Origin: Bacteroidales bacterium
Lineage (GTDB): Bacteria > Bacteroidota > Bacteroidia > Bacteroidales > F082
DNA length: 64,000 nt
Assembly (NCBI GenBank): GCA_017548125.1
Contig: JAFYNK010000012.1
Span: 1 to 64,000, forward strand
Direction of reading: 5' to 3'
Shown here: positions 1 through 64,000 of the stretch, in pieces
Layout of the letters: every line of letters begins with the position of its first letter
How positions within the stretch are numbered: the stretch's first letter is position 1
Notes under the pieces: model-generated
The model's input: the letters and a program-made list of their open reading frames with translations, nothing else
Databases searched by the model: none
What the model was told of the DNA's origin: nothing
Made by a program: the position numbers and the translations under genes

Positions 1-33
1 GAAAAAAAAGAAGAAGAAAAAAGAAGTAGTTAA
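1..33 (+). CDS. C-terminal end of an unidentified rightward gene (partial)
   Basis: The first bases read in frame 1 as a Lys/Glu-rich tail (EKKEEEKRSS) ending at TAA, 16 bases before a hairpin terminator. Charged tails of this kind are common on small phage proteins; two proteins near the right end of the window (60421 and 62632) also have charged tails. Only eleven codons including the stop are visible, so nothing can be said about function, and the reading frame itself is inferred from the terminator just downstream. Confidence 0.35.
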   Translation, partial: EKKEEEKRSS

Positions 34-49
34 TTGGGAATAAGAAAAA

Positions 50-78
50 GCCTCTATTATTAGAGGCTTTTATTTTAT
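50..78. terminator. Bidirectional intrinsic terminator
   Basis: Seven-base-pair stem GCCTCTA / TAGAGGC (50-56 and 61-67) with a TTAT loop, a T-rich tract on the right and an A-rich tract on the left. It can end the rightward gene entering the window and the leftward unit 178-1166, which converge here. Confidence 0.8.
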
Positions 79-177
79 AAAAAAAAGAATAATTTTATCT
101 GTGTTGATTATTTAGATTGCTCCTTTTATTCTTTCAAATTTTTTTCATTTGCTTTCTTCTTTTTGTTTACTGCTCAA

Positions 178-708
178 TTAGGTTACGCCGCCTACTCTAA
201 ACGCCACGCCGAACACATAATCATCAGCCTTATATGACGCAGTTATTAAATTAGATTCATTTGGCACAGTGGAAATTTCGGCGACATCCGGATATAAAAT
301 GGCTTTATAGTAATCATATTCCTGTACATAAATCTGTACTCTAACACCGGATTCAATTAGTTCCTTTAACTCGGAGTATGTCATAGCCGTGCCGTTTTCC
401 GTTGTGGATAAACCGCTTTCGGCTAAATTCGTCCAATCACTCTGACTGTAGTGTGGGAATTCTGCCATTGCCGGATCAGATTCTTCCGGGGAAACAGCGT
501 ACAACGTGATGATTCCGCCTGCCGGTTCAGCTTTTGCCCATGCACCATCGATAACCGTTAAAATATCGCCATTGTCATCTGCTGTCACGTCTGGTAATCT
601 ATCTCCACTATTTTCTCTCAGAAGAGAATCCACCATACTCCCCAACACATTCCTATTTGTATTTTCCGGAGTATTGGTAGCATAATCTAAAATTGTTTCC
701 TTATCCAT
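178..708 (-). CDS. Putative virion fibre or head-decoration protein
   Basis: A 176-residue acidic protein of unknown function. The stretch NGDILTVIDGAWAKA near residue 47 resembles short segments I associate with head-fibre and tail-fibre-like proteins of clostridial prophages, followed by a Ser/Thr-rich, beta-prone part; that resemblance is from memory and is the only functional hint. The start has a strong AGGAGG site. It is the last gene of a leftward three-gene unit (957-1166, 726-947, 178-708) that ends at the hairpin at 50-67. No signal peptide or membrane segment is visible. It could equally be an unrelated accessory structural protein. Confidence 0.45.
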   Translation of the reverse strand: MDKETILDYATNTPENTNRNVLGSMVDSLLRENSGDRLPDVTADDNGDILTVIDGAWAKAEPAGGIITLYAVSPEESDPAMAEFPHYSQSDWTNLAESGLSTTENGTAMTYSELKELIESGVRVQIYVQEYDYYKAILYPDVAEISTVPNESNLITASYKADDYVFGVAFRVGGVT

Positions 709-725
709 TCATTTCCTCCTTAGAA

Positions 726-947
726 TTATTTAATAATAGTGTCACTATTCTGTTTTTGTTCCCATAAATTTCCCTCATAATCATCAGAATGTCTTACATA
801 GATTTCTCCACTTATGGTTTCTGCTTCATCTCCAAAATGTGGATTAAAAGAAGCTTCAATTTCATCTAAATCATCAATACTGTCAATTAAAAAATGTTGT
901 ATACAAACATTATAAGAATTTCCTTCTTTTACTTTTAAAAAAGCCAT
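726..947 (-). CDS. Small hypothetical protein
   Basis: A 73-residue acidic protein I do not recognise. A strong site (ATAGGAGGGG) precedes the ATG, and the gene sits 9 bases after the upstream ORF on the same strand, so it is probably co-transcribed with its two neighbours. The sequence is alpha/beta-like with charged surface residues and no cysteines beyond one; no membrane segment is visible. Confidence 0.6.
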   Translation of the reverse strand: MAFLKVKEGNSYNVCIQHFLIDSIDDLDEIEASFNPHFGDEAETISGEIYVRHSDDYEGNLWEQKQNSDTIIK

Positions 948-956
948 TTTCCCCTC

Positions 957-1166
957 CTATTCATCAGAAGTTTCTTCATTATCAAAACCAGATTCTTCTA
1001 TTTCAGAACCAACAAAAATAGTCTGACCAGATTCTATTATATAAATCTCTGTTCCCATAACTAAATCTTCTTCTGGAATATCATATATATCATTTTCACT
1101 ATCAACTATATATTTAGCTTGTCTACAATTACTAACTCCATTAACAGACATTAACTTAACAGCCAT
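957..1166 (-). CDS. Small hypothetical protein, first gene of the leftward unit
   Basis: A 69-residue protein with a very acidic C-terminus. An AAAAGGAGG site lies 9 bases before the ATG. The start region faces the gyrB-like gene, so the gap 1167-1315 is a divergent intergenic region. I find a convincing rightward promoter there but no equally good leftward one; in the leftward sense an imperfect hairpin (arms at 1207-1214 and 1241-1248) followed by a T tract lies between it and any upstream promoter. Function unknown. Confidence 0.6.
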   Translation of the reverse strand: MAVKLMSVNGVSNCRQAKYIVDSENDIYDIPEEDLVMGTEIYIIESGQTIFVGSEIEESGFDNEETSDE

Positions 1167-1254
1167 TATCTATTCCTCCTTTTCTTAAAAAATCTATCAT
1201 AAAAAAGTAGAAAATTACTTCTCCTACTCCATCACTTTCCTTTCTACTAAAAAA

Positions 1255-1283
1255 TTGATTTTTCATTAAAATTATGTTATTAT
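1255..1283 (+). promoter_or_regulatory. SigA-like promoter for the topoisomerase genes
   Basis: TTGATT (1255-1260), 17-base spacer, TATTAT (1278-1283) with an extended -10 TGT just before it. It sits about 33 bases upstream of the ATG at 1316 and its GAACAGGAGGAG site. Confidence 0.65.
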
Positions 1284-1315
1284 ATAATAAAGAATAATAT
1301 GAACAGGAGGAGTAA

Positions 1316-3169
1316 ATGGAATATAATGCTAATAACATAGAAACATTAAGTTTTTTAGAAGCAGTGCGAACCAGAGTTGCGATGTACATGGGCAGTGCAG
1401 ATAATCAAGGTGTACTCCAATGTGTCAGAGAGCTTATTACTAATTCAATAGATGAAGCAACAATGGGATATGGCGATCAAATTATTGTTGAATTAGATAA
1501 AAATAACATGATCACAGTTACAGATAACGCACGTGGCGTTCCTTTTGGCATTCGTGAAGATGGAACAGAAGCTATGGAAGCAATCTATACTCTCCCACAT
1601 ACAGGTGGTAAATTTAATGAAAAAATTTACCAAAATGTTGCGGGTCAGAATGGTATAGGAAGTAAGGGAGTAGCATTATCTTCTTCTTATTTTCAAGCGC
1701 ACTCTTTTCGTAATGGGATGCAAGCTACCTTAACTTTAAAAGATGGAGTAAAAAAAGACTTTACTATTCTTCCATGTGACCCAGATAAACATGGAACTAT
1801 TGTCACTTTCATTCCTTCTCCTGAGGTTTATAATTTAGAACCAATTGAAGTACATTTTGATGATCTTTTAGAAATGTGTAGAAATTGGTCTTACTTAACA
1901 AAAGGAGTTGAGTTTGTCTTAATAAATAAAATAACAAACAAAAAAGTAATTTATAAATCTAATAATGGTTTAATTGACTTTTTAAAAGACAATGTAAAAA
2001 AACCAATTCATAAAACTCCTCTTTATGTAACCCTTGAAGAAAATGGAATTGAATGTGAAATTGCTATGCAGTGGGCGGCGACCCGTAATGAAGAATGGTA
2101 TGTATTTACTAATGGTTTAGGAAATAGCGAAGGCGGAACCTCTTTAACGGGAGTAAAGACTTCTTTAACTAATTTCTTCAAAAAAAAATTTAAAGGCGCT
2201 TTTACTCCAGAAATAGCGAGAAATGGATTACATTATGCTATTAGTTGTAAAGTACCAAATCCTTCTTTTGCTAACCAAACTAAAACAAAAGTAAACAATC
2301 CAGAACTTCGAGGGCTTTGTCAGCGCGCCACCACTCAAATGCTTGAAGATTTTGAAAGGCGGCATAAAGAGGAATTTGAAAAGATTCTTGACTTACTAAC
2401 AAAAGAAATGAAGGCTGAACTTGCCGCGGAAAAAGCAAGAAAACAAGTTCTTGAAGCTACAAAAGACATTGAAAAGAATCAAAAGAAAAAAGTTTTTGCT
2501 TCTGATAAGTTAAAAGATGCAGAATTTTTAGGACAAAACTCAACACTACTTATTGTTGAGGGTGATAGCGCAATGGGAGGTCTTTCTCAAGCAAGAGATT
2601 ATACTAAATACGGCTTACTTGCAATTCGTGGAAAAATTATTAACTGCTTAAGTAATCCTGAAGAAAAAGTCTTTCAAAATGAAGAAATCAAATTGTTATT
2701 AAGTGCTATGAATATAGTACCAGGAAAATATAACAGTCAAAAGCTGCGATATGGAAAGTTGGCAATTTGTACAGATGCAGATTCAGATGGACACCACATA
2801 GGGTTGTTGATTATGGCTGCAATAGCATATCTTGCGCCTGATTTTATTAAAGAAGGACGTTTATGTTGGCTGCGGTCGCCGCTGTATATTGTAGAAAATA
2901 AAGGGAAAGAATCTTATTACTTTACAGATGATGAATTTAATAAAGTAAGAGATAAAATTAAGGGAAATGTTACAAGAGCAAAAGGTTTAGGTGAACTTGA
3001 TTCTGAAACTGCTCATAATTCTATGTTTACTGAAGAATATCAGAGAATTGATGTAATGGAATATGATGAAAATGCTATTGAATTATTGTATGATTTAATG
3101 GGTGAAAAAGTTGAGCCACGCAGAAACTTCATCATGAATAATGTAGATTTTAGTAAAGTTAGTGAATAG
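1316..3169 (+). CDS. gyrB: DNA gyrase/topoisomerase IIA ATPase subunit (GyrB/ParE-like)
   Basis: A 617-residue ATPase and TOPRIM subunit of a type IIA topoisomerase. GHKL ATPase motifs are visible: the N-box RELITNSIDEA (E39, N43, D46), DNARGVPFG near D70 and the glycine-rich lid GQNGIGSKG at 110-118. The TOPRIM metal site has EGDSA near residue 416 and DADSDGHH near 488, as in gyrase and topoisomerase IV. Its length is close to ParE and short GyrB, with no large TOPRIM insertion. It directly precedes and overlaps the region coding the cleavage subunit, so both halves should assemble as an A2B2 enzyme that relieves replication torsion. Whether it acts as gyrase or topoisomerase IV cannot be told from this subunit alone. 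Confidence 0.93.
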   Translation: MEYNANNIETLSFLEAVRTRVAMYMGSADNQGVLQCVRELITNSIDEATMGYGDQIIVELDKNNMITVTDNARGVPFGIREDGTEAMEAIYTLPHTGGKFNEKIYQNVAGQNGIGSKGVALSSSYFQAHSFRNGMQATLTLKDGVKKDFTILPCDPDKHGTIVTFIPSPEVYNLEPIEVHFDDLLEMCRNWSYLTKGVEFVLINKITNKKVIYKSNNGLIDFLKDNVKKPIHKTPLYVTLEENGIECEIAMQWAATRNEEWYVFTNGLGNSEGGTSLTGVKTSLTNFFKKKFKGAFTPEIARNGLHYAISCKVPNPSFANQTKTKVNNPELRGLCQRATTQMLEDFERRHKEEFEKILDLLTKEMKAELAAEKARKQVLEATKDIEKNQKKKVFASDKLKDAEFLGQNSTLLIVEGDSAMGGLSQARDYTKYGLLAIRGKIINCLSNPEEKVFQNEEIKLLLSAMNIVPGKYNSQKLRYGKLAICTDADSDGHHIGLLIMAAIAYLAPDFIKEGRLCWLRSPLYIVENKGKESYYFTDDEFNKVRDKIKGNVTRAKGLGELDSETAHNSMFTEEYQRIDVMEYDENAIELLYDLMGEKVEPRRNFIMNNVDFSKVSE

Positions 3170-3179
3170 GAGAACTAAA

Positions 3180-5534
3180 ATGAGTGATTTTAAATCAATA
3201 ATAAAAGACTCAATGGTACAATATTCAGGTGCTGTCCTTCAGTCACGTGCCTTAATCGATGTTCGTGATGGATTAAAACCATCAGCAAGGCAAATTTTCT
3301 ATTCAATGCTTCAGAGAAAATTAACCAATGATAAAGCATTTAAAAAGACTGCTAATGCTGTTGGTATGGCTATGGCTGATTATTATATTCATGGAGATAG
3401 CTCTTGTGAAGGCATTATAATGCGCGCAGGCCAACATTTTGCCATGCGTTATCCATTAGTTGATGTTAAAGGTAATGCTGGTTCATTAATTGAATCTGGT
3501 AACTGGGCTGCGATGCGTTATACGGAAAGCAGATTATCAAAAATTTCCTCCATTTTATTTAAAGATTTAGATAAAGACACTATTTCTGAATGGAGAGATA
3601 ATTATGATAATACCAAACAATTTCCCGCAGTATTACCAACAAAAGGTTTCTACAATATCTGTAATGGTAGTAGCGGTATTGGAATTGGTATGGCTTCATC
3701 TATTCCTCAGTTCAATTTGAGAGAATTAAATAAGGCTTTAATTCATTTATTAGATAATCCAGATTGCACTTTTGAAGAAATCTACTGTGTGCCAGACTTT
3801 GCAACTGGCGCGATTCTATATAATGAATCAGAAGTTAAAGAGTCAATTAAAAATGGTACTGGTTTTGCTTGTAAATTAAGAAGTGTAGTAGAATTTGATG
3901 AAAAAGACCGCTGCTTCATTGTAAAAGAAATTCCATATGGTGTCTATACTAATACAATTTGTAATCAATTAGAAAGTATTATTGACAGAGAAGATAATCC
4001 TGGTATTGAAAGATTTAATGACTTAACAGGAAAAACTCCTTTAATTAAAATTTATTTAAGTAAAAGAGCTAACCCTGATCGTGTCTTAAAATATTTATAT
4101 AAAGAAACTTCTCTTCAATACTACTATGGAATTAACTTTACAATGCTGGATCATGGCAAATATCCTCGTCTTTTTACTTGGAAAGAAATGCTCCAGGCGC
4201 ATCTCAATCATCAGAGAGAAGTTTATCGGCGTGGTTTTGAGTTTGATTTAAGAAAAATTGAAAATAGACTTCATATTGTAGAAGGCTTACTAATTTGTTT
4301 AGCAAATATTGAAGAGGTTGTTCAGACAATTAAATCATCTCCATCTACTCAGGCGGCTTCTGCGGCACTCCAGGAAAAATTTTTACTTGATGAAATTCAA
4401 GCAAAAGCAGTTCTGGATATGAAATTAAGCCGTTTGGCAAGTCTTGAAGTAAAAAAACTTGAAGATGAAAAAGAAAAACTTCTTATTGAAAAAGAAGCCA
4501 TTACAAAAATTCTATCTGATGAAGAGTTATTTAAAGAAGAACTAAAGAAGGGATACAGAGAAATTTCAGAAAAATTTGGTGATGATAGACGCACACAAAT
4601 TCTTGATTTGACTTCTAATGATGATGAGGAGCCGATCGAAACAAAATCTCTTTTAATTAGCTTCACAAATAAAAACAACCTTCTTGCAGTTGAATCTTCT
4701 TCTTTATATACTCAAAGAAGAGGCGGAGTTGGGTCAAAACTTAAGCTACACAAAGGTGAATTTGTAGTTGATTCTATTACGTGTCAAAACACAGATACAC
4801 TCCTTTTCTTTACACAGAAAGGAAATGTATTTTCTTGCGTAGCAAGCGCGCTGGCAATAGATGAAAAGGTTCCAGTTGAATCAGTCATTTCCATTGAAAG
4901 TTATGACACAATCTGCGCACTAACAGCATCAACTAAAAAACAATCTAAACCTTACATACTTTTTACCACTAAAAAAGGTATGATTAAAAAGACCTTGTTC
5001 TCTGAATACAACATCAAAAAATCTAAAACAGGATTAAAAGCCATTTCATTAGATAATGATGATGAAATTGTATCAGTAAACTTCATTAATAATGAAAACA
5101 TGGGTATTTTAACTGAAAAAGGACAATTCTTACTTTGTTCTACTTCAGACATTCGTGCAATCGGACGTATTGCAAAAGGCGTAAAAGGAATTAAACTAAA
5201 TGAAGGTGATACTGTTATCGCAGCACATACGGTCGCGCCTTCTACAAAAGAACTTATTAGTGTAACAAAACAAGGTCTAACTAAACGAACTTCAATGTCA
5301 GAATTCAATGTTCAAGGAAGAGCAACAAAAGGTGGAAAACTTCAAAAAGTGGAGCAAGATGATTCACTTATTGACTTCTTACCTCTTACAGATGAAACAG
5401 AAATCATAATTGCTGCAACCTCTTCTCAAATTAAATTAAAAATTTCTGACGTACGTTTATTAACAAAGAATACTCTTGGAACAAAATCAATCAAAATCAA
5501 TCCAAAAGATTCTGTGCTTAAAATTTTACTGTAA
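3180..5534 (+). CDS. gyrA: DNA gyrase/topoisomerase IIA cleavage subunit (GyrA/ParC-like)
   Basis: A 784-residue breakage-reunion subunit. The start chosen is ATG 3180 behind AGGAGAACTAAA; a GTG at 3162 overlapping the previous stop is possible but weaker. The winged-helix active site carries the catalytic tyrosine in AAMRYTES (about Y114). Conserved VDVKGNAGS and SLIESGNW segments precede it. A coiled-coil tower lies near residues 350-460. The C-terminal domain contains QRRGGVG near residue 511, a near match to the GyrA-box (QRRGGRG/KG) that distinguishes DNA gyrase from topoisomerase IV, followed by pinwheel-like repeats (KGNVFSC, KKGMIKK, KGVKGIKL). This suggests wrapping and supercoiling ability, although the sixth box position is Val instead of Arg/Lys. 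Confidence 0.92.
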   Translation: MSDFKSIIKDSMVQYSGAVLQSRALIDVRDGLKPSARQIFYSMLQRKLTNDKAFKKTANAVGMAMADYYIHGDSSCEGIIMRAGQHFAMRYPLVDVKGNAGSLIESGNWAAMRYTESRLSKISSILFKDLDKDTISEWRDNYDNTKQFPAVLPTKGFYNICNGSSGIGIGMASSIPQFNLRELNKALIHLLDNPDCTFEEIYCVPDFATGAILYNESEVKESIKNGTGFACKLRSVVEFDEKDRCFIVKEIPYGVYTNTICNQLESIIDREDNPGIERFNDLTGKTPLIKIYLSKRANPDRVLKYLYKETSLQYYYGINFTMLDHGKYPRLFTWKEMLQAHLNHQREVYRRGFEFDLRKIENRLHIVEGLLICLANIEEVVQTIKSSPSTQAASAALQEKFLLDEIQAKAVLDMKLSRLASLEVKKLEDEKEKLLIEKEAITKILSDEELFKEELKKGYREISEKFGDDRRTQILDLTSNDDEEPIETKSLLISFTNKNNLLAVESSSLYTQRRGGVGSKLKLHKGEFVVDSITCQNTDTLLFFTQKGNVFSCVASALAIDEKVPVESVISIESYDTICALTASTKKQSKPYILFTTKKGMIKKTLFSEYNIKKSKTGLKAISLDNDDEIVSVNFINNENMGILTEKGQFLLCSTSDIRAIGRIAKGVKGIKLNEGDTVIAAHTVAPSTKELISVTKQGLTKRTSMSEFNVQGRATKGGKLQKVEQDDSLIDFLPLTDETEIIIAATSSQIKLKISDVRLLTKNTLGTKSIKINPKDSVLKILL

Positions 5535-5552
5535 ATTTTTTCCAGTAAAAAT

Positions 5553-5581
5553 TTGATAAAAATTAAAAAATATAATATAAT
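5553..5581 (+). promoter_or_regulatory. Strong SigA-like promoter with downstream operator-like dyad
   Basis: TTGATA (5553-5558), 17-base spacer, TATAAT (5576-5581). The 15-mer TTCCAGTAAAAATTT (5540-5554) runs into the -35 box and recurs twice near the right end. Just past the expected start lies TGAAAG-AAACG-CTTTCA (5594-5610), a dyad resembling a catabolite-response element, then a small hairpin GCCAT-caa-ATGGC at 5623-5635. Confidence 0.8.
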
Positions 5582-5656
5582 ATATATAGAAAGTGAAAGA
5601 AACGCTTTCAATAAAAATAAGAGCCATCAAATGGCGAGATAAAAGGAGAAAAAATT

Positions 5657-5914
5657 ATGGCAGATGCAATCAAACTAACAGAAAAAAGCAAGGAAGTATT
5701 CGACTATGTAAAGGCTAACGGTGGCCGCGTTTCTATTGATGAATTAGTACAGCACACCGGCAGAACAGCAAGATCCGTAAATGCTAATGTAACCGACCTG
5801 TGCAATGAAAAGAAGGGTCTGTGCATTAGAGAAAAGGTAGAAGTAGACGGCGAAGAAAAGCCTGTTACTTATGTATGTCTGACAGAAGCAGGCAAGGCTT
5901 TTGTGGCTGAATAG
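5657..5914 (+). CDS. Small winged-helix DNA-binding protein
   Basis: An 85-residue protein with the pattern of a winged helix: helix 1 LTEKSKEVFDYVKANGG, a helix-turn-helix around residues 24-45 (SIDELVQHTGRTARSVNANV), then a beta-wing carrying the pair KVEVDGEEKPVTYVCLTEAG. It has its own strong promoter, an AAAAGGAG site and a private terminator at 5931-5955, so it is a monocistronic unit, as are most genes near the right end of the window. Codon use is noticeably less AT-rich than in the replication genes on either side, which suggests high expression. A second winged-helix-like protein is coded at 59783. Likely a transcription or nucleoid-type regulator; target unknown. Confidence 0.65.
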   Translation: MADAIKLTEKSKEVFDYVKANGGRVSIDELVQHTGRTARSVNANVTDLCNEKKGLCIREKVEVDGEEKPVTYVCLTEAGKAFVAE

Positions 5915-5930
5915 TTAAATATCTTCAAAG

Positions 5931-5970
5931 TGGAGCCTACTTTGGATAGGCTCCATCTTTTGTTGTTTTA
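5931..5970 (+). terminator. Intrinsic terminator after the winged-helix gene
   Basis: Nine-base-pair stem TGGAGCCTA / TAGGCTCCA (5931-5939 and 5947-5955) with a 7-base loop, followed by TCTTTTGTTGTTTT. It isolates the 5657-5914 gene from the downstream replication operon. Confidence 0.85.
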
Positions 5971-6043
5971 GCAAAAGTAAGTAAGTACAAACTATCAAAA
6001 CGCAAAAAATTAAATGAAAATGAATTAAAAGGAGAAAAAAATA

Positions 6044-6949
6044 ATGCTAAAACAGGCAGAAAACACAGTCCGTATTGAAGGATTACTTTCTGAAATTGAC
6101 CTCAAGTATGGGTCTTTCACAAAAAATGGCTCTCCCATGAACTCCATTGGTGGAATCATCAAAGTTCATGTGAAGCAGGAAATTAATGGTACACCCACAG
6201 ATTTAGAAGTTCCCGTTCATATGTTTGCTTCTGAATATACAAATGCTGGAGCAAAGAATCCTGCATATCAGAACATTGAAAGAGTTATGAATGAATTTAC
6301 TTCTATCGCTGCAGCGGGCGGCGAAGCCGGAGCAGATGCAATTAGAATCACCAATGGACGCATCACAATGAATGAATATTATGGTAGAGATGGGCGGTTT
6401 GTTTCTTTCCCAAGAATCACGGCATCATTTGTTAATAAGATTCGGACAGATGAAATGAAACCTTGTGCGACATTCTCTGCATCTTTTGTTGTTGCAAATA
6501 AAACTAATGAAACTTCATATGATGGAGTTGAAACAGGTAGATTAAAAGTTACTGGTGTTCTTCCACAGTATGGTGGAAGAGTAGATTTGGTTGATTTCAT
6601 TGTTGCTAATCCAAATGCAATTAATGCAATTAATCAGTATTGGAATGATAATGATACAGTTATTGCTAATGGAAGGTTGAATTTTTCTTCCAAAATTGAA
6701 ACTGTGGTAAAAGAGGTTGATTTTGGAGAAGCCCAAGAAACAACTCGGACTATTTCTGTAAGTGAACTTCTTATCACAGGTGGTTCTCAGGCGGCGCTCG
6801 AAGCTGGAGCAGCATTTGATATTGAAGAAATTCAGGCTGCATTGGTTGAAAGAAAGGCTAGACTGGAGAATCTGAAAGAAAGTGCTGAAAAAGGTAAGAC
6901 CAGAACAGCACCGACTGAACAAAAGGGCAAGTTAGACCTCGGATTTTAA
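6044..6949 (+). CDS. Putative single-stranded DNA-binding (OB-fold-like) protein
   Basis: A 301-residue protein. The N-terminal segment (VRIEGLLSEIDL, then beta-rich blocks to about residue 240) looks like one or two OB-like barrels, and the end KGKLDLGF after a charged linker resembles the partner-binding tails of ssDNA-binding proteins. It lies immediately before a Sak4/RecA-like ATPase, which in phages is a recurring pair with ssDNA-binding or annealing proteins. Its length exceeds ordinary SSB (about 150-180 residues). The ATG at 6044 has an AAAAGGAG site. Function is inferred from shape and neighbourhood; a recombination mediator is an alternative. Confidence 0.5.
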   Translation: MLKQAENTVRIEGLLSEIDLKYGSFTKNGSPMNSIGGIIKVHVKQEINGTPTDLEVPVHMFASEYTNAGAKNPAYQNIERVMNEFTSIAAAGGEAGADAIRITNGRITMNEYYGRDGRFVSFPRITASFVNKIRTDEMKPCATFSASFVVANKTNETSYDGVETGRLKVTGVLPQYGGRVDLVDFIVANPNAINAINQYWNDNDTVIANGRLNFSSKIETVVKEVDFGEAQETTRTISVSELLITGGSQAALEAGAAFDIEEIQAALVERKARLENLKESAEKGKTRTAPTEQKGKLDLGF

Positions 6950-6965
6950 GAAAAGGGGTGATTAA

Positions 6966-7928
6966 ATGGATTTAAAAAACATTCAACCCCAAACTCTAAA
7001 TCGGACATTAAGCGGGCGGACTTTATTATTGGCTGCCCGCCCTAAATTTGGAAAGACTACTTTCTGTGCGGCAAGTCCAAAGACTCTAATTCTTGCGACA
7101 GAAAAAGGATATTCTGCTCAACCTGGAGCATATATCCAGGATATTTCCACTTGGTCAGATTTTAAGTTAGCCTTACGTCAGTTGGCTGATTCTGATGTAA
7201 AAGCTAAATTTGATAATATTGCCGTTGATACTGTTGGATGGGCATGGGATCTGTGTACACAGTTTATTTGCGCCCGTGCAGGAGTACAAACAATTGGTGA
7301 TATTGAGTGGGGACGTGGATACGCAGAGAGAGATACTGAGTTCAAAAATTCTCTTCGTCAGATTACCATGATGGGTTATGGGCTAATTCTTACTTGTCAT
7401 ATGAAAGAAAGAGTAGCTGGTGAAGAAGGAAAAGAACAAATTTATCTTTCTCCTGAACTTGATAAGCGTTGTTTACCTATTGTTAATGCTCTTGTAGATA
7501 TTATTGGGATTGGTTATGAAGAGTGGGACGATAAAAAACAGAGTCATCGTTATTTAATTACTCGTTCAACTCCAACAATTCAAGCAGGTTCCAGATTTAA
7601 ATATCTTGCTCCTAAAATTGATTTTACTTATGAAGCTGTAGCAGAGGCAGTAAAAAATGCTGTTGATGAAGAAGAACGACATGGTGCAATTGTTGTTGAC
7701 TCAGTGGATAAGCAGATTGAAGAAAAGAAATCTTATGATGAATTAATGGATGAAGCAAGAGAATTATGGACAAAATTGATTGGTGAAGATGACCCGAACA
7801 ATAATATGCCAAGAGTTATGAAAAAAATCGAAATGATTTTTGGCAGACCCACAAGATTATCGGAAGTTACAGAAGATCAATCCGATTTGTTGAATTTAGT
7901 GATTTTAGAGATGCAAGATATGCTATAA
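6966..7928 (+). CDS. Sak4/RecA-like phage recombination ATPase (AAA_24 type)
   Basis: A 320-residue P-loop ATPase. The Walker A motif ARPKFGKTTF is at residues 24-33 and the Walker B-like strand FDNIAVDTVGW at about 80-90. The overall pattern (short N-terminus, LILATEKGYS after the P-loop, LILTCHMKE as the sensor strand) matches the phage nucleotide-binding proteins grouped as Sak4, shortened RecA homologues that promote strand annealing or exchange with a partner SSB. The preceding gene is the likely partner. The C-terminal 80 residues are helical and acidic. The gene starts 16 bases after its neighbour with an AAAAGGGGTG site. Confidence 0.75.
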   Translation: MDLKNIQPQTLNRTLSGRTLLLAARPKFGKTTFCAASPKTLILATEKGYSAQPGAYIQDISTWSDFKLALRQLADSDVKAKFDNIAVDTVGWAWDLCTQFICARAGVQTIGDIEWGRGYAERDTEFKNSLRQITMMGYGLILTCHMKERVAGEEGKEQIYLSPELDKRCLPIVNALVDIIGIGYEEWDDKKQSHRYLITRSTPTIQAGSRFKYLAPKIDFTYEAVAEAVKNAVDEEERHGAIVVDSVDKQIEEKKSYDELMDEARELWTKLIGEDDPNNNMPRVMKKIEMIFGRPTRLSEVTEDQSDLLNLVILEMQDML

Positions 7929-7950
7929 AATAGAATCATCTCATTTTGAG

Positions 7951-7990
7951 TTAGGAGAGTAGACATCTACTCTCCTAATTTGCTTTTTTT
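7951..7990 (+). terminator. Intrinsic terminator after the Sak4-like gene
   Basis: Twelve-base-pair perfect stem TTAGGAGAGTAG / CTACTCTCCTAA (7951-7962 and 7967-7978), loop ACAT, then TTTGCTTTTTTT. The T tract overlaps the next promoter, so transcription is re-initiated immediately. Confidence 0.9.
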
Positions 7991-8008
7991 AGAAAAAAAT
8001 GTTATAAT
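7980..8008 (+). promoter_or_regulatory. SigA-like promoter for the helicase-primase-RecJ operon
   Basis: TTGCTT (7980-7985), 17-base spacer, TATAAT (8003-8008) with an extended -10 TGT. It drives 8035-12902, a chain of four overlapping replication genes. Confidence 0.7.
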
Positions 8009-8034
8009 ATAAATAGAGAAAGTGGGGTGATTTG

Positions 8035-8580
8035 ATGAGCCATATCATACAATGTAGAATCTGTGGGAAAAAATTTGATACTGAACAGTTAAGCAAATCA
8101 GAATGGGTTATGCCCGTGCCGAAATATTATTATCATAGAAAGTGTTATGAAGATTGGCGAGAAAATAAATATAATCCAAAAGCAGATAATAAACCGGAAG
8201 ATTATTGGTATGAAAGTTTAGTGGATTATTTATATAGAGATGTTAAGATGTCTGTTGATTTTAAGAAGTTAAAAAGTCAATGGAATCTTTTCACCTCACC
8301 GGGGAAAAAGATGACACCAAAGGGAATCTTTTTTGCTATTCAATATTACTATGATGTGTTGCATGGCGATCCAGCCAAAGCACAAGGTGGTATTGGAATT
8401 GTTAGCAGTATATATAAAGATGCCGCGGCGTATTGGACAGATTTAGAATATAAAAAAGCAGGTACTTTGGAAAAGATTATTGCTCAAATGGAAGCACGTA
8501 GAGAGCGGCCGGTAGTAAAAATTACATCTAAAAAGGAAGAAAAAGATAAAAAAGTTCGGTGGAGTTTGGAGGATATCTAA
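8035..8580 (+). CDS. Zinc-finger replication-associated protein (possible helicase loader)
   Basis: A 181-residue protein starting at ATG 8035 behind GTGGGGTGA. Residues 6-40 contain CRICG and a distant HRKCY, a plausible C-x2-C...H-x2-C zinc site. The middle (about residues 60-150) is helical with many aromatic residues (DYLYRDV, AIQYYYDVLHG), and the C-terminus is Lys-rich ending in RWSLEDI. The stop overlaps the start of the DnaB-like helicase as TAATG. First gene of a helicase-primase operon, the usual place for a helicase loader or origin-binding protein; this role is inferred from position only. Confidence 0.6.
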   Translation: MSHIIQCRICGKKFDTEQLSKSEWVMPVPKYYYHRKCYEDWRENKYNPKADNKPEDYWYESLVDYLYRDVKMSVDFKKLKSQWNLFTSPGKKMTPKGIFFAIQYYYDVLHGDPAKAQGGIGIVSSIYKDAAAYWTDLEYKKAGTLEKIIAQMEARRERPVVKITSKKEEKDKKVRWSLEDI

Positions 8581-10136
8581 TGATTGTAGATAGAACTGTA
8601 GTAATGCAAGTTTTAGGCTGTTTGATTAAACATCCGCAATATCTCAATGAAACAGATAAATATTCACTTACTCCAGATGATTTTCCAATTAGAAATGATA
8701 AATTTATCTTTGCGGCAATTAGTAATTTATATATTAATGGAGCAACAAAAATCCAACCTATTGATATAGAAAATTATTTAAGTACAAATAGTGTTGCAAA
8801 AGAAAATTTTAATAAAAATAATGGTGTAGAATTTCTACAAGATGCAGAAGAACTTTCTGATGAAAATAATTTTCCTTATTATTATAAAAAGCTGAAAAAA
8901 ATTAATCTTCTTAATGATTTAAATAAGCAAGGTTTTGATATTAGTGATTTCTATATTGAAAATCTTACTGACCCGCGCGCCCTCGAAATAAATAGTCATT
9001 TTGAGGAGCTGGAAATCCCGGAAATTTTAGATAGAATTAAAAAGCAATTACTTGGAATTGAACGGGATTTTATTAAGAATGATACAACTGAAATTAAAAA
9101 TGCGTTTTATAATATCCAAGAAATAATTGAAAAAGCTGAGGAAAAAAGTGATATTGGTTTTCCTCTTCAAGGAGATTATTTTAATGAGGTTTGCGCAGGA
9201 GCAAGGAAAGGAATTTTTGTTTTGCGGTCTGGTGGAAGTGGTGTATCAAAAACTCGTCAAGCGGTTGGTGATGCGTGTTATTTGGCTTTTCCTTTTAGAT
9301 TTGATGAAACAAAAGATAAATGGATACAAGAGGGAAGTAATAAAAAGGTTTTATTTGTTGCAACAGAACAAAATATAGTTGAAATTCAAAAAATGATTTT
9401 GGCTTATTTAACTGGTTTTAATGAAACTAAATTTCGTTATGGTGGTTTTACAAAAAGAGAAGAACAAATTATCAAACAAGCATTATATGTATTAGAAAAA
9501 TATCAAGATAATTTTTTTATTGTAAGGATGCCGAATCCAACAATCGCTCTAATGAAAAATATTGTAAGAGAAAATGTTTTGCTACATGAGATTGAATATG
9601 TATTTTATGACTATATTCATATTTCACCTTCATTGTTAAATGAGTTTAAAGGTTTTAATTTAAGAAATGATGAAGTATTGCTTCTGTTTTCAACAGCATT
9701 AAAAGATTTAGCAGTTGAATTGAATGTTTTTGTTATGTCATCTACGCAACTTAATGCAAAAGGAGATGACAACTCTAATATTAAGAATGAGTCAGCTTTA
9801 GCAGGAAGTCGATCAATTATTAATAAAGCAGATATAGGAGTTATTATATCTCGACCAACAAAAGAAGAGATTGATTTCTTTAAAGATGTGACTCAGGTCA
9901 CAGAGATTCCTAATATGGTAACTGATGTTTATAAAGTAAGAAGTGGTGAATGGAATCAATTAAGAATTTGGAGTAATGTAAATCTTGGTAACTTAAGAAA
10001 AAAAGACTTATTTGTAACAGATTCACGGCTTGATCCAATTGAAGTAGGCACAACTTTTAAATATCAACTAGAATGGGATATGGAATTAATGGAAGAATAT
10101 AATAATTTTCAAACTGAAATAGAGAAAGTCGAATGA
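8580..10136 (+). CDS. dnaB: Replicative DNA helicase, DnaB-like
   Basis: A 518-residue helicase. Start ATG 8580 has a GGAGGATATC site and overlaps the previous stop; an upstream in-frame start would lie inside the neighbour. Residues 1-110 match the helical DnaB N-terminal domain (LGCLIKHPQYLNE). The RecA-like motor begins near residue 190; the P-loop reads GGSGVSKT at about 218-225, so the glycine normally before Lys is Ser. Walker B-like YVFYDYIHISP and the motif-3 strand VFVMSSTQLNAKG follow, then KNESALAGSRSIINKAD, the equivalent of the DnaB R-finger/DNA-loop region. It should unwind the fork with the primase just downstream. Confidence 0.85.
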   Translation: MIVDRTVVMQVLGCLIKHPQYLNETDKYSLTPDDFPIRNDKFIFAAISNLYINGATKIQPIDIENYLSTNSVAKENFNKNNGVEFLQDAEELSDENNFPYYYKKLKKINLLNDLNKQGFDISDFYIENLTDPRALEINSHFEELEIPEILDRIKKQLLGIERDFIKNDTTEIKNAFYNIQEIIEKAEEKSDIGFPLQGDYFNEVCAGARKGIFVLRSGGSGVSKTRQAVGDACYLAFPFRFDETKDKWIQEGSNKKVLFVATEQNIVEIQKMILAYLTGFNETKFRYGGFTKREEQIIKQALYVLEKYQDNFFIVRMPNPTIALMKNIVRENVLLHEIEYVFYDYIHISPSLLNEFKGFNLRNDEVLLLFSTALKDLAVELNVFVMSSTQLNAKGDDNSNIKNESALAGSRSIINKADIGVIISRPTKEEIDFFKDVTQVTEIPNMVTDVYKVRSGEWNQLRIWSNVNLGNLRKKDLFVTDSRLDPIEVGTTFKYQLEWDMELMEEYNNFQTEIEKVE

Positions 10137-11188
10137 TTGATTATAAAGGTATTATAGACAATTTAAGAGATGAAGATATAATTCATTTAATGGAGCATTT
10201 TGGAGTAAGAAATTATAAAAATACTGAAAATGCAATTATTTTCCCTACGATTTGCCATAATAGTAATATTGAAGAAGCATCTTTAAAATTATATTATTAT
10301 AAAGATACACATTTATTTTATTGTTATACAGAGTGTGGCGGACAATCTATTTTTAAATTAATAGAGCATATTTATCAGGCGCGCGGTCAAGAGTATGATT
10401 GGTATAAAGATGTATTTTTACCTGTTTTAGATTGTTCTAATTTTAGAGAATTAAAAAATAGTGAATCTTATCATCAATTAAGAGATAATTATAGAAAAAA
10501 GAATAGGGAAATTAATCTTCCAGAATTTAATAAAGGTGTGCTTGATGTTTTCTTTAAGATTTATCCAGAGCAATGGATTGAAGAAGGTATTTCTAAAGAA
10601 ACTATGGAAAAATTTGGCATATGTTTCTCTTTTTCTCAAAATAAAATAATTATTCCACATTATGATGCTGAAAATAGACTGGTCGGTATTAGAGGACGGG
10701 CGCTCGATGAATGGGAAGTAGAAAATTTAGGAAAATATATGCCTGTTCAAATTGAAAAAAAATGGTATGCTCATAAATTGAGTTTAAATTTATATGGGTT
10801 AAACGAAACAAAAGAAAATATAAAAAAGACGGGAACAGTATTTATTTTTGAAAGTGAAAAAAGTGTTCTCAAAATGGAAGATTTTGATTGTATAAATTGT
10901 GCGGTCGCAGTCTGCGGCAGTACTTTAAATAAATTTCAGATAAATTTATTAGTAAAAGAATGTCACCCAAGAAATTTTGTAATTTGTTTTGATAAAGAAG
11001 AAAAAGCTGGTGAAGATAAATATTTTTCAAAACTTTATAAAATGTGTAAAAAATATTCTTTATATGGAAATTTTTCTTTTATTTATGATACAGAAAATTT
11101 ATTAGATATGAAAGATAGTCCGGTAGATAAAGGAGAAGATATTTTTAATAAGCTGCTGTCAAGGAGGGTAATAGTTAATGCAGATTAG
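10133..11188 (+). CDS. dnaG: DNA primase, DnaG-like (zinc and TOPRIM domains)
   Basis: A 351-residue primase overlapping the helicase gene by ATGA. The N-terminal zinc-binding region has C-H residues near 41-42 and YCYTECGGQSIF near 65, a CHC2-type pattern. A basic core (FGICFSFSQNKIIIPHYD, VGIRGRAL) matches the DnaG N-subdomain, and the TOPRIM fold shows IFESEKSVLK near residue 240 and NFVICFDKEE near 280 with its acidic metal ligands. It lacks the C-terminal helicase-binding domain of bacterial DnaG (about 600 residues), as is usual for phage primases. It synthesises RNA primers for the polymerase coded at 12976. Confidence 0.82.
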   Translation: MIDYKGIIDNLRDEDIIHLMEHFGVRNYKNTENAIIFPTICHNSNIEEASLKLYYYKDTHLFYCYTECGGQSIFKLIEHIYQARGQEYDWYKDVFLPVLDCSNFRELKNSESYHQLRDNYRKKNREINLPEFNKGVLDVFFKIYPEQWIEEGISKETMEKFGICFSFSQNKIIIPHYDAENRLVGIRGRALDEWEVENLGKYMPVQIEKKWYAHKLSLNLYGLNETKENIKKTGTVFIFESEKSVLKMEDFDCINCAVAVCGSTLNKFQINLLVKECHPRNFVICFDKEEKAGEDKYFSKLYKMCKKYSLYGNFSFIYDTENLLDMKDSPVDKGEDIFNKLLSRRVIVNAD

Positions 11189-12902
11189 ATTAGTTAATGA
11201 AAATTTTCATAAAGATTATGGAAGAGAATTATTAAAAGCAAGAGGGGTTTCAGATTTAGAAGAATTTTTAAATCCAACTTCTAAAAGTTTGAATGATCCT
11301 TTATTGTTTGATAATATAGAGAAGGGCGCAGAATTATTAGATAGGATTATAAAAGAGAAAGGAAAAATTTTAATTGTTGTAGATAGTGACTGTGATGGTT
11401 TTACCTCTTCTGCAATTATGCATCAGTATATTCATCGTATAGATGAAACAATTCAGGTTGATTATATCCTTCATGAAAATAAGCAGCATGGATTACAAGA
11501 CCATATTGATAAAATTTTAGAAAGTGATGAGAATTATAGACTTGTAATTCTTCCAGATTCAAGTAGTAATGATGGTAGTTATCATGATCAATTAAAAGAA
11601 ATTAACCTTCCTTGTTTAATTTTAGACCATCATATAACAGATACTCCACTTAGTGATAATGCAGTAATTATAAATAATCAGTTATCAACTCACTATCCTA
11701 ATAAAGACCTCACTGGCGCAGGAGTGGTTTATCAATTTTGTAGATATTTAGATCAAATACATGGGACAGATTATGCTGATGAATATGTAGACCTCGCGGC
11801 GCTGGGTATTATTGGTGATATGGGGTCTATGGTTCAATTAGAAAATAGATATATTGCAAAAAAAGGTTTGTCTAATATTAATAACTTCTTCTTTAAATCT
11901 GTTTTAGACAAACAAAGTTATTCAACTGGAGGCAAAATTAATCCTATTACAGTTGCTTTCTATGTCGTACCACTAATTAATGCTATGATTAGAGTTGGTA
12001 CAATGGAAGAAAAAGAACGACTATATATGGCTTTTGTTGATGGGACAAGAAAAATTCCATCTAATAAAAGGGGAGCCAAAGGCACTCTTGAATATGCCGC
12101 GATTGAAAGTACAAGAGAATGTACTAATGCAAGAGCAAAGCAAAATAGAATTTTAGATAATGCCATGGCTAAACTTGAGGCTAAAGTTTTTAAATATGAT
12201 TTACTTGAAAATAAAATTTTACTTATTAGATTAGAAGAAGATGATGATTTTCCAGCTGAGTTAAATGGTTTATGTGCCATGAGATTAGCTGCAAAATTTA
12301 AAAAGCCAACCATTGTTGCCAGATTAAATGACGAGGGATACGTTAGAGGAAGTGCGAGAGGATTAAATCAAAGTGCATTAGACTCTTTCAAAGACTTTTT
12401 AAATGAAAGTGAAATGTTTGAATATACAGCAGGGCATGACAATGCTTTTGGCTGTTCATTATTAGATAGAGATTTAAGTAATTTTCATAAATGGGCAAAT
12501 AATGAATTACAAGACATTGATTTTGGAGAAGGTGTTTACGACGTCAATTTTGTGCGGGCGGCCGCTGACAACGATATTCAAGACATTATTTTTGATTTAG
12601 GAAAATATGAAGAGTGCTGGGGTCAAGACACGCCAGAACCTTTAATTTATATTCATGATTTAAATATTACAAGAAATGATTATCAAATTATGGGAAAAAA
12701 TTCTGATACTTTAAAGATAACCAAATTTGGAATCGCATATATGAAATTCCATGCAAAAGAATTAATTGAAGAATTAGAACAGTATGACGAAATAAAAATG
12801 GATTTAGTAGGTAGAGGAAATATTAATACTTGGATGGGTGTAGAAACTCCACAAATTTTTATTGATGCATATCAGCTACGGGATAATAAGTATGGCTTTT
12901 AA
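11178..12902 (+). CDS. recJ: RecJ-like single-strand DNA exonuclease (DHH family)
   Basis: A 574-residue DHH/DHHA1 phosphoesterase. Metal-binding motifs are clear: IVVDSDCDGFTSS near residues 64-76 (motif I), VILPDSSSNDG (motif II), CLILDHHITD near 150 (the DHH motif) and ALGIIGDMGS near 213. The downstream part corresponds to the DHHA1 and OB-like domains of RecJ (LCAMRLAAKFKKPTIVAR, AGHDNAFGCSL). RecJ degrades 5'-ended ssDNA during recombination and repair. AAGGAGGG precedes the ATG, which lies 11 bases inside the primase gene. It ends the operon begun at 8035. Confidence 0.85.
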   Translation: MQIRLVNENFHKDYGRELLKARGVSDLEEFLNPTSKSLNDPLLFDNIEKGAELLDRIIKEKGKILIVVDSDCDGFTSSAIMHQYIHRIDETIQVDYILHENKQHGLQDHIDKILESDENYRLVILPDSSSNDGSYHDQLKEINLPCLILDHHITDTPLSDNAVIINNQLSTHYPNKDLTGAGVVYQFCRYLDQIHGTDYADEYVDLAALGIIGDMGSMVQLENRYIAKKGLSNINNFFFKSVLDKQSYSTGGKINPITVAFYVVPLINAMIRVGTMEEKERLYMAFVDGTRKIPSNKRGAKGTLEYAAIESTRECTNARAKQNRILDNAMAKLEAKVFKYDLLENKILLIRLEEDDDFPAELNGLCAMRLAAKFKKPTIVARLNDEGYVRGSARGLNQSALDSFKDFLNESEMFEYTAGHDNAFGCSLLDRDLSNFHKWANNELQDIDFGEGVYDVNFVRAAADNDIQDIIFDLGKYEECWGQDTPEPLIYIHDLNITRNDYQIMGKNSDTLKITKFGIAYMKFHAKELIEELEQYDEIKMDLVGRGNINTWMGVETPQIFIDAYQLRDNKYGF

Positions 12903-12904
12903 AC

Positions 12905-12933
12905 TTGATTTTTTTCTATATTTGTAGTATAAT
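12905..12933 (+). promoter_or_regulatory. SigA-like promoter for the polymerase operon
   Basis: TTGATT (12905-12910), 17-base spacer, TATAAT (12928-12933) immediately after TAG. It lies 42 bases before the polymerase ATG, in the only gap between the recJ-like and polymerase genes. Confidence 0.8.
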
Positions 12934-12975
12934 TATTATATAAAGTGGTAAAATAATTAAGTAAAGGAGAGAATA

Positions 12976-15900
12976 ATGGGCATTACATATCCTGGAAGTT
13001 GTCATAATCACACTCAATATTCAAATATACGTTTACGTGATTGTATCATAAAAGAAAATGATTTAATTGATTATGCAATTAAATTGGGTCATTCTGGAGT
13101 TGCAATCACTGACCATGAATGTATTAGTAACTCAATTAAAGTCTTAAATTATTATAAAAAAGTAAAAAAGAATAATCCTAATTTTAAGGTTGTATTAGGT
13201 AATGAAATTTATCTAACTCGAAATGGATTGAATAATAATAATTTTGTATCAGACACAGATAGATACTTCCACTTTATTTTATTAGCAAAAGATGCAATTG
13301 GACATCAACAAATTAGAGAAATATCTACACGTGCATGGATGAGAAGTTATATGGCACGTGGTATGCGGCGAGTTCCAACATATTATCAAGACTTAATTGA
13401 TATAATTGGAAGTAATCCAGGTCATGTAATTGGATCAACCGCTTGTTTAGGCGGCGCGCTCCCTACACAACTTCTTCGTTGGAAAGATACAAAAGATAGT
13501 AGTTTATATGAGAAAATTAAAACATGGATTGTACAGATGGATGAAGTTTTTGGTCATGGAAATTTTTTCTTTGAAATGCAACCTAGTTTTAATAATGAGC
13601 AGATTTTTGTAAATAAATGGATATTGGAACACACGGAAGAATTTGATATTCCTTATATTATCACAACTGATAGTCATTATTTAAAGAAAGAAGATAGATT
13701 TGTTCACAAAGCTTTTCTTAATTCTCAAAATGGAGAAAGAGAAGTGGATGACTTTTATGCTTCAACTTATATGATGGATACAGAAGAATTGGAAAAATAT
13801 TTTTCTTATCTTTCAAGAGAAGAATTAGATAAAGCGTATCTAAATATTCAAAATATTTTTGATAGTTGTGAAGATTATGATTTAGCAAAGCCGCTGAAGA
13901 TTCCAAATCTTTTATGGAAGAAAATGGAACATGAAATAACAAGAGAAGAAGTAGTAGATTGGTGTAAAAAAATCCCAATGTTTGAAACTTTTCTTAATTC
14001 AAAGGATATGGCAGATCAACATATAGTCTTCAAAATTATTGATGGAATTAAAGACCATGTCGATCTTCAAAATGAAGAAGCATATAATGAAATTAATTCT
14101 AATCTTGAAATGATAAAAACTTCTTCAGAAGTAAATAATGCAAGCTGGTCAGCATATATCCTCAATCTTCAACAAATTATTGATGTATGCTGGGAAGCAG
14201 GAAGTATAGTCGGTCCAGGGAGAGGCTCCGGAGTAGGGTTTATTTTACTTTATGTATTGGGAATCACTCAAATTAATCCATTAAGAGAAAAAACACAGAC
14301 TTACTCATGGAGATTTCTCAATCCTAATCGTGTATCTGTTCTTGATGTAGATTTTGACATAGAAGGCGGGCGCAGAGGTACTGTTTTAAATAAATTTAGA
14401 GAAGTTTATGGTAATGATAGGGTATCAAACGTGGCAACCTTTGGAACAGAAAAGTCTAAGTCAGCTATTTTGACTGCGGCGAGAGGATTAGGTATTGATG
14501 TAGATATTGCATCTTATATCTCATCTCTTATTCCTTCTGATAGAGGATTAATTAGAACACTTGATCAGTGTATGTATGGAGATAAAGAAAGTGGATTTTC
14601 TCCAATTAAACAATTTGTCATTGAAATGACAGAAAATTATCCTGAATTATGGGAAGTAGCTCATAAAATTGAGGGGTTAGTAAATAGACTCGGCGCTCAC
14701 GCAGGTGGAGTAATTTTTGTTGACGAACCATTCACAAACTCAACAGGATTAATGCGGTCGCCAGATGGAACAATCATTACAGCATTTGATCTTCATGATG
14801 ATGAAGCAGTAAGTTTAATTAAATATGATGCGTTATCAGTAGAAGCGATGGATAAAATTCATATTTGTCTTGATTTATTATGTGACAATGGTTTAATAGA
14901 AAAAAAAGATACATTAAAAGAAACTTATGAATCTGTAATTGGCGTATACAATCTTGAAAGAGATGACCCAAAAATGTGGGAAATGGTTTGGAATCATGAG
15001 ATTTTTTCTTTATTCCAAATGGAACAGCAAAGTGGTATTCAAGGTATCGCATTAGTAAAACCTTCTTCTGTTGATGATTTAGCAACTTTAAATTCAGTTA
15101 TTCGGTTAATGGCTCAAGAAAGAGGAGCTGAGCAGCCGCTGAATAAATTTGCAAGATTTAAGAAAGATCCTACACAATGGATAGCTGAGATGGAGAAGTG
15201 GGGATTAACTGAAGAAGAACAACTCATTCTTCATAATGAATTAGATTTATCTTATGGAATTTGTGAAAGTCAGGAAGGTTTTATGAGATTAGTACAGATT
15301 CCAGAGTGCGGCGGTTTCGATTTAACATGGGCAGATAGATTACGTAAATCAATTGCAAAGAAAAATCCTGCTGAATATGATAAATTAACTCAAGAATATT
15401 ATGAAAATATGAGAGAAAAAGGTCTCAGTAAAAATTTATGTGGATATGTTTGGCAAATTTTAGTAGCATATAGTAGAGGTTATGGTTTTAATAAATCTCA
15501 TACGCTGGCTTATTCATTAATTGCACTTCAAGAAATGAATCTTGCATATCGTTTTCCATTAATCTTTTGGAATTGTGCGTGTTTAATTAGTGATAGCGGC
15601 GGGGCTGATGTATCAGAAGATGAAGAAGAAATTTTTGATAATTATACAGAAGAAATTTATTATAATGAAATAGAAGAATTTGGTGCTGAAGAAGTAGAAG
15701 AGGATGTAGAAAATTCTTATGAAGAAGAAGATTGTGATGGATATCCTTCAGAGGTTTTCGTATTAAAAGATGGGAAGAAAAAGAAAAAAGTTAAATCAAC
15801 TAACTACGGGAAAATTGCAACAGCAATTGGTAAGATGAAAATGATGGGTATTGACATCGCGCCGCCAGATATTAATAAATCAACTTATACTTTTTCTCCA

Positions 15901-17001
15901 GATGTTGAACATAACACAATCCGTTATGGAATAAGTGGAATTAGTAAGATTGGAGAAGATTTGGTTCGGTCAATTATTTCCAATCGTCCATATGAAACTA
16001 TTGAGGATTTAACTGAAAAAGTAAAAATAACAAAACCTCAGGTTATTAATCTCATTAAGTCGGGTGCATTTGACTTTTTAGGTGATAGATTTGAGGTAAT
16101 GAGAGAATATATTGGAAGCATTAGTGACCAAAAGAAAAGAATAACTCTTCAAAATATGAAAATGTTAATTGATTTTGGGTTGATTCCGGAAAATTATGAT
16201 TTACAAAAACGAGTATATAATTTTAATAAGTATATAAAGAAGCAAAAGCTGGATACAACTTATTATGGAATGGATAATGTAGCATTAAACTTTTTTGAAA
16301 ATAATTTTGATTTAGATGATTTAGAATCTTCAGAAGAAACAGAGAGCGGTTTTAAGATTCGTCAAACAAAATGGGATAATATTTATCAAAAACATATGAA
16401 TATTATTCGTCCTTATGTTAAGGAACATAATAAAGAGTTGTTAGAAGCAGTAAACACACGTTTAATGAGTGATACATGGGATAAATATTGTTTAGGAAGT
16501 TTAAGTAAATGGGAAATGGATTCAGTATCATATTATTCTCATGAGCATGAGCTCGCCGCTGTCAACGAAAAAGCAAATGGTTTCTCTGATTTCTTTAGTT
16601 TAAGTGAAGAGCCAGATATTGATCGTTTTATCAATATAAAAGGAAAAAGAATCCCAATTTTTAAGATTCATCGTATTATGGGAACAGTATTAGACAAGGA
16701 TAAGGCAAGAAAAAGTGTTACTTTATTAACAAAAAATGGTGTTGTAACAGTAAAAATTTATGGTGCGGTATTTACTTATTATGATAGACAAATTAGTGAG
16801 CGCGGAGCTGATGGAAAGAAGCACGTAATTGAAAAAAGTATGTTCCAAAGAGGGAATAAAATTATTGTAACTGGTATTAGAAGAGAAAGTGACTTTCAAG
16901 CAAAGAAATATTCTCGTACTCCTTGGCATTTAGTAGAAAAAATTACTCAAATAGATGACGAGGGTAATATTAAAACATATGCAAGAACAGGTGAAGAATA
17001 A
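12976..17001 (+). CDS. dnaE: DNA polymerase III alpha subunit (DnaE-type, C family)
   Basis: A 1341-residue replicative polymerase. The N-terminal PHP domain keeps its metal ligands: CHNHT at 9-13, TDHE near 46, GNEIY near 75, STACLGG near 158 and TDSHY near 232. The palm carries GPGRGSGVG (about 412-420) and LDVDFDI near 457, the catalytic Asp cluster, with a further Asp in KYDALSVEAMDKI. A very acidic insert occupies about 877-935, then a Lys cluster, tandem helix-hairpin-helix (GISGISKIGEDL) and a C-terminal OB fold (about 1235-1320). There is no internal exonuclease domain as in PolC; a DEDDh exonuclease is coded separately at 61836. AAAGGAG precedes the ATG. Confidence 0.92.
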   Translation: MGITYPGSCHNHTQYSNIRLRDCIIKENDLIDYAIKLGHSGVAITDHECISNSIKVLNYYKKVKKNNPNFKVVLGNEIYLTRNGLNNNNFVSDTDRYFHFILLAKDAIGHQQIREISTRAWMRSYMARGMRRVPTYYQDLIDIIGSNPGHVIGSTACLGGALPTQLLRWKDTKDSSLYEKIKTWIVQMDEVFGHGNFFFEMQPSFNNEQIFVNKWILEHTEEFDIPYIITTDSHYLKKEDRFVHKAFLNSQNGEREVDDFYASTYMMDTEELEKYFSYLSREELDKAYLNIQNIFDSCEDYDLAKPLKIPNLLWKKMEHEITREEVVDWCKKIPMFETFLNSKDMADQHIVFKIIDGIKDHVDLQNEEAYNEINSNLEMIKTSSEVNNASWSAYILNLQQIIDVCWEAGSIVGPGRGSGVGFILLYVLGITQINPLREKTQTYSWRFLNPNRVSVLDVDFDIEGGRRGTVLNKFREVYGNDRVSNVATFGTEKSKSAILTAARGLGIDVDIASYISSLIPSDRGLIRTLDQCMYGDKESGFSPIKQFVIEMTENYPELWEVAHKIEGLVNRLGAHAGGVIFVDEPFTNSTGLMRSPDGTIITAFDLHDDEAVSLIKYDALSVEAMDKIHICLDLLCDNGLIEKKDTLKETYESVIGVYNLERDDPKMWEMVWNHEIFSLFQMEQQSGIQGIALVKPSSVDDLATLNSVIRLMAQERGAEQPLNKFARFKKDPTQWIAEMEKWGLTEEEQLILHNELDLSYGICESQEGFMRLVQIPECGGFDLTWADRLRKSIAKKNPAEYDKLTQEYYENMREKGLSKNLCGYVWQILVAYSRGYGFNKSHTLAYSLIALQEMNLAYRFPLIFWNCACLISDSGGADVSEDEEEIFDNYTEEIYYNEIEEFGAEEVEEDVENSYEEEDCDGYPSEVFVLKDGKKKKKVKSTNYGKIATAIGKMKMMGIDIAPPDINKSTYTFSPDVEHNTIRYGISGISKIGEDLVRSIISNRPYETIEDLTEKVKITKPQVINLIKSGAFDFLGDRFEVMREYIGSISDQKKRITLQNMKMLIDFGLIPENYDLQKRVYNFNKYIKKQKLDTTYYGMDNVALNFFENNFDLDDLESSEETESGFKIRQTKWDNIYQKHMNIIRPYVKEHNKELLEAVNTRLMSDTWDKYCLGSLSKWEMDSVSYYSHEHELAAVNEKANGFSDFFSLSEEPDIDRFINIKGKRIPIFKIHRIMGTVLDKDKARKSVTLLTKNGVVTVKIYGAVFTYYDRQISERGADGKKHVIEKSMFQRGNKIIVTGIRRESDFQAKKYSRTPWHLVEKITQIDDEGNIKTYARTGEE

Positions 17002-18110
17002 TGTCAGTAGGACTTTATGATGAAGATTTTTTCAAATATCATCAAACAATCCCTAATTTGGAACTTATGAAAATATCAACTTATTATAAAAGAAAGGGGG
17101 AGATAGTCGTATTATCTCCCTCTATTGCCCCAGACCGCTACTCTCAATTTTTTTTAAGAAAAGATTATTATGATGGAACTTTTCCTGAAGAATTGAAAGA
17201 GTATAGTAATATTCAATATGGAGGCTTATCTTTTTCTTATAATAAATATTATGCACTTGCAAATGAAATAGAAGCCTGTGATGCTGATTTTTCGATTTAC
17301 TTACCATATCGACATCTTTTTGAAGAAGAATTAAAGAATAATGCTCTAGCTTATGTTACACTTAAAAATGCTGCACATTTACGTCTTTCTATTGATGAAA
17401 AAACAGTATCTCCGTATTTTATTAATCAGGCAAAAAGAGCTGGAAGCAGAAATGTTTTATTTTTACACGATTATGATTTAAGTAATGTAGAAGGCGCGCG
17501 GGCAGCAGTAGAAGAAGGATTAGGATATCTCAATTTTGAAAATCGAAAAACTAGATTAGCAACAAAATATCCTATTCGTTGTAAGAATTTAGAACAGTTT
17601 GATAGTTGGAGAAAAATTCAATTATCTAGTTACGGTAATTTTAGAATTACCTCACTTTTAGATGATGAAGATTTTTATACTTTAGCTAAATATGCCAAAG
17701 AAATACGAGGTTTACATATAATTTATTCGCCCTACCCTGTCTCATCTACGGCTAACCATTTTTCAGAAGAAGAATTATTGAAAATTTTTAGACAGGTAAT
17801 CTTTTGTTGTAATAATCATGTAAAGATTTTACTTAGTGTTAGTGATAATTTTTTACTTACACAAGAAAGTGTTGATTTAATTCGATTATTTTCTTCTTAT
17901 AATAATTTCTATCAAAATTACGACCAAACAGATGGTTTATATAGATATTGCAAACTATTAAAAACTGAAAATATAACTGGTTTTCAAGATGTAATGACAA
18001 AAGAAAAAGCAAAAAAAAGTTTTCTTTATGTGGTAGAAAATTATCCCAATTTATTCAAAGAGTTCTACGAAAGAAATAAAGTAGAATTAGTAGGAGGGAA
18101 TTTCATATGA
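17001..18110 (+). CDS. Rossmann-type protein resembling B12-binding/radical SAM phage proteins, without an iron-sulfur motif
   Basis: A 369-residue protein overlapping the polymerase stop (TAATG). Its start, GLYDEDFFKYHQTIPNLELM followed by KISTYYKRKG, resembles the N-terminus of a phage family with a B12-binding-like Rossmann domain joined to a radical SAM barrel (typical pattern D-D-N-L-M-K-S-H-K). However, I find no CxxxCxxC motif anywhere, so an iron-sulfur radical enzyme is unlikely. Alternating strands and helices (NVLFLHDYDL, GLHIIYSPYPV, VKILLSVSDNF) suggest a TIM-like barrel. It leads directly into the anaerobic ribonucleotide reductase genes. The assignment rests on remembered family patterns; real function unknown. 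Confidence 0.45.
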   Translation: MSVGLYDEDFFKYHQTIPNLELMKISTYYKRKGEIVVLSPSIAPDRYSQFFLRKDYYDGTFPEELKEYSNIQYGGLSFSYNKYYALANEIEACDADFSIYLPYRHLFEEELKNNALAYVTLKNAAHLRLSIDEKTVSPYFINQAKRAGSRNVLFLHDYDLSNVEGARAAVEEGLGYLNFENRKTRLATKYPIRCKNLEQFDSWRKIQLSSYGNFRITSLLDDEDFYTLAKYAKEIRGLHIIYSPYPVSSTANHFSEEELLKIFRQVIFCCNNHVKILLSVSDNFLLTQESVDLIRLFSSYNNFYQNYDQTDGLYRYCKLLKTENITGFQDVMTKEKAKKSFLYVVENYPNLFKEFYERNKVELVGGNFI

Positions 18111-18298
18111 CAAATTTAGAAATTCATGAAAAAATAAAGCAAAATAATGAGTTAATTGAAAAAGCACTCACTCCTGGTCAATTTACCTTAAATAATGTGG
18201 TCGCGCAGCTTTTAAAAGAGAATATGGATTTACAAAACCAATGTTCTCATAATTTTGTTGATGGATATTGTGAATATTGTTTTAAAGAAAAGGAGTAA
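18107..18298 (+). CDS. Small zinc-ribbon-like protein
   Basis: A 63-residue protein overlapping its neighbour by ATGA and preceded by GTAGGAGGG. The first 45 residues are helical; the end holds CSHNF and CEYCF (C-x-H...C-x2-C), a possible single zinc site. It lies just before the redoxin and NrdD genes. Function unknown. Confidence 0.6.
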   Translation: MTNLEIHEKIKQNNELIEKALTPGQFTLNNVVAQLLKENMDLQNQCSHNFVDGYCEYCFKEKE

Positions 18299-18300
18299 TA

Positions 18301-18531
18301 ATGGAGAAACTTGTAATTTATTCAACAAATTGCCCAAGATGTAAAATTCTTATCAAGAAATTAGAAACTGCGGGTTTTACTGATTATGAAGTTATAAATG
18401 ATGTAAAAGAAATGCAAAGTCTTGGTATCACAACGGTTCCAATGATGAGCGTTAATGGCGGTAGAATAATGGATTTTAAAACATCTATAGACTGGATTAA
18501 CGCGCAGGAGGAAAGAGATGGCAACAATTAA
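18301..18531 (+). CDS. Glutaredoxin/NrdH-like redoxin
   Basis: A 76-residue thioredoxin-fold protein. It begins with strand KLVIYST followed by the active site CPRC at residues 11-14, then TVPMM, the cis-proline loop, near 46-50, all in the order expected for glutaredoxins and NrdH. Its size fits NrdH (75-80 residues). It overlaps the start of nrdD by 14 bases, so co-translation is likely and a role as reductant for the class III reductase or another phage enzyme is reasonable. Some class III reductases use such redoxins instead of formate; which type this is cannot be settled by eye. Confidence 0.8.
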   Translation: MEKLVIYSTNCPRCKILIKKLETAGFTDYEVINDVKEMQSLGITTVPMMSVNGGRIMDFKTSIDWINAQEERDGNN

Positions 18532-20440
18532 TATAAAACTTAATAAAAACTTCACCACACAATATAATAAAATGTTAGAAACTTATGGTGAAGAATTTTC
18601 TCATTTAAATGGTTTTGCAGATGAGCAACTTTCTTATACAGATTTTATTGCAAATTTTATAGATGCTGAAACAGTAGCTGATGCAAGTGTAGATGGAAAT
18701 GCTAATGTCGGCACAAAAGATATGAGAACTTTAATGAATGAGATGCCTAAATCTCATAGAAAACTTCTCGCTTATAATAAAATTTATTTTGAAATCAACA
18801 AAAAATATGGATTTAAAACAGCTAATGAGTGGCTGCGCGCAGAGTGGTCAAAAGCTCTGTATATGCACGATGCAGACACCTCTACTTTTCTTCATTATTG
18901 TTTTGCTTATGATTTAAAAGATTTAGCAGAAAAAGGTCTTTTCTTTTTGGAAAATTTTAATGCAGAACCACCAAAACATTTATCTACTTTTGTAGATTTC
19001 GTTAAAGAATTTATTAGTTTTACTTCTAATCGTTCTTCCGGCGCCTGCGGCTTACCAAATTTAATTCCATATATGTATTATTTTTGGAGAGAGGATTGTA
19101 AAAATGGATATGCGACAAAAGATAACAATTACTATGCCCGTCAGCAAATACAGCGATTCATATACGCTGTTAACCAGCCCTACGTCCGTGACGGTATGCA
19201 AAGTGCCTTCACAAACGTCAGCATCTTTGATGAGCCATACCTGGAAGCCTTGTTTGGAGGCGCCGAGTTCCCTGATGGAACTTTTATGGTCGACTCTTTA
19301 GACGAAATAAAAGAATTTCAAAAATTATTTATGGAAGTAGTTAGTGAAATTCGTTCTCATAATATGTTTACTTTTCCTGTTTTATCTATGAGTTTATTGA
19401 GAGAAAAAGGAGAATTTAAAGACGAAGATTTTGCAAGATGGTGTATTCAACATAATATGAAATGGAATGACTCTAATCTATTTATTGATGATAGTGTAAC
19501 AAGTTTAAGTAATTGTTGCAGATTAAAAAGTAATATTGATGACTTAGGCTATTTCAACTCAATTGGTGGGTCGGCGCTGAAGGTGGGGTCAGTAAAGGTT
19601 TCTACAGTAAATCTTGCAAGAATTGCTCTTGAACATAAAAGTGAACAAGAATATTTAATTGCTTTGAGAGATATGGTAGAATTAGATTGTAAAGTTCTAG
19701 ATGTTATTCGTCATATTATTCAGAGAAATGTTGAGAAAGGATTGCTACCTAATTTCTCTAAAGGATTAGTAGATTTTGAGCATCTTTATAATACAGTAGG
19801 GATTATCGGAATTTATGAAACTATGAAAACTTTTGGCTATACAGAAGAAGATGAATTTGGTAATGTATATTATACAGAAGAAGCTGATAACTTTGGAAAG
19901 AAAATTTTTGAGGTAATCCATAGAACAAAAGATCAATTTGCTCTTGATAAAGATTACAAAATCAATCTTGAACAAATCCCAGGAGAGCAGGCGGCTAGCA
20001 AAATGATGCAAGCAGATAAACTTCTTTATCCTGATACAGATATTGATGATTTACCTCTCTATGGAAATCAGTTTATTCCACTTGGTATTAAAACTACCTT
20101 TAAAGAAAGAGTCCGTATTGCAAGTTTGTTTGATTCATATTGTAACGGCGGATCTATTGCACATTTCAATATTGAAACTCCATTTAAGAACTTTGAACAA
20201 GCATGGAGATTAACAGAATATATTGCAGATCAAGGATTAACTTATTTTGCCTTCAATACAAAAATTCAGGCTTGTAAAAATAATCATGCTTTTTATGGAA
20301 AAACTTGTCCAATTTGTGGTGAACCTGTTCATACAGAGTACAGCAGAATTGTTGGCTTTTATACTCCAATTAAAACTTGGAGCAAATCTCGTAATGAAGA
20401 ATATAAAATGAGAGAATGGGAGGACGTAAATAAGCTATGA
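18518..20440 (+). CDS. nrdD: Anaerobic (class III) ribonucleoside-triphosphate reductase
   Basis: A 640-residue glycyl-radical enzyme that makes deoxynucleotides without oxygen. It has no N-terminal ATP-cone, like T4 NrdD. Recognisable blocks are SGACGLPNLIPYMYYFWRED, the active-site stretch SLSNCCRLKSN, FNIETPF, the C-terminal zinc site CKNNH...CPICG and the glycyl-radical region RIVGFYTP near the end. The activase NrdG follows two genes later and a redoxin precedes. About 170 bases (19130-19300) inside the gene are far richer in GC than the rest. GAGGAAAGAG precedes the ATG. Confidence 0.93.
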   Translation: MATINIKLNKNFTTQYNKMLETYGEEFSHLNGFADEQLSYTDFIANFIDAETVADASVDGNANVGTKDMRTLMNEMPKSHRKLLAYNKIYFEINKKYGFKTANEWLRAEWSKALYMHDADTSTFLHYCFAYDLKDLAEKGLFFLENFNAEPPKHLSTFVDFVKEFISFTSNRSSGACGLPNLIPYMYYFWREDCKNGYATKDNNYYARQQIQRFIYAVNQPYVRDGMQSAFTNVSIFDEPYLEALFGGAEFPDGTFMVDSLDEIKEFQKLFMEVVSEIRSHNMFTFPVLSMSLLREKGEFKDEDFARWCIQHNMKWNDSNLFIDDSVTSLSNCCRLKSNIDDLGYFNSIGGSALKVGSVKVSTVNLARIALEHKSEQEYLIALRDMVELDCKVLDVIRHIIQRNVEKGLLPNFSKGLVDFEHLYNTVGIIGIYETMKTFGYTEEDEFGNVYYTEEADNFGKKIFEVIHRTKDQFALDKDYKINLEQIPGEQAASKMMQADKLLYPDTDIDDLPLYGNQFIPLGIKTTFKERVRIASLFDSYCNGGSIAHFNIETPFKNFEQAWRLTEYIADQGLTYFAFNTKIQACKNNHAFYGKTCPICGEPVHTEYSRIVGFYTPIKTWSKSRNEEYKMREWEDVNKL

Positions 20441-20676
20441 CATTAGATACAGTCAAATTAGGAAGATTGGTAGAATTAGTTAATAGACTTGAGAGAGATG
20501 GAATTGATTTTGAAGAAGAAATTTCTTTTGAGTTTCTCATAGCCAATTGTTTTCCTTTAATTTATGAAAATATTAAATCAGAAATGACAAAAAAATATAT
20601 AGAAGGTTTTAAAGCTGGGCTTCAGAAGGCGGCAGAAAAAGAGGGTAAAAAGAATGAAACTCCGAGGTATAGTTGA
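20437..20676 (+). CDS. Small hypothetical protein between nrdD and nrdG
   Basis: A 79-residue mostly helical, charged protein overlapping nrdD by ATGA and overlapping nrdG by 23 bases. GGGAGGA-like bases precede its start. It contains one cysteine and no recognisable motif. The tight coupling on both sides suggests it is made together with the reductase and activase, but no function can be assigned. Confidence 0.6.
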   Translation: MTLDTVKLGRLVELVNRLERDGIDFEEEISFEFLIANCFPLIYENIKSEMTKKYIEGFKAGLQKAAEKEGKKNETPRYS

Positions 20677-21178
20677 CGAAGATATTTGTAACTATCAAAA
20701 AATTTCAATGTTTTTAATTTTTCCTTATTGTTCTTTTAAATGTGATAAAGAAAGTGGGAAAAAAATTTGTCAAAATTCTTCGTTAGTAAAAACTCCTATT
20801 TTAGATATAGATATTAATGAATTATGTGACCGATATGTTAATAATCCAGTAACTAATGCTATTGTTTGCGGTGGACTCGAACCTTTTGACTCTAAATTTG
20901 AATTATTTACATTTATAGATACACTGCGGCGAGTCTACAAATGTAATGATGATATTGTAATATATACTGGATATACAAAAGAAGAATTGGAAACTGTAAC
21001 AGAAGATGGTTTATCTACTTTATACAAAAACTTATTTAACTTTCCTAATATCATTGTAAAATATGGTCGGTATATACCAAATGAAAAACCTCATTATGAT
21101 GAATTTTTAGGAGTAGAATTATCCAGTAATAATCAATATGCAAGGAGATTAACAAATGAAAATATTGATCACATCTGA
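20654..21178 (+). CDS. nrdG: Anaerobic ribonucleotide reductase activating protein (radical SAM activase)
   Basis: A 174-residue radical SAM enzyme that installs the glycyl radical on NrdD. The cluster region reads PYCSFKCDKESGKKICQNSS: three cysteines spaced C-x3-C-x8-C instead of the classic C-x3-C-x2-C. In relatives I recall from clostridial phages the residue at the Ser is often Cys, so the third ligand may be either the later Cys or missing. ICGGLEPF fits the SAM-binding GGEP motif (here GGLEP). The C-terminal half contains VIYTGYTKEEL, typical of NrdG. It lies directly downstream of nrdD, supporting the call. Confidence 0.85.
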   Translation: MKLRGIVDEDICNYQKISMFLIFPYCSFKCDKESGKKICQNSSLVKTPILDIDINELCDRYVNNPVTNAIVCGGLEPFDSKFELFTFIDTLRRVYKCNDDIVIYTGYTKEELETVTEDGLSTLYKNLFNFPNIIVKYGRYIPNEKPHYDEFLGVELSSNNQYARRLTNENIDHI

Positions 21179-21341
21179 CGAAGAATTAAGAAATAGTATT
21201 ATAAAAGCCATAAAAGACAATGATGGTTACTGTTGCTGTCAATTAGAAAAAAGTGAAAAAACTAAATGTATGTGCGAAGATTTTAGAAAAGGAGAAGATG
21301 GTTGGTGTCATTGTGGGCTTTTTTATAAAATATCAAATTAA
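21156..21341 (+). CDS. Ferredoxin-thioredoxin reductase-like mini protein
   Basis: A 61-residue cysteine-rich protein. After a 20-residue helix it shows CCC (21st-27th region), CMC and CHC pairs separated by 9 and 10 residues and ends in LFYK. The paired C-x-C...C-x-C...C-H-C arrangement is that of the catalytic subunit of ferredoxin:thioredoxin reductase, which holds a 4Fe-4S cluster beside a redox disulfide, though spacing is shorter than in the plant enzyme. It overlaps nrdG by 23 bases with AAGGAG before the ATG. It could recycle the redoxin coded at 18301; this is inference. Confidence 0.6.
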   Translation: MKILITSDEELRNSIIKAIKDNDGYCCCQLEKSEKTKCMCEDFRKGEDGWCHCGLFYKISN

Positions 21342-21344
21342 AAC

Positions 21345-21373
21345 TTGAATATTTTTTTCTTTTATAGTATAAT
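21345..21373 (+). promoter_or_regulatory. SigA-like promoter for the nucleotide-metabolism genes
   Basis: TTGAAT (21345-21350), 17-base T-rich spacer, TATAAT (21368-21373), preceded by TAG as in the polymerase promoter. It sits 22 bases before the dCMP deaminase ATG. Confidence 0.75.
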
Positions 21374-21395
21374 ATAATTAGAAAGAAGTGATAAA

Positions 21396-21824
21396 ATGAC
21401 TAAAAAAGAAAAAAGATTTTTTAATATAGCAAAGGAAATCAGTTATTTAGGAGATTATAAAAGAACTCGAGTCGGCGCAGTCGTCGTAGAGAAAAATCAT
21501 ATTCTATCAACAGGATTTAATGCTAAAAAAACCCGTCCACTTCAACATAAATATAATATATATAGAAACTTAGATGATTATGAAAATTCTGTAGCGATGC
21601 AACACGCAGAAATAGATGCTCTTTCTCCTTTAATTGGAAAAGATATAGACTGGAGTAAGGTATCTATCTATGTTTATCGTGAATTAAAAGATGGACAGAA
21701 GGCGTGTAGTCGACCTTGTGTAGCGTGCGGCAGACTCATAAAAGATTTAGGTATCAAAGAAGTTTATTACATAAATAACTACGGGGATTATGTCAAGGAG
21801 AAAATTTTAGATGATTTTGAGTAA
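21396..21824 (+). CDS. Deoxycytidylate (dCMP) deaminase
   Basis: A 142-residue zinc deaminase. The catalytic HAEIDAL motif is near residue 70 and the second zinc motif SRPCVACGRLI near 107-117 (P-C-x2-C), the standard arrangement of the ComEB/dCMP deaminase family. It produces dUMP, the substrate for the ThyX-like enzyme coded next, with which it overlaps by 14 bases. The length is typical. GAAAGAAGTG precedes the ATG. Confidence 0.88.
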   Translation: MTKKEKRFFNIAKEISYLGDYKRTRVGAVVVEKNHILSTGFNAKKTRPLQHKYNIYRNLDDYENSVAMQHAEIDALSPLIGKDIDWSKVSIYVYRELKDGQKACSRPCVACGRLIKDLGIKEVYYINNYGDYVKEKILDDFE

Positions 21825-22452
21825 TGTAAAAGTCTATGATTTAATAGAAAGTATGATAGCTAGCGGATATGCTATGAGAACAGATATAGGAAATAGAGAA
21901 CTTGAAGAAAACGATAGAACGAGAGGTCTAAAATTAGTAAAAGCATCTTATGGAAATGGTTCTCATGCACAATGGCTTACTGGAGTAAGAGTTAATTTTG
22001 ATGTTACCTTTTCCAATAAAGCATGGGTAGAGGCTGAAAGATATAGATTTTTAGAGTTCGTTACAAGTCAGAGTACCATGCACAGAATTACTCGTTTTGA
22101 TTTAAAAGGACAGTGTAATGAATATGTTGATGCAAGAATTATAGATATAGTACAAGAAAAAATTGATGAATATAATAGGCTTTCAAAATTACCTGAAGAT
22201 AATTCTCCAAAAATTCAGCAAAAAAGAAAAGAAATCCTAAATAAATTATATTTAGAAATTTTATATAACATACCAGCGGGCTTTAAAATAACTGCTCGCC
22301 TAACTACCAATTATAGATGTTTATTAAATATATATATTCAAAGATACAATCATCGACTCCCTGAATGGAGAGAATTTTGTAATGAATTATTACTTAATCT
22401 CCCTATGTTCAAGGAAATAGTTGATGCGTATTTTGAAGGAGGGAAAAGATGA
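21811..22452 (+). CDS. ThyX-like (flavin-dependent) thymidylate synthase family protein
   Basis: A 213-residue protein. The segment RLTTNYRCLLNIYIQRYNHR near residue 165 matches the ThyX pattern in which a flavin- and substrate-binding region is followed by residues that lock the active site. The region WVEAERYRFLEFVTSQSTMH around 70-90 is the counterpart of the ThyX signature RHRxxSxNxxSxRY, but it does not match it closely, so activity is uncertain. The neighbours fit the pathway: dCMP deaminase before, dUTPase after. The family call comes from general pattern, not a search. Confidence 0.6.
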   Translation: MILSNVKVYDLIESMIASGYAMRTDIGNRELEENDRTRGLKLVKASYGNGSHAQWLTGVRVNFDVTFSNKAWVEAERYRFLEFVTSQSTMHRITRFDLKGQCNEYVDARIIDIVQEKIDEYNRLSKLPEDNSPKIQQKRKEILNKLYLEILYNIPAGFKITARLTTNYRCLLNIYIQRYNHRLPEWREFCNELLLNLPMFKEIVDAYFEGGKR

Positions 22453-22670
22453 CAAGAATCTTAAAACAAACAATAGAATTTCGTGCAGATAGTGAGCCTG
22501 AAGCAAAAGCACTAATTGAAAAGTTTAAAGAAAAAGCAGAGTCAGAAGAATTTATCTTATCCGCTGCGGGTTATACATATAAAACTAAAAAGGCAAAAGG
22601 CGAAATCATTGATGAAGCATATGTAGTAAAACTTGTTCAGCAATTTGGAGGAGTATGGGACGATGAGTGA
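22449..22670 (+). CDS. Small hypothetical protein
   Basis: A 73-residue protein overlapping the ThyX-like gene by ATGA, with GGAGGG before the start. It looks like a beta-alpha-beta fold: KQTIEFRADSEPEAKALIEKF, then GYTYKTKKAKGEI, then an acidic tail. Small proteins of this shape are frequent in phage nucleotide clusters, but I cannot assign a function. Confidence 0.6.
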   Translation: MTRILKQTIEFRADSEPEAKALIEKFKEKAESEEFILSAAGYTYKTKKAKGEIIDEAYVVKLVQQFGGVWDDE

Positions 22671-23472
22671 AAATATATTAAATGAAGATAACATTAAAGA
22701 TATCACTTCAATTCTTGAAGGACTCGCGGATGGTGAAGATGCTTTAGAAAATTTTGAAGCTATTTTAGCACTACCTGATGATTCTTTTGAAATTATTGCT
22801 TCTGTTGTTTTAGATAACTTTGCAAAAAGCATAAATAGCCCTAATGATAAATTAATTCTACTTCAAAGTTTAAATAGTGCAGGAATTAAAAAAGAAGAAC
22901 TAATGGAATCTTTTAATGAAGGATATGAAGCTATTAAAGAAATGGAGGAATTATCTGAGCCTAAAAAAGATTTCTTTATTCAAATCTTGGGCATCTTATC
23001 TAATGCTGTGGCAGAAACAGAGGGTATTTCAAAAAGAATTATTCAAATTCCAATTGAATTGTGCCATGAAAATGCAAAAATTCCACAATACGCTCATTTA
23101 AGTGATAGTGGAATGGATGTGTTTGCTATAGATGATTATACAATTGCTCCAGGTGAAACCAAATTAATTCCAACTGGTCTTAAAGTAGCAATTCCTCCAG
23201 GATACGAACTTCAGGTTCGTCCAAAGAGCGGCCGCGCTCTCAAAACCAAACTTCGCATTGCCAATACACCTGGTACAATAGATGCGGGTTATCGTGATGA
23301 GATTGGGATTATTGTTGAAAATGTTGATCCACCTATTCGTGCTATTCATTTTGGTAAACCATACTTGAAGGTGCTTCAGCTGTTGGATATGATTCAAATG
23401 GTTTTGGACCAGAATCAATTGAATATGGTTCTTCCTACACAATCGGAAAAGGCGAAAAATTCTGCCAGTTAG
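22663..23472 (+). CDS. dut: Deoxyuridine triphosphatase, reading frame interrupted (N-terminal and central part)
   Basis: Reading from ATG 22663 (site TTGGAGGAG) gives a 269-residue product. Residues 1-120 are a helical extension of unknown role. Then follow dUTPase motifs SDSGMDVFA (motif 1), VRPKSGRAL (motif 2) and NTPGTIDAGYRDEIG (motif 3). Beyond GKP at about 23361 the protein no longer looks like dUTPase and stops at 23472. Motifs 4 and 5 are present in the -1 frame (next entry). The frame therefore breaks between about 23352 and 23364. dUTPase lowers dUTP and supplies dUMP to the ThyX-like enzyme. A 1-base sequencing or assembly error, a real mutation or a programmed shift are all possible. 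Confidence 0.85.
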   Translation: MSENILNEDNIKDITSILEGLADGEDALENFEAILALPDDSFEIIASVVLDNFAKSINSPNDKLILLQSLNSAGIKKEELMESFNEGYEAIKEMEELSEPKKDFFIQILGILSNAVAETEGISKRIIQIPIELCHENAKIPQYAHLSDSGMDVFAIDDYTIAPGETKLIPTGLKVAIPPGYELQVRPKSGRALKTKLRIANTPGTIDAGYRDEIGIIVENVDPPIRAIHFGKPYLKVLQLLDMIQMVLDQNQLNMVLPTQSEKAKNSAS

Positions 23473-23573
23473 TTCTCTCTGAAGTTCCAAAAGTATCTTT
23501 CTTTGAAGTTAATAAAGTCAGCGAAATTGGAGAAGATAGAGGCGGTGGATTTGGTAGCACTGGCGTGCAGTAA
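23358..23573 (+). pseudogene. dut: Frameshifted C-terminal part of the dUTPase gene
   Basis: In the -1 frame relative to the upstream ORF the sequence continues TILEGASAVGYD, then GEKFCQLVLSEVP (motif 4) and RGGGFGSTG (motif 5, the mobile arm that closes the active site) and ends at TAA 23571-23573. That stop overlaps the next ATG as TAATG, the coupling used throughout this operon, which supports this as the ancestral end of the gene. There is no ribosome binding site or start of its own. I see no classic X-XXY-YYZ slippery heptamer at the joint. Confidence 0.8.
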
Positions 23574-24292
23574 TGAGTAAAATAAAAATAGAAGATATAC
23601 AAGAAGAATTATACAAAGATGGCTGGAGCCTTATATCAACTGAATATAAGAATTTAGATACTGAAATGATATTTGAATGTAGTGAAGGCCATCGTGTATA
23701 TTCTACTTGGAAAAAATTACGAAACAGAAGAGAGTGTCCTGTTTGTCAAAGAAATGAATTTAAAGACCAAAAAGAGGTTCTTGTTCCTAAAAAGAAAGGA
23801 GAACATAGGGTTTTAGGATTAGACCAAGCTACAAGAATTAGCGGCTGGAGCCTTTTCTCTGATGGAAAATTATTACGATATGGCACTTTTGAAACACAGT
23901 TAGATGATGAAATAGCAAGAGATAATACCATAAAAAATTGGTTAATTAGTATGATAAATAACTGGCAACCTGATTTCGTTGCCTTAGAAGGTATTCAATA
24001 TCAGAAGCAAGTTGGCGTAACAACGTTTGAAACGCTGGCGCGCCTTCAAGGTATTCTTCTAAATTGTTTATACGAAGAACAAATACCTTATGAAATATGT
24101 CATACCGCGGCATGGCGAAAATATTGTGGAGTATCTGGGAGAACAAGAGCAGATAAGAAAAGATCAATGCAGATGTTGATTAAAGAGTGGTATGATGTGA
24201 GTGTATCCAATGATTGTGCCGATGCAATCGGAATTGGAAAATATGCAGTAGATAATTTTAATAAACAGCCGGAAATTATAAGTTGGGAATAA
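23573..24292 (+). CDS. RuvC-like Holliday junction resolvase with N-terminal zinc finger
   Basis: A 239-residue nuclease-fold protein. Residues 1-62 hold a treble-clef-like zinc site (FECSEGH and CPVCQ), absent from cellular RuvC. The RNase-H-like core shows VLGLDQATRISGWSLF near residue 85 (first Asp), FVALEGIQYQ near 137 (Glu) and DCADAIGIGKYA near 217 (final Asp pair), in the order required for RuvC-type two-metal catalysis. Phage RuvC-like resolvases trim branched DNA before packaging or in recombination. It directly follows the dUTPase in a TAATG overlap. Confidence 0.82.
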   Translation: MSKIKIEDIQEELYKDGWSLISTEYKNLDTEMIFECSEGHRVYSTWKKLRNRRECPVCQRNEFKDQKEVLVPKKKGEHRVLGLDQATRISGWSLFSDGKLLRYGTFETQLDDEIARDNTIKNWLISMINNWQPDFVALEGIQYQKQVGVTTFETLARLQGILLNCLYEEQIPYEICHTAAWRKYCGVSGRTRADKKRSMQMLIKEWYDVSVSNDCADAIGIGKYAVDNFNKQPEIISWE

Positions 24293-24303
24293 GGAGTAGA
24301 TGA

Positions 24304-24681
24304 ATGACAATTCAAGAAGCATTAAATTTTTCAGCAATTTATCCTGAATTAGCCTCTCTTAAAATGCCATTTGATATAGCTTTAAAGTTACATAAAATAA
24401 ATCTTGAGGCAACCGAGGCTTCAAAATTTTATCAAACAAAATTGGAAGAATTGATTTCTGAATATGGTGAGAGAGATGAGAATGGTGAATTAAAAACGAC
24501 AGATACAGGAGTTTCTTTAAAGCAAGAAACTGCCGATGAATGTAGAAAAAAGTTAGATGAACTTCAGGCAACTGAATGGGAAACTTTTGATTTAACTTTT
24601 AGTGAAGAACAATTAGAAAAATTAGAAAGGTTTGAATTGACACCGGTTCAAATCGGTGCGATTTATCCTTTTTTGTCTTAA
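24304..24681 (+). CDS. Hypothetical protein, last gene of the early rightward block
   Basis: A 125-residue helical, acidic protein beginning with IQEALNFSAIYPELASLKMP and ending with LTPVQIGAIYPFLS; the two IYP segments near the ends are similar and may flank a coiled coil. AATAAGGAGTAG precedes the ATG. I have seen similar short proteins in gut phages without any assigned role. It ends just before the bidirectional terminator. Confidence 0.55.
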   Translation: MTIQEALNFSAIYPELASLKMPFDIALKLHKINLEATEASKFYQTKLEELISEYGERDENGELKTTDTGVSLKQETADECRKKLDELQATEWETFDLTFSEEQLEKLERFELTPVQIGAIYPFLS

Positions 24682-24702
24682 TCTTTTTTACAATCCTTAT
24701 GG

Positions 24703-24741
24703 AAAAAGAGCGACTATTAAGTCGCTCTTTTTCTTTTTATT
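24703..24741. terminator. Bidirectional terminator between early and late blocks
   Basis: Stem GAGCGAC / GTCGCTC (24708-24714 and 24721-24727), extended by A/T pairs, with T tract on the right (TTTTTCTTTTT) and A tract on the left. It ends the rightward replication block and the leftward structural operon, which converge here. Confidence 0.9.
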
Positions 24742-24754
24742 ATAAAATTTTATT

Positions 24755-26350
24755 TTAACTATTTAATGAAACAATATATGCATTTAAGTAATATGTTACA
24801 AAATTAAGAAAATGTGTCGTACCATTTACTTCATCGCCTGCGCTGACTTCATTTATTTTATGAGCATTTGGAACATTATAAATTGAACCAATATTATATC
24901 GAAGAGAATTATATCTTGCTGCGGTTAATGTTTTACTAGAATCTGACATTAATGTATTTTGTATTGAAAGATAATTTTCATTCCAATCATTATTTCCTCC
25001 AGCAACTCTAGCTTCACTTACTTTATAAACTAAATCATTCCATACTTTCCATTTAAAATTTGATACAGCAGTTCCATTATAGCAAGCATTATATGCTGCT
25101 TGTGTCTCTGACTTAGTTGCTGGATATGGATTTGCAGTTGAGTTTGCATTATCCCAGTCCCATTGAGTAATCGAAAATCCCTCAGTAGAACGAGAATAAC
25201 TCCCCATAAAATAAGTTGTAGTATCAACATATCTATAAATTGATAATTCAATTGTATAATTTGTTCCAGGAGAAAGATTTCCTACAGTAACATCTACACT
25301 TCCTGTGACACCAGCATTTATGGTTTGATTTGTTCGTCCAGCTTCTGTTCCATTAAGATAAGCAACCATATATATAATTCTTTGACCAGTATAACTAGAT
25401 GATAAACCAGATATTCGAGCAGTTATACTATTTGTTGTAGCACTTAGATCTGAATATGATGGTCGTGTATAAAAAGAAAGACCGGTACTTAAAATTGTGT
25501 AAGCATAAGAAGTTTCACCAGTTGCAGATCCTCTGCCATTAAGAATATAATCTGTATCGGTTGATAATCCAGTAATTTGAAAAGTCCAATTGGTTCCAGA
25601 TTGATAAGTTAAATTAGTTGGATAATATTTTAATGTTGTTTCAGATTCTTTTCTATACATTGCTTGTAAATATCTATAATTAGAGTCAATTGTAATTTTA
25701 CCATTAACCGTAGTTGTTCCAGTACTTGTTATAGATACATTAGCAGATTGCGGTGGAAGAGTAGAAGAATTTGTCGTGGCCCCAGATGTTGAGTTACTTC
25801 CAGATGAATTAGTAGCAACTAAGACTTCTATATTATATTGTGTATTAGCAGATAAAGATCCAATACTATAATCAACTGTTGCACTATACGACGTATAAGA
25901 ACTTCCAGAATATATCCACGTTGACGAAGAAGATGCTTTCCAACGAAGTCTATAATATGGATAATTTGAATCATATGTAAAAGTAGCACGAATTGCATTA
26001 TGAGATAATGTAGTGGTTGAAAGAGTTATGCTTGGTGCAGGAAGAGAATTTGTTGTGAACTTCGCAGTATTACCATCTGAATCTGTCGTTATTGTAGAAC
26101 TCATTTGTGTAGATGTTCCAGCATAATAATAAACAACTGCTTTAATAGTATATGTTGTATTTGGACTTAAATTACTAAATGTATACTGTGCCCCATATGT
26201 AGCATTTGCGCCTGGACCGCTCACTGTTTCCTTATCAGTACCATTTAAAAACCAATGAGTTGCTCTATCATTATATACATAATTACCAAGCCCATTTAAT
26301 CTTACAGTTAAGGAGGTTGTTGTTTTACTTTTTAATTCTATATACGCCAT
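24755..26350 (-). CDS. Fibronectin type III repeat tail or adhesion protein
   Basis: A 531-residue protein built of about four to five fibronectin-III-like repeats of 85-95 residues. Each has the LSPNTTYTIKAVVYY-type strand (for example GSLSANTQYNIEVLV, GLSTDTDYILNGRG, NLSPGTNYTIELSIY), rich in Ser, Thr and Asn. The last about 130 residues differ (TQWDWDNANSTANPYPATKS onward) and may be the tip that binds the host. It is the last gene of the late operon, after Dit and Tal-like genes, where receptor-binding or fibre proteins usually lie. The start ATG follows GGTGGTGAG. No signal peptide, as expected for a virion protein. Confidence 0.75.
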   Translation of the reverse strand: MAYIELKSKTTTSLTVRLNGLGNYVYNDRATHWFLNGTDKETVSGPGANATYGAQYTFSNLSPNTTYTIKAVVYYYAGTSTQMSSTITTDSDGNTAKFTTNSLPAPSITLSTTTLSHNAIRATFTYDSNYPYYRLRWKASSSSTWIYSGSSYTSYSATVDYSIGSLSANTQYNIEVLVATNSSGSNSTSGATTNSSTLPPQSANVSITSTGTTTVNGKITIDSNYRYLQAMYRKESETTLKYYPTNLTYQSGTNWTFQITGLSTDTDYILNGRGSATGETSYAYTILSTGLSFYTRPSYSDLSATTNSITARISGLSSSYTGQRIIYMVAYLNGTEAGRTNQTINAGVTGSVDVTVGNLSPGTNYTIELSIYRYVDTTTYFMGSYSRSTEGFSITQWDWDNANSTANPYPATKSETQAAYNACYNGTAVSNFKWKVWNDLVYKVSEARVAGGNNDWNENYLSIQNTLMSDSSKTLTAARYNSLRYNIGSIYNVPNAHKINEVSAGDEVNGTTHFLNFVTYYLNAYIVSLNS

Positions 26351-26362
26351 CTACTCACCACC

Positions 26363-29300
26363 TTAACCGAATACTGCTGTTGTTGCTGGTAAACCAACTA
26401 TATTAGCAGCACTAAAAGTAATCGTAGATGGAGTGCTTATTGTAATATTATATTGACTTACAATATTTAAAGCTGAGTTTGTAGAAGTACCAGCTTGTAT
26501 CCATCCAAGAGGATTGTTAGAATAAACATTTGTATTATAAAATTCAAGTCTATTATTTTGCATAACAGTATAATAATTAGAATTATCTGTCGCCATTAGC
26601 ATCCCGCCAATAATATATGGAGAATAAATAGTCTCTCCACTAATAAAAGTTGTTCCAGCTCCAACAAAATCTCCATGTGCTAAAGCATATACACCACTTG
26701 CTGCTCTATCGTAAACAACATTCGTCCATTGATATTCACCATCTCCTCTTAATTGCTGATAACAATAAAAATAATGAGGATATGAGGTACTGTAAGTTGG
26801 CATAACTAACCGCCAACCATCACCAGAGGTTGAAGTAGAAGTTACTTCAGAGGTTGGTTTTGACGGAGCAGAGGAGGTTGCTTTAGCATACCATACCTGA
26901 ACGCTTGATTGAATACTATCTTCCACTGCAGCCAAGGCATCTCCAGCATCATTTAATGCTTGTGTTGCATCAGCTTGAGCATCAGTAATATACCCCTGAG
27001 CCTGTGAGCTAAGATTATCCCACTGAATAACACTATTACTATCTAATGTAACATTACCTTTAATTGTCACATTCCCATTTGTATCAACATGAAAATTCGG
27101 ACCATTTGTAACATCTCCGCCAGCTTTAACCTCACCATTAGAGCCAACATAGAAATTATAATAAGGTGGATCATTATCATCAGGAGCAACTCTAATCCCA
27201 ACACCTTCGATCCAACCACCACCAACAGCCGCGGCAGTTAATGCACCACTAACTTTTGCAGCAGAAAGAGTTCCTGAAAAAGTACCATTAGTGGCATAAA
27301 CAGTTCCAGTAAACTCTCCATTAGTTGCTTTAATAGAGCCATCACCATAAACAATAAACTTATCATTTACATTAATGACTTCATTGTTTACCCCACTATT
27401 AGGCAATTTAATCTTCAACCCATCCCAGGTCAAAGAAAAATAAGCATCTCTCTTAACTTTCGCCAAACCAGACAATGAAGGATTCCCTGTTGGAGTATCC
27501 GGATTCCAATCAGCATCCGCAGTTAACCCATACAAGCCATACTGATCAAACCTAACAAAAGTATTATAATCAACTTGTTGAGTCGAACTATTCTGTGCAT
27601 AAGCATTAATCCCCGTACTATTCCACTGGAACGTTTGCCTCTCACCATTAAAAATCCTAATCGAATTCGTATCCAGCCGCCCAGCAGTAATCACATCAGC
27701 ATTAATTCCATTTGCAGTAATACCAGTTTCCCACGTCTGACCACCATCTTTAGTCAAGACAATTCCATTACTAGTCAACCTTACAATCTCATTCGGATTT
27801 CTCGAATTACTAATACTAATTCCACTATCATCCCATACAACAGCCTGATTCAGCGCATTTTGAATAACTAATTCGTTATTCTTTAAACTATTCTGCATCA
27901 GCACGCCATCAAGAATATAATCTTGACTAATAGCATTAGCAGCCCGCGCATACTCTCCAGAGTGATATTGTAAAGATTGAGTTTCAGCGGCAATCCGCTG
28001 GAATAAATCTTCAAATTGAGTCTTATAATTCTGTACTTCAATTGTATTTTTAGATGGGTCATCTAAATTATAAGAAACTTTAGAAATAACAATTTCTTCT
28101 TTATATGGACGTCCTTTAGAATCCCAGCCAAAGAATTCTGTATCTTCCATATATGTCTTATCACCAATACTAAATACGTAAGGTTCATATTCCTCTATTT
28201 CACTAATTTCAACCACGTTAATTGTATATTTAGTCTGCGGGAAGGCTGAAGTATATAAAACCATTTGAGCATCGAGATAGTAAAGGTCTTCATCATAATA
28301 ATCTTCTGAAATCCAAGTGCCTTCTCTAATATATTTAGAATATTTTTTATAAAACTCTTTAGTTAAAGCTCGCTTTTGTTCATTATATGAATTAAATTGA
28401 TCTGTTAAATATTCTAATCTCGAACCATATGCTACATATAAATCTTTCAAATTAGCAAGAATCTCATCATAAGTATCTATAACAGCATTATTATATTGCT
28501 GTTTAGTAACTAAATCTCTTAAATATTCAAACTTAGCCAATTCTTCAGGAGTATAATTTGAATATCCAGTAGCCTCTATATCTTGAACCAGCTTTGATAA
28601 TGCTTCCTGCGCCTCGCTATCTTGATTTTCCAAAATTAATAAACTATTATCAACACTTTCAAAAGCAAATTTTAACTCCGCTTTTTCTGTCGTAACATCT
28701 GCTAAAATCTTATTAATATTATGTAAATTAGGTAATAATGCAATTCCTGTTTTATCTGCCGATCCATATAAATCTTTGTTCAATTCCACTTCATCAATCA
28801 AACCATGATTAATAAAATATTGAAAATTAAATATCATATTTTCGCCAGATGGATTCAGCGCCGCCTTCTGAATAGAACAAGAACCATCTTTAGCAAATTC
28901 ATTAGAATTTTGTTCAACGATTAATTTAGTTGTAATCTCATCAGAAATAACACTTCTTACAATAGACTTTAAATTAATTCCATATCTAAAACCGACAGGA
29001 TTATCTTTTCCAACATATTCTTTAAAAGCTACTTTTTTTGATGCTTTTCTCTCATATAAACCACTTACTGAACTACTTGTATTAATAATCCATTTCTCAT
29101 TATCATAATAATCTTCACTCTGTGGCGTCCCCGTAATAAAAGAATAATAAGTTTTACCTTCTTTCCTTGTAGTATCTTCGGTCAATTCATAATAAGTTAA
29201 AATAGCACCGTAATCATCATGTTCAACAATAAATTTTGCCCAACACTCAAATTTTTCACAAATAGTTTGAATTAAATTGAAATAATTACTTTTACTTCCT

Positions 29301-31192
29301 TCAATCATAGTAATTTTTTCTGTTGAAGAAGGATAATAAGGAGTAAAACCATTGTCGTTATATTGAATTGCAGTGTATTCTAAATCACCAACAGAATTAA
29401 TTGTATTATCTATCTGACTTGCTGTGAAGAAATAATATTTTTCTCTAATAATAGTATCTGCGGTTGTCTGTAAATCTGGAATAATAAGGTCTCCGTTTGC
29501 ATCTAATAATTTCTTAAAACACAAAGCTTTAGACATACTATATGTTCCGTTGCCATATAAATAAAAAGTAATATTAGTATAAGTATCTACCAAATTAGTA
29601 TAAGAAATAGTTCTTCTAACCTTTCCAAATAAAGTTAAATATCCTTCTTGGTCTACTGTCCCAGGTCCAGTAAATTCAATTAATAAATCATTCGCCGCGC
29701 CATGCTCATCTACTTCTTCTGCATACACAGCCGCGCGCACTGCGGCAAGTGTGGGATCATCAGCGCTATCCATTTGCAACATTAATACAAAAGTATCTTC
29801 ATCACTTGCTACCATTTCTGTTAATAATTTTCTATTATTAAAAAATCCGGTATTGTAACAAGTTTCATTTTTATAATAAGTAGTACCAGAAACAAGCGTT
29901 TCTGTTGGTCTAACTAGCATATATCTTTCATTACTTATATAATAAACTCTTTTTCCTGCTGCATGAGCAGTCTGTGCGGCTTCAAAAGATTCATATGCAA
30001 CCCAACCAGGTGTTAAATCCATTTGAAGACTCATCTGCCCATTTAATCCACCAGCAGTAGGAAGATAAACATTAATGTCATCATTATAACTACCCCATCC
30101 GTTTGTTTCTAAAAATGCTTCTGTATTAACCAATAAATTCTGAATTTCAGCAATAGAAGCATATTCAGTTTCTTTATAGCAATAATATTTTGTATTATTT
30201 TTCATATATGAAGTGCAATATTTATCTATTTCGGTAAGATAAATGCTTTCTTGCATATTATAAATCTTTTTACCAAAATATGAGGACATATTTAATTGTA
30301 ATTCATCTAAAAGTGCGGCAGTAGTCCCATAAAAACTTGGTAAATTACCCGCAGTATATGACCAATTTGGACTATTTATAATAAAACCATGGTCATCCAA
30401 TGCATAATGACTATCATCTACAAAGAAAAATTGAATAGGATTTTCTTTATTAATAAAACTTGAATAAAAAATATAAATAGTAGAATTAGCAGGAATAGTT
30501 CTTGTTTCATCTTTTTGGACAGTAACTCCGTCATATTCAAAATCTTGTAAACATTTTGCAGTTATTGAGCTGGTAATTGTATATAAATATAATCCTTCTT
30601 TAGTGGTTTGAATAATAGCATCACTATCATTTTCCCCATTACCAATAGGAGCCACTTCCCAATCGCTTTCTGCTAAAATTTTTTCTCCAAGTTGAACAGC
30701 AGTCCCTAAATTATTCTCTAATTCAGTATTTAACTCAACTTCATAACCATTTCTTCCTAACTCAGTTAAATAAATATCTTCACAAGTATAACTAAAAATA
30801 TACTTCTCACTATTCTCTTCTTTTTGTTTAATAACAAATTCATGCCATTCATCATCATAGAAAAGTTTTACTCTCCTTTCATTCACCAATAAGTTAATAA
30901 AAGGATTCTGTTTAAACTCTTCATCTTCATAATCCCAGTATTTAAAAGCAATAGAAAAAGTTAATGTCTTTTTCCCATTAATCTCTAATTTTAATTCTGG
31001 GTCAAAGGCGCGAATTGGTGTATCCATAGTATCTGAACCAATGATTGCAATACAATTCTCACTATTCCAAGTATTACGAATTGTATCAGAGGGTAATGGC
31101 TCTGTTACAACAATATCTTGACCTCCGCGCCGAACTAAATAAGAAGTTTCATCTTCCCATAAAGTTATTTTGTAAGGTTTATTAAACTCCAT
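26363..31192 (-). CDS. Tail-associated baseplate/tip protein (Tal-like), very large
   Basis: A 1609-residue protein. The N-terminus (YKITLWEDETSYLVRR...KKTLTFSIAFKYWDYED) fits the Tal or prophage-endopeptidase-type tail proteins that cap the tail tube below Dit. A long middle part is mixed, with a helical coil near residues 840-1000. After about residue 1180 come segments of the GINADVITAGRLDTNSIRIF type and repeats such as GDGSIKATNGEFTGTVYATN then GTFSGTLSAAK, typical of trimeric beta-helical tail fibres. The end is beta-rich. I see no obvious peptidase or lysozyme motif by eye. It follows Dit in the operon with AAGGAGGAG before the start. Confidence 0.8.
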   Translation of the reverse strand: MEFNKPYKITLWEDETSYLVRRGGQDIVVTEPLPSDTIRNTWNSENCIAIIGSDTMDTPIRAFDPELKLEINGKKTLTFSIAFKYWDYEDEEFKQNPFINLLVNERRVKLFYDDEWHEFVIKQKEENSEKYIFSYTCEDIYLTELGRNGYEVELNTELENNLGTAVQLGEKILAESDWEVAPIGNGENDSDAIIQTTKEGLYLYTITSSITAKCLQDFEYDGVTVQKDETRTIPANSTIYIFYSSFINKENPIQFFFVDDSHYALDDHGFIINSPNWSYTAGNLPSFYGTTAALLDELQLNMSSYFGKKIYNMQESIYLTEIDKYCTSYMKNNTKYYCYKETEYASIAEIQNLLVNTEAFLETNGWGSYNDDINVYLPTAGGLNGQMSLQMDLTPGWVAYESFEAAQTAHAAGKRVYYISNERYMLVRPTETLVSGTTYYKNETCYNTGFFNNRKLLTEMVASDEDTFVLMLQMDSADDPTLAAVRAAVYAEEVDEHGAANDLLIEFTGPGTVDQEGYLTLFGKVRRTISYTNLVDTYTNITFYLYGNGTYSMSKALCFKKLLDANGDLIIPDLQTTADTIIREKYYFFTASQIDNTINSVGDLEYTAIQYNDNGFTPYYPSSTEKITMIEGSKSNYFNLIQTICEKFECWAKFIVEHDDYGAILTYYELTEDTTRKEGKTYYSFITGTPQSEDYYDNEKWIINTSSSVSGLYERKASKKVAFKEYVGKDNPVGFRYGINLKSIVRSVISDEITTKLIVEQNSNEFAKDGSCSIQKAALNPSGENMIFNFQYFINHGLIDEVELNKDLYGSADKTGIALLPNLHNINKILADVTTEKAELKFAFESVDNSLLILENQDSEAQEALSKLVQDIEATGYSNYTPEELAKFEYLRDLVTKQQYNNAVIDTYDEILANLKDLYVAYGSRLEYLTDQFNSYNEQKRALTKEFYKKYSKYIREGTWISEDYYDEDLYYLDAQMVLYTSAFPQTKYTINVVEISEIEEYEPYVFSIGDKTYMEDTEFFGWDSKGRPYKEEIVISKVSYNLDDPSKNTIEVQNYKTQFEDLFQRIAAETQSLQYHSGEYARAANAISQDYILDGVLMQNSLKNNELVIQNALNQAVVWDDSGISISNSRNPNEIVRLTSNGIVLTKDGGQTWETGITANGINADVITAGRLDTNSIRIFNGERQTFQWNSTGINAYAQNSSTQQVDYNTFVRFDQYGLYGLTADADWNPDTPTGNPSLSGLAKVKRDAYFSLTWDGLKIKLPNSGVNNEVINVNDKFIVYGDGSIKATNGEFTGTVYATNGTFSGTLSAAKVSGALTAAAVGGGWIEGVGIRVAPDDNDPPYYNFYVGSNGEVKAGGDVTNGPNFHVDTNGNVTIKGNVTLDSNSVIQWDNLSSQAQGYITDAQADATQALNDAGDALAAVEDSIQSSVQVWYAKATSSAPSKPTSEVTSTSTSGDGWRLVMPTYSTSYPHYFYCYQQLRGDGEYQWTNVVYDRAASGVYALAHGDFVGAGTTFISGETIYSPYIIGGMLMATDNSNYYTVMQNNRLEFYNTNVYSNNPLGWIQAGTSTNSALNIVSQYNITISTPSTITFSAANIVGLPATTAVFG

Positions 31193-31201
31193 TACTCCTC
31201 C

Positions 31202-32341
31202 TTAAAAATAATAATACTTATAATCAATACTGCCTAACCATTTACTTGTTGTTGCAGTAGAAAAATCAGTAATAACCATTGGCATTAAAACAGGTTCTTC
31301 TGTTGGTTTTATCTTGAAGAAATCTCCATCTGTAATATATTTATTATAAATTGTACCAGTTGATTCAATTGAAGTTACATTATCATTATTATCAAAAGTA
31401 TATTTAACTCCTTCAATCAAATTTAATTTACTATTAATACAAATTCCATTATCTCCAGTAAATAAATTAAAATTCGCTACTGTCATCTTTCCAAAATAAT
31501 CGCTATTACTAGCTCCTAATACGCAACCGGGAAATTGACCAGATTCAAAATAAATATATAACTTAAAAGACGTATCTATATCTCCTGCATTATACACTAA
31601 AATATTTCCAGGAGAAAGATATTTTGTAGTATTATTTTCTTCAACTTCAAAATTATAATCATCAATAGTATACGTAACTTCAGTACCACCGCTTGTGACG
31701 GTTTTCGTAGTATCACTTCTAATTAATCGACTTGAATCTTCCCAGTCATATAAATTATAATAAGCATCTTCAGCATAACTATTATTCATAGAACCCCATG
31801 ATGGTACGGTATCCAATGTATATTCATCTATAAATTTGTATCTACTATTTGCATATGGAACATATGTTATAAACGAAAGCTGTCCTTCTCCCTTATAAAT
31901 CCTTAATCCTGAAACAGGTATAGCTGGATTATATAATTCGTCTTTTGTATGAATATCATCTGCAAAAAGAGAAGGCGGTTCATTGAAACATATATATTTC
32001 AAATTTGGTGTTCCAATACTTTTTACTTTAAAAACTTTATATGGAAGCTCATCAAAAATTAAATCATGAATTTTTTTATCTCCAAATAAAGTCTTAATTC
32101 TTTTTATTTGATCATCAGTTAAATGGTCATAAGCAATAGAAAAACTCATTTGTCTTTGAGTAAAATAAGTTCCAAAAAAGAAAGTTCCATCTGCTCCAGG
32201 TATTTGGGTTGTTTTATCTTGAATTGAAGGAAATAAATTTTCATTATACCTATTTCCTTCACTCGTTCTAACAATTCCTAACTCTGAAGAATGAACCCCG
32301 TCAAATTGGAAACCTATAAAATCTCCTTTTAACTCGCTCAT
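31202..32341 (-). CDS. Distal tail protein (Dit-like)
   Basis: A 379-residue protein. It begins with GDFIGFQFDGVHSSELGIVR, the characteristic opening of distal tail proteins, and continues with IPGADGTFFFGTYFTQRQMS and a ring-forming beta-sandwich N-terminal domain (about 1-130). The C-terminal half is larger than in minimal Dit, so an extra carbohydrate-binding-like module is possible. It sits between the tape measure gene and the Tal-like gene, the standard order. Forms the hexameric ring at the tail tip. Confidence 0.85.
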   Translation of the reverse strand: MSELKGDFIGFQFDGVHSSELGIVRTSEGNRYNENLFPSIQDKTTQIPGADGTFFFGTYFTQRQMSFSIAYDHLTDDQIKRIKTLFGDKKIHDLIFDELPYKVFKVKSIGTPNLKYICFNEPPSLFADDIHTKDELYNPAIPVSGLRIYKGEGQLSFITYVPYANSRYKFIDEYTLDTVPSWGSMNNSYAEDAYYNLYDWEDSSRLIRSDTTKTVTSGGTEVTYTIDDYNFEVEENNTTKYLSPGNILVYNAGDIDTSFKLYIYFESGQFPGCVLGASNSDYFGKMTVANFNLFTGDNGICINSKLNLIEGVKYTFDNNDNVTSIESTGTIYNKYITDGDFFKIKPTEEPVLMPMVITDFSTATTSKWLGSIDYKYYYF

Positions 32342-32365
32342 TTTATCTTACCTCCTTGATAAGGG

Positions 32366-32396
32366 CTTATAGATAGATTTATTATCTATCTATAAG
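32366..32396 (-). other. Long perfect hairpin between tape measure and Dit genes
   Basis: Thirteen-base-pair inverted repeat CTTATAGATAGAT / ATCTATCTATAAG (32366-32378 and 32384-32396) with a 5-base loop and no T tract, so probably not a terminator. It lies just upstream of the AAGGAGG... tape measure stop side, between 32341 and 32427, and contains GATA tetramer repeats. It could be an mRNA processing or stability element. Confidence 0.5.
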
Positions 32397-32426
32397 TATC
32401 CTTATCTGTCTATCTATACAACCTTT

Positions 32427-35400
32427 TTATCTTAAGAGATTAATTCTGTTTACGTTTCTGTACATACTATCTTGATAAATAATTTGTTTAACTTTGTTGG
32501 CAGCAGCTTCAACATCATAATCATTAGCAATTTGGTCTACATTAATATCTACATTGATATAAGTATCACCAACTGTTTGCTGATTTGAGCTAGAACCAAG
32601 ATTACCAATCATATCAGTCAGCCGCAAGAAGGCTTGGGTCTGTCCAGCATTGAGTACATATTCAGGACGAGATGGTGTCCCATCAAGCCAAGCAAGACCA
32701 GTTCCTTCGACTAAACCACCTGTCTTAAATTGACCATTCCATTTTCTGAATACATATTCCCAAGTGGTATCATCTCGAGGGCCTTTATATTGAGAAACTG
32801 ATGTATCATGAGCAAGTTTATAGTCTCTTTGACCAGCAAGTTTAAAAGCTTCTTTCCAGTCTTTTTTAGCTATTGCTTCATTAATTTTTTCTTGGTAATC
32901 TCTAATATTTGGATCATAATTCTTGTTACCTTTATTGTATTCATTCCAAGCAGTTTGCCAATTATTACCATAACCTGCAAATCTTCTATAAACATATTTA
33001 AATGAATCTTGTTCGTTATAAGCTTTGCCAGTTTCACTAATTTTAGCATCTCTTTTTTTAGCATAAGCAAAGGCTTCATCAAAACGACCTCTATCCATTG
33101 CTTCTTGCATTAATGTCATATATCCACCAGCAGTTGTTGGCTCAGGTAAATTGCCCACACTTGCTTCATATAATTGTTTTGCTTTGGATTCGAGCAAGCT
33201 ATCGCCATGAGATGCACTTTGATCTTTAGCAGTGCCTCTTTCACCACTAGAGGTTAAACTTCCAGTTGCCTTTGCATAAGCTGAGGCAGCCTGAGAACCA
33301 TAAGTCATTTTTGCATTTGCTCTTGCTGGGTCATCTGCCTTTAATTTAGAAATTTTTAAATCTCTATAACCTTCATACATAGCAGCTTCTTCCCAGTTTT
33401 GATTCTTTATTGCTTCATTAATTTTAGCTTGCCAATCTATACCTGTTCCTGCAATTAAATATCCTTCTTCATCTTTTTTACCATAAATTTGTTCTTCGTT
33501 ATACCCAATATCATTAATTTGTCCTAATTGATAAGAATCAGAAAAACCAGTTGTTGCCCACCCTTCTTCAGGATGTTCATTAATATAAGCGTTTCTTGCT
33601 TCTTCAGCTTGTCTGAACTGCTCCGCACTTGTAGCATTCATCATCTGAGTCATATAACCGCCTTTATTTAGATTCCTTTCAGAGTTTACTAACTCATCCT
33701 TTGCATATTTTTCCGCAACAAGAGTGGCTATTTCACTTAAATAAGCATTCCTTGAGGCCACGGATTTTTTCCAATAATCTTCATTATTTGTAATAAGTAA
33801 ACTATATAATTCACTATCTTCAACCAAGAATCCATCTTTAGTTCCGGCTTCAACAATTTCTAAAGCTCTTTGTGCGAAATATCCAATTTTTGTTTGGAAA
33901 TCTAATACACCTTGTAGCAGCTCAACTTGTCTTTCTCTTTGTTTTGCGGCCTCTTCATTTTGCTCCTGCATATTATTTAATGCTTGGTCTACTAATTCAT
34001 CATTAAATTCTTCTCTTTCTTCTTTAAGCTCTTTTTCTAATTGTTTAATAGCAAGAGCATTACCGCCGGTTGTATCCATCTTCAAGTAAGCAAGACGTCT
34101 TTCTTTTTCAGTTAAGTCTTCTTTCTTGCGTTCATTATTGCGGTCTTGCCGCATTTTTTCTATGTTGCGGCTAATTGCTTCATGTAAGTCATTTGCAGCA
34201 TCATTGATGGCTTGATTGGTTTTTTCTTGAAGGTCTATTTGTTGTTGTTCACGTTCAATTAATTTATCTAATACTTGGTCTTGTAGTTCTTGATTTGCTT
34301 TGGCTCCGCGCTCTCTAATTTCTGCAATTTCATCATAGATATCATCAAGTGCATCTTCGGCTTCTTGAATTTGGTCTTGAATTTCTTCTAACTTATTAAT
34401 ATATTCTTCAATTTTATTACCAGTCTCTTCATCAGTAACTGCATTAATCTTATCCCATTCAATCTCAATGGTTTGGTCTTGCCAGTTATAATGAGCATAT
34501 TGAGTATAATCTTTGTACTTTTCTTCAGTAGCTACAATATCATGTTTTCGAGCCTCGAACATTTTTTCTTGAAGTTTTCTTTGTTGTTCAAGATTATAGA
34601 GTTCGGCTTTAGAAATTTGAGCTAAAGTTTTGCCGAGTGGGATACGTTCTTTTTGATAACGGTTATATTGTTTTTCAAGTTTTTCACGGGTTCGAAGTTC
34701 TGCATTGATGTCTTGAGTTAGATTGTAGAGGTGATCGAAAGAGTTTTCCCATTTTTCAGCATCATTTGCGGCCTTTTCTGTATTATTTGCAGCAGTTTTT
34801 GAAGCAGAAGCATTACTATTTTTATTTGAAGAAGAACTACGAGATGATCCAGAGGTTCCACTTCTTTGTCCCACGGGAATAACCACAACACCTTTTTTAG
34901 CTTCTTGTACACCTGATGTTATGGCACCACCAACTGCACTTCCTAATTTTTTCTTTTTATTTGAAGTAGCAAAACGTGGACGGGTAATTGAGCGTCTTCT
35001 TCCAGAAAGAATTTTTTTAGTTTCTTCTGCGGTATAAATAGTATCTCCTTTTCCAACATAATCTAAAGATGGTCCGGCGGTACCTGTTATATAATATCCA
35101 CCATCGGCCAATTGATGCAACTCTGGACCTTCTTCTCCAGTTAGAGCAATACGACTAGAAGGGGCAGTTTTTATACCTTTTGCAAGTCCATCGCGTATAT
35201 AATTAACAGTATTTGTCACCCAATTTCCTGCTTTACTACCTAAAGATTTACCAGTATTTTTTGTTGCACGAAGTCCTCCCGCAAAAGTTCCACCAACTCT
35301 TACTGTTGCTCCCCAAGAGGTATTAGATATTGTACGCAACATATTAAGAATACCAGAAAGTCCAGTTTGTATAAAGTTTAAGACAACTGTTTTTGAAGGA

Positions 35401-38400
35401 AGTTTTACATTATTTACTGCATTTGATAAAGGCTTAGTATTTCCTTCAACATCTACTTCTGTATCAGCAGCATCAATGGCACTATTGATACTCATAGTTA
35501 TTTTCCCATCATTAACTGAAAAATCAATAGTTAAACCTTCTAAAGCGCCAGTTATAGATTCTCTTAATTTATCAGTTTCTATTTTTATTTCTAACTCTTT
35601 ATCATTTTCTGCAAAAATAGCTTCCAATTGTTCTAAGGCATCATCTGCATTCCAATCAAAATCTGCGGGAATTTCAACTGTTTCTAATCTTCCTGTCGTC
35701 TCTGAAAGATATTGAATTGAATCTACTGCCCCATTTTCAAAACTTGAAATAAAACCTTTTCTAAGTTGTTCTTGTGCTTCGTCAGGTATTCTTAAATTCT
35801 TTAATGTCTTGTTAAAATCATCTAATTTTAAAACTTTTTCTCCCGTCTTTCTGTTTTCATCTATAAAACCTTGACTAAATTGTTTTCCGGCGTCTTGCCC
35901 TTCTTTTTTCCAGGTTTTTGTAGCATTATCAAATACATTTACTGATTTATCTTCATATCCAAGAGCTTCACCAATTTGATTAAGTGCATCATTAACATCT
36001 TTTATATTACCATTTTCATCATATAAATCTAATATATGAACTTTTTTTCCAGAGGTTTCTAAATATTTATTAAAATCACCAATATTTTTTCCATAAAAAT
36101 CTAGAACAGCATCAATTTCACTTTGGTCTAATATAGAACCATATAATCCTTCAAATATATTTCCTTCTTCTATTAAAGATTCCATGGCTTGAGGAAATTC
36201 AGCATTACGTAAATTAAGCATAAATTGAGGATTTCTGGCTTTTTCATCTGCTATCATGGCTTCTGCCATATTTTTGGTATAACCAACCTCTTGAAGCCCT
36301 TTAATCATTTTTTCAAGAGAGCCATCAGTCCCTATTACAACTTGACCATTTTCAATAGAAAAACCATAATCATCAAAAATACTAGTGTCTATTGCATTTC
36401 CAAGAGCATCTTTACCAGCAAGTAAGTTTTGCCACATTGGACTCATATTAGTTTTATTTGCTGATAATGCTGCATTAAGTTCATTCACTTTTGCAATATA
36501 TTGATCAGCAGTTTCAAGACCAGCATCCCAATCAGAGCCAAACCAAAAATCAAGATAACTACCTATTTGTTCACTACCCGCGAGACCTTGTGACATTAAA
36601 TCTGAAATCGCATCAGTAGTAGTACCAATAAAACTAGTAATATCTCCCTCGTTATAACCTGGATCAAAATTAGAAATTCTATCTAAAACCGAAGCAGTAA
36701 TATCATCAATTTCTCCCGCACGTCCAATAGCAGAAAGCACCGCATTTGTTAATTGAAAATCTTTTAATTCACCTTTATTAAGCATAGTCAGCGCCTTGCC
36801 TAAACTTGTTGCTGACATACCGGTATTCTGAAGCATTTTGTCAAGATTTTTATAATTTTTTGCTAATCCTCGAATATCTGCTCCAGTAATTTCTTCTCCG
36901 GCATTAATAATATCACTTAAATCTTCTTTTATAGAATCAAAATCAGACTTAAGAAAATATTTCATCTGAGCTGACGCGTCAAAAGCAGAACTACCCACCT
37001 CTTGCATACTATTACTAATTTCTTGAATATATTCATTACTAGAATTTGCTGCTTCACCTAAAGCATAGGCCCCTTCAATTGGATTAGACCAATCGATACC
37101 AGTTATCCAATCTTGAATTTCAGTAATTTGTTCGGCTGAGATGAAAGCATCATTAATTGCATTTGAAAAAGCGTCCCATCCAGCGCTAATAACAGAAGGA
37201 TCACTAATATCTTCTAAAGAATCAAAAATATTATTTACCATAGATTGATACTGAAGCCCCATATTTTTAAAACGACTTTGTTGCGCTTCAAAATTAGTAA
37301 ATAAATCTTCATCTTTTGTATTCTTTGAATATTTTCGAATTTTATCTAAAGTACCCTTAATATTTCTAGCGTAATTTTCTGCTAATGTTTTTTTATCCCA
37401 AGAATTAATGAAAGATTGCATAGAATCAAATCCTAAATCCTTCATAATTGAATCAGCTTCTGGACCTAATGCTGACTTTAATTGTTTGCCAAGAGTTGAT
37501 ACATTAAGATTTTTTATTTCATCAAAAGTTAAATCCGTAATATTACCAGATATTAAACTGGCGAGAGCTTGTTGAACTTCAGGCTCTAACGTTTTCATTG
37601 CAGTAGTTAAAGCATCAACTCCTTCTGAGATAGTATCTCCAATTGAAACTTGAGCTAAACCTTCTGCTAATTGATCTTTGCTTATTTTAGCCTCACGTAC
37701 TGTTTCAATGTCAAGATTTTTTGCAGTGGCATATGCAGTTTCTAAATCTTTTCTTTGATTTCCAGTGAGTAAAGAAGTTATTCCTAATTCTTCGGCTAAA
37801 TTTAAAAAATCCTCTCCTTTTACATTTTTAAATTTTTTACTTTCTTCAGCAAGTCTTTCTTCATAAGTTTTTCCAATTAAATCTTTGGATACACCTTCAG
37901 ATAATTTGTCAAAATATTTATAATTTAAAGAATTTTGAGATGCAGAGGCTGCAACCATAGATTTAGCGTAAGATAATTGTTCTAATTGTGTTTGACCAAT
38001 TTTAGCACTATATTTAGCAAATTCTCCCCTAAATTCCCAAATTTCTTCTGGAGTTTTTCTATATAATGAAGCAAGTTCTTGTACTCCTTTAGAATCTGGT
38101 GAAGAAAAAGTTTCTCCATAATTTTCTGGACTAACAAGTTCATTTACTCTATCTAATTGTTCTTGTTGCTTTTCTCTTACATTAAAAGGATCAAGCCAAT
38201 CAATATTAAAATATGCAAGTTTACCAATATCATCATTTATAAAATAACCTAATTGTCGGTTAATATCTTTTTGTGATGCTTTTAATTGTAATTGAGATTG
38301 TTTAGTTTGAGCAGCTAATAATGAAACTTGTGAATTGCGGATTGCTTTAAAAGCTGCATCTTCTACGTAATCCCAGCCTTCTGTAGTTATAGATAATTGT

Positions 38401-41400
38401 CCATTTTCACCAAGCTCTAAATACCTAGAAAGTCCTGGATATCTTTTAGTTAATTCTATTACTTGTGAATTGGCCTCTAACATACTTTTGGTCCAATCAG
38501 AAGTTCCTTTAGTTAAATTATTAACAGTATCTTGAATTTCACTATAAGATTGTTTGGTATTTAATAATTCATCATAAGCACTTTTTGCTTCTGTCGCTTC
38601 AGATTTTAGTCTATCAATTTGCTTAGTTGTTTTCTCTAATTGTCCTTCTAAAGAGTTTTCTTTTACTGATTTATGTATTTTATATCCAACATAAGCAAAT
38701 CCTGCAACAGCAGCAGCAATACCAGCAACCCATAACCAACCACTAAGTCCTGTTAAACCAGCAGCTTTAATTGCAGTGCCTAATTCAGGAAATAATGTTG
38801 TTAAACCAGGAAGGGCCATAGCAAAAGAACTTAATACTGTTCCTACTCCAAGTAATGCCGTACCCATTGTTTTTATAGCTACAGCACTTTTTTCATATCC
38901 TTTCTCATCTAAAGCATTACCCATTTTTAATAATGCTCCGCCAGCCAAGCCAGCGGCCACGCTTAATGCTAATGCTTGTGATGATACTTTATCAATAGAA
39001 GCTTGATTAAATTGTATATTTTTAATACCTTTGTCATTTGCAACTTTTCGAGCTTCTACTGAACCAAATTTATTATATGCTTTAGCGATTTCTTTTGCAT
39101 CTTTTCTAGTCTGCTTTCTTATATCTGCTTTTTGTTTTTTAGATAATCTTTTTCCATTTTTATCTAATTGCATCCGCTGACGATTTATTTGATTTCTTAA
39201 AAATTTTTCATCAGCATAACTATCTTTCCCTATGGTAGCCTGCATATAAGCATCACGCAAACTAACTTTTTTAGTAGAATCTTTTATTCCTTGACTAAAT
39301 TGAGTTCTAATATTAGATCCAAATTCCACACCAAAACGTCTAAAATTTTGTAAATTTCTTCCTGTAAGAGTGCTTGCAACAGCTTCACCTCTTGCTTTTG
39401 TAACTAGTATATCAAAAAGTCCTCTACCTAATCGAAAAGCTCCTAATGAAACTGCTATTTTTGCTATCGCCCCGCCAAGCCCACCTAATCCATCTGTAAG
39501 TTTATTAATACCAGTAATTAAACCCGTTAAAAGAGTAATGCCACCTTTTGCTAAATCACTATTTAAAATACCCATAGCAAATTGATCCCAAGCATTTTTT
39601 AATCTATTTAATGCTGTCTCCATGCTATCTAAGGTTTTTTCAAATTGTTCTTGGCCTGCACCTTCTGCATTATAGGCTTTTTCAACTAATTCTTGTGTAC
39701 GACTATAATTACTCATCATAGCCAAAAAACGAGATTGTTGTCTAGAACCAGCTGCGGTAGTTGCAATATATCTTTGCGTAGCTAAATCAAGAGTATCCCA
39801 TTTACTTGCTAATTCTAATAAAATATCATCTAATCCAACTTCACCACGTAAAAAAGACTTTAAAGAAATTCCAACATTTTTTAATGCGGCATCTATCTTA
39901 TTAATACTAATCTCTTCGCCTTCTTCATCTGATCCCATAAGCTGTCCTTTAGAAAATAAAGTTTTTACCTCGGAAAAACGAGCAATAATAGTTTTCATTG
40001 CCGTACCAGCGGTTTCTGGGGCTTCTCTTGTGGTCTCAATAATTTGAGCTAATAATGCAGCAGTATTTTCAAATTCCATATTAGCACTACTAGCAATAGA
40101 AGCAGTTTTACTCATAGCGATAGAGAGTTCTTCTACATTAGAAGCAGTTGAAGCTGCTAATTTAGAGTAAACATCATTTACTCTTTGAGCAGAAGTTTCA
40201 TTAATCTCCATATTAAAACCACGAAGTGCAGAAGTCATATAGTCAGTAGCATCTGCAGCTTCAATACCAGCAATACGAGCCATCTTCAAAGTTTCCGTAG
40301 AAACAGCCATAACTTGATTAGTGTTTAAACCTTGTTGGTAATATAAAGTTGCTGCTTTATAGGCATCATTTGTTACAATACCTAATTCATTAGCCATATT
40401 TGTATATTTTGGTAATTGTTTCCACATATCACCAATAGAATAATTAGTAACTACAGCTGTTTCTGTCATTGTTGCATCTAGTTCTTTTATCGTATCAAAA
40501 GAGCTTTTTAATGCACGCCTAAATAATCTTACTGCAGCCTCCATAGATAAAAAATAACCAATCCGATATTTAAGAGAACTAATATCTCTAAAACGCTCAT
40601 CCATAATTTCAACTTCACGTCTAGTTTGAGATATACCCTCTTTTAACCCCTTAAAAGCATTCCCATTTATTTTTATATTATTAAATGCTTTAGATAAATT
40701 TTCACCAAGTTTTGCAGTTTCTTTATTAGTTAAATCATTAATAAGTTTTTTAGCATTTTCAAGATTATGAGTAAGACCATCTGTTTTTATTCCATTTATC
40801 TTTTCTAATTCAGAAAATAATTTTTCTAAAGCCGAACCACCTTGAGAAGCTAATTGAGTTAATTCTTCTTTAAGTTTAATAATACTTGTTTGTACAGTAG
40901 TAGAACTCGGCATTTTTCCGCCTTGGTCTATTTCTGACATAAGTTTTTTATATTCTTGAGCAGCAGTTTTTAATTCTGAAATTCGTTTTGTTAAATCATC
41001 TTTTTTTAAAATTTCAAATTCATTTCCAGATTTTTTAACTTTTCCACCTTTTGACCTACGATTAAGTTCTTCTTCTGCTTTTTCTATATCTTTAGAAGCT
41101 TTTTTTAATTTTTCAGCATATTCTTCATATTGTTTTACTTTGTCTAATAAATTTTCTTTTTGACTTAAAGCACTTTGGTTTTTAACAGTATTTTCTTCTA
41201 TTTTCTTCAATGTTTGTTCATATTGTTTTAAAGCATTATTTGCAGCATTAATATCTTTTAAAACATTATCTGGAAGAAGCTTAATTTTATTAGCTTTACT
41301 AAGTCCTTGTACTTCGTTAATACTACGACCAAGTTGATTATATAATTCAATAATTTTTTGGCCACTTTTTTCTATTTTAGAAAAATCACCCATATTTTTA

Positions 41401-41594
41401 ATACTTTTAGAACTAAGATTTTGAAAATTTTCTAATTCTCTTGACATTTTACTAAAAATATCAGCAGTTTTTTTGTCAAGATTATCGGGTAATTTTAATC
41501 CTTGTAAACCTTTTTTCATGCTATTAATAGCACTAATAATTTGCCCCACATTCATCTGAGCATCAAAAGTTACTGTAAGATGATTACCTGCCAT
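32427..41594 (-). CDS. Tape measure protein
   Basis: A 3055-residue tape measure, among the longest for siphoviruses. Residues 1-300 are coiled coil. Residues about 360-620 match the TP901-type core (KELDATMTETAVVTNYSIG, TAGTAMKTIIARFSEV). Hydrophobic segments near 860-975 (LALSVAAGLAGGALL, WVAGIAAAVAGFAYV) would cross the host membrane. A second coiled-coil block lies near 2250-2560. Four related helical repeats of about 25 residues follow at about 2645-2920 (INEAIKNQNWEEAAMYEGYR, INEAIAKKDWKEAFKLAGQR and two variants). The end GGLVEGTGLAWLDGTPSRPE is typical of tape measure C-termini. At about 1.5 angstrom per residue a tail of roughly 450 nm is expected. Confidence 0.95.
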   Translation of the reverse strand: MAGNHLTVTFDAQMNVGQIISAINSMKKGLQGLKLPDNLDKKTADIFSKMSRELENFQNLSSKSIKNMGDFSKIEKSGQKIIELYNQLGRSINEVQGLSKANKIKLLPDNVLKDINAANNALKQYEQTLKKIEENTVKNQSALSQKENLLDKVKQYEEYAEKLKKASKDIEKAEEELNRRSKGGKVKKSGNEFEILKKDDLTKRISELKTAAQEYKKLMSEIDQGGKMPSSTTVQTSIIKLKEELTQLASQGGSALEKLFSELEKINGIKTDGLTHNLENAKKLINDLTNKETAKLGENLSKAFNNIKINGNAFKGLKEGISQTRREVEIMDERFRDISSLKYRIGYFLSMEAAVRLFRRALKSSFDTIKELDATMTETAVVTNYSIGDMWKQLPKYTNMANELGIVTNDAYKAATLYYQQGLNTNQVMAVSTETLKMARIAGIEAADATDYMTSALRGFNMEINETSAQRVNDVYSKLAASTASNVEELSIAMSKTASIASSANMEFENTAALLAQIIETTREAPETAGTAMKTIIARFSEVKTLFSKGQLMGSDEEGEEISINKIDAALKNVGISLKSFLRGEVGLDDILLELASKWDTLDLATQRYIATTAAGSRQQSRFLAMMSNYSRTQELVEKAYNAEGAGQEQFEKTLDSMETALNRLKNAWDQFAMGILNSDLAKGGITLLTGLITGINKLTDGLGGLGGAIAKIAVSLGAFRLGRGLFDILVTKARGEAVASTLTGRNLQNFRRFGVEFGSNIRTQFSQGIKDSTKKVSLRDAYMQATIGKDSYADEKFLRNQINRQRMQLDKNGKRLSKKQKADIRKQTRKDAKEIAKAYNKFGSVEARKVANDKGIKNIQFNQASIDKVSSQALALSVAAGLAGGALLKMGNALDEKGYEKSAVAIKTMGTALLGVGTVLSSFAMALPGLTTLFPELGTAIKAAGLTGLSGWLWVAGIAAAVAGFAYVGYKIHKSVKENSLEGQLEKTTKQIDRLKSEATEAKSAYDELLNTKQSYSEIQDTVNNLTKGTSDWTKSMLEANSQVIELTKRYPGLSRYLELGENGQLSITTEGWDYVEDAAFKAIRNSQVSLLAAQTKQSQLQLKASQKDINRQLGYFINDDIGKLAYFNIDWLDPFNVREKQQEQLDRVNELVSPENYGETFSSPDSKGVQELASLYRKTPEEIWEFRGEFAKYSAKIGQTQLEQLSYAKSMVAASASQNSLNYKYFDKLSEGVSKDLIGKTYEERLAEESKKFKNVKGEDFLNLAEELGITSLLTGNQRKDLETAYATAKNLDIETVREAKISKDQLAEGLAQVSIGDTISEGVDALTTAMKTLEPEVQQALASLISGNITDLTFDEIKNLNVSTLGKQLKSALGPEADSIMKDLGFDSMQSFINSWDKKTLAENYARNIKGTLDKIRKYSKNTKDEDLFTNFEAQQSRFKNMGLQYQSMVNNIFDSLEDISDPSVISAGWDAFSNAINDAFISAEQITEIQDWITGIDWSNPIEGAYALGEAANSSNEYIQEISNSMQEVGSSAFDASAQMKYFLKSDFDSIKEDLSDIINAGEEITGADIRGLAKNYKNLDKMLQNTGMSATSLGKALTMLNKGELKDFQLTNAVLSAIGRAGEIDDITASVLDRISNFDPGYNEGDITSFIGTTTDAISDLMSQGLAGSEQIGSYLDFWFGSDWDAGLETADQYIAKVNELNAALSANKTNMSPMWQNLLAGKDALGNAIDTSIFDDYGFSIENGQVVIGTDGSLEKMIKGLQEVGYTKNMAEAMIADEKARNPQFMLNLRNAEFPQAMESLIEEGNIFEGLYGSILDQSEIDAVLDFYGKNIGDFNKYLETSGKKVHILDLYDENGNIKDVNDALNQIGEALGYEDKSVNVFDNATKTWKKEGQDAGKQFSQGFIDENRKTGEKVLKLDDFNKTLKNLRIPDEAQEQLRKGFISSFENGAVDSIQYLSETTGRLETVEIPADFDWNADDALEQLEAIFAENDKELEIKIETDKLRESITGALEGLTIDFSVNDGKITMSINSAIDAADTEVDVEGNTKPLSNAVNNVKLPSKTVVLNFIQTGLSGILNMLRTISNTSWGATVRVGGTFAGGLRATKNTGKSLGSKAGNWVTNTVNYIRDGLAKGIKTAPSSRIALTGEEGPELHQLADGGYYITGTAGPSLDYVGKGDTIYTAEETKKILSGRRRSITRPRFATSNKKKKLGSAVGGAITSGVQEAKKGVVVIPVGQRSGTSGSSRSSSSNKNSNASASKTAANNTEKAANDAEKWENSFDHLYNLTQDINAELRTREKLEKQYNRYQKERIPLGKTLAQISKAELYNLEQQRKLQEKMFEARKHDIVATEEKYKDYTQYAHYNWQDQTIEIEWDKINAVTDEETGNKIEEYINKLEEIQDQIQEAEDALDDIYDEIAEIRERGAKANQELQDQVLDKLIEREQQQIDLQEKTNQAINDAANDLHEAISRNIEKMRQDRNNERKKEDLTEKERRLAYLKMDTTGGNALAIKQLEKELKEEREEFNDELVDQALNNMQEQNEEAAKQRERQVELLQGVLDFQTKIGYFAQRALEIVEAGTKDGFLVEDSELYSLLITNNEDYWKKSVASRNAYLSEIATLVAEKYAKDELVNSERNLNKGGYMTQMMNATSAEQFRQAEEARNAYINEHPEEGWATTGFSDSYQLGQINDIGYNEEQIYGKKDEEGYLIAGTGIDWQAKINEAIKNQNWEEAAMYEGYRDLKISKLKADDPARANAKMTYGSQAASAYAKATGSLTSSGERGTAKDQSASHGDSLLESKAKQLYEASVGNLPEPTTAGGYMTLMQEAMDRGRFDEAFAYAKKRDAKISETGKAYNEQDSFKYVYRRFAGYGNNWQTAWNEYNKGNKNYDPNIRDYQEKINEAIAKKDWKEAFKLAGQRDYKLAHDTSVSQYKGPRDDTTWEYVFRKWNGQFKTGGLVEGTGLAWLDGTPSRPEYVLNAGQTQAFLRLTDMIGNLGSSSNQQTVGDTYINVDINVDQIANDYDVEAAANKVKQIIYQDSMYRNVNRINLLR

Positions 41595-41605
41595 TATTTC
41601 CTCCT

Positions 41606-41643
41606 TAAAAAATAAAAAATCAGCATTAACAAAGTAATGCTGA
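41606..41643 (-). terminator. Intrinsic terminator/attenuator upstream of the tape measure gene
   Basis: On the leftward strand, TCAGCATTA / TAATGCTGA (arms 41635-41643 and 41620-41628) is followed by TTTTTTATTTTTT, then immediately by the AAGGAGG site of the tape measure gene. It is positioned to cut down transcription into the tape measure. Confidence 0.8.
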
Positions 41644-41649
41644 CTTTAC

Positions 41650-42435
41650 TTATTCCTCATCTATGTCATCATCAAGGAAGAATATATTTAAAATAGAAGT
41701 TGATCCTTTCTCTCCTGTCGGTAGCGCCAAGCCTTGAAAATTCGCAACTACCGGATTTGCATTTTTCCCCAATCGCATAGACAAGCCAGACATTAACTTT
41801 AGTCTGGGAATTTCAATAATTCCCGTTCTTATCTTACCTGTTATATCATCCTTTACACGCGTTTTACCTTCTAACCGAAGGTACCCATTTATTATACCGC
41901 TACCCAAAGTTACCATATGAGTTTTCTCTGAGTAATCATAATAATAATCCAATAAAACATTGAGATAAGGGGTCTCTATAATTAAAGTTTGGTCGTCTTC
42001 TACTTCATAGGGAATTTTTCTCCCAGTAGAAACATTATAAACAAAAAATGAACCACAAGGCTTCTTAGAAAATCTTACCTTTCCTTCTTCATCACTTTCT
42101 ACTACTTCTCTATGTGGAATCTTAATAAAATCTTCTTCTCCATTTAATAATATAGTCCTTAAATTACTAAGCAATCCAAACTGAACTATATTAAAAACTC
42201 CTTGTGAAAAGCCTATTTCAACTCCTTTATTTGTTTCCCAAAATACTCTATCTTGATTTTCATATCCGCCTCTTGCAGTAATAAAATCTTTATGTTCAGT
42301 TAATCCAAAAATTTGAATTTTATCAAAGAGGCAAATAGTTTCATCTTTTTCGAAAGAATATCCCGCTATCTCCATAGGATAAGTAGCTTTAAGCCGCACT
42401 TCGTATAGTTCTTTTAGCGAAAATTCATTATCCAT
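41650..42435 (-). CDS. Putative tail protein between tube and tape measure genes
   Basis: A 261-residue protein starting at ATG 42435 behind GGAGGGC; a longer in-frame start at 42468 would lie in the terminator. It is beta-rich (EVRLKATYPMEIAGYSFEKDE, GIIEIPRLKLMSGLSMRLG) and ends in an acidic tail FFLDDDIDEE. The place between major tail protein and tape measure normally holds tail assembly chaperones, but this protein looks structural and no slippery frameshift site is evident. It may be a second tube-like or tail-stabilising protein. Function not established. Confidence 0.6.
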   Translation of the reverse strand: MDNEFSLKELYEVRLKATYPMEIAGYSFEKDETICLFDKIQIFGLTEHKDFITARGGYENQDRVFWETNKGVEIGFSQGVFNIVQFGLLSNLRTILLNGEEDFIKIPHREVVESDEEGKVRFSKKPCGSFFVYNVSTGRKIPYEVEDDQTLIIETPYLNVLLDYYYDYSEKTHMVTLGSGIINGYLRLEGKTRVKDDITGKIRTGIIEIPRLKLMSGLSMRLGKNANPVVANFQGLALPTGEKGSTSILNIFFLDDDIDEE

Positions 42436-42450
42436 TTTATGCCCTCCAAT

Positions 42451-42480
42451 AAAAAAGGTGGGCAGCACCAGCCACCCACC
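42451..42480 (-). terminator. Intrinsic terminator/attenuator after the major tail protein gene
   Basis: In the leftward transcript the stem GGTGGGTGGC / GCTGCCCACC (loop TGGT, two GU pairs) is followed by TTTTTT. It separates the tail tube gene from 41650-42435 and would leave the tube gene more abundant in the mRNA pool. Confidence 0.8.
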
Positions 42481-42497
42481 TCTTAGTGTTTAATTTT

Positions 42498-43397
42498 TTA
42501 CTGACCTAATTCAGATGTATTATCTGTATCTAGGTAATGGTTATGATAAATCTTGGTATCAGCAGCAGTGGCCGCGCCAGCAGTACCAGCAAGGTCATAC
42601 TTAACTAGTTTCATCATAACACCATCTTTAGGTCTTAAAACCTTCAGATTCATGTTAAATACAGAAGGATCACCTTCAGCCTCTAGAGTAATTGTATTTT
42701 CAGACTGAACCTTAGCTTTTGGAATAATGAACTGGAAGAATTCATCCTTACCAGATGCTTCGGATCTAGCAAAAGTATCACCAGTTACATAATAGGTACC
42801 AGGGAAACTATTAGCAGAAATATCAATAACAGCACCAGTAACCTGTAGGTCGAAGGAGCAGAATAAAGAACCTTCAGCAGTTACTACTGCGCCCCACTGG
42901 GTAGTAGTTGTTACTTCATTACCAGTTGCATCATAGAACTTAGGATTAACCTTCAGATATTTAGCTCCATTTGGTGCAATATAAGCCTGATTCCAACCAC
43001 TTACAGTGGTAGCACTTCCAATAGCAGAAGCCTCATCTGGAATTGCAGAAGCACCACTAGCTAAAGCAGTAGGTGTAAACTGTTCAGTTTTCATAATATA
43101 AGCATTATTACCAGTGTAATTGCTTACAGTACCATTACCAAACATAATAGCCATGGATTTAGCAGAGAATAGAGCATCTTCTAGAGTTACAGTAATTTCC
43201 TTACCATAGTCCCAAGAAATTAGAGCCGCATTACCCTTACCACCACGAGCATCAGTTTCTTCAGCAGTCTGTTCAATTGTAGAAACCTTTAGAGTGTCTA
43301 GATAAAGAACAGGTACTTTAGGAGTACCGTCATTATTTAGGTCATAGAATGTTACGTCTGCAACCTCTTTAATACCATAGCGGTCTAGAATATTCAT
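42498..43397 (-). CDS. Major tail (tube) protein
   Basis: A 299-residue protein. The opening NILDRYGIKEVADVTFYDLN, KVPVLYLDTLKVSTIEQTAEETDARGGKG and SWDYGKEITVTLEDALFS resembles tail tube subunits of clostridial and lactococcal siphophages, which have beta-barrel domains plus a loop in the GGKG region. Codons are clearly less AT-rich than average, with GGTACC-type optimised choices, as expected for a protein made in hundreds of copies. It lies in the usual place upstream of the tape measure and is followed by an attenuator. Site AGGAGGAAATCC precedes the ATG. Confidence 0.85.
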   Translation of the reverse strand: MNILDRYGIKEVADVTFYDLNNDGTPKVPVLYLDTLKVSTIEQTAEETDARGGKGNAALISWDYGKEITVTLEDALFSAKSMAIMFGNGTVSNYTGNNAYIMKTEQFTPTALASGASAIPDEASAIGSATTVSGWNQAYIAPNGAKYLKVNPKFYDATGNEVTTTTQWGAVVTAEGSLFCSFDLQVTGAVIDISANSFPGTYYVTGDTFARSEASGKDEFFQFIIPKAKVQSENTITLEAEGDPSVFNMNLKVLRPKDGVMMKLVKYDLAGTAGAATAADTKIYHNHYLDTDNTSELGQ

Positions 43398-43411
43398 TTA
43401 TGGATTTCCTC

Positions 43412-44161
43412 CTATTCATCTAGATTTCTAATCCAATATTTTGGTTTTATCTTTTTTGCTTCTGCTCCAGCTTGAATACTCCGTATATCTATCTCATACT
43501 TCTCTTTTTCTTGATAACGCATGACAAGAGTATTGGCTGCAACATAAGTCATCTCTCCAATATTAAGTGGAGTTATCCCAATTCCCATACAGCAAATTGA
43601 AGAAATTAAAGTTTCTAAATTTAATCCTTTTCCAGATTTAGCTTTAATTCTGTCCCTATACCGCGCGAGCGCCTTCATTCTTTTTATTTTAGGATGTTCA
43701 TTAGGATCAGGAGGCTCAATAGCTTTTTCTCCAATTGACTCTCTTATATTATTCTGAAATTCAAAAAATTCCTCTTCTTCTAAAAAAATCAATTCAGATA
43801 AATCTTTTACTCTTGCTAATTCTTCTTCCAAATCTCCAATTAATATTTTCTTTTGTTCATATATAAAAGTTACCTCTTGATGAATGAAAAAATAGAAAGC
43901 ATTTCTGGCTATTCTTTCAAACTCTTTATCGTGATAACTATTAGCTAATAAAAATTCAAATGGAGTAGGTAAATCTCCGTAGTCTTTTTCTTTATCTTGC
44001 GCCAACTCATCCTCTATATCTTCTTGAGAAAGAGTTAACAACTGATGATATTGTGGATATTCAATATTTCCAATAATATCTTTAATTAATGGTGGATAAA
44101 TTAAAAACTTATTATGAAAATCTTCGGGAAAACCAAAGAAAGCTCTCTCTTTATTAATCAT
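43412..44161 (-). CDS. Tail-module protein, possible tail assembly factor
   Basis: A 249-residue acidic helical protein overlapping the previous gene by 8 bases. The N-terminus (INKERAFFGFPEDFHNKFLIYPPL) and the C-terminal ETLISSICCMGIGITPLNIGE region resemble proteins I recall from phage head-tail regions, possibly of the Gp15/tail-chaperone kind, though here it lies before rather than after the tube gene. A coiled coil is likely near residues 100-150. Role is inferred from place only. Confidence 0.5.
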   Translation of the reverse strand: MINKERAFFGFPEDFHNKFLIYPPLIKDIIGNIEYPQYHQLLTLSQEDIEDELAQDKEKDYGDLPTPFEFLLANSYHDKEFERIARNAFYFFIHQEVTFIYEQKKILIGDLEEELARVKDLSELIFLEEEEFFEFQNNIRESIGEKAIEPPDPNEHPKIKRMKALARYRDRIKAKSGKGLNLETLISSICCMGIGITPLNIGEMTYVAANTLVMRYQEKEKYEIDIRSIQAGAEAKKIKPKYWIRNLDE

Positions 44162-44645
44162 AAGTAGTTAATCTAAATTGCTGTAAATAACAGCTCATTT
44201 CCTCTGATAAAAAATTCATCTCAAAGTTACCACCAACTACTTTCCCTAATCCATTCACAACTTTTCCATTTAAACTTTTTTGAACCTCTCCCATAATTGC
44301 AAAAGGTCTTAAATTAGTATTCTTAATAATCCATTGTGTTAAAGGAACAAAAGTTTCGATTTCTATTAAAATATCTAAAAACTCGTTGTTTTCTAAATTA
44401 ATATTACCTCTCGCAACTCTAATAACAATCATAGAGTTTGCAGTTTCTTTTGGTCCAACACGAGGATTTATTTTTATCATCTTTTCAAAAATTTCTTGTC
44501 TTTTTTGCTCCTCCGTTAAATGAGGATGTGAAAGGGGATCTTTATCAGTATAATAAAGAAGATTTACTAAATCATCATTAGCCATTAAACGACTAACAAT
44601 TTTCTGTAAGTTCTCCCCTATCTCTTGACAATTTCTAACTCCCAT
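44154..44645 (-). CDS. Putative tail terminator/completion protein
   Basis: A 163-residue protein, overlapping its upstream neighbour's stop by a single base and the next start by 8 bases. It has a beta-rich centre (NSMIVIRVARGNINLENNEFLDILIEIETFVPL) and a helix before it, the layout of tail terminator proteins that cap the tube at the neck. In siphoviruses that gene lies just before the major tail protein, which fits. No specific motif confirms it. Confidence 0.55.
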   Translation of the reverse strand: MGVRNCQEIGENLQKIVSRLMANDDLVNLLYYTDKDPLSHPHLTEEQKRQEIFEKMIKINPRVGPKETANSMIVIRVARGNINLENNEFLDILIEIETFVPLTQWIIKNTNLRPFAIMGEVQKSLNGKVVNGLGKVVGGNFEMNFLSEEMSCYLQQFRLTTYD

Positions 44646-45376
44646 TAGTTACCCCCTTCAAGCCAATAAAAGTCTTCGTCAGAATCTTGTGCAGTTTTTA
44701 CTGGTGGAGGAGTTAAATCATAAAGATAAACTGGGTCAACAGTTACAAATTCCACTCCAGGAGTAGATTGAATATCATAACCAGTAACTCTATACCCCTC
44801 TTTAAGTGCGCCTTCGCCCACTTCTAAATAAACATCTTTTCGAATATATTCATTAGTAGGAATAACAAAAAAACTTAATTTCAAATTCTCTGTATATCGT
44901 GCATCAGACCGAGAGCGCGACTGCAATTCATCTTTTAACATATTATCTTCTTGACCGTACATATAACCCCAAGTTGAGTGTTCTTCATCGTCACGACCAA
45001 TCCAAGTAAGATAATGAGTCATTCTTAACATGATATATCTATTATATCCGCTGGCTTTAATGTGTTCTAAATAATAAACCATCCAAGGTTTTAATTCATT
45101 ATCCTTATCTGGTAACATTAAAATAGTACCATTTGGAATATTTAGATTCACTCTTGTTAAAAGATAGTGTAATGTTTTGGTTTCATCGTATTTATATTTT
45201 TCAAAAGTTGCAGGGTGAGTAGCTTTATCATATTCAAATTCTATTCTATATACACTTTTTAGCATATAGTCTTCAAATTCTCTTTCTCTTTTTTTCTGAG
45301 TTCTTTCTTGATAATTAAGTCCATATCTATTCAATCTCATTAAATAAATATCATAATATTTAGAAGAACTATCCAT
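44645..45376 (-). CDS. Putative neck/head-tail joining protein
   Basis: A 243-residue protein starting at ATG 45376, eight bases inside the previous gene, with AAGGGTG at good spacing; ATG 45382 is an alternative. The sequence RVNLNIPNGTILMLPDKDNELKPWMVYYLEHIKASGYNRYIMLRM is a beta-barrel-like part reminiscent of head-tail stoppers. It is rich in Tyr and ends in a Pro-rich then acidic tail. Place between capsid and tail genes supports a neck role; which component cannot be told. Confidence 0.5.
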   Translation of the reverse strand: MDSSSKYYDIYLMRLNRYGLNYQERTQKKREREFEDYMLKSVYRIEFEYDKATHPATFEKYKYDETKTLHYLLTRVNLNIPNGTILMLPDKDNELKPWMVYYLEHIKASGYNRYIMLRMTHYLTWIGRDDEEHSTWGYMYGQEDNMLKDELQSRSRSDARYTENLKLSFFVIPTNEYIRKDVYLEVGEGALKEGYRVTGYDIQSTPGVEFVTVDPVYLYDLTPPPVKTAQDSDEDFYWLEGGN

Positions 45377-45641
45377 TAACATCACCCTTACCCAATAAAT
45401 CCATACAATCAAAAATTGTTGTACGGAAATATTCATATCTTAAATAACGAAGAGAAGCCAATTTATGACAAAGAATGTAATAGTTAATAGTATGCTCCTC
45501 TTCTGGAAAGCCCATAACTTCAATTAAAATTGAGTCTAAAAACTTCTCCCATTCTCTGCCCTTCTCAAACTCACAAAGCAAGCCAAAAAGCTTATTCTTT
45601 AATTTATTATAGTAACCTTCTTTTACGGGATCAATACTCAT
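45369..45641 (-). CDS. Small protein of the head-tail region
   Basis: A 90-residue helical protein with many Tyr and Leu. It starts directly after its neighbour's stop (adjacent bases) and its end overlaps the next start. No motif is recognised; gene order suggests a small neck or connector component. Confidence 0.55.
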   Translation of the reverse strand: MSIDPVKEGYYNKLKNKLFGLLCEFEKGREWEKFLDSILIEVMGFPEEEHTINYYILCHKLASLRYLRYEYFRTTIFDCMDLLGKGDVNG

Positions 45642-46070
45642 TTAATTACCTCCCGCTAAATTACTATAAGAATAACTTCTCCCCTTAATTGATCTATAAT
45701 AAAATCCCTCAAGCCTTGCCGCATGAGTAAGTTCGGCTTCTAAAGTACTCTTCAACTTATCTAATAAATTAGCTTGAGAAAAATCTCTTTCTTCATATAA
45801 AGGCTTTACATTTTCCCAAGTCATAATTGAACGATTTAACCACTCACATTTCATATATGCTGCTAAAATTTGAATTTCTTCTGACCCCAATTCATTAATA
45901 AAGCCTTCATCATCTCTCTCTAAAGAAACACGAGGAAATTTAAAGTGTGGAATTGCGCTTTCAAGAAGTTGGCGCATATCAGTTTCCACTTCATCCTCCA
46001 TCCAATCTCCCCATTCATCTTCAAGAGTTTTACTCAAAAAAGCATCATAAACCGCCCAATAAGGAGTCAT
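45642..46070 (-). CDS. Putative head-tail connector (adaptor) protein
   Basis: A 142-residue protein that starts TPYWAVYDAFLSKTLEDEW and is largely helical, with EIQILAAYMKCEWLNRSI and a C-terminal arm ending in SYSNLAGGN. Mostly helical proteins of about 100-150 residues right after the capsid genes are typically head-completion adaptors of the gp6/gp15 type. The call rests on size, secondary structure and place. Confidence 0.6.
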   Translation of the reverse strand: MTPYWAVYDAFLSKTLEDEWGDWMEDEVETDMRQLLESAIPHFKFPRVSLERDDEGFINELGSEEIQILAAYMKCEWLNRSIMTWENVKPLYEERDFSQANLLDKLKSTLEAELTHAARLEGFYYRSIKGRSYSYSNLAGGN

Positions 46071-46073
46071 TCT

Positions 46074-46559
46074 CTATTCCCCCTCGTTATCTCTATTTAA
46101 CTGCACTGCTCTAATAATATCAATTTCAGTATAACCTTTTAAAATATCACACTTTTCCATATTAGTCAGCTCATGTTCAATAGCATAATCTGTCAAGGCA
46201 AAAATTTGCTCTTTTTTCAATTCCTTAATTTTTTCTTTAAATTCATAAATCGGCATAACAGTCATATATCTTTCCATATCACTATCAGAAAGTGCAATAA
46301 GATTAACTTTTCCAGTTTCTTTTACATCTTCTGCTTCTAAGCCCAATGCGATTTTCACATCCATATCATCAATAACCAAAATGCCTTGATTTAGTAAATA
46401 TTCCACACTTGGATCATAAATAGCCTGTTGTAAAATATCAAAAGCAATAGGCTTCTTTGCACCCTTCTTTTCCCATAATCTCTTCAAATGAAGATCGGGA
46501 ATATCAATAACTACATATGCTTTAGAGGTGCTTGTTAAAAAAACTTGTTTATTTTCCAT
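46074..46559 (-). CDS. Protein of unknown function downstream of the capsid gene
   Basis: A 161-residue protein. It has a beta-rich N-terminal third with KAYVVIDIPDLHLKRLWEKKG, then IPIYEFKEKIKELKKEQIFALTDYAIEHEL-type helices and an acidic end. I recognise it as a frequent companion of capsid genes in gut phages but not its role; an Ig-like or head-surface protein is possible. A terminator lies between it and the capsid gene, so it is expected at a lower level than capsid. Confidence 0.5.
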   Translation of the reverse strand: MENKQVFLTSTSKAYVVIDIPDLHLKRLWEKKGAKKPIAFDILQQAIYDPSVEYLLNQGILVIDDMDVKIALGLEAEDVKETGKVNLIALSDSDMERYMTVMPIYEFKEKIKELKKEQIFALTDYAIEHELTNMEKCDILKGYTEIDIIRAVQLNRDNEGE

Positions 46560-46584
46560 TATCTTACTCCTTTTCTCTCAATTT

Positions 46585-46612
46585 TAAGAAAAAGGGGAGT
46601 TTCCTCCCCTTT
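46585..46612 (-). terminator. Intrinsic terminator/attenuator after the major capsid gene
   Basis: Leftward reading gives AAGGGGAG-GAAA-CTCCCCTT followed by TTTCTT (arms 46604-46611 and 46592-46599). A stable tetraloop (GAAA) closes the stem. It isolates the very highly expressed capsid gene from the neck genes. Confidence 0.85.
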
Positions 46613-46634
46613 CATTCTCATTAACTTCTATTAA

Positions 46635-47678
46635 TTAGATACCATAGGGATTTCCAGCAACAGGAGTTGTAATAGCAGTATTCTGATAAATACCCCAGTT
46701 GTGATGTGTTAAAATAGCGGTACCAACTTTCTTATCGAAGTGGATTTCCATGGACCGATCTTTGTTCTGCCAATCCATAACTCTGGTCGCACCTTCAAGA
46801 ACAACCTTAACCACTCTTTCCCCACCAGTTGGGAGAACGTAAGCAAGCTGAGGATCAATCCAAACCTTATCATTATTCTCGTCAATAAAGGACTGACGGA
46901 ACTGAACGATAGGAGTACCACGGAAGATGTTGATGTAACCCTGATAGTGGATTGCATCGATGTCCTGTGGATGATAGATACCCTGATAGTTAGTGCCAAC
47001 TGGAACAATAGCATCTGGACCCATTGCCGCAACGAACTCTGGTGGAGCAAAGATAGTAGCGCCGCCACCATAAGCTTTAACAACGTTGCAGAGTCTCTGC
47101 ATCTGGTCTGCATTCCAGCTACCTACTACTTTATTAGCAGCAGGCCGACCCTGTGCACTTAGCGCACCCTGTAGGGCTTTCTGAACTTCTAGATAAATAG
47201 CATCAGTTAGACCTTCGGTCATGATATCCATTAGTTCAGCCATATTTTCTGCGCCATCTAACATTCTGTCGAAGTCAACCATGCAAGCGCCGCCGATTGC
47301 GAAAGCAGGAACTGTGAAGGATTCATTGTCTAGTCTGAATGTTTCATATACACCAGATAAGCCAACTCTGGTTAAGAACTTCTTAGCTCTTTCTTTACCA
47401 ATTCTTCTCTTAAATACAACCTGTTCGCCATCACCAACCGTCCGAACTTCTGCGAAAATACCCAGAGCATCGGCTACCTTAGCAGGAACAACTTCATCAA
47501 TAGTTTCGGTCATAATCTGATAAACAGTATACCGATTCTGCATAAAATCATAATAATTACCAGCTAGTTCTTTTAATCCATCAATAAAAGCGTCATTAAC
47601 ATTTTCAACGGAGAAGGTTGCTGGTGCAGTGCCTTTTGCGGCGTGCAGTGCTAGTTCTTTTAATTGTTCAATAGTCAT
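46635..47678 (-). CDS. Major capsid protein
   Basis: A 347-residue HK97-fold-like capsid protein starting at MTIEQLKEL (ATG 47678, site AGAGGAGG at ideal spacing; a longer in-frame start lacks a site). The N-terminal helix, then FSVENVNDAFIDGLKELAGNYYDFMQNRYTVYQIM, a spine-helix-like stretch near 150-180 and TPIVQFRQSF before the C-terminal beta strands fit capsid proteins of similar phages. Codons are optimised and much less AT-rich than average. It follows the protease/scaffold and decoration-like genes and is followed by an intrinsic terminator. Confidence 0.85.
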   Translation of the reverse strand: MTIEQLKELALHAAKGTAPATFSVENVNDAFIDGLKELAGNYYDFMQNRYTVYQIMTETIDEVVPAKVADALGIFAEVRTVGDGEQVVFKRRIGKERAKKFLTRVGLSGVYETFRLDNESFTVPAFAIGGACMVDFDRMLDGAENMAELMDIMTEGLTDAIYLEVQKALQGALSAQGRPAANKVVGSWNADQMQRLCNVVKAYGGGATIFAPPEFVAAMGPDAIVPVGTNYQGIYHPQDIDAIHYQGYINIFRGTPIVQFRQSFIDENNDKVWIDPQLAYVLPTGGERVVKVVLEGATRVMDWQNKDRSMEIHFDKKVGTAILTHHNWGIYQNTAITTPVAGNPYGI

Positions 47679-47694
47679 AGCTTTGTACCTCCTC

Positions 47695-48282
47695 TTATAG
47701 ACCAATTACCTGGAATTTGAACCCAAGCTGACCATCAGGCATTGTATTGACGCCAGGGCCATTAATAGCGAGTAGAGTCAATCCAGACTGTGGTTTTGTA
47801 TCAGTAATTTGAATAACACCAGAAGCATCAACCTGCCCATATAGTGGGGTTGTCTTAATGTCTGCATAAGCATCAGCAATAACTTCTTCTACGGTTTTAG
47901 TAGAAGTTGCAGCGAAATCAGAACTATCATAACAAATAGTGTTAGTCATAAACTTATCCCCAATAGATAGATAGCCTAGTCTGGGATAAAAACCATCATT
48001 AATAGTTAGTTTGAAATCGCTTAGACGGATAGCTCTTTCATCATATAGATGCTCAGTAGTATAAACTAGGGCAAGTGGATAATCTTCTGTGCCAGAAGCA
48101 GGTAATTTAACAACTTTATTAACATTATCCACGGCCAGAATCATACCATTTTCGCAGGGGATAGAAGCAAAATCAGTTTCATCTAATTTACACTGGGCTT
48201 CAATCCGACCATCTCTACGAAAAGCAACTTGGTTCAGTTCGAGCTGACCATAGCCGTCAATCTGTAATCTTGTAATAGCCAT
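47695..48282 (-). CDS. Putative capsid decoration/stabilising protein
   Basis: A 195-residue beta-rich protein (GYGQLELNQVAFRRDGRIEAQ, GMILAVDNVNKVVKLP, GFKFQVIGL) directly upstream of the capsid gene and 16 bases from its start. Its codon use is optimised like the capsid gene, implying high copy number. Such a place and composition fit a head decoration protein. Alternative: a structural protein of the vertex or portal region. Confidence 0.6.
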   Translation of the reverse strand: MAITRLQIDGYGQLELNQVAFRRDGRIEAQCKLDETDFASIPCENGMILAVDNVNKVVKLPASGTEDYPLALVYTTEHLYDERAIRLSDFKLTINDGFYPRLGYLSIGDKFMTNTICYDSSDFAATSTKTVEEVIADAYADIKTTPLYGQVDASGVIQITDTKPQSGLTLLAINGPGVNTMPDGQLGFKFQVIGL

Positions 48283-48302
48283 TTTAATATGCCTCCATAT
48301 AA

Positions 48303-49643
48303 TTATTTTTTATATTTAGATAAAATACCTTCAATTCCCTGAAGAGGAATATCTTTAGGAATAAAGCCTTCTTTGTTTTCAGAGAAAGCAGCAAAATTAG
48401 ACTTCTTAAGTTCATAAGCTAATTCTTTATCTAAATCCATAGCAGTAAATTCATCCATCTTTTCTTTATAAGAAGCAAGAATTTCTTCTCCTAGCATATT
48501 AGAATAAGAATCAATAACTTGTTCTTTTTCAGCTAATTCTACAGCCTTTTTGAAAGAAATTAGATCGGCATTTTCAGTGGTTAAACTTTCAACCTTTTCA
48601 TTAGCCGCTTCTAAATCTACAGAAAACTGTTCCTTTTCTGAAGTTAAAGTAGAAATAATTTCTGCTTGCTCTTCAATTTTATGTTCAAATTCAGATTTTT
48701 CTGCGATTAGCTCTTCTTTTTCAGAAAAAACTTCTTCGACTTTTTCATAAGTTTCACCGTTTAGTACACGAATTGTGTCTAAAGATTGTTTCTCAGATTC
48801 AGTTACATCAATTACAAAGACTTTCACTTTCTCAGCAACAGATACGCTATCAGCTTCATTATCTTTTGTATAATAAACTCTTTCGTAGTTACCTTCTTCA
48901 TAATTATAGCAAAGAGCATAGTCATCATAAATATCCATAATAGCATATTCACAAAGCCAGCCGCCCTCTTCGGTATAATTAGGATTTAGTAAAGTCCATA
49001 GTAATTCATATTTTTGAGAATCAGAAAGTTTAAAATTCATTTCTTGCTGTCCTCCTTTTTCCTTTTGACTCTCTAAAAAATCTTGATATTTCTGATATAA
49101 AGATTCATAAAGAGTAAAAAACGCAGCACCTTCAAAACAAGGTTCAACGCTGTCCCCTAGAACCTGAAGTCCTAAAAAACTTGCCGCAGTGTATTTAAAG
49201 ACTCTGCGTCCTTGTATGTTTTCCCATTCACCTTTTATAGAAGAAGGGAATAATTCCATAGATTGGCTCTTTCCAACTATTTCACTAGCTTCTTCATATA
49301 AACTTGTATAAATTAAAACATCTACACAAGCATATCGTCTAATTTCGCCATCTTCATCTAAATGTTCTTCCCATGTTAGGTTGGGGTTTTCAGGAACTAC
49401 CCCATAGATGCGCCCTTGAGTGCGTTCTAAACCATGGTCAGTATAATCGCTATCTTTATAAATACCTTTTACGGGAGCATAGGGAATAGTTTCTAATAAT
49501 GAGTTAGCAAAATCTTCGGTAATAAAAGTACCATTACGATTTAACCCTGTGTAAAAAATTCTACAACGAGCTTTCGAAATAGTATCAGAGAACCTTTCTA
49601 AATTTCCATAAACTGTAACTGGGAACTCTGTAATATTATTCAT
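48303..49643 (-). CDS. Capsid maturation protease with C-terminal scaffold domain
   Basis: A 446-residue protein. Residues 1-190 look like a prohead protease: SKARCRIFYTGLNRNGTFI, YTDHGLERTQGRIYG with a His near 68, and a Ser in KSQSMELFP near 130 followed by beta strands. Residues about 290-390 form a long coiled coil (VEEVFSEKEELIAEKSEFEH and further heptads), the usual scaffold. Protease and scaffold are fused in one chain. It lies between portal and capsid genes as expected. Which residues form the catalytic site is inferred. Confidence 0.75.
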   Translation of the reverse strand: MNNITEFPVTVYGNLERFSDTISKARCRIFYTGLNRNGTFITEDFANSLLETIPYAPVKGIYKDSDYTDHGLERTQGRIYGVVPENPNLTWEEHLDEDGEIRRYACVDVLIYTSLYEEASEIVGKSQSMELFPSSIKGEWENIQGRRVFKYTAASFLGLQVLGDSVEPCFEGAAFFTLYESLYQKYQDFLESQKEKGGQQEMNFKLSDSQKYELLWTLLNPNYTEEGGWLCEYAIMDIYDDYALCYNYEEGNYERVYYTKDNEADSVSVAEKVKVFVIDVTESEKQSLDTIRVLNGETYEKVEEVFSEKEELIAEKSEFEHKIEEQAEIISTLTSEKEQFSVDLEAANEKVESLTTENADLISFKKAVELAEKEQVIDSYSNMLGEEILASYKEKMDEFTAMDLDKELAYELKKSNFAAFSENKEGFIPKDIPLQGIEGILSKYKK

Positions 49644-51133
49644 TAATTAGAGCCTCCCTCAGTCTGGTTATCTAAAGATTTTTCATTTGCCAATGTTTTT
49701 GGTGATTTATCTTCTTCTGCTTTCTTTGGCGCACCGACATCCCCAGACTCTGTATAAGAAGTTCGTGGAGGTACCAAACTCTCAACCATATCTAATACAT
49801 CGTTTTCAAGTTCTTTAATATTTGTTATATCTCTTTGTGACATTCCTAAAGTTAAAGCAGGAAGTAGTAAGCTATAACCAGAACTTGCTAATTTAAAGGA
49901 GTTATCTAAGTATTCATCCTCATTATAATAACTAATGGGCAAAATACTATATTTAAAATCAATATTACTATTAGCAAAAAGTTGGTTTGTAATTTTAGTA
50001 ATAGCTGAAGCAAACTTATTAGCCAAAACCATAACTAACCCCAAATCATTCTTTATTGAGGTTGATAAAGTAGAACTTCCAGTAGAAGCAAAAATTTGAC
50101 TACTTGCGCCAGTTTCACTATAAACATTTTGAACCATTTTTTCCAAATTATTAGCAGAAGATTCAGAAGTTGTTTTAGAAACAATAGCATCAACATCAGC
50201 ATAACTTGTTAGCACACTAATATTCTTATTGCCCTTTAACATATTAACTGCACCACGGTGCATTTCTTCAGCTTCTTCTGGTTCAAATACTAATCTCCCA
50301 TCTTGCATATGGGGAATTTTTTGAACAATAATTTTTCTAATTTCTTCGGCATCGCGCTCAGCCTCTGTTTCCACGGCATCATCATAGCGCATAATTGCCG
50401 GAATGGTTGATAAGAACAATGGAGCACCATCATAAAGAGAGAAGCATACTGCTACCTCGCTAGGCACCATAAACCACCGAGATGAACCAGACTTTTGATA
50501 TTTATTATAAGCATCACGAATAATTTTCGGATAAGCTTTTAAGGTTTGTTCTCTTACATCACTATCTAAAAGAGTTGTAAAATAAGAAAGGTCAACCTCA
50601 ACCATATCATTCCCATCTAAATCCTTAAATTGAGAACGACAATATTTAATTGGCAAATCTATAATAACAAGTTTGTCCTTTTCCGCCGCCTGAATAATTC
50701 CATAATAACATCCATCAACAAAAACCCTTTGAGCTATATAATTAAATTTATTAACAAGATCAGCCTTTTCTAAGAAATTCAAGGCATTAAAATACCTTTT
50801 CTTGATATGGGATGTGGAGAGATTTTTCCCAAAACCAGGATTTGGAATTAGAATACTAGTATATTTTAATAAAGTAGCATAATAAATAACTAATCTCTTA
50901 TATAGCCCGTCTTTCATGAAGAAATATCGTGAAAGCTCTATTTGTTGTTCAGGAGTACCATCAGTAATAATTTTTTCTACTTGTTTCAAAGTATAATTAT
51001 GTCTAACCTTGGTAGTTCTTGAACCATCTAAATAAGGGGTATATACTCTATTATTGAGTGATATCATATTAGAATTGGCTTTTTTGAAGGAGGATAGTCT
51101 GCTTATTTCATTGTTACCAATATTTTCACTCAT
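49643..51133 (-). CDS. Portal protein
   Basis: A 496-residue protein between TerL and the protease gene, sharing one-base overlaps with both. RYFFMKDGLYKRLVIYYATLLKYTSILIPNP and the following helices plus the late helix-rich crown segment fit portal proteins, and the length (450-550) is typical. The C-terminus is charged, Pro/Lys-rich (APKKAEEDKSPK). Forms the dodecameric DNA-entry ring. Called mostly by place and size, supported by pattern. Confidence 0.82.
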   Translation of the reverse strand: MSENIGNNEISRLSSFKKANSNMISLNNRVYTPYLDGSRTTKVRHNYTLKQVEKIITDGTPEQQIELSRYFFMKDGLYKRLVIYYATLLKYTSILIPNPGFGKNLSTSHIKKRYFNALNFLEKADLVNKFNYIAQRVFVDGCYYGIIQAAEKDKLVIIDLPIKYCRSQFKDLDGNDMVEVDLSYFTTLLDSDVREQTLKAYPKIIRDAYNKYQKSGSSRWFMVPSEVAVCFSLYDGAPLFLSTIPAIMRYDDAVETEAERDAEEIRKIIVQKIPHMQDGRLVFEPEEAEEMHRGAVNMLKGNKNISVLTSYADVDAIVSKTTSESSANNLEKMVQNVYSETGASSQIFASTGSSTLSTSIKNDLGLVMVLANKFASAITKITNQLFANSNIDFKYSILPISYYNEDEYLDNSFKLASSGYSLLLPALTLGMSQRDITNIKELENDVLDMVESLVPPRTSYTESGDVGAPKKAEEDKSPKTLANEKSLDNQTEGGSN

Positions 51134-52926
51134 TAATTTCCTCCTGTAAAAAATATAAGTTTACGCACTCCACCGCGGCGCCCACCACGTGTATATTCCT
51201 CTTCCTCTAATTCGTTAATTCTCCAAAGACCATATGCAAAAGCAGAATATTTATCTTTGGGGTGTCTAGAATTAATTTGTTCAAGAACAATATCAAGAGA
51301 GGCACCCGTCCGCTTTAGACGTAAATTCGACATTTCATCGAAAAGTCGACTTGTCATCTCATGCGGCATGAGTCGTTTAACTCTTTGTTCAGTAGACATC
51401 TTTTGCCCTTTTTTAGTAGCCAATAAAGCACTCTTTGCTTCTTGCTCCTTTATTAAAAAACGAACCTTCCCGCTATTTAAGCGAGAATAAGCATTACCAT
51501 GAATCCTTGAATTCAATGGTCCATTTGCCTTAATTCCATACAAAATACATATAGCATCTTTAGGCTGAATCCTACGATAATTATCATCATTGATGAAACC
51601 GTACGGCGGCAGAATCTCACCATTTTCATCAACCTGACTTCTAATCATCTCGTCTGCAAGGCCCACGCCTAAACCATTTGTATCAATAACAACCTCCTTA
51701 GGCTGAAAAGCTCGTATAATTTTTTTCAAATCAGTAGCCTGCATAACAAATGGTTTTGTTTCTGGAGTGCGCCCCAGAACAAAAAGATTCACTAAAGTAG
51801 CTAAATATTTACCTTGTACGACATTGACTCTAAAAACACAGCAAACAGTTTGGTCAGAAATACGGCCTACGTCTACTGATAATATGTAGAATTGTCTTGA
51901 ATTTGATCTAGTTAAAAAGTGCGTTTCCGGATTTTTTATCTTACGATATTTCTGTAATTTATCATAATTAAACCAAGATTCACTTGAAGAGCCACTCCAA
52001 ATAGACAAATATTCTCTTGCAAAAGACTCTTCACTATAAGAAGGTGACATCTTCAATTTATTAATATATGTCTTATCCAAAAGTCCATGCAAAACTGGTA
52101 TCCTATAATCACATCCAAATACAAAAGCCTCTTGTGGATTAATAATTGAATTTTCAAAAACATCAATTAAATGATCATAAGCATATGAAGCCTTCAGCCC
52201 CGCACTTGTCATCCAAATTACTTCCTGATTAGGTTCCTTATCGTTAACAGTATTATCAGGCAATCTCCTTGATACATTCATCAAAGGTAAAACAATTTCA
52301 TTAATTTCAATTTCATCATGGTCTCTTGCTTCATCAATAAGTCCACCATTTCTACGTCCGCCACGCTGGCTATCCAGCGCGCCCACAACGTCAAACTGTG
52401 AACCATTTCTAAATTTCAAAGTAACATAATCCTTACCATAATTACCAGGTAAATCAGAAATATCCCCACCAATTACCTCTCTTCTCAGTAAAGGCCATCT
52501 ATCAAAAATTTCACTTAACTTTTCCTTAGCAATCTGCGCACTCTGATTTTTATTCGGAGCGCAAATAAATCTCTTAGTCCCAGGAATAAAGATACATTGA
52601 AGAACCAATCCAAGAATAGTAATAAAAGATTTAGAAAACGCACGAGGTGCACTAATATAAATCTCCTTATACCTCATAACAGACCGCAAAACAATTCTCT
52701 GATAAAAGAATAAACTAAAATTAGAATCCTTCGGCTGAATGAGGTCTAAGAAAATATCAGGATAAGCCGTAAAGAAATTAGCATATTTAGTAAATAAATC
52801 ATAATTCTTATCCAAGTATTGTGGAGTAAGAATAACCCCCTTATCCAATTCTATGCCTTCGCGCTCACCACGTTGAATCACATTGGGATCCAAAGTCATG
52901 TGCGTTTTTAGCAACTCTTTAGACAT
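51133..52926 (-). CDS. terL: Terminase large subunit
   Basis: A 597-residue packaging motor. ATPase: SAPRAFSKSFITI at about residues 93-105 is the P-loop (SKS in place of GKS, common in terminases); GGLIDEARDH near 190 is Walker B with catalytic Glu; IWMTSAGLKA near 240 is the coupling motif. Nuclease domain: ILSVDVGRISDQ near 365 and EVVIDTNGLGVG near 415 carry the metal-binding Asp residues, with DEMSNLRLKRTG further on. It overlaps both neighbours by a few bases and starts the structural gene core. Confidence 0.93.
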   Translation of the reverse strand: MSKELLKTHMTLDPNVIQRGEREGIELDKGVILTPQYLDKNYDLFTKYANFFTAYPDIFLDLIQPKDSNFSLFFYQRIVLRSVMRYKEIYISAPRAFSKSFITILGLVLQCIFIPGTKRFICAPNKNQSAQIAKEKLSEIFDRWPLLRREVIGGDISDLPGNYGKDYVTLKFRNGSQFDVVGALDSQRGGRRNGGLIDEARDHDEIEINEIVLPLMNVSRRLPDNTVNDKEPNQEVIWMTSAGLKASYAYDHLIDVFENSIINPQEAFVFGCDYRIPVLHGLLDKTYINKLKMSPSYSEESFAREYLSIWSGSSSESWFNYDKLQKYRKIKNPETHFLTRSNSRQFYILSVDVGRISDQTVCCVFRVNVVQGKYLATLVNLFVLGRTPETKPFVMQATDLKKIIRAFQPKEVVIDTNGLGVGLADEMIRSQVDENGEILPPYGFINDDNYRRIQPKDAICILYGIKANGPLNSRIHGNAYSRLNSGKVRFLIKEQEAKSALLATKKGQKMSTEQRVKRLMPHEMTSRLFDEMSNLRLKRTGASLDIVLEQINSRHPKDKYSAFAYGLWRINELEEEEYTRGGRRGGVRKLIFFTGGN

Positions 52927-53923
52927 TCAAATCATCCCCTAAATCTTCTTCAAATTCCTCATCAGCCTTAAACAATTCCTCATATCCTACATTATCATAT
53001 TCATCCAAATCATATTCCTGATGTTCCAAACCATAATAACCAGTCTGCTCTAATTTCTTTGCAGATTTTAAAGCCTCAATTCTCTCCGTAATCTGTTCAC
53101 CAATCCCAGTTTCATTAGTATAAAGCCGCTGATTCCAATTCTGAATATTCATAATAGTTTCATCAACTATATCTTTAGTAACGTCATCATAATACTGGTT
53201 CTTCCAACCTCTTTTCTCAAGCCACCTAAACAATTCTCCGACACTTTCAAAATCACTTGCACTCTTAACATTCTTCGGAGTAAATTCAGCAGTCTTAACC
53301 AGCTTATCATAAGAACTCAACATCTTATCAAAATCTTGTCCAGACCTAATCCTACTATCCAGCTCATAAGAAATTTTGCATATCTTTAATGCCTGGTCGC
53401 CCTGAAGGGCGCCCGAGACATTCTGAGTCATAAGTAGTCCATTATAAAGATTCTCTAAATAATTTAATGCTTCATCATCATAATTGGCGCCCCATTTTTC
53501 TTTGAGTTTCTTCCGATGATCTTCCGCAATCAGCGGCAACTGCTCTTCAATTCCACCAAGATCGCGCAATCTCCTAAACTCATCATTATAATCTTCCCAG
53601 TGAAATCCTTCATATTCCTTGCCCAGAAAAATCTCAGCATACATCTGAAAAGCTCTCTTTCCATTTATCTCATACATTTCTTCCCATTTAGCAGGAATAA
53701 AAGGAATATCGGCGCATTGACACAACTTATTGACTGCGCTCCAGCTATAATCGTCAGCGCGCAGCCATTCATCTATACAATCATTACAGATACTCAAGTA
53801 CCCATCTGGAAAGAAAAAAGATTTAGTTTGAGAGTAGTTTTCCGGTCCAAAGTCCTGACCGCACCTCGCGCACTTCTTAATAAAAAACTTTCTAGGTGGC
53901 TGTATATTAGTCTTCAAAGCCAT
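52919..53923 (-). CDS. Zinc-finger protein in terminase-small-subunit position
   Basis: A 334-residue protein overlapping TerL by 8 bases. Residues 15-45 hold KKCARCGQDF and SICNDCID, a four-cysteine zinc site of the type seen in HNH-adjacent and terminase-associated phage proteins. The rest is helical with aromatic residues, and the C-terminus is strongly acidic (DEEFEEDLGDD). No HNH catalytic motif is evident. Direct linkage to TerL makes a DNA-recognition role in packaging plausible, but terminase small subunits are too variable for me to confirm it. Confidence 0.55.
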   Translation of the reverse strand: MALKTNIQPPRKFFIKKCARCGQDFGPENYSQTKSFFFPDGYLSICNDCIDEWLRADDYSWSAVNKLCQCADIPFIPAKWEEMYEINGKRAFQMYAEIFLGKEYEGFHWEDYNDEFRRLRDLGGIEEQLPLIAEDHRKKLKEKWGANYDDEALNYLENLYNGLLMTQNVSGALQGDQALKICKISYELDSRIRSGQDFDKMLSSYDKLVKTAEFTPKNVKSASDFESVGELFRWLEKRGWKNQYYDDVTKDIVDETIMNIQNWNQRLYTNETGIGEQITERIEALKSAKKLEQTGYYGLEHQEYDLDEYDNVGYEELFKADEEFEEDLGDDLNV

Positions 53924-54162
53924 TATTCTTTCCCCGCTTTATCCATAATTTTCAAAAGATTGCGCCGTTGTCTTCTACCCAAGCCGCAAAAATTCTCAAT
54001 CATCTCGCCAAGAACATCATGAAATTCTCTGTGTTCTCCTTCGAGCTTCTCTCCTTCTATAACTTCAACCCCTAGCATTTTCGCAACGCCAACTACCTCA
54101 ATCGCATTTAACTTGCTCAGTCGCTGAATAAATAGTTCAGCTTGTTTATCACTCTTACTCAT
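53923..54162 (-). CDS. Small hypothetical protein
   Basis: A 79-residue protein with a basic, helical end (GLGRRQRRNLLKIMDKAGKE), sharing a base with the next start and overlapping the upstream gene by four. The middle (VGVAKMLGVEVIEG) might be a small helix-turn-helix but is too short to say. It could act with either neighbour in DNA recognition. Confidence 0.55.
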   Translation of the reverse strand: MSKSDKQAELFIQRLSKLNAIEVVGVAKMLGVEVIEGEKLEGEHREFHDVLGEMIENFCGLGRRQRRNLLKIMDKAGKE

Positions 54163-55550
54163 CTCTTATTCTTCTCCCTTTCCAACTTATCACACATCTT
54201 ACATCTACTCGAAAGTCCATCTTTAGCCCTGCTTTTTCGCACAAAATTAACAGGATCGCGCAAAAGCACTCGGCCGCATTTAGAACAAGTCTTAAATTCT
54301 TCTTCAAAAGGCAAACTCTGTACAATTTGAACGTGGAGAGCGGCGGCGCCATTTATCTCAGGAATAATTTTTTGCCTAAAAATAGTCGAAATATAATTAG
54401 CCGTATAACTCTTCCCATATTTCCTATTAATAAGCCGCGCAATATCCTGATTCTTCTCCTTATCCATCTTCAACTGTAAGATTTCCCTCTGTATTTCTGT
54501 CAAATTAGCCTCGGCCGCATAATAAAAAAATGTCTGAATCAATCTCGAAGTATTCCTCAGTAATCTCTGCCCTTCTTTTTCCAACTCCTGATACTCCAAC
54601 AATAACTGATAAACCATCTCCAAATCTCTAAAATCAAACCAACGTCGAAATTCTTGATGGCCGGCCGCTCTCTCCTCTTTAACTGCGTTTTCCTCAGCTT
54701 TCTTCTTCCAAAAAATCTTCGAAAAATAAAGAAGTTCTTCCTCTCCAAAATTCCTCGGCACCAACTCCTCTCTCTTCCTCCAAAATCCTTCGTTTTCCTC
54801 TCCAATCAACCCCAACGGAAAAACAGGAACTTCCTCTTCAAAAACGTCAATTTCCTTGAAAAAGCTTACTTCTTCCTCAATTTCTTGGGTTCCCGCTGAA
54901 GTCTCCGGCAAGGTTCTTCTACAAATTCCCTCCAAAAATGAATCCCTCAACGTATACTGCTCTTTCCTCAACTCCACCAACAAATGCTTCAGCTTCAAAT
55001 ACTTATACTGTCCAAATGTGCTGGTCTTCTTCCTAACCTTTTCAATATCTTCTTCAGAGAAACGTTGGAGTAAAGAATCGCGCGGCGGCTTCTCTCTCTT
55101 CCCAGTTCTTTCCTCATAAAGGTTAATGCACAGTTCAATGTAGTCGATTCTCTCCCACAACTCCTCAAAAACTGCCAAAAGATGGTCAGGCGCACTCTCT
55201 CTCGTTTTCTTTCTCGAAAACGTCTCCTTAACCTTTCGAGTCTGCGGCACCTCACCAATCTTCTGAATTGTCCCCTCAATAAATGTTGGACACTCAATTT
55301 TCTCGTCGAGAGAGTCTACATTTTGTGCGGTCCATGTAGCATAGCGGCGAGGCAATTCAACTTCCTTTCTCTGGTCAACATTGAGACCATCTTCGTCTTT
55401 TCCCCACAGAATATAGTTGCCCATCGTCTCAAGCTCTTCTTCAGTAGGCGGGACTTTGGCGAAAGTCTCACCCCTCACATATTCATTTATAAAATCGGAA
55501 CGCTCAGTTGATGTAGAGAGCGCCCAGTCCAAATTTAGTCTATTTTTCAT
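54159..55550 (-). CDS. Sigma-region-4-like helix-turn-helix and zinc-finger protein, first late gene
   Basis: A 463-residue protein. Residues about 360-410 (LTEIQREILQLKMDKEKNQD, then ARLINRKYGKSYTANYISTI) have the shape of a sigma-factor region 4 or similar winged helix-turn-helix. The end has CSKCGRVL and CKMCDKLEREK, a C-x2-C...C-x2-C zinc ribbon close to those of the preceding two zinc proteins. The N-terminal half is helical and charged without a recognised domain. It is the first gene after the strong late promoter and overlaps the next start. Its coding strand is purine-rich and GC-islands such as GGCCGGCCGC occur. It may be a late-gene regulator or part of the terminase; both are inference. 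Confidence 0.6.
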   Translation of the reverse strand: MKNRLNLDWALSTSTERSDFINEYVRGETFAKVPPTEEELETMGNYILWGKDEDGLNVDQRKEVELPRRYATWTAQNVDSLDEKIECPTFIEGTIQKIGEVPQTRKVKETFSRKKTRESAPDHLLAVFEELWERIDYIELCINLYEERTGKREKPPRDSLLQRFSEEDIEKVRKKTSTFGQYKYLKLKHLLVELRKEQYTLRDSFLEGICRRTLPETSAGTQEIEEEVSFFKEIDVFEEEVPVFPLGLIGEENEGFWRKREELVPRNFGEEELLYFSKIFWKKKAEENAVKEERAAGHQEFRRWFDFRDLEMVYQLLLEYQELEKEGQRLLRNTSRLIQTFFYYAAEANLTEIQREILQLKMDKEKNQDIARLINRKYGKSYTANYISTIFRQKIIPEINGAAALHVQIVQSLPFEEEFKTCSKCGRVLLRDPVNFVRKSRAKDGLSSRCKMCDKLEREKNKR

Positions 55551-55609
55551 TATCCAGTCCTTTTTTCGGTTTTAGCGAAGGAAAAGAGTATTTTCCCCCG
55601 TACACATAT

Positions 55610-55638
55610 ATTATATCAGGTTTTGACGGGGAAGTCAA
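55610..55638 (-). promoter_or_regulatory. Late (structural operon) promoter with overlapping operator dyad
   Basis: Read leftward: TTGACT (55638-55633), 17-base spacer, TATAAT (55615-55610), about 60 bases before ATG 55550. On the top strand TTTGAC-GGGGAA-GTCAAA (55622-55639) is a perfect dyad covering the -35 box, suitable for a repressor or an activator-anti-repressor. It is a full SigA-type promoter, so late transcription may be held off by a repressor instead of relying on a new sigma factor. Confidence 0.85.
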
Positions 55639-55639
55639 A

Positions 55640-55940
55640 TTTTTGGAGAGGGAGAGATGGGAATTTGTTCGGACGGAGAAAAAGGGAAAATTTTGAAGGA
55701 ATTTGTTCGGACGGAAAAATTAGTTCAGAGTACGAAATTTCCAGGCCCGTCACGCGTCCGCTTCCAGTATCTTCCAAGTCCTGGAATGTACCCCCAGTAC
55801 TGGAAAAAATTGGAAATTCATCTGACCCATTTTTTCCAGAAAATCCCAGGGAAAAATTGGGAGGGTGGGTCTTCCATTTTTTCCAGTCTTTTCCTTTTTT
55901 GGGGAGGGATACCATTTTCCAGTAAATGGTAATCCATAAA
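55640..55940. repeat. Non-coding repeat region between late and early promoters
   Basis: About 300 bases with no credible gene; the open frames on both strands are by-products of inverted repeats and have no ribosome binding site. It contains an 18-base direct repeat GGAATTTGTTCGGACGGA (55660-55677 and 55698-55715), repeated TTCCAGTA/TACTGGAA words including CCAGTACTGG near 55793, and a hairpin TACCATTT-tccagt-AAATGGTA (55910-55931). It could hold a packaging site, origin or regulator binding sites because it adjoins the terminase genes. Confidence 0.65.
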
Positions 55941-55944
55941 AAAC

Positions 55945-55962
55945 TTTTATGACGTCATAAAA
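55945..55962. promoter_or_regulatory. 18-bp perfect palindrome around TGACGTCA
   Basis: TTTTATGACGTCATAAAA reads the same on both strands. It lies 31 bases upstream of the -35 box of the 56054 gene, a usual place for an activator or a cooperative repressor. The neighbouring dyad ATCAAT-ATGT-ATTGAT (55982-55997) overlaps that -35 box. Confidence 0.7.
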
Positions 55963-55992
55963 AAATTAAATATGTAAATTCATCAATATGTA

Positions 55993-56020
55993 TTGATTCT
56001 CCCCGCGGAAGTGATATAAT
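55993..56020 (+). promoter_or_regulatory. Promoter of the first right-arm gene
   Basis: TTGATT (55993-55998), 16-base spacer containing CCCCGCGG, TATAAT (56015-56020). The start codon of the gene at 56054 is inside a dyad GCTTTAGTATGTTAAAGC (56046-56063) that recurs in altered form at 58427 and 60202. Confidence 0.65.
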
Positions 56021-56053
56021 GGTAGTATCATTAAGGAAGGAAGGTGCTTTAGT

Positions 56054-56551
56054 ATGTTAAAGCGGACTCATGAAGTAGTAGGGAGTTACCAGAAAATGGA
56101 AGGACGGGGCGGTCTGTATCTTATCGGGGATAAGGTCGGGAACGGTGGCAACCTCGCGGAAGCGTGTGCTTCTGAGGGCTACGGCTACGGCTACGGCTTC
56201 GATAAAGATTGCATCCCTTACGACAAAGGCTCTGATATTGAAGAGCTGAAAATGAGCGTTAAAAGCTCCGGAGCGTCACTCGCTTGTATCTATCGCAATA
56301 GCAATACGGCTGAGGACTTCAAGAGTATTATCGCTGAGTATTTCGCTAATGTTCACTCTGTTCGGTGGTGCTACGTTGTATTGATTGATAACACGGCTAA
56401 CCTGTATGAAATGAACGCTGAAGAGTTCAAAGAGTTCTTAATGAACTGGGCTGGAATGAGTAAAGAATCCGGAAAAGAGTGCTACAAAATCAAGTTCAAG
56501 AAAACTTCCGGAATAATGGTCAAATGGTTAGAAGAAAAGGTGGAGGAGTAA
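56054..56551 (+). CDS. Hypothetical protein, first gene of the right-arm small-gene cluster
   Basis: A 165-residue protein. The N-terminus is Gly-rich (GRGGLYLIGDKVGNGGNLAEA) followed by EGYGYGYGFDKD; the rest is alpha/beta (SSGASLACIYRNSN, WCYVVLIDNTANLYEMN). Codon use is far less AT-rich than in the replication genes. The start overlaps a dyad that could act as a translational or transcriptional operator. AAGGAAGGAAGG precedes the ATG. I do not recognise the family. Confidence 0.6.
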   Translation: MLKRTHEVVGSYQKMEGRGGLYLIGDKVGNGGNLAEACASEGYGYGYGFDKDCIPYDKGSDIEELKMSVKSSGASLACIYRNSNTAEDFKSIIAEYFANVHSVRWCYVVLIDNTANLYEMNAEEFKEFLMNWAGMSKESGKECYKIKFKKTSGIMVKWLEEKVEE

Positions 56552-56688
56552 TCCTCCGCCTATCTGACGTGACTAAAATTATGCTGAATAAATATTCTAT
56601 AATCAAAGGAGCTGGAGCTGTCCCGCTCCAAAAAAAATCCCGCTCCAAAAGAAGCTAAGAAAAAAATAAAAAAGTTTTAGAAAAAGAC
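56552..56688. other. Gap with imperfect direct and inverted repeats
   Basis: Contains two copies of CCCGCTCCAAAA (near 56612 and 56639) and GGAGC...GCTCC arms that can form a hairpin, followed by an A-rich stretch. No ORF. It may serve as terminator of the 56054 gene together with the A/T tract in front of the next promoter. Confidence 0.4.
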
Positions 56689-56716
56689 TTGACAAAATCC
56701 CGGGATATGTTATAAT
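56689..56716 (+). promoter_or_regulatory. Early promoter with palindromic spacer
   Basis: TTGACA (56689-56694), 16-base spacer, TATAAT (56711-56716). The spacer contains ATCCCGGGAT (56697-56706), a 10-bp palindrome related to the GCCCGGGC punctuation sites further right. Confidence 0.8.
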
Positions 56717-56745
56717 ATAATCAAGAAAAGAAAAGGAGAAAGAAA

Positions 56746-56988
56746 ATGAAAATTATCGAAATCAGAGTAGAATACGGAAAAGGTGGAGCTTTTGTTGATA
56801 AGAACTGGGTAACAGAAAATGCCGTAGAACAGTTCAAGGCAATGTGGGTTGAAAGAATCAGAGAGAGAGGATGGAAAAAGGAAGTAAACTTTAGAGTTCG
56901 TCAGAACACTTGTATCTTTGATGAAAATGGTAAAGGTGAAATCTACGGATATACGGTGGATGGTTTCAAGGATATCAGAGTTAAATAA
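56746..56988 (+). CDS. Small hypothetical early protein
   Basis: An 80-residue beta-rich protein (KIIEIRVEYGKGG, WKKEVNFRVRQNTCIFDENG, KGEIYGYTVDG). AAAAGGAG precedes the ATG; the gene has its own promoter and terminator. No recognised motif. Confidence 0.65.
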   Translation: MKIIEIRVEYGKGGAFVDKNWVTENAVEQFKAMWVERIRERGWKKEVNFRVRQNTCIFDENGKGEIYGYTVDGFKDIRVK

Positions 56989-57000
56989 CAAAACTAAAAG

Positions 57001-57026
57001 ACAGGACAAAAGTTCTGTTTTTTTAT
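57001..57026 (+). terminator. Intrinsic terminator
   Basis: Stem ACAGGAC / GTTCTGT (one GU pair), loop AAAA, then seven T. Ends the 56746 gene. Confidence 0.8.
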
Positions 57027-57064
57027 TTGACTGAATATTTAATAAAAAGGATTTTATAAAAAGG

Positions 57065-57093
57065 TTGACTTTTATTATAGAGTATGATATAAT
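57065..57093 (+). promoter_or_regulatory. Early promoter
   Basis: TTGACT (57065-57070), 17-base spacer, TATAAT (57088-57093), 28 bases before the next ATG. Confidence 0.85.
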
Positions 57094-57120
57094 AAAGATA
57101 GAAGAAAGGAGTTGATGATA

Positions 57121-57279
57121 ATGTTAGATAAAGCAATCAAGAGTGGAAAGGAACACCGCAAACCGTATAGAGGAGCAAAGGCAGTTGACTTCACTTGCCG
57201 CAACCACGGAAGTTGTCCTTGGTGTCAAGGTAATCGCAAGTATAAGTTAAAGAAGAGAGAACTCCGTTGGACAGATTAA
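57121..57279 (+). CDS. 52-residue basic zinc-finger protein
   Basis: Encodes a 52-residue, strongly basic protein (over 25 percent Lys/Arg) with CRNHGSCPWCQGNRKYK around residues 27-43, a compact C-H-C-C zinc motif. GAAAGGAGTTGATG precedes the ATG. I recall close relatives of the pattern CRNHGSC-x-WC-x2-NR in gut phages; role unknown but nucleic-acid binding is likely. A hairpin (AACTCCGTT/AACGGAGTT, 57260-57289) overlaps the stop. Confidence 0.8.
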   Translation: MLDKAIKSGKEHRKPYRGAKAVDFTCRNHGSCPWCQGNRKYKLKKRELRWTD

Positions 57280-57291
57280 CAACGGAGTTTC
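57260..57291 (+). terminator. Hairpin overlapping the end of the 57121 gene
   Basis: Stem AACTCCGTT / AACGGAGTT (57260-57268 and 57281-57289) with a 12-base loop that contains the stop codon, followed by only three T. Probably terminator-like. Confidence 0.5.
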
Positions 57292-57372
57292 CGCCCGGGC
57301 AAGGTTAGTCTATGCTAACTATTATACCAAATAATACCAGAAAAAAAATAATAGAAATTTTCTTTGAATCAC

Positions 57373-57401
57373 TTGACTTTTTTAGAAAAGTAGGTTATAA
57401 T
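57373..57401 (+). promoter_or_regulatory. Early promoter
   Basis: TTGACT (57373-57378), 17-base spacer, TATAAT (57396-57401). Confidence 0.85.
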
Positions 57402-57436
57402 AATTATAGAAAGAAGGAAAGAAAGAGGTGAATAAA

Positions 57437-57664
57437 ATGTTAGCAATCTGTTATAAGAGAGTAGAACCCATCGTATATAATGAGGGTACGAAATACGAAA
57501 GAAGAGAAGATGAATTTCTCGCATACTATGTTGGAAATGATAGAGCAAAAGCAGAAGCAGAAGCAGAAAGACTTACGAGAGAAAAACCCGAAAGATGGTT
57601 TGATGGAACTCCCGCTCCCGAAGTTCTCTTCTACTTCATCGAAGAACAGGAAATGATTTGTTAG
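57437..57664 (+). CDS. Small hypothetical early protein
   Basis: A 75-residue protein starting at ATG 57437 (site AAAGAGGTG). It opens LAICYKRVEPIVYNEGTKYE, followed by a helix with repeated AEAEAE and an acidic end. Its stop lies inside a hairpin. No recognised function; size and setting fit host-takeover genes. Confidence 0.65.
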   Translation: MLAICYKRVEPIVYNEGTKYERREDEFLAYYVGNDRAKAEAEAERLTREKPERWFDGTPAPEVLFYFIEEQEMIC

Positions 57665-57679
57665 AAATCATTTCCATTT
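57649..57679 (+). terminator. Intrinsic terminator overlapping the stop codon
   Basis: Eleven-base-pair stem GGAAATGATTT / AAATCATTTCC (57649-57659 and 57665-57675) followed by ATTTT. Confidence 0.7.
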
Positions 57680-57706
57680 TGCCCGGGCGACACAGAAAAA
57701 AGTTCG

Positions 57707-57716
57707 GCGGATCCGC
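57707..57716. repeat. Palindrome GCGGATCCGC and neighbouring hairpin
   Basis: A 10-bp GC-rich palindrome sits 19 bases after GCCCGGGC. Nearby GTTTCGG...CCGAAAAAAC (57731-57757) can form a further hairpin before the promoter. Confidence 0.5.
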
Positions 57717-57768
57717 ATAATTCTAAAAAAGTTTCGGTATTTTTCCCGAAAAAACTTTTATTTTGGGG

Positions 57769-57797
57769 TTGACATTCCTAAAATAAAGTGGTAAAAT
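57769..57797 (+). promoter_or_regulatory. Early promoter with GGGG upstream of -35
   Basis: GGGGTTGACA with TTGACA at 57769-57774, 17-base spacer, TAAAAT (57792-57797). Drives three overlapping small genes (57834, 58010, 58170). Confidence 0.8.
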
Positions 57798-57833
57798 AAT
57801 TATAGAAAATAAGGAAAGGGAAAGGTAAATGAA

Positions 57834-58007
57834 ATGAGTATTATCAACAATCTTCCGAAATATGTAACTGAATATAATTATGTTGTGGCAAGAGTTACTA
57901 ATGGGGAATTATGGTTCTATGGAGCATTTAACTCTCTGGAAAAAGCGTATGACGCAGTTGAAGAAGTTAATGGTTGTATGTTCGATATCAGAAATTGGGG
58001 GTGTTAA
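57834..58007 (+). CDS. 57-residue hypothetical protein
   Basis: Encodes a 57-residue protein with many aromatic residues (KYVTEYNYVVARVTNGELWF) ending in WGC. Site AAAGGGAAAGG lies upstream, and an earlier ATG there leads straight to a stop, which fixes this start. Transcribed with the following two genes. Confidence 0.7.
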   Translation: MSIINNLPKYVTEYNYVVARVTNGELWFYGAFNSLEKAYDAVEEVNGCMFDIRNWGC

Positions 58008-58009
58008 AA

Positions 58010-58153
58010 ATGAAGAAAATTTTCCCTGTAATTAGTACAGGCTTTCTGATTTGGGTGGGTATCAGTTGGTTAGAAATCTGTTCTAAAAATCTTTCACCAA
58101 ATCCCGTTTACGCAAACTGGAACTTTTTTGAAATTTTATTGCACTTGTTTTAA
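58010..58153 (+). CDS. 47-residue membrane protein
   Basis: Starts two bases after the previous stop; GGGGGTG in the end of that gene is its ribosome binding site. One transmembrane segment (FPVISTGFLIWVGISWLEI) begins at residue 5, followed by NLSPNPVYANWNFFE. I recall the same layout (MKK, one helix, SPNP-type turn, W-N-F) in small proteins of other gut phages. It could act at the host membrane; role unknown. Confidence 0.7.
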   Translation: MKKIFPVISTGFLIWVGISWLEICSKNLSPNPVYANWNFFEILLHLF

Positions 58154-58169
58154 TAAAGGAGAAAAAATT

Positions 58170-58331
58170 ATGGAAAAAATCACAGTAAATACCGCAAAAG
58201 GTTTTGATGTTATGAGGGGTCAGAAAATCATCAAACACTTCGACACAAAAGAAGAGGCCCAAAAATCCATTGATGGGAAACACGGATATTATATCCGTTA
58301 CTGGATAGAACAGGAAGAAGGTGATGAGTAG
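58170..58331 (+). CDS. 53-residue hypothetical protein
   Basis: Starts at ATG 58170 (site AAAGGAGAAAAAATT). Sequence KGFDVMRGQKIIKHFDTKEEAQ is a small beta-alpha pattern, perhaps half of a small domain, with an acidic end. Last gene of a three-gene unit. Confidence 0.65.
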   Translation: MEKITVNTAKGFDVMRGQKIIKHFDTKEEAQKSIDGKHGYYIRYWIEQEEGDE

Positions 58332-58358
58332 AACGGCAATGCCGTTCTTTTTTTTATG
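58331..58358 (+). terminator. Intrinsic terminator
   Basis: GAACGG-caatg-CCGTTC followed by nine T; the stem can extend to GAACGGCA/TGCCGTTC. Starts in the stop codon. Confidence 0.85.
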
Positions 58359-58426
58359 GAATAAGTTAGTCCAAACTAACTCGGCGCCGGGTGCTTTTCC
58401 AGTTCTTTCCTATTGCCCGGGCGGGC

Positions 58427-58444
58427 ACTTTAGTACATTAAAGT
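58427..58444. promoter_or_regulatory. GCTTTAGT-type dyad
   Basis: ACTTTA-GTACAT-TAAAGT lies between a GCCCGGGC site and the A/T tract of the next promoter. Related dyads are at 56046-56063 (over a start codon) and 60202-60219. Confidence 0.6.
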
Positions 58445-58494
58445 ATTAAAGGAATAAAGTGGCAAAAAAAAATAAAAAAAATTGAAAAAAGGGG

Positions 58495-58523
58495 TTGACA
58501 TTTTCTTTGATTCATAGTATACT
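58495..58523 (+). promoter_or_regulatory. Early promoter with GGGG upstream of -35
   Basis: GGGGTTGACA (TTGACA 58495-58500), 17-base spacer, TATACT (58518-58523) preceded by TAG. Confidence 0.85.
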
Positions 58524-58559
58524 ATAATCAAGAAAGGACAAAGAAAAGGAGAAAAAACA

Positions 58560-58943
58560 ATGACAAGAACAGAATTCAGAACCAAAGCAGAAAGAGTTTA
58601 CATCATGCTCGACAAGAAAAGTGAAGACTTCGCACTTGCGAAAGTAGGACTCACCGCAGACACACTTTATAATCGTTGTCACGCTTATAAGACAGGAAAT
58701 CCACTTCTTCAGTTAGTAGCGGTTGCAGAAATCAGAAAGAATCAGACACTGAAGAAAGTTGAAAAGATGTTTCACGAAGCACTGGGAAATGACTTTGAAC
58801 ATCTTTGCGGAGAGTGGTACATCATTCAAGACAAAGAAACCATCAAAGCAATCGAAGAAAATGGTTTCAAGTTCTTCGGAAAACTCAATTACAGAATCAA
58901 GAAAAGAGAAATGATTAACTCCACAATCGTCAACCTTTGGTAA
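58560..58943 (+). CDS. GIY-YIG-like (T5orf172/MUG113-type) nuclease-domain protein
   Basis: A 127-residue protein matching the compact T5orf172 pattern: VYIMLDKKS, then FALAKVGLTADTLYNRCHAY (arginine in the second helix), TGNPLLQLVAV, KVEKMFHEAL with Glu-x3-His in the usual place and GEWYII near the end. GIY-YIG domains of this type occur in phage and viral proteins, sometimes as nucleases. Here it stands alone in a small-gene cassette with its own promoter and terminator, so it might attack host DNA or serve as a free nuclease; activity not shown. Confidence 0.65.
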   Translation: MTRTEFRTKAERVYIMLDKKSEDFALAKVGLTADTLYNRCHAYKTGNPLLQLVAVAEIRKNQTLKKVEKMFHEALGNDFEHLCGEWYIIQDKETIKAIEENGFKFFGKLNYRIKKREMINSTIVNLW

Positions 58944-58965
58944 ACAAAGGTTGACTTTTTTTTTC
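58929..58965 (+). terminator. Strong intrinsic terminator
   Basis: Eleven-base-pair stem GTCAACCTTTG / CAAAGGTTGAC (58929-58939 and 58945-58955), loop GTAAA containing the stop codon, then nine T. GCCCGGGC follows at once. Confidence 0.95.
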
Positions 58966-58998
58966 GCCCGGGCGCCGAAAAAATTTTTCAAATAGGGG

Positions 58999-59026
58999 TT
59001 GACAAATCACTAAAAGGTGGTATAAT
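58999..59026 (+). promoter_or_regulatory. Early promoter with GGGG upstream of -35
   Basis: AGGGGTTGACA (TTGACA 58999-59004), 16-base spacer, TATAAT (59021-59026). Confidence 0.85.
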
Positions 59027-59056
59027 TAAAGTAGGAAAAGGAAAGGAGAAAGAAAA

Positions 59057-59482
59057 ATGAAGATTTGGTTTGATATGGACGGTACGATTGCTAATCTCTA
59101 TGGAGTAGAAAACTGGTTGGATAAACTGATGAATGAAGATGCTACACCTTATGCTGAAGCGAAACCGCTCATTAGAATGGCAACGCTGGCAAGAATGTTA
59201 AACAGACTTCAGCGTGAAGGCTATGAAATCGGAATTGTAACTTGGTTAAGCAAAGGGGCTACGGTTCAGTATCAAGAAGCAGTAGCAAAGGCTAAAAGAG
59301 AATGGCTCGAAATTCACTTGAGAAGCGTAAGATTTGACCACATCGACATTCTTGAGTATGGAGTTCCGAAGCAGATTGGAAGAGATGGAATCCTCTTTGA
59401 TGATGAAGAAAGAAATAGAAAGGCTTGGGGTGATGGAGCATATGATGTAGACAACATCATTGAAATTCTGAAAGCATTATAG
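59057..59482 (+). CDS. HAD-superfamily phosphatase, possible nucleotidase
   Basis: A 141-residue HAD protein. Motif I WFDMDGTIANL at residues 4-14 holds the nucleophile Asp; TW(L)SK near 67 fits motif II; FDHIDILEYGVPK and ILFDDEERNR near 113 give the Lys and acidic motif IV. Size and the small cap fit phage-type 5'(3')-deoxyribonucleotidases. It could alter nucleotide pools of the infected host; substrate unknown. AAAGGAGAAAG precedes the start. Confidence 0.75.
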   Translation: MKIWFDMDGTIANLYGVENWLDKLMNEDATPYAEAKPLIRMATLARMLNRLQREGYEIGIVTWLSKGATVQYQEAVAKAKREWLEIHLRSVRFDHIDILEYGVPKQIGRDGILFDDEERNRKAWGDGAYDVDNIIEILKAL

Positions 59483-59491
59483 AAAAAGTAG

Positions 59492-59516
59492 AGGGCGCGA
59501 GGTCGTCCTTTCTTTT
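59492..59516 (+). terminator. Weak intrinsic terminator
   Basis: Stem AGGGCG / CGTCCT (59492-59497 and 59504-59509) followed by TTCTTTTT. Confidence 0.55.
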
Positions 59517-59611
59517 TATATGTGGGTTAGTTCCCACTAACTTGACTGCCCGGGCGCCGTCTATGATCATAGAATAAGTAAAAAAAAATAATATTTTTTT
59601 CTGAAAAGGGG

Positions 59612-59640
59612 TTGACTTTTTTATAAAACTATGTTATATT
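59612..59640 (+). promoter_or_regulatory. Orphan early promoter without a gene
   Basis: GGGGTTGACT (TTGACT 59612-59617), 17-base spacer, TATATT (59635-59640), followed by a leader with AAGGAAAGGA but no ORF before a second promoter at 59707. Looks like a cassette that lost its gene; a short RNA is an alternative. Confidence 0.75.
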
Positions 59641-59706
59641 ATATATACAAGGTAAGGAAAGGAAAAAGTCAGCCAAGAAAAAAAATAAAAAAAATAAAAA
59701 AAAGGG

Positions 59707-59735
59707 TTGACAAACTCCAAAACTTATGCTATAAT
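59707..59735 (+). promoter_or_regulatory. Early promoter for the winged-helix gene
   Basis: AGGGTTGACA (TTGACA 59707-59712), 17-base spacer, TATAAT (59730-59735) with TGC before it. Confidence 0.85.
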
Positions 59736-59782
59736 AAAGATGTAAGATAAAGAAAAACAAAAGAAAGGAAAAGGTAAGAACA

Positions 59783-60127
59783 ATGTTACAGAGAGAATTC
59801 TACAACGCAATCGCTAATGGCACAATGAATGAGGAAGTTATGACTTTTGCGGCTGAGGCTATCACAAAGATGGACGCTCGCAACGCTGCGAGAAAGGCTA
59901 AGCCGTCCAAGACCGCTATCGAAAACGCTCCTATCAAGGAAGCAATCCTCGCTCACCTCACGGAAGTTGGAGAGGCTATGACGGAAACTGACCTCGGTCT
60001 GGCTCTCGAAATCACTCACAACAAGGCTGGCTCTCTCGCTCGTCAGTTGGTCGCAGAAGGAAAACTGTCTGTGGAAGAGGTAAAAATTCCGAAGGTCGGT
60101 AAGAGAAAGGCATACAAGATTGTGTAG
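59783..60127 (+). CDS. Winged-helix-like DNA-binding protein
   Basis: A 114-residue protein. The N-terminal 45 residues (QREFYNAIANGTM, EEVMTFAAEAITKMDARNAARKAK) are helical and basic; residues 50-114 form a winged helix (APIKEAILAHLTE, then TETDLGLALEITHNKAGSLARQL, then a beta wing VEEVKIPKVGKRKAYKIV). Codons are optimised and much richer in GC than neighbours. The C-terminal half resembles the protein coded at 5657 in layout, and another gene starting at 63976 begins with the same REFY. Could regulate the cassette cluster or alter host chromatin. Confidence 0.65.
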   Translation: MLQREFYNAIANGTMNEEVMTFAAEAITKMDARNAARKAKPSKTAIENAPIKEAILAHLTEVGEAMTETDLGLALEITHNKAGSLARQLVAEGKLSVEEVKIPKVGKRKAYKIV

Positions 60128-60139
60128 TCTTACAGGAGA

Positions 60140-60166
60140 GGGACACTATGTGTCCCTTTTCTTTTA
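60140..60166 (+). terminator. Intrinsic terminator
   Basis: GGGACAC-TAT-GTGTCCC (60140-60156) followed by TTTTCTTTT. Confidence 0.85.
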
Positions 60167-60201
60167 AGCCGAAGTTAGCCGTGGCTAACTCGCCCGGCAT
60201 C

Positions 60202-60219
60202 GCTTTAGTGCGGTGAAGT
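60202..60219. promoter_or_regulatory. GCTTTAGT-type dyad
   Basis: GCTTTAGTGCGGTGAAGT, an imperfect dyad of the same family as 56046 and 58427, again just before an A-rich stretch and promoter and just after a GCCCGGC variant. Confidence 0.5.
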
Positions 60220-60237
60220 GATAAAAGGGAAAATTAT

Positions 60238-60266
60238 TTGACTTTTAAGAAAATTTTTGTTATAAT
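60238..60266 (+). promoter_or_regulatory. Upstream of two tandem early promoters
   Basis: TTGACT (60238-60243), 17-base spacer, TATAAT (60261-60266) with extended TGT. The GGGG box seen elsewhere is absent. No gene lies between this and the next promoter. Confidence 0.7.
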
Positions 60267-60285
60267 AAAATTAGAAAAAAAGTTG

Positions 60286-60314
60286 TTGACAATCCTTTTA
60301 TTATGTGGTATACT
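60286..60314 (+). promoter_or_regulatory. Downstream tandem early promoter
   Basis: TTGACA (60286-60291), 17-base spacer, TATACT (60309-60314). Confidence 0.8.
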
Positions 60315-60344
60315 TTATATAGATAAAGGAAAGGAGATAATAAA

Positions 60345-60404
60345 ATGAATGATTTTGAAAATGTAATTATTGAGGCAGAAACGTTAGCCAGTTGTATAAA
60401 ATGA
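60345..60404 (+). CDS. 19-residue leader peptide ORF or truncated gene remnant
   Basis: AAAGGAGATAATAAA places a good ribosome binding site before ATG 60345, giving a 19-residue peptide ending ETLASCIK. Its stop overlaps the AAAAGGAGTGAG site of the next gene by a few bases. Either a leader that couples translation to 60421 or the remains of a deleted gene; peptide itself has no recognisable role. Confidence 0.4.
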   Translation: MNDFENVIIEAETLASCIK

Positions 60405-60420
60405 AAAGGAGTGAGTTTTA

Positions 60421-60777
60421 ATGGCAAGTTCGCAGAAGAAATTAAATGACACACTGCGTGAGAATTTTTTACAAAGAATTATTGAGTTACTGGAATTCGA
60501 TGAAGAAATTCTTCGCACAGGCGCAAATGAAATTGCAATTCCTTGCGTTGACTCTGAACAGAATGAAAAATTTGTTCAGATTGTAGTAAAAGTTCCCACA
60601 GGTTCTCGTGATGGGGAACCGTATGATGGTTACTCTATGGCAGAGGATTACAAGTTAAAACTCGAAGAAAAAGAAAGAAAGAGAAAGGAAAACGAGGAAA
60701 AAAAGAGGAAAAAAGTCGAAAGGGATAAAAAAATTAGAGAAAAAAAAGAAGAAATGAGGGCAAAACGGGAAGCATAA
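60421..60777 (+). CDS. Small protein with charged coiled-coil tail, paralogue A
   Basis: A 118-residue protein. Residues 1-75 form a domain with NEIAIPCVD, VVKVPTGSRDGEPYDGYSMAEDY; the rest is a Lys/Glu coiled coil. It is clearly related to the protein coded at 62632 (shared PTGSRDG-x-PYDGY-x-MAEDY), but its codons are AT-rich. Role unknown; charged tails often mediate DNA or protein binding. AAAAGGAG precedes the ATG. Confidence 0.75.
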   Translation: MASSQKKLNDTLRENFLQRIIELLEFDEEILRTGANEIAIPCVDSEQNEKFVQIVVKVPTGSRDGEPYDGYSMAEDYKLKLEEKERKRKENEEKKRKKVERDKKIREKKEEMRAKREA

Positions 60778-60794
60778 CTCCCGTTTTTTCCTTT
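60762..60794 (+). terminator. Intrinsic terminator overlapping the stop codon
   Basis: AAAACGGGA / TCCCGTTTT (60762-60770 and 60779-60787), loop containing TAA, followed by TTCCTTTT. Confidence 0.85.
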
Positions 60795-60836
60795 TATTGG
60801 AAATGCCCGGGCCGCAGAAATTTTTTATTTTAGGGG

Positions 60837-60865
60837 TTGACAAACACACAACTTTCTGTTATACT
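60837..60865 (+). promoter_or_regulatory. Early promoter with GGGG upstream of -35
   Basis: AGGGGTTGACA (TTGACA 60837-60842), 17-base spacer, TATACT (60860-60865), extended TGT. Confidence 0.85.
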
Positions 60866-60891
60866 AATTATAGAAGAAAGGAAGCGAAGAA

Positions 60892-61362
60892 ATGAAACTG
60901 TTAATTATCTTTATCGTTTTATCTATTGTTAATGTTGTATTTTCTACTATACGTTCTCTCACCACTATTAAAAGTGGTAAGTCGGTGGCGAGTTTAGTTA
61001 GTGGTGGATACTTTGCCTTTTACAATATCGTTTTAATTTATACGGTAATGGACTTTCCGATGTGGCAGAAATGCGTTATCACTTTTGTTTGTAATGTCAT
61101 CGGGGTTTGGACTGTTAAGTTCATTGAAGAGAAGATGAGAAAAGACAAAATGTGGAAAGTTGAAGTAACCATTCCCACAAAATATGCAAATGCAGTTGAC
61201 TTTTATTTAGAAAAAATTCCACATAGTTATATTACCATCAGTCCAAAACATACCTTATTTAATTTTTATTGTGACACAAAAGAAGAAACTCAAAAAGTTA
61301 CTGATGTTTGTAACCAATACGAGGCAAGATATTTTGCAAGTGAATGTCAGAAAATTTTCTAA
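60892..61362 (+). CDS. Membrane protein, UPF0316/DUF5698-like with soluble C-terminal domain
   Basis: A 156-residue protein. Three transmembrane helices span about residues 2-20, 35-52 and 60-80; the pattern STIRSLTTIKSGKSVASLVSGGYFAFYNIVLIYTV followed by FIEEKM is close to the DUF5698 membrane domain of the YebE/UPF0316 family, and the soluble end (residues 90-156, KVEVTIPTKYANAVDFYLEK) fits the small domain attached there. The function of the bacterial family is not well known. A phage copy suggests action at the host membrane. AAAGGAAGCG precedes the ATG. Confidence 0.6.
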   Translation: MKLLIIFIVLSIVNVVFSTIRSLTTIKSGKSVASLVSGGYFAFYNIVLIYTVMDFPMWQKCVITFVCNVIGVWTVKFIEEKMRKDKMWKVEVTIPTKYANAVDFYLEKIPHSYITISPKHTLFNFYCDTKEETQKVTDVCNQYEARYFASECQKIF

Positions 61363-61375
61363 AATTCTCCTTATT

Positions 61376-61406
61376 CGGCGCGGAGTTACCCCAAAACTTC
61401 GCGCCG
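61376..61406 (+). terminator. Very stable hairpin without T tract
   Basis: Twelve-base-pair stem CGGCGCGGAGTT / AACTTCGCGCCG (61376-61387 and 61395-61406). Followed by TCCTTTCC only, so a classic intrinsic terminator is doubtful; it may block the ribosome, stabilise the 3' end or slow polymerase. Confidence 0.6.
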
Positions 61407-61459
61407 TCCTTTCCTAAAAATGGAATTGCCCGGGCGAAAAAAATTTTTTCATTTAGGGG

Positions 61460-61488
61460 TTGACAAAACAATTAGTTAATGGTATAAT
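61460..61488 (+). promoter_or_regulatory. Early promoter with GGGG upstream of -35
   Basis: AGGGGTTGACA (TTGACA 61460-61465), 17-base spacer, TATAAT (61483-61488). Confidence 0.9.
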
Positions 61489-61514
61489 TAAACCATAGAA
61501 AGGAAGTGAGAAAA

Positions 61515-61712
61515 ATGTTGATGTTGTTGAAAGATTGGAAAGATACTGTTCGTGAAGGAATGAAGTTAATCCAAAAAGGTTGCAGAGAAAATGAAGAATG
61601 GAATGGTTGTGCAGAATGTCCTTTTGATGTATACTGTACCATTCTGATGGAAGATGATACTATTGAAGATGAAGTGAGTAAATTTGAGGGAATTAGATGG
61701 TTGCCAGATTAG
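61515..61712 (+). CDS. Small cysteine-containing hypothetical protein
   Basis: A 65-residue protein (ATG 61515, site AGGAAGTGAG). CRENEEWNGCAECPFDVYC around residues 23-41 holds four cysteines, a possible metal site, followed by an acidic end. The pattern C-x2-CPF-x3-C is seen in small phage proteins; role unknown. Confidence 0.65.
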   Translation: MLMLLKDWKDTVREGMKLIQKGCRENEEWNGCAECPFDVYCTILMEDDTIEDEVSKFEGIRWLPD

Positions 61713-61720
61713 GCGGCCAT
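61697..61720 (+). terminator. Hairpin at the 3' end of the 61515 gene
   Basis: ATGGTTGCC / GGCGGCCAT (61697-61705 and 61712-61720, two GU pairs) with the stop codon in the loop. No T tract follows; GCCCGGGC starts three bases later. Confidence 0.5.
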
Positions 61721-61774
61721 TTGCCCGGGCGCCGAATTCGATCATCATAGAATAAAAAAAATTTGAAAAAGGGG

Positions 61775-61803
61775 TTGACATCTTCCACAAAGTATGGTAT
61801 ATT
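61775..61803 (+). promoter_or_regulatory. Early promoter with GGGG upstream of -35
   Basis: AGGGGTTGACA (TTGACA 61775-61780), 17-base spacer, TATATT (61798-61803). Confidence 0.85.
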
Positions 61804-61835
61804 ATATACATAAGAAAGAGAAAGGAAAAACTGAA

Positions 61836-62480
61836 ATGGAAAAATATTTAATTATCGACACCGAAACCACTAACTCAATTGATGACCCTATTTGCTATGA
61901 CATCGGCTTTGCCGTCATTGACAAGAACGCTCACGTTTATGAGGCTCATAGTTATGTGGTTGCAGATATTTTTCTGGATAAGGAGCTGATGAAGTCAGCC
62001 TACTTTGCCGACAAAATCCCTCAATATTGGGAAGAAATTAAAGAGGGAAAAAGGCTTCTGCGTAGGTTTAAGACAATCCGCTTTATCATCTATGATATTT
62101 GCAAACAATATAATATTAAAAGAGTTTTTGCTCATAATGCAAAGTTCGACTCCCGCTCACTCAACCTCACCCAACGCTTTTTAACATCCTCCAAATATCG
62201 TTTCTTTCTTCCTTTTGGGGTTGAGTGGTGGGATACTCTGAAGATGGCGAGAAAAATTCTCAAAAAAGACGATGAGTATGGAAGTTTTTGCTATGAAAAT
62301 GGGTATATGACTTCCCAAAACTCTCGCAGATATACCGCAGAAATTCTTTACAGGTTCATTACTGGCGATAATTCTTTCGTCGAAAGTCATACTGGACTGG
62401 AAGATGTTCTGATTGAGAAAGAAATTATGCGATTTTGTTTTGAGAGAAATGAAGAAGTCAATGGTCGTTTGTGGGAGTAA
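61836..62480 (+). CDS. DnaQ-like DEDDh 3'-5' exonuclease
   Basis: A 214-residue exonuclease starting at ATG 61836 (AAAGGAAAAACTG). ExoI motif IIDTETTNS at 5-13 (D-x-E), ExoII-like VFAHNAKFDSRSL near 110 (Asp in AKFD), and ExoIII SHTGLEDVLIE near 187 with the general-base His and last Asp. Such enzymes proofread for DnaE-type polymerases; the polymerase at 12976 lacks an internal exonuclease. It is separated from that gene by 45 kb and lies in an early cassette, so RNA decay or host-DNA degradation are alternative roles. Confidence 0.85.
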   Translation: MEKYLIIDTETTNSIDDPICYDIGFAVIDKNAHVYEAHSYVVADIFLDKELMKSAYFADKIPQYWEEIKEGKRLLRRFKTIRFIIYDICKQYNIKRVFAHNAKFDSRSLNLTQRFLTSSKYRFFLPFGVEWWDTLKMARKILKKDDEYGSFCYENGYMTSQNSRRYTAEILYRFITGDNSFVESHTGLEDVLIEKEIMRFCFERNEEVNGRLWE

Positions 62481-62505
62481 CCCACATTCGACCTTTGTAG
62501 ACTCG

Positions 62506-62517
62506 CGCCGGCGGCCG
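62506..62517. repeat. GC-rich palindrome CGCCGGCG in the place of GCCCGGGC
   Basis: CGCCGGCG (62506-62513) overlaps CGGCCG (62512-62517). It lies between a GTGGG/CCCAC hairpin (62471-62485) and a TCTATGATCATAGA palindrome, where the other cassettes have GCCCGGGC. Confidence 0.6.
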
Positions 62518-62570
62518 ATTCTATGATCATAGATCAGGGCGAAAAAAAATTATTTTTTTCTAAAAAAGGG

Positions 62571-62599
62571 TTGACATCTTCCCCACAGTATGCTATACT
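62571..62599 (+). promoter_or_regulatory. Early promoter with GGG upstream of -35
   Basis: AGGGTTGACA (TTGACA 62571-62576), 17-base spacer, TATACT (62594-62599), extended TGC. Confidence 0.85.
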
Positions 62600-62631
62600 G
62601 TATACAGAGATAAGGAAAGGAGATAAACACT

Positions 62632-62991
62632 ATGGCTAATTCCACCAAGCAGGCACGTGACAATGTGCGTTCTCAGTTTATGCTGATTGTCGGCAACTTC
62701 CTCGAAGAGAGAGGGGAAGAGGTCTTGTTGGTAGGCTCGAATGAGTATGCCGTTCCCGTTGTGCGGAATGATGGTGAGGAAGACTTCCTCGTGCTCACCT
62801 TCAAGATGCCGACAGGCTCTCGTGATGGTGACCCTTACGATGGGTACGCCATGGCGGAAGACTACGCCCTCAAATTGAAGGCGAAAGCCGAGAAGGCGAA
62901 AGCCGCCGCCGAAGCCAAGGCGAAGAAGCAGGAGCGTGACCGCAAGATGCGGGAAGCCAAAGCCGAAGCCAAGGCGAAGAGAGAGGGGTGA
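62632..62991 (+). CDS. Small protein with charged coiled-coil tail, paralogue B
   Basis: A 119-residue paralogue of the protein coded at 60421; both share PTGSRDG, PYDGY and MAEDY and end in a long Lys-rich coiled coil. Here the tail is Lys/Ala/Glu (KAEKAKAAAEAKAKK) and the DNA is about 65 percent GC over 62881-62940, against about 33 percent in the paralogue (my counts). It has its own promoter and terminator. AAGGAAAGGAG precedes the ATG. The paralogues may have arrived from differently composed genomes. Confidence 0.75.
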   Translation: MANSTKQARDNVRSQFMLIVGNFLEERGEEVLLVGSNEYAVPVVRNDGEEDFLVLTFKMPTGSRDGDPYDGYAMAEDYALKLKAKAEKAKAAAEAKAKKQERDRKMREAKAEAKAKREG

Positions 62992-63006
62992 CCCTCTCTT
63001 TTTTCC
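62981..63006 (+). terminator. Intrinsic terminator overlapping the stop codon
   Basis: GAGAGGG-gtga-CCCTCTC (62981-62998) followed by six T. Confidence 0.9.
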
Positions 63007-63064
63007 TTCAAGAGTTAGTTGAGGCTAACGGCCGCCCGGGCCGAAAAAAAATTACGAAAAGGGG

Positions 63065-63093
63065 TTGACAAACCACATCAAATGTGGTATCAT
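63065..63093 (+). promoter_or_regulatory. Early promoter with GGGG upstream of -35
   Basis: AGGGGTTGACA (TTGACA 63065-63070), 17-base spacer, TATCAT (63088-63093). Confidence 0.8.
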
Positions 63094-63123
63094 AATTATA
63101 GTAAAAGAAAGGAAGTGAGCGTA

Positions 63124-63282
63124 ATGAAGAGAACCTATTTCTGTCCTTCCGCCGACATTGAGTGTCCTTATTGTGTCGGTTTGGAGTATGAATGTGTTAT
63201 TGGTAATCCCGAAGACGAATGTACTGACTACTACTACTATATGGTAGATATGTACGGAAAGGATTTTGATGATGAGTATTAG
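63124..63282 (+). CDS. 52-residue cysteine-rich protein
   Basis: Starts at ATG 63124 (AAAGGAAGTGAGC). FCPSADIECPYCVGLEYECV holds five cysteines in the first 24 residues, then Tyr and Asp-rich (DYYYYMVDMYGKDFDDEY). Small metal-binding protein likely; function unknown. Its end overlaps the next start. Confidence 0.65.
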   Translation: MKRTYFCPSADIECPYCVGLEYECVIGNPEDECTDYYYYMVDMYGKDFDDEY

Positions 63283-63421
63283 ATTAGCGACTCCTTGCGA
63301 CTGCGAAGGCATTTGTCCTTATGAGTCTGAACAATGGGCAGATTGTGAGTACTGGTGTGGAGCAGAAGAACCGCAAGATGACCCCACAATTTGGGAAGAA
63401 GAAGACGACTACCCCTTTTAG
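63272..63421 (+). CDS. 49-residue cysteine-rich acidic protein
   Basis: Begins inside the end of its neighbour (ATG 63272, stop of the neighbour at 63280-63282). CDCEGICPYE and CEYWCG form a five-cysteine pattern, then an acidic tail. Overlap-coupled with 63124, so the two may work as a pair; no function recognised. The stop lies in the loop side of the terminator. Confidence 0.65.
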   Translation: MSIRLATPCDCEGICPYESEQWADCEYWCGAEEPQDDPTIWEEEDDYPF

Positions 63422-63438
63422 TAGTCGTCTTTTTTTAT
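63404..63438 (+). terminator. Intrinsic terminator overlapping the stop codon
   Basis: Stem GACGACTAC / GTAGTCGTC (63404-63412 and 63421-63429), 8-base loop, then seven T. Confidence 0.9.
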
Positions 63439-63525
63439 CTGTGAGTTAGCCATAACAAACTGCCCGGGCGATTCATGAATCAGTCTGCCCGGGCACTTCC
63501 AAATTTTACCAATTTTCAAGTTTTT

Positions 63526-63563
63526 TTCCAGTAAAAATTTTCCAGATCTTCCAGTAAAAATTT
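63526..63563. repeat. Direct repeat TTCCAGTAAAAATTT
   Basis: Copies at 63526-63540 and 63549-63563; an identical 15-mer is at 5540-5554, running into the -35 box of the 5657 gene. A shorter match (TTCCAGTAAA) lies at 55917-55926. Confidence 0.85.
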
Positions 63564-63699
63564 CCCAAAAATTCCAAAATTTTCCAGGACGCCGCCGTCT
63601 AAGCCGACGTCAAATTTCCCGCAACGTCAAATGCCCGGGCGCACCAAATTTTACCAGATTGCAAATTTTAAAAAGCTGCAAATTTCCATTTGTATCAAA

Positions 63700-63853
63700 C
63701 AGCTGCAGCTGGAAAAATTTTCCATATATAAAAACAGCTGCAACAGCTGGGAAATTTTACCAATTCACCGCAGCTGCGATCTGTGGAAGTTTCACTTACG
63801 TTGAGGGCGGCCGCCCACAAATTTTCCCAAAAATCAAATTCTAAAAACAGCTG
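63700..63853. repeat. Cluster of six CAGCTG palindromes
   Basis: CAGCTG begins at 63700, 63706, 63735, 63744, 63771 and 63848; the first two form a 12-bp palindrome CAGCTGCAGCTG and 63769-63778 is CGCAGCTGCG. An AGCTGC half site is at 63674. Spacers are A/T tracts. The arrangement looks like an iterated protein-binding array. Confidence 0.75.
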
Positions 63854-63860
63854 CGAAAAC

Positions 63861-63889
63861 TTTAAATTTCCTCAAATCTTTAGTATACT
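63861..63889 (+). promoter_or_regulatory. Possible promoter for the last, partial gene
   Basis: TATACT (63884-63889) preceded by TAG as in other early promoters; the -35 position (63861-63866) holds only TTTAAA. A hairpin TGAGAGAG/CTCTCTCA (63902-63926) and a smaller one CCGAC/GTCGG (63942-63960) lie in the leader, so transcript folding may control it. Confidence 0.5.
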
Positions 63890-63975
63890 ATATATAGAAA
63901 GTGAGAGAGAGATACTGACTCTCTCAAGTAAAAAAGTAGCGCCGACGGCTTCACAGTCGGAGAAAGAGGAACATC

Positions 63976-64000
63976 ATGAAGACTATGAGAGAATTCTACG
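63976..64000 (+). CDS. Start of a gene, possibly a paralogue of 59783 (partial)
   Basis: GAAAGAGGAACATC precedes ATG 63976. The eight visible codons read MKTMREFY; the shared REFY, with 13 identical bases in the DNA (gagagaattctac), matches the start of the winged-helix gene at 59783. It runs off the window. Confidence 0.5.

Follow-up and report, generated by a model that had tools for sequence, protein, structure and literature searches.

A GC palindrome repeated between early phage genes as a candidate recognition site of a small restriction-endonuclease-like protein

The palindrome GCCCGGGC occurs twelve times in perfect form between the genes of an early phage gene cluster in the window (the whole stretch of DNA analysed, 64 kb in length), and the comparisons described below make it likely that this word is recognised by the protein encoded at the head of the array. 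The array is confined to the early cluster, recurs in relatives, and is associated with the head gene, the product of which has conserved residues of catalytic type. We propose, as a tentative explanation that falls somewhat short of probable, that GCCCGGGC is the recognition site of the head-gene protein, whose cutting or nicking would allow the exchange of cassettes between co-infecting relatives.

Results

The twelve copies lie between 57293 and 63640, exactly where the preliminary description had placed them, and the rest of the 64 kb contains none. Dinucleotide shuffles give 0.05 copies and 0 of 100 shuffles reaches 12, in agreement with the earlier estimate that chance would supply far less than one. 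All 12 copies are outside crudely predicted ORFs, in an array span that is only 39% intergenic. A count across the source genome, which had been called for, found the remainder of the 2.73 Mb assembly to be without GCCCGGGC. The proposed slot, after a terminator and before a promoter, was recovered as well: 9 of the 12 copies have a strict sigma70-type promoter match no more than 150 bp downstream. The sigma70-type early promoter match 3' of copy 1 is at 57373..57401 (forward strand), and others start at 57769, 58495, 58999, 59612, 61460, 61775 and 63065. The distance between word and promoter is variable, with no helical phasing (Rayleigh p 0.65-0.99; 142 distances, pooled over all 16 GC palindromes and 26 records), and an activator model was rejected because the site is not helically phased to the -35 element.

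Copies 1 and 10 are at 57293..57300 and 63462..63469. When the window was aligned with two relatives, G060 and G061, the slots of copies 2 (57681..57688), 5 (59548..59555), 8 (61723..61730), 11 (63487..63494) and 12 (63633..63640) were found to be exact in both, those of copies 2, 5 and 8 being slots that have not moved; the slot of copy 6 (60805..60812) holds GACCGGGC, that of copy 9 (63034..63041) differs by 1-2 letters, and the alignment at copy 7 (61428..61435) is without the slot. The degenerate copy GCCCGGCA (60192..60199, forward strand), the substitute GC island with GCCGGC inside (62504..62517, forward strand) and the CCCGGG inside a promoter spacer (56699..56704) all match what had been described, and the slot aligned with the island is GCCCGGGC in G060 and G061. 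A GTTAGN6CTAAC inverted repeat at 57304..57319 adjoins a word, and more of these are found at 58365-58380, 59526-59541, 60174-60189 and 63014-63029.

Copies 3 (58415..58422) and 4 (58966..58973) form the left and right edges of a cassette (58423..58965, forward strand) that contains a promoter, a gene at 58560-58943 with a T5orf172 domain, and a terminator-like hairpin. This cassette is missing from G060 and G061, which have ACCCGGGC at the left edge, and the junction (58415/58966) falls at the word; it is the single clean cassette junction of this kind. Of 106 blastn HSP ends, 8 had a word of either sequence no more than 10 bp away, a count without a computed background, and a few HSP ends are exactly on the word (G080/G091 and G094/L390). 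Most breaks fall elsewhere, and sharp breakpoints at the word were not seen as a general rule. The earlier suggestion of a boundary for cassette recombination has one clean case, but the blastn breakpoints are generally off the word.

The GCCCGGGC array is an early cluster in large phage relatives too, with terminases that, where found, are 33-96% identical. Placement in these relatives is not random, contrary to the outcome that the preliminary description had named as damaging to its interpretation: in 21 records, 190 of 230 copies are outside crude ORFs, with an intergenic share of only 22-45% per array span. Word-bearing genomes that encode the head gene have 3-20 intact GCCCGGGC copies each; in G087, for example, 16 copies, confined to the early cluster, fit into 8.5 kb on a contig of 109 kb. 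In some relatives, the slot is filled by GC-rich islands of other sequence. Two further words, GCGGCCGC and GGCGCGCC, are common in several relatives, but they are mostly intra-ORF and genome-wide, and were rejected as parts of the array; exceptions for GGCGCGCC are G077 (5 of 7 copies intergenic) and G063 (6 of 14). A search of the accessible literature for the word in phages gave nothing relevant, and further searches returned analogues only.

Analysis of 375 GCCCGGGC copies revealed a dyad-symmetric constraint on the flanks. A is avoided at position -1 (9 copies), where T is common, and at -2 (25), and the mirror image is seen on the other side, with T avoided at +9 (6) and +10 (26). The palindrome GGCCGGCC likewise avoids A at -1 (3 of 52 sides). 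Past about 3 bp, the flank information between copies is near zero until the promoter A-tract. One exact palindrome dominates each array, and words that differ from it at the central base pair stay close to background, at 1.0-2.7 times.

The head-of-array gene (56054..56551, forward strand), just upstream of the array, encodes a 165-aa protein of family A with a predicted restriction-endonuclease fold, which we propose as the reader of the palindrome. The protein is a member of an undescribed superfamily that comprises family A and the homologous family B, with proteins of 126-188 aa. The window protein has the PD-(D/E)XK-like residues E36, D61 and S68-x-K70; among 31 superfamily members, D61 and K70 are invariant, E36 is conserved in at least 90%, and the residue two before K is mostly S or Q. 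The D and K stay invariant down to about 14% identity, and the acidic residue(s) and (E/Q/S)xK of a PD-(D/E)XK catalytic core are present. The structure model of the window protein (pLDDT 95.1) weakly resembles restriction endonucleases such as HinP1I, and, among the structural matches listed, 21 of 26 rows are restriction endonucleases or MutH; the fold search for family B gave no clear match. No significant match was found in Pfam (8 superfamily members scanned) or in NCBIfam and PHROGs (31 members), the PDB has no sequence related to the head-gene protein, and the superfamily is nearly absent from GenBank phages, with one weak match for one B protein and none for one A protein.

When protein families represented in 5 or more of 36 records were screened for how well they follow the presence of the word, the family of the 56054 gene ranked first (14 of 20 word-bearing versus 2 of 16 other records). 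Families A and B together occur in 24 of the 36 records and in 18 of the 20 that have at least four words; G090 and G092 have words without a superfamily gene, and their arrays run to the contig end. Of 55 loci found by terminase, the 23 whose early side extends over 7 kb or more were used; three or more words are present in 8 of 15 with the gene versus 0 of 8 without it. For a terminase tree set of 35 rows, partly picked by word or early gene, the corresponding numbers are 20 of 28 and 0 of 7 (Fisher p 0.001, uncorrected for kinship or choice), and in the sister pair G067/G069 gene and word differ together. It should be noted that independent events in which gene and word changed together are few on the tree, and that kinship-corrected tests lack power. 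A search for contigs by protein alone gave 55 beyond those of the preceding comparisons, a few of the 55 being copies of one phage, and 27 of them had at least three copies of GCCCGGGC; each of the other 15 GC palindromes reaches that number in 0-4 of the 55. In 15 of 20 tabulated records, a gene of the superfamily is upstream of every word, pointing into the array, at a distance of up to 1.6 kb, and in 18 of 20 no more than a single word precedes the gene.

In family B, the third residue after the catalytic Lys is K or R in 33 of 41 proteins beside arrays with a CCCGGG core versus 0 of 7 beside arrays with a GCCGGC core (deduplicated; Fisher 9e-5), and this residue came first in an unbiased scan of alignment columns. 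Adjacent to the putative active site, it tracks a change of the palindrome core in which CCCGGG gives way to GCCGGC. The second-best column, a residue of the RGxGY loop, was considered as the specificity reader and rejected, being contradicted by L395 and L396.

Discussion

Of the roles offered in the preliminary description, that of a site bound by a phage-coded factor draws support from the gene association, the symmetry of the flanks and the covariation of residue and word; the cassette boundary holds in one case, and the protected or modified site finds no support. According to the explanation proposed here, the site read by the head-gene protein would be symmetric, about 10-12 bp long and centred on CCGG, and the protein would cleave or nick the DNA of its own phage at the words; repair of the breaks would then move whole promoter-gene-terminator cassettes. 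Cleavage and repair are the weakest steps of this scheme. The phage might survive such breaks through timing, low activity, nicking, a requirement for two sites or modified DNA. Cutting at the seams would make cassettes exchangeable between co-infecting relatives. If this is right, the modular turnover of early genes in phages would have a physical mechanism, and the superfamily would be a new group of rare-cutting nucleases, very small and with specificity variants that occur in nature. A stronger version, which we regard as doubtful, is a natural restriction-cloning system, in which the phage carries a rare-cutting restriction-type enzyme at the head of its early genes together with its 8-bp seam sites, the early genes of co-infecting relatives can be excised and rejoined as whole cassettes, and the specificities of enzyme and site have been switched together, from GCCCGGGC to GGCCGGCC.

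The evidence for recognition serves equally well a reading in which the head-gene protein, or a complex, binds without cutting, the words being stoperator-like operators, road-blocks or insulators between early units. The place of the word, past one terminator and ahead of the next promoter, agrees with it, the variable and unphased promoter distance is more in keeping with a road-block or an insulator than with an activator, and the problem of self-damage is avoided; however, a pure binder would not need the D and K of catalytic type that are invariant in the 31 members, and we consider this reading possible but rather unlikely. If the protein only binds, a restriction-enzyme fold would have been put to unusual use, in a regulator for which each genome holds a dozen sites or more. 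That the palindrome is instead an operator of another phage regulator, with the nuclease-like gene a co-inherited neighbour, is made plausible by several further array-bound palindromes, which could be an operator set for early regulators, and by the small number of independent gene and word changes; it is unlikely, since no other family in at least five records tracks the word as well, 27 of the 55 contigs found by protein alone contain the word, and a residue of the protein covaries with word type.

Three further explanations are less probable. The exact cassette junction and the few HSP ends on the word would suit a mere seam with no reader, either a passive scar or a short anchor for recombination, that is copied along as promoter cassettes are shuffled, but copies share no sequence around the 8-mer, the flank constraint is dyad-symmetric and the majority of breaks are elsewhere, which makes this improbable. 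A generic GC block that shields AT-rich promoters from neighbouring strand opening would account for the other GC-rich islands in the slot; such a clamp requires neither a specific palindrome nor a base-specific flank rule, both of which are seen, and the near-background central variants also render it very improbable. Equally slight is the probability of a restriction-modification half-system that destroys the DNA of competing phages or of the host, its own sites being methylated. The predicted fold would fit, but a methyltransferase of PF00145 or PF01555 was found in none of 35 records from relatives, a set with many fragments that did not include the window contig. This led us to reject such a system and gave no support to a protected or modified site, and the host offers no target because the assembly is without GCCCGGGC outside the phage contig.

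Mycobacteriophage stoperators are asymmetric sites bound by the prophage repressor. They resemble the present case in having many copies of one short intergenic site with a phage-protein reader (putative here), and differ in that we see a perfect palindrome with symmetric flanks in one early cluster, where no such repressor was identified. Homing alleles are normally without an intact target, whereas the encoding genome here holds many, if the word is the target. In the available parts of PMC10448857 and PMC11620839, phage genes for homing endonucleases are described as lying where genetic exchange has its boundaries and as acting in the competition of co-infecting phages, and the families covered are HNH and T5orf172, distinct from the present fold. 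SgrAI is a known 8-bp restriction endonuclease with a CCGG core, and the CCGG-core and HinP1I/MspI-like Type II enzymes share with the present case the predicted fold, the (S/Q)xK type of active site and the CCGG within the palindrome (PMC4081073). The proteins described here differ in their size of 126-188 aa, the lack of a detected methyltransferase partner and the presence of sites in their own genome, and no sequence similarity was detected.

PeSLs, attributed to Arbiol and colleagues, are reportedly mobile promoter/stem-loop cassettes in T4-type phages. That work (Arbiol et al. 2010) is cited in PMC4177764. As with PeSLs, early promoter-gene-terminator cassettes come and go between relatives, a promoter and a terminator flanking the genes gained or lost; here, in contrast, a separate GC palindrome of constant sequence divides each terminator from the promoter that follows, and the cluster begins with a nuclease-like gene. 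HIP1-type palindromes are dispersed genome-wide, whereas GCCCGGGC is restricted to the early cluster.

The palindrome and its array

The contig (65,253 bases, of which the window is bases 1-64000, in a 2.73 Mb assembly of 97 contigs) is, judging by its homologues of DNA polymerase III alpha, DnaB, primase, RecJ, topoisomerase II, NrdD, terminase and portal, a large phage; among GenBank phages, the closest terminases (42-43%) are those of Alicyclobacillus phage KKP_3916 and Geobacillus virus E3. The palindrome GCCCGGGC (the word) occurs 12 times, exclusively within 57293-63640, compared to 0.05 copies expected in the whole window, which confirms the preliminary description of 12 copies in about 6.3 kb, far above chance. 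The whole-genome count added no copy in the remainder of the assembly, and CCCGGG was found only 7 times outside the phage contig. The early cluster is a series of short genes, most of which have a terminator-like hairpin as well as a strong match to a TTGAC/TATAAT promoter. All 12 copies lie outside ORFs, and most seams hold the word, usually once, 3' of the terminator and 5' of the A/T tract, as originally described; its distance to the -35 element varies and is unphased. A minus-strand protein adjoining the cluster (54162-55550, 463 aa) weakly matches a phage sigma factor family and Lar-like proteins. Repeats of CAGCTGC and CCAGTAAAAATTTTCC abound in the gene-poor stretch 63520-63900, around and past the last words; two relatives, G063 and G072, also have CAGCTGC repeats.

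Relatives were collected by a terminase scan (55 loci), an early-gene scan (7) and a pattern combining word and promoter (109 stretches). Few of these 109 are both AT-rich and rich in copies; the others are apparently chance hits within GC-rich contigs. We examined 35 phage contigs whole or in large part, i.e., 36 records with the window, and 20 of the 36 carry at least four copies, 10 of these 20 having been chosen by the word itself. The array is real and recurrent. Each array is one cluster, that of G088 being divided between the two contig ends (17 + 3 copies), and the word is present in phages with terminases just 33-49% identical to that of the window (G086/G087, G089, G093, G088). In equivalent slots, GGCCGGCC replaces the word in G072 (22 copies) and G084 (4); among the remaining relatives, some have less regular CCGG-core GC islands and some have none. 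A MAG contig labelled uncultured Erysipelotrichaceae RUG14620 (L405, CADCFX010000001.1) has a family A nuclease gene with 4 GCCCGGGC close by, and its label is a named host lead.

In the close relatives G060 and G061, the exact word is shared with the window at 57681, 59548, 61723, 63487 and 63633; they differ from it by one or two letters at 58415, 60805 and 63034, and the 61428 slot is absent from both. The substitute island noticed at 62506 does occupy a word slot, being GCCCGGGC in both relatives. Both lack the cassette 58423-58965, with a lone CCCGGGCG at the junction. This cassette contains a T5orf172 gene (58560-58943; 80% identical copy in the relative phage G067), of the GIY-YIG clan. 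Because a homing endonuclease role is described for T5orf172 genes in PMC10448857, the insertion may be self-driven.

Association with the head-of-array protein

The word accompanies the gene of the head-of-array superfamily, represented in the window by a 165-aa family A protein (56054-56551, plus strand), in counts that may be inflated by kinship. Of the 55 loci from the terminase scan, 23 include 7 kb or more of early side; among these, at least three words were found in 8 of 15 gene-bearing versus 0 of 8 gene-less loci. In a larger terminase tree set, partly selected by word, the corresponding counts are 20/28 and 0/7. A protein-only search gave 55 contigs outside those already read, 27 with at least three GCCCGGGC; each of the other 15 palindromes reached three copies in 0-4 of the same contigs. 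CCGG-core GC islands number 7-16 per 8 kb in all 24 gene-bearing records and 1-11 in 12 others, which include the truncated arrays of G090 and G092 (11 and 8). The gene lies upstream of every word, oriented into the array, in 15 of 20 tabulated records (a tabulation excluding G078, G079, G083 and G088). Some phages (L142, L144) are array-less despite carrying the gene.

The central pair of the word is least tolerant of change, and the flanks of 375 copies show mirror-like avoidance (A at -1 in 9 and at -2 in 25; T at +9 in 6 and at +10 in 26). An unbiased column scan ranked highest position +3 relative to the catalytic Lys, which is K/R in 33 of 41 proteins of CCCGGG-core arrays versus 0 of 7 of GCCGGC-core arrays; exceptions are the window A protein and several CCCGGG-class proteins, including the family B proteins of G060 and G061. 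Word class changes five times on a tree built without this column, and about 2.7 of four independent supported pairs agree with a residue-word switch, with none opposite, which is below significance for so few.

Possible function

Recognition of the palindrome by the head-of-array protein is the likeliest reading, and the words probably serve as the targets of a restriction-enzyme-like phage protein not described before. The preliminary description proposed a binding site for a phage-coded regulator or roadblock; a phage-coded recognition protein is retained. The invariance of the catalytic-type residues favors cleavage or nicking over mere binding. The predicted breaks would fall at seams, not inside genes, and would drive cassette exchange, which fits the position of the sites, the one cassette gain or loss at a word and the location of the gene at the head of the array. 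The proposed role as a recombination boundary has one clean case, cassette 58423-58965. Breakpoints in general do not support exact junctions: 8 of 106 HSP ends lie within 10 bp of a word. Repair of breaks could shift junctions into flanking homology, away from the word.

A non-cutting reading, with the word as an operator or insulator, stays close, because a search of 35 relatives for methyltransferases (PF00145, PF01555) found none, leaving the self-protection of a cutting phage unaccounted for. The same search lends no support to the suggested protected or modified site. Known CCGG-family enzymes that require two sites simultaneously are described in PMC4081073, and such a requirement is one conceivable way to restrain cutting activity. 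None of the known systems compared here matches all features of the array.

Other palindromes and the genetic code

The inverted repeat GTTAGN6CTAAC occurs five times on the contig (57304-63029), always in the array alongside the word, among AT-rich inverted repeats. Across 48 arrays it has 129 copies, spread over 31 of them (e.g., G088, L377, G072), and it adjoins the GC word in the window; the stem variants T-A, C-G and T.G point to either a hairpin or a symmetric operator. CGAACNNNNGTTCG, resembling the Firmicutes LexA/DinR box, has 79 copies over the 48 arrays, compared to 0.4 in mononucleotide shuffles, and occurs in 16 of them (among these G085, L391, L369, G074, G091, G072, G064 and G063) but not in the window; in four relatives checked, every copy is restricted to the array stretch. 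TTGTNAANNNNTTNACAA, which resembles the Rex redox-repressor box, occurs 41 times and in 13 of the 48 arrays (among these L391, G089, L381, G086 and G083) versus 0.2 in shuffles.

Reading TAG as a residue raises coding density in ten records (G063, G074, G062, G066, G068, G070, G088, G089, G090 and G093), e.g., from 0.53 to 0.87 in G068, and TAG is therefore probably reassigned in these phages. The code of the window and its closest relatives looks standard. The density gain was smaller in the array than elsewhere in all six records tested.
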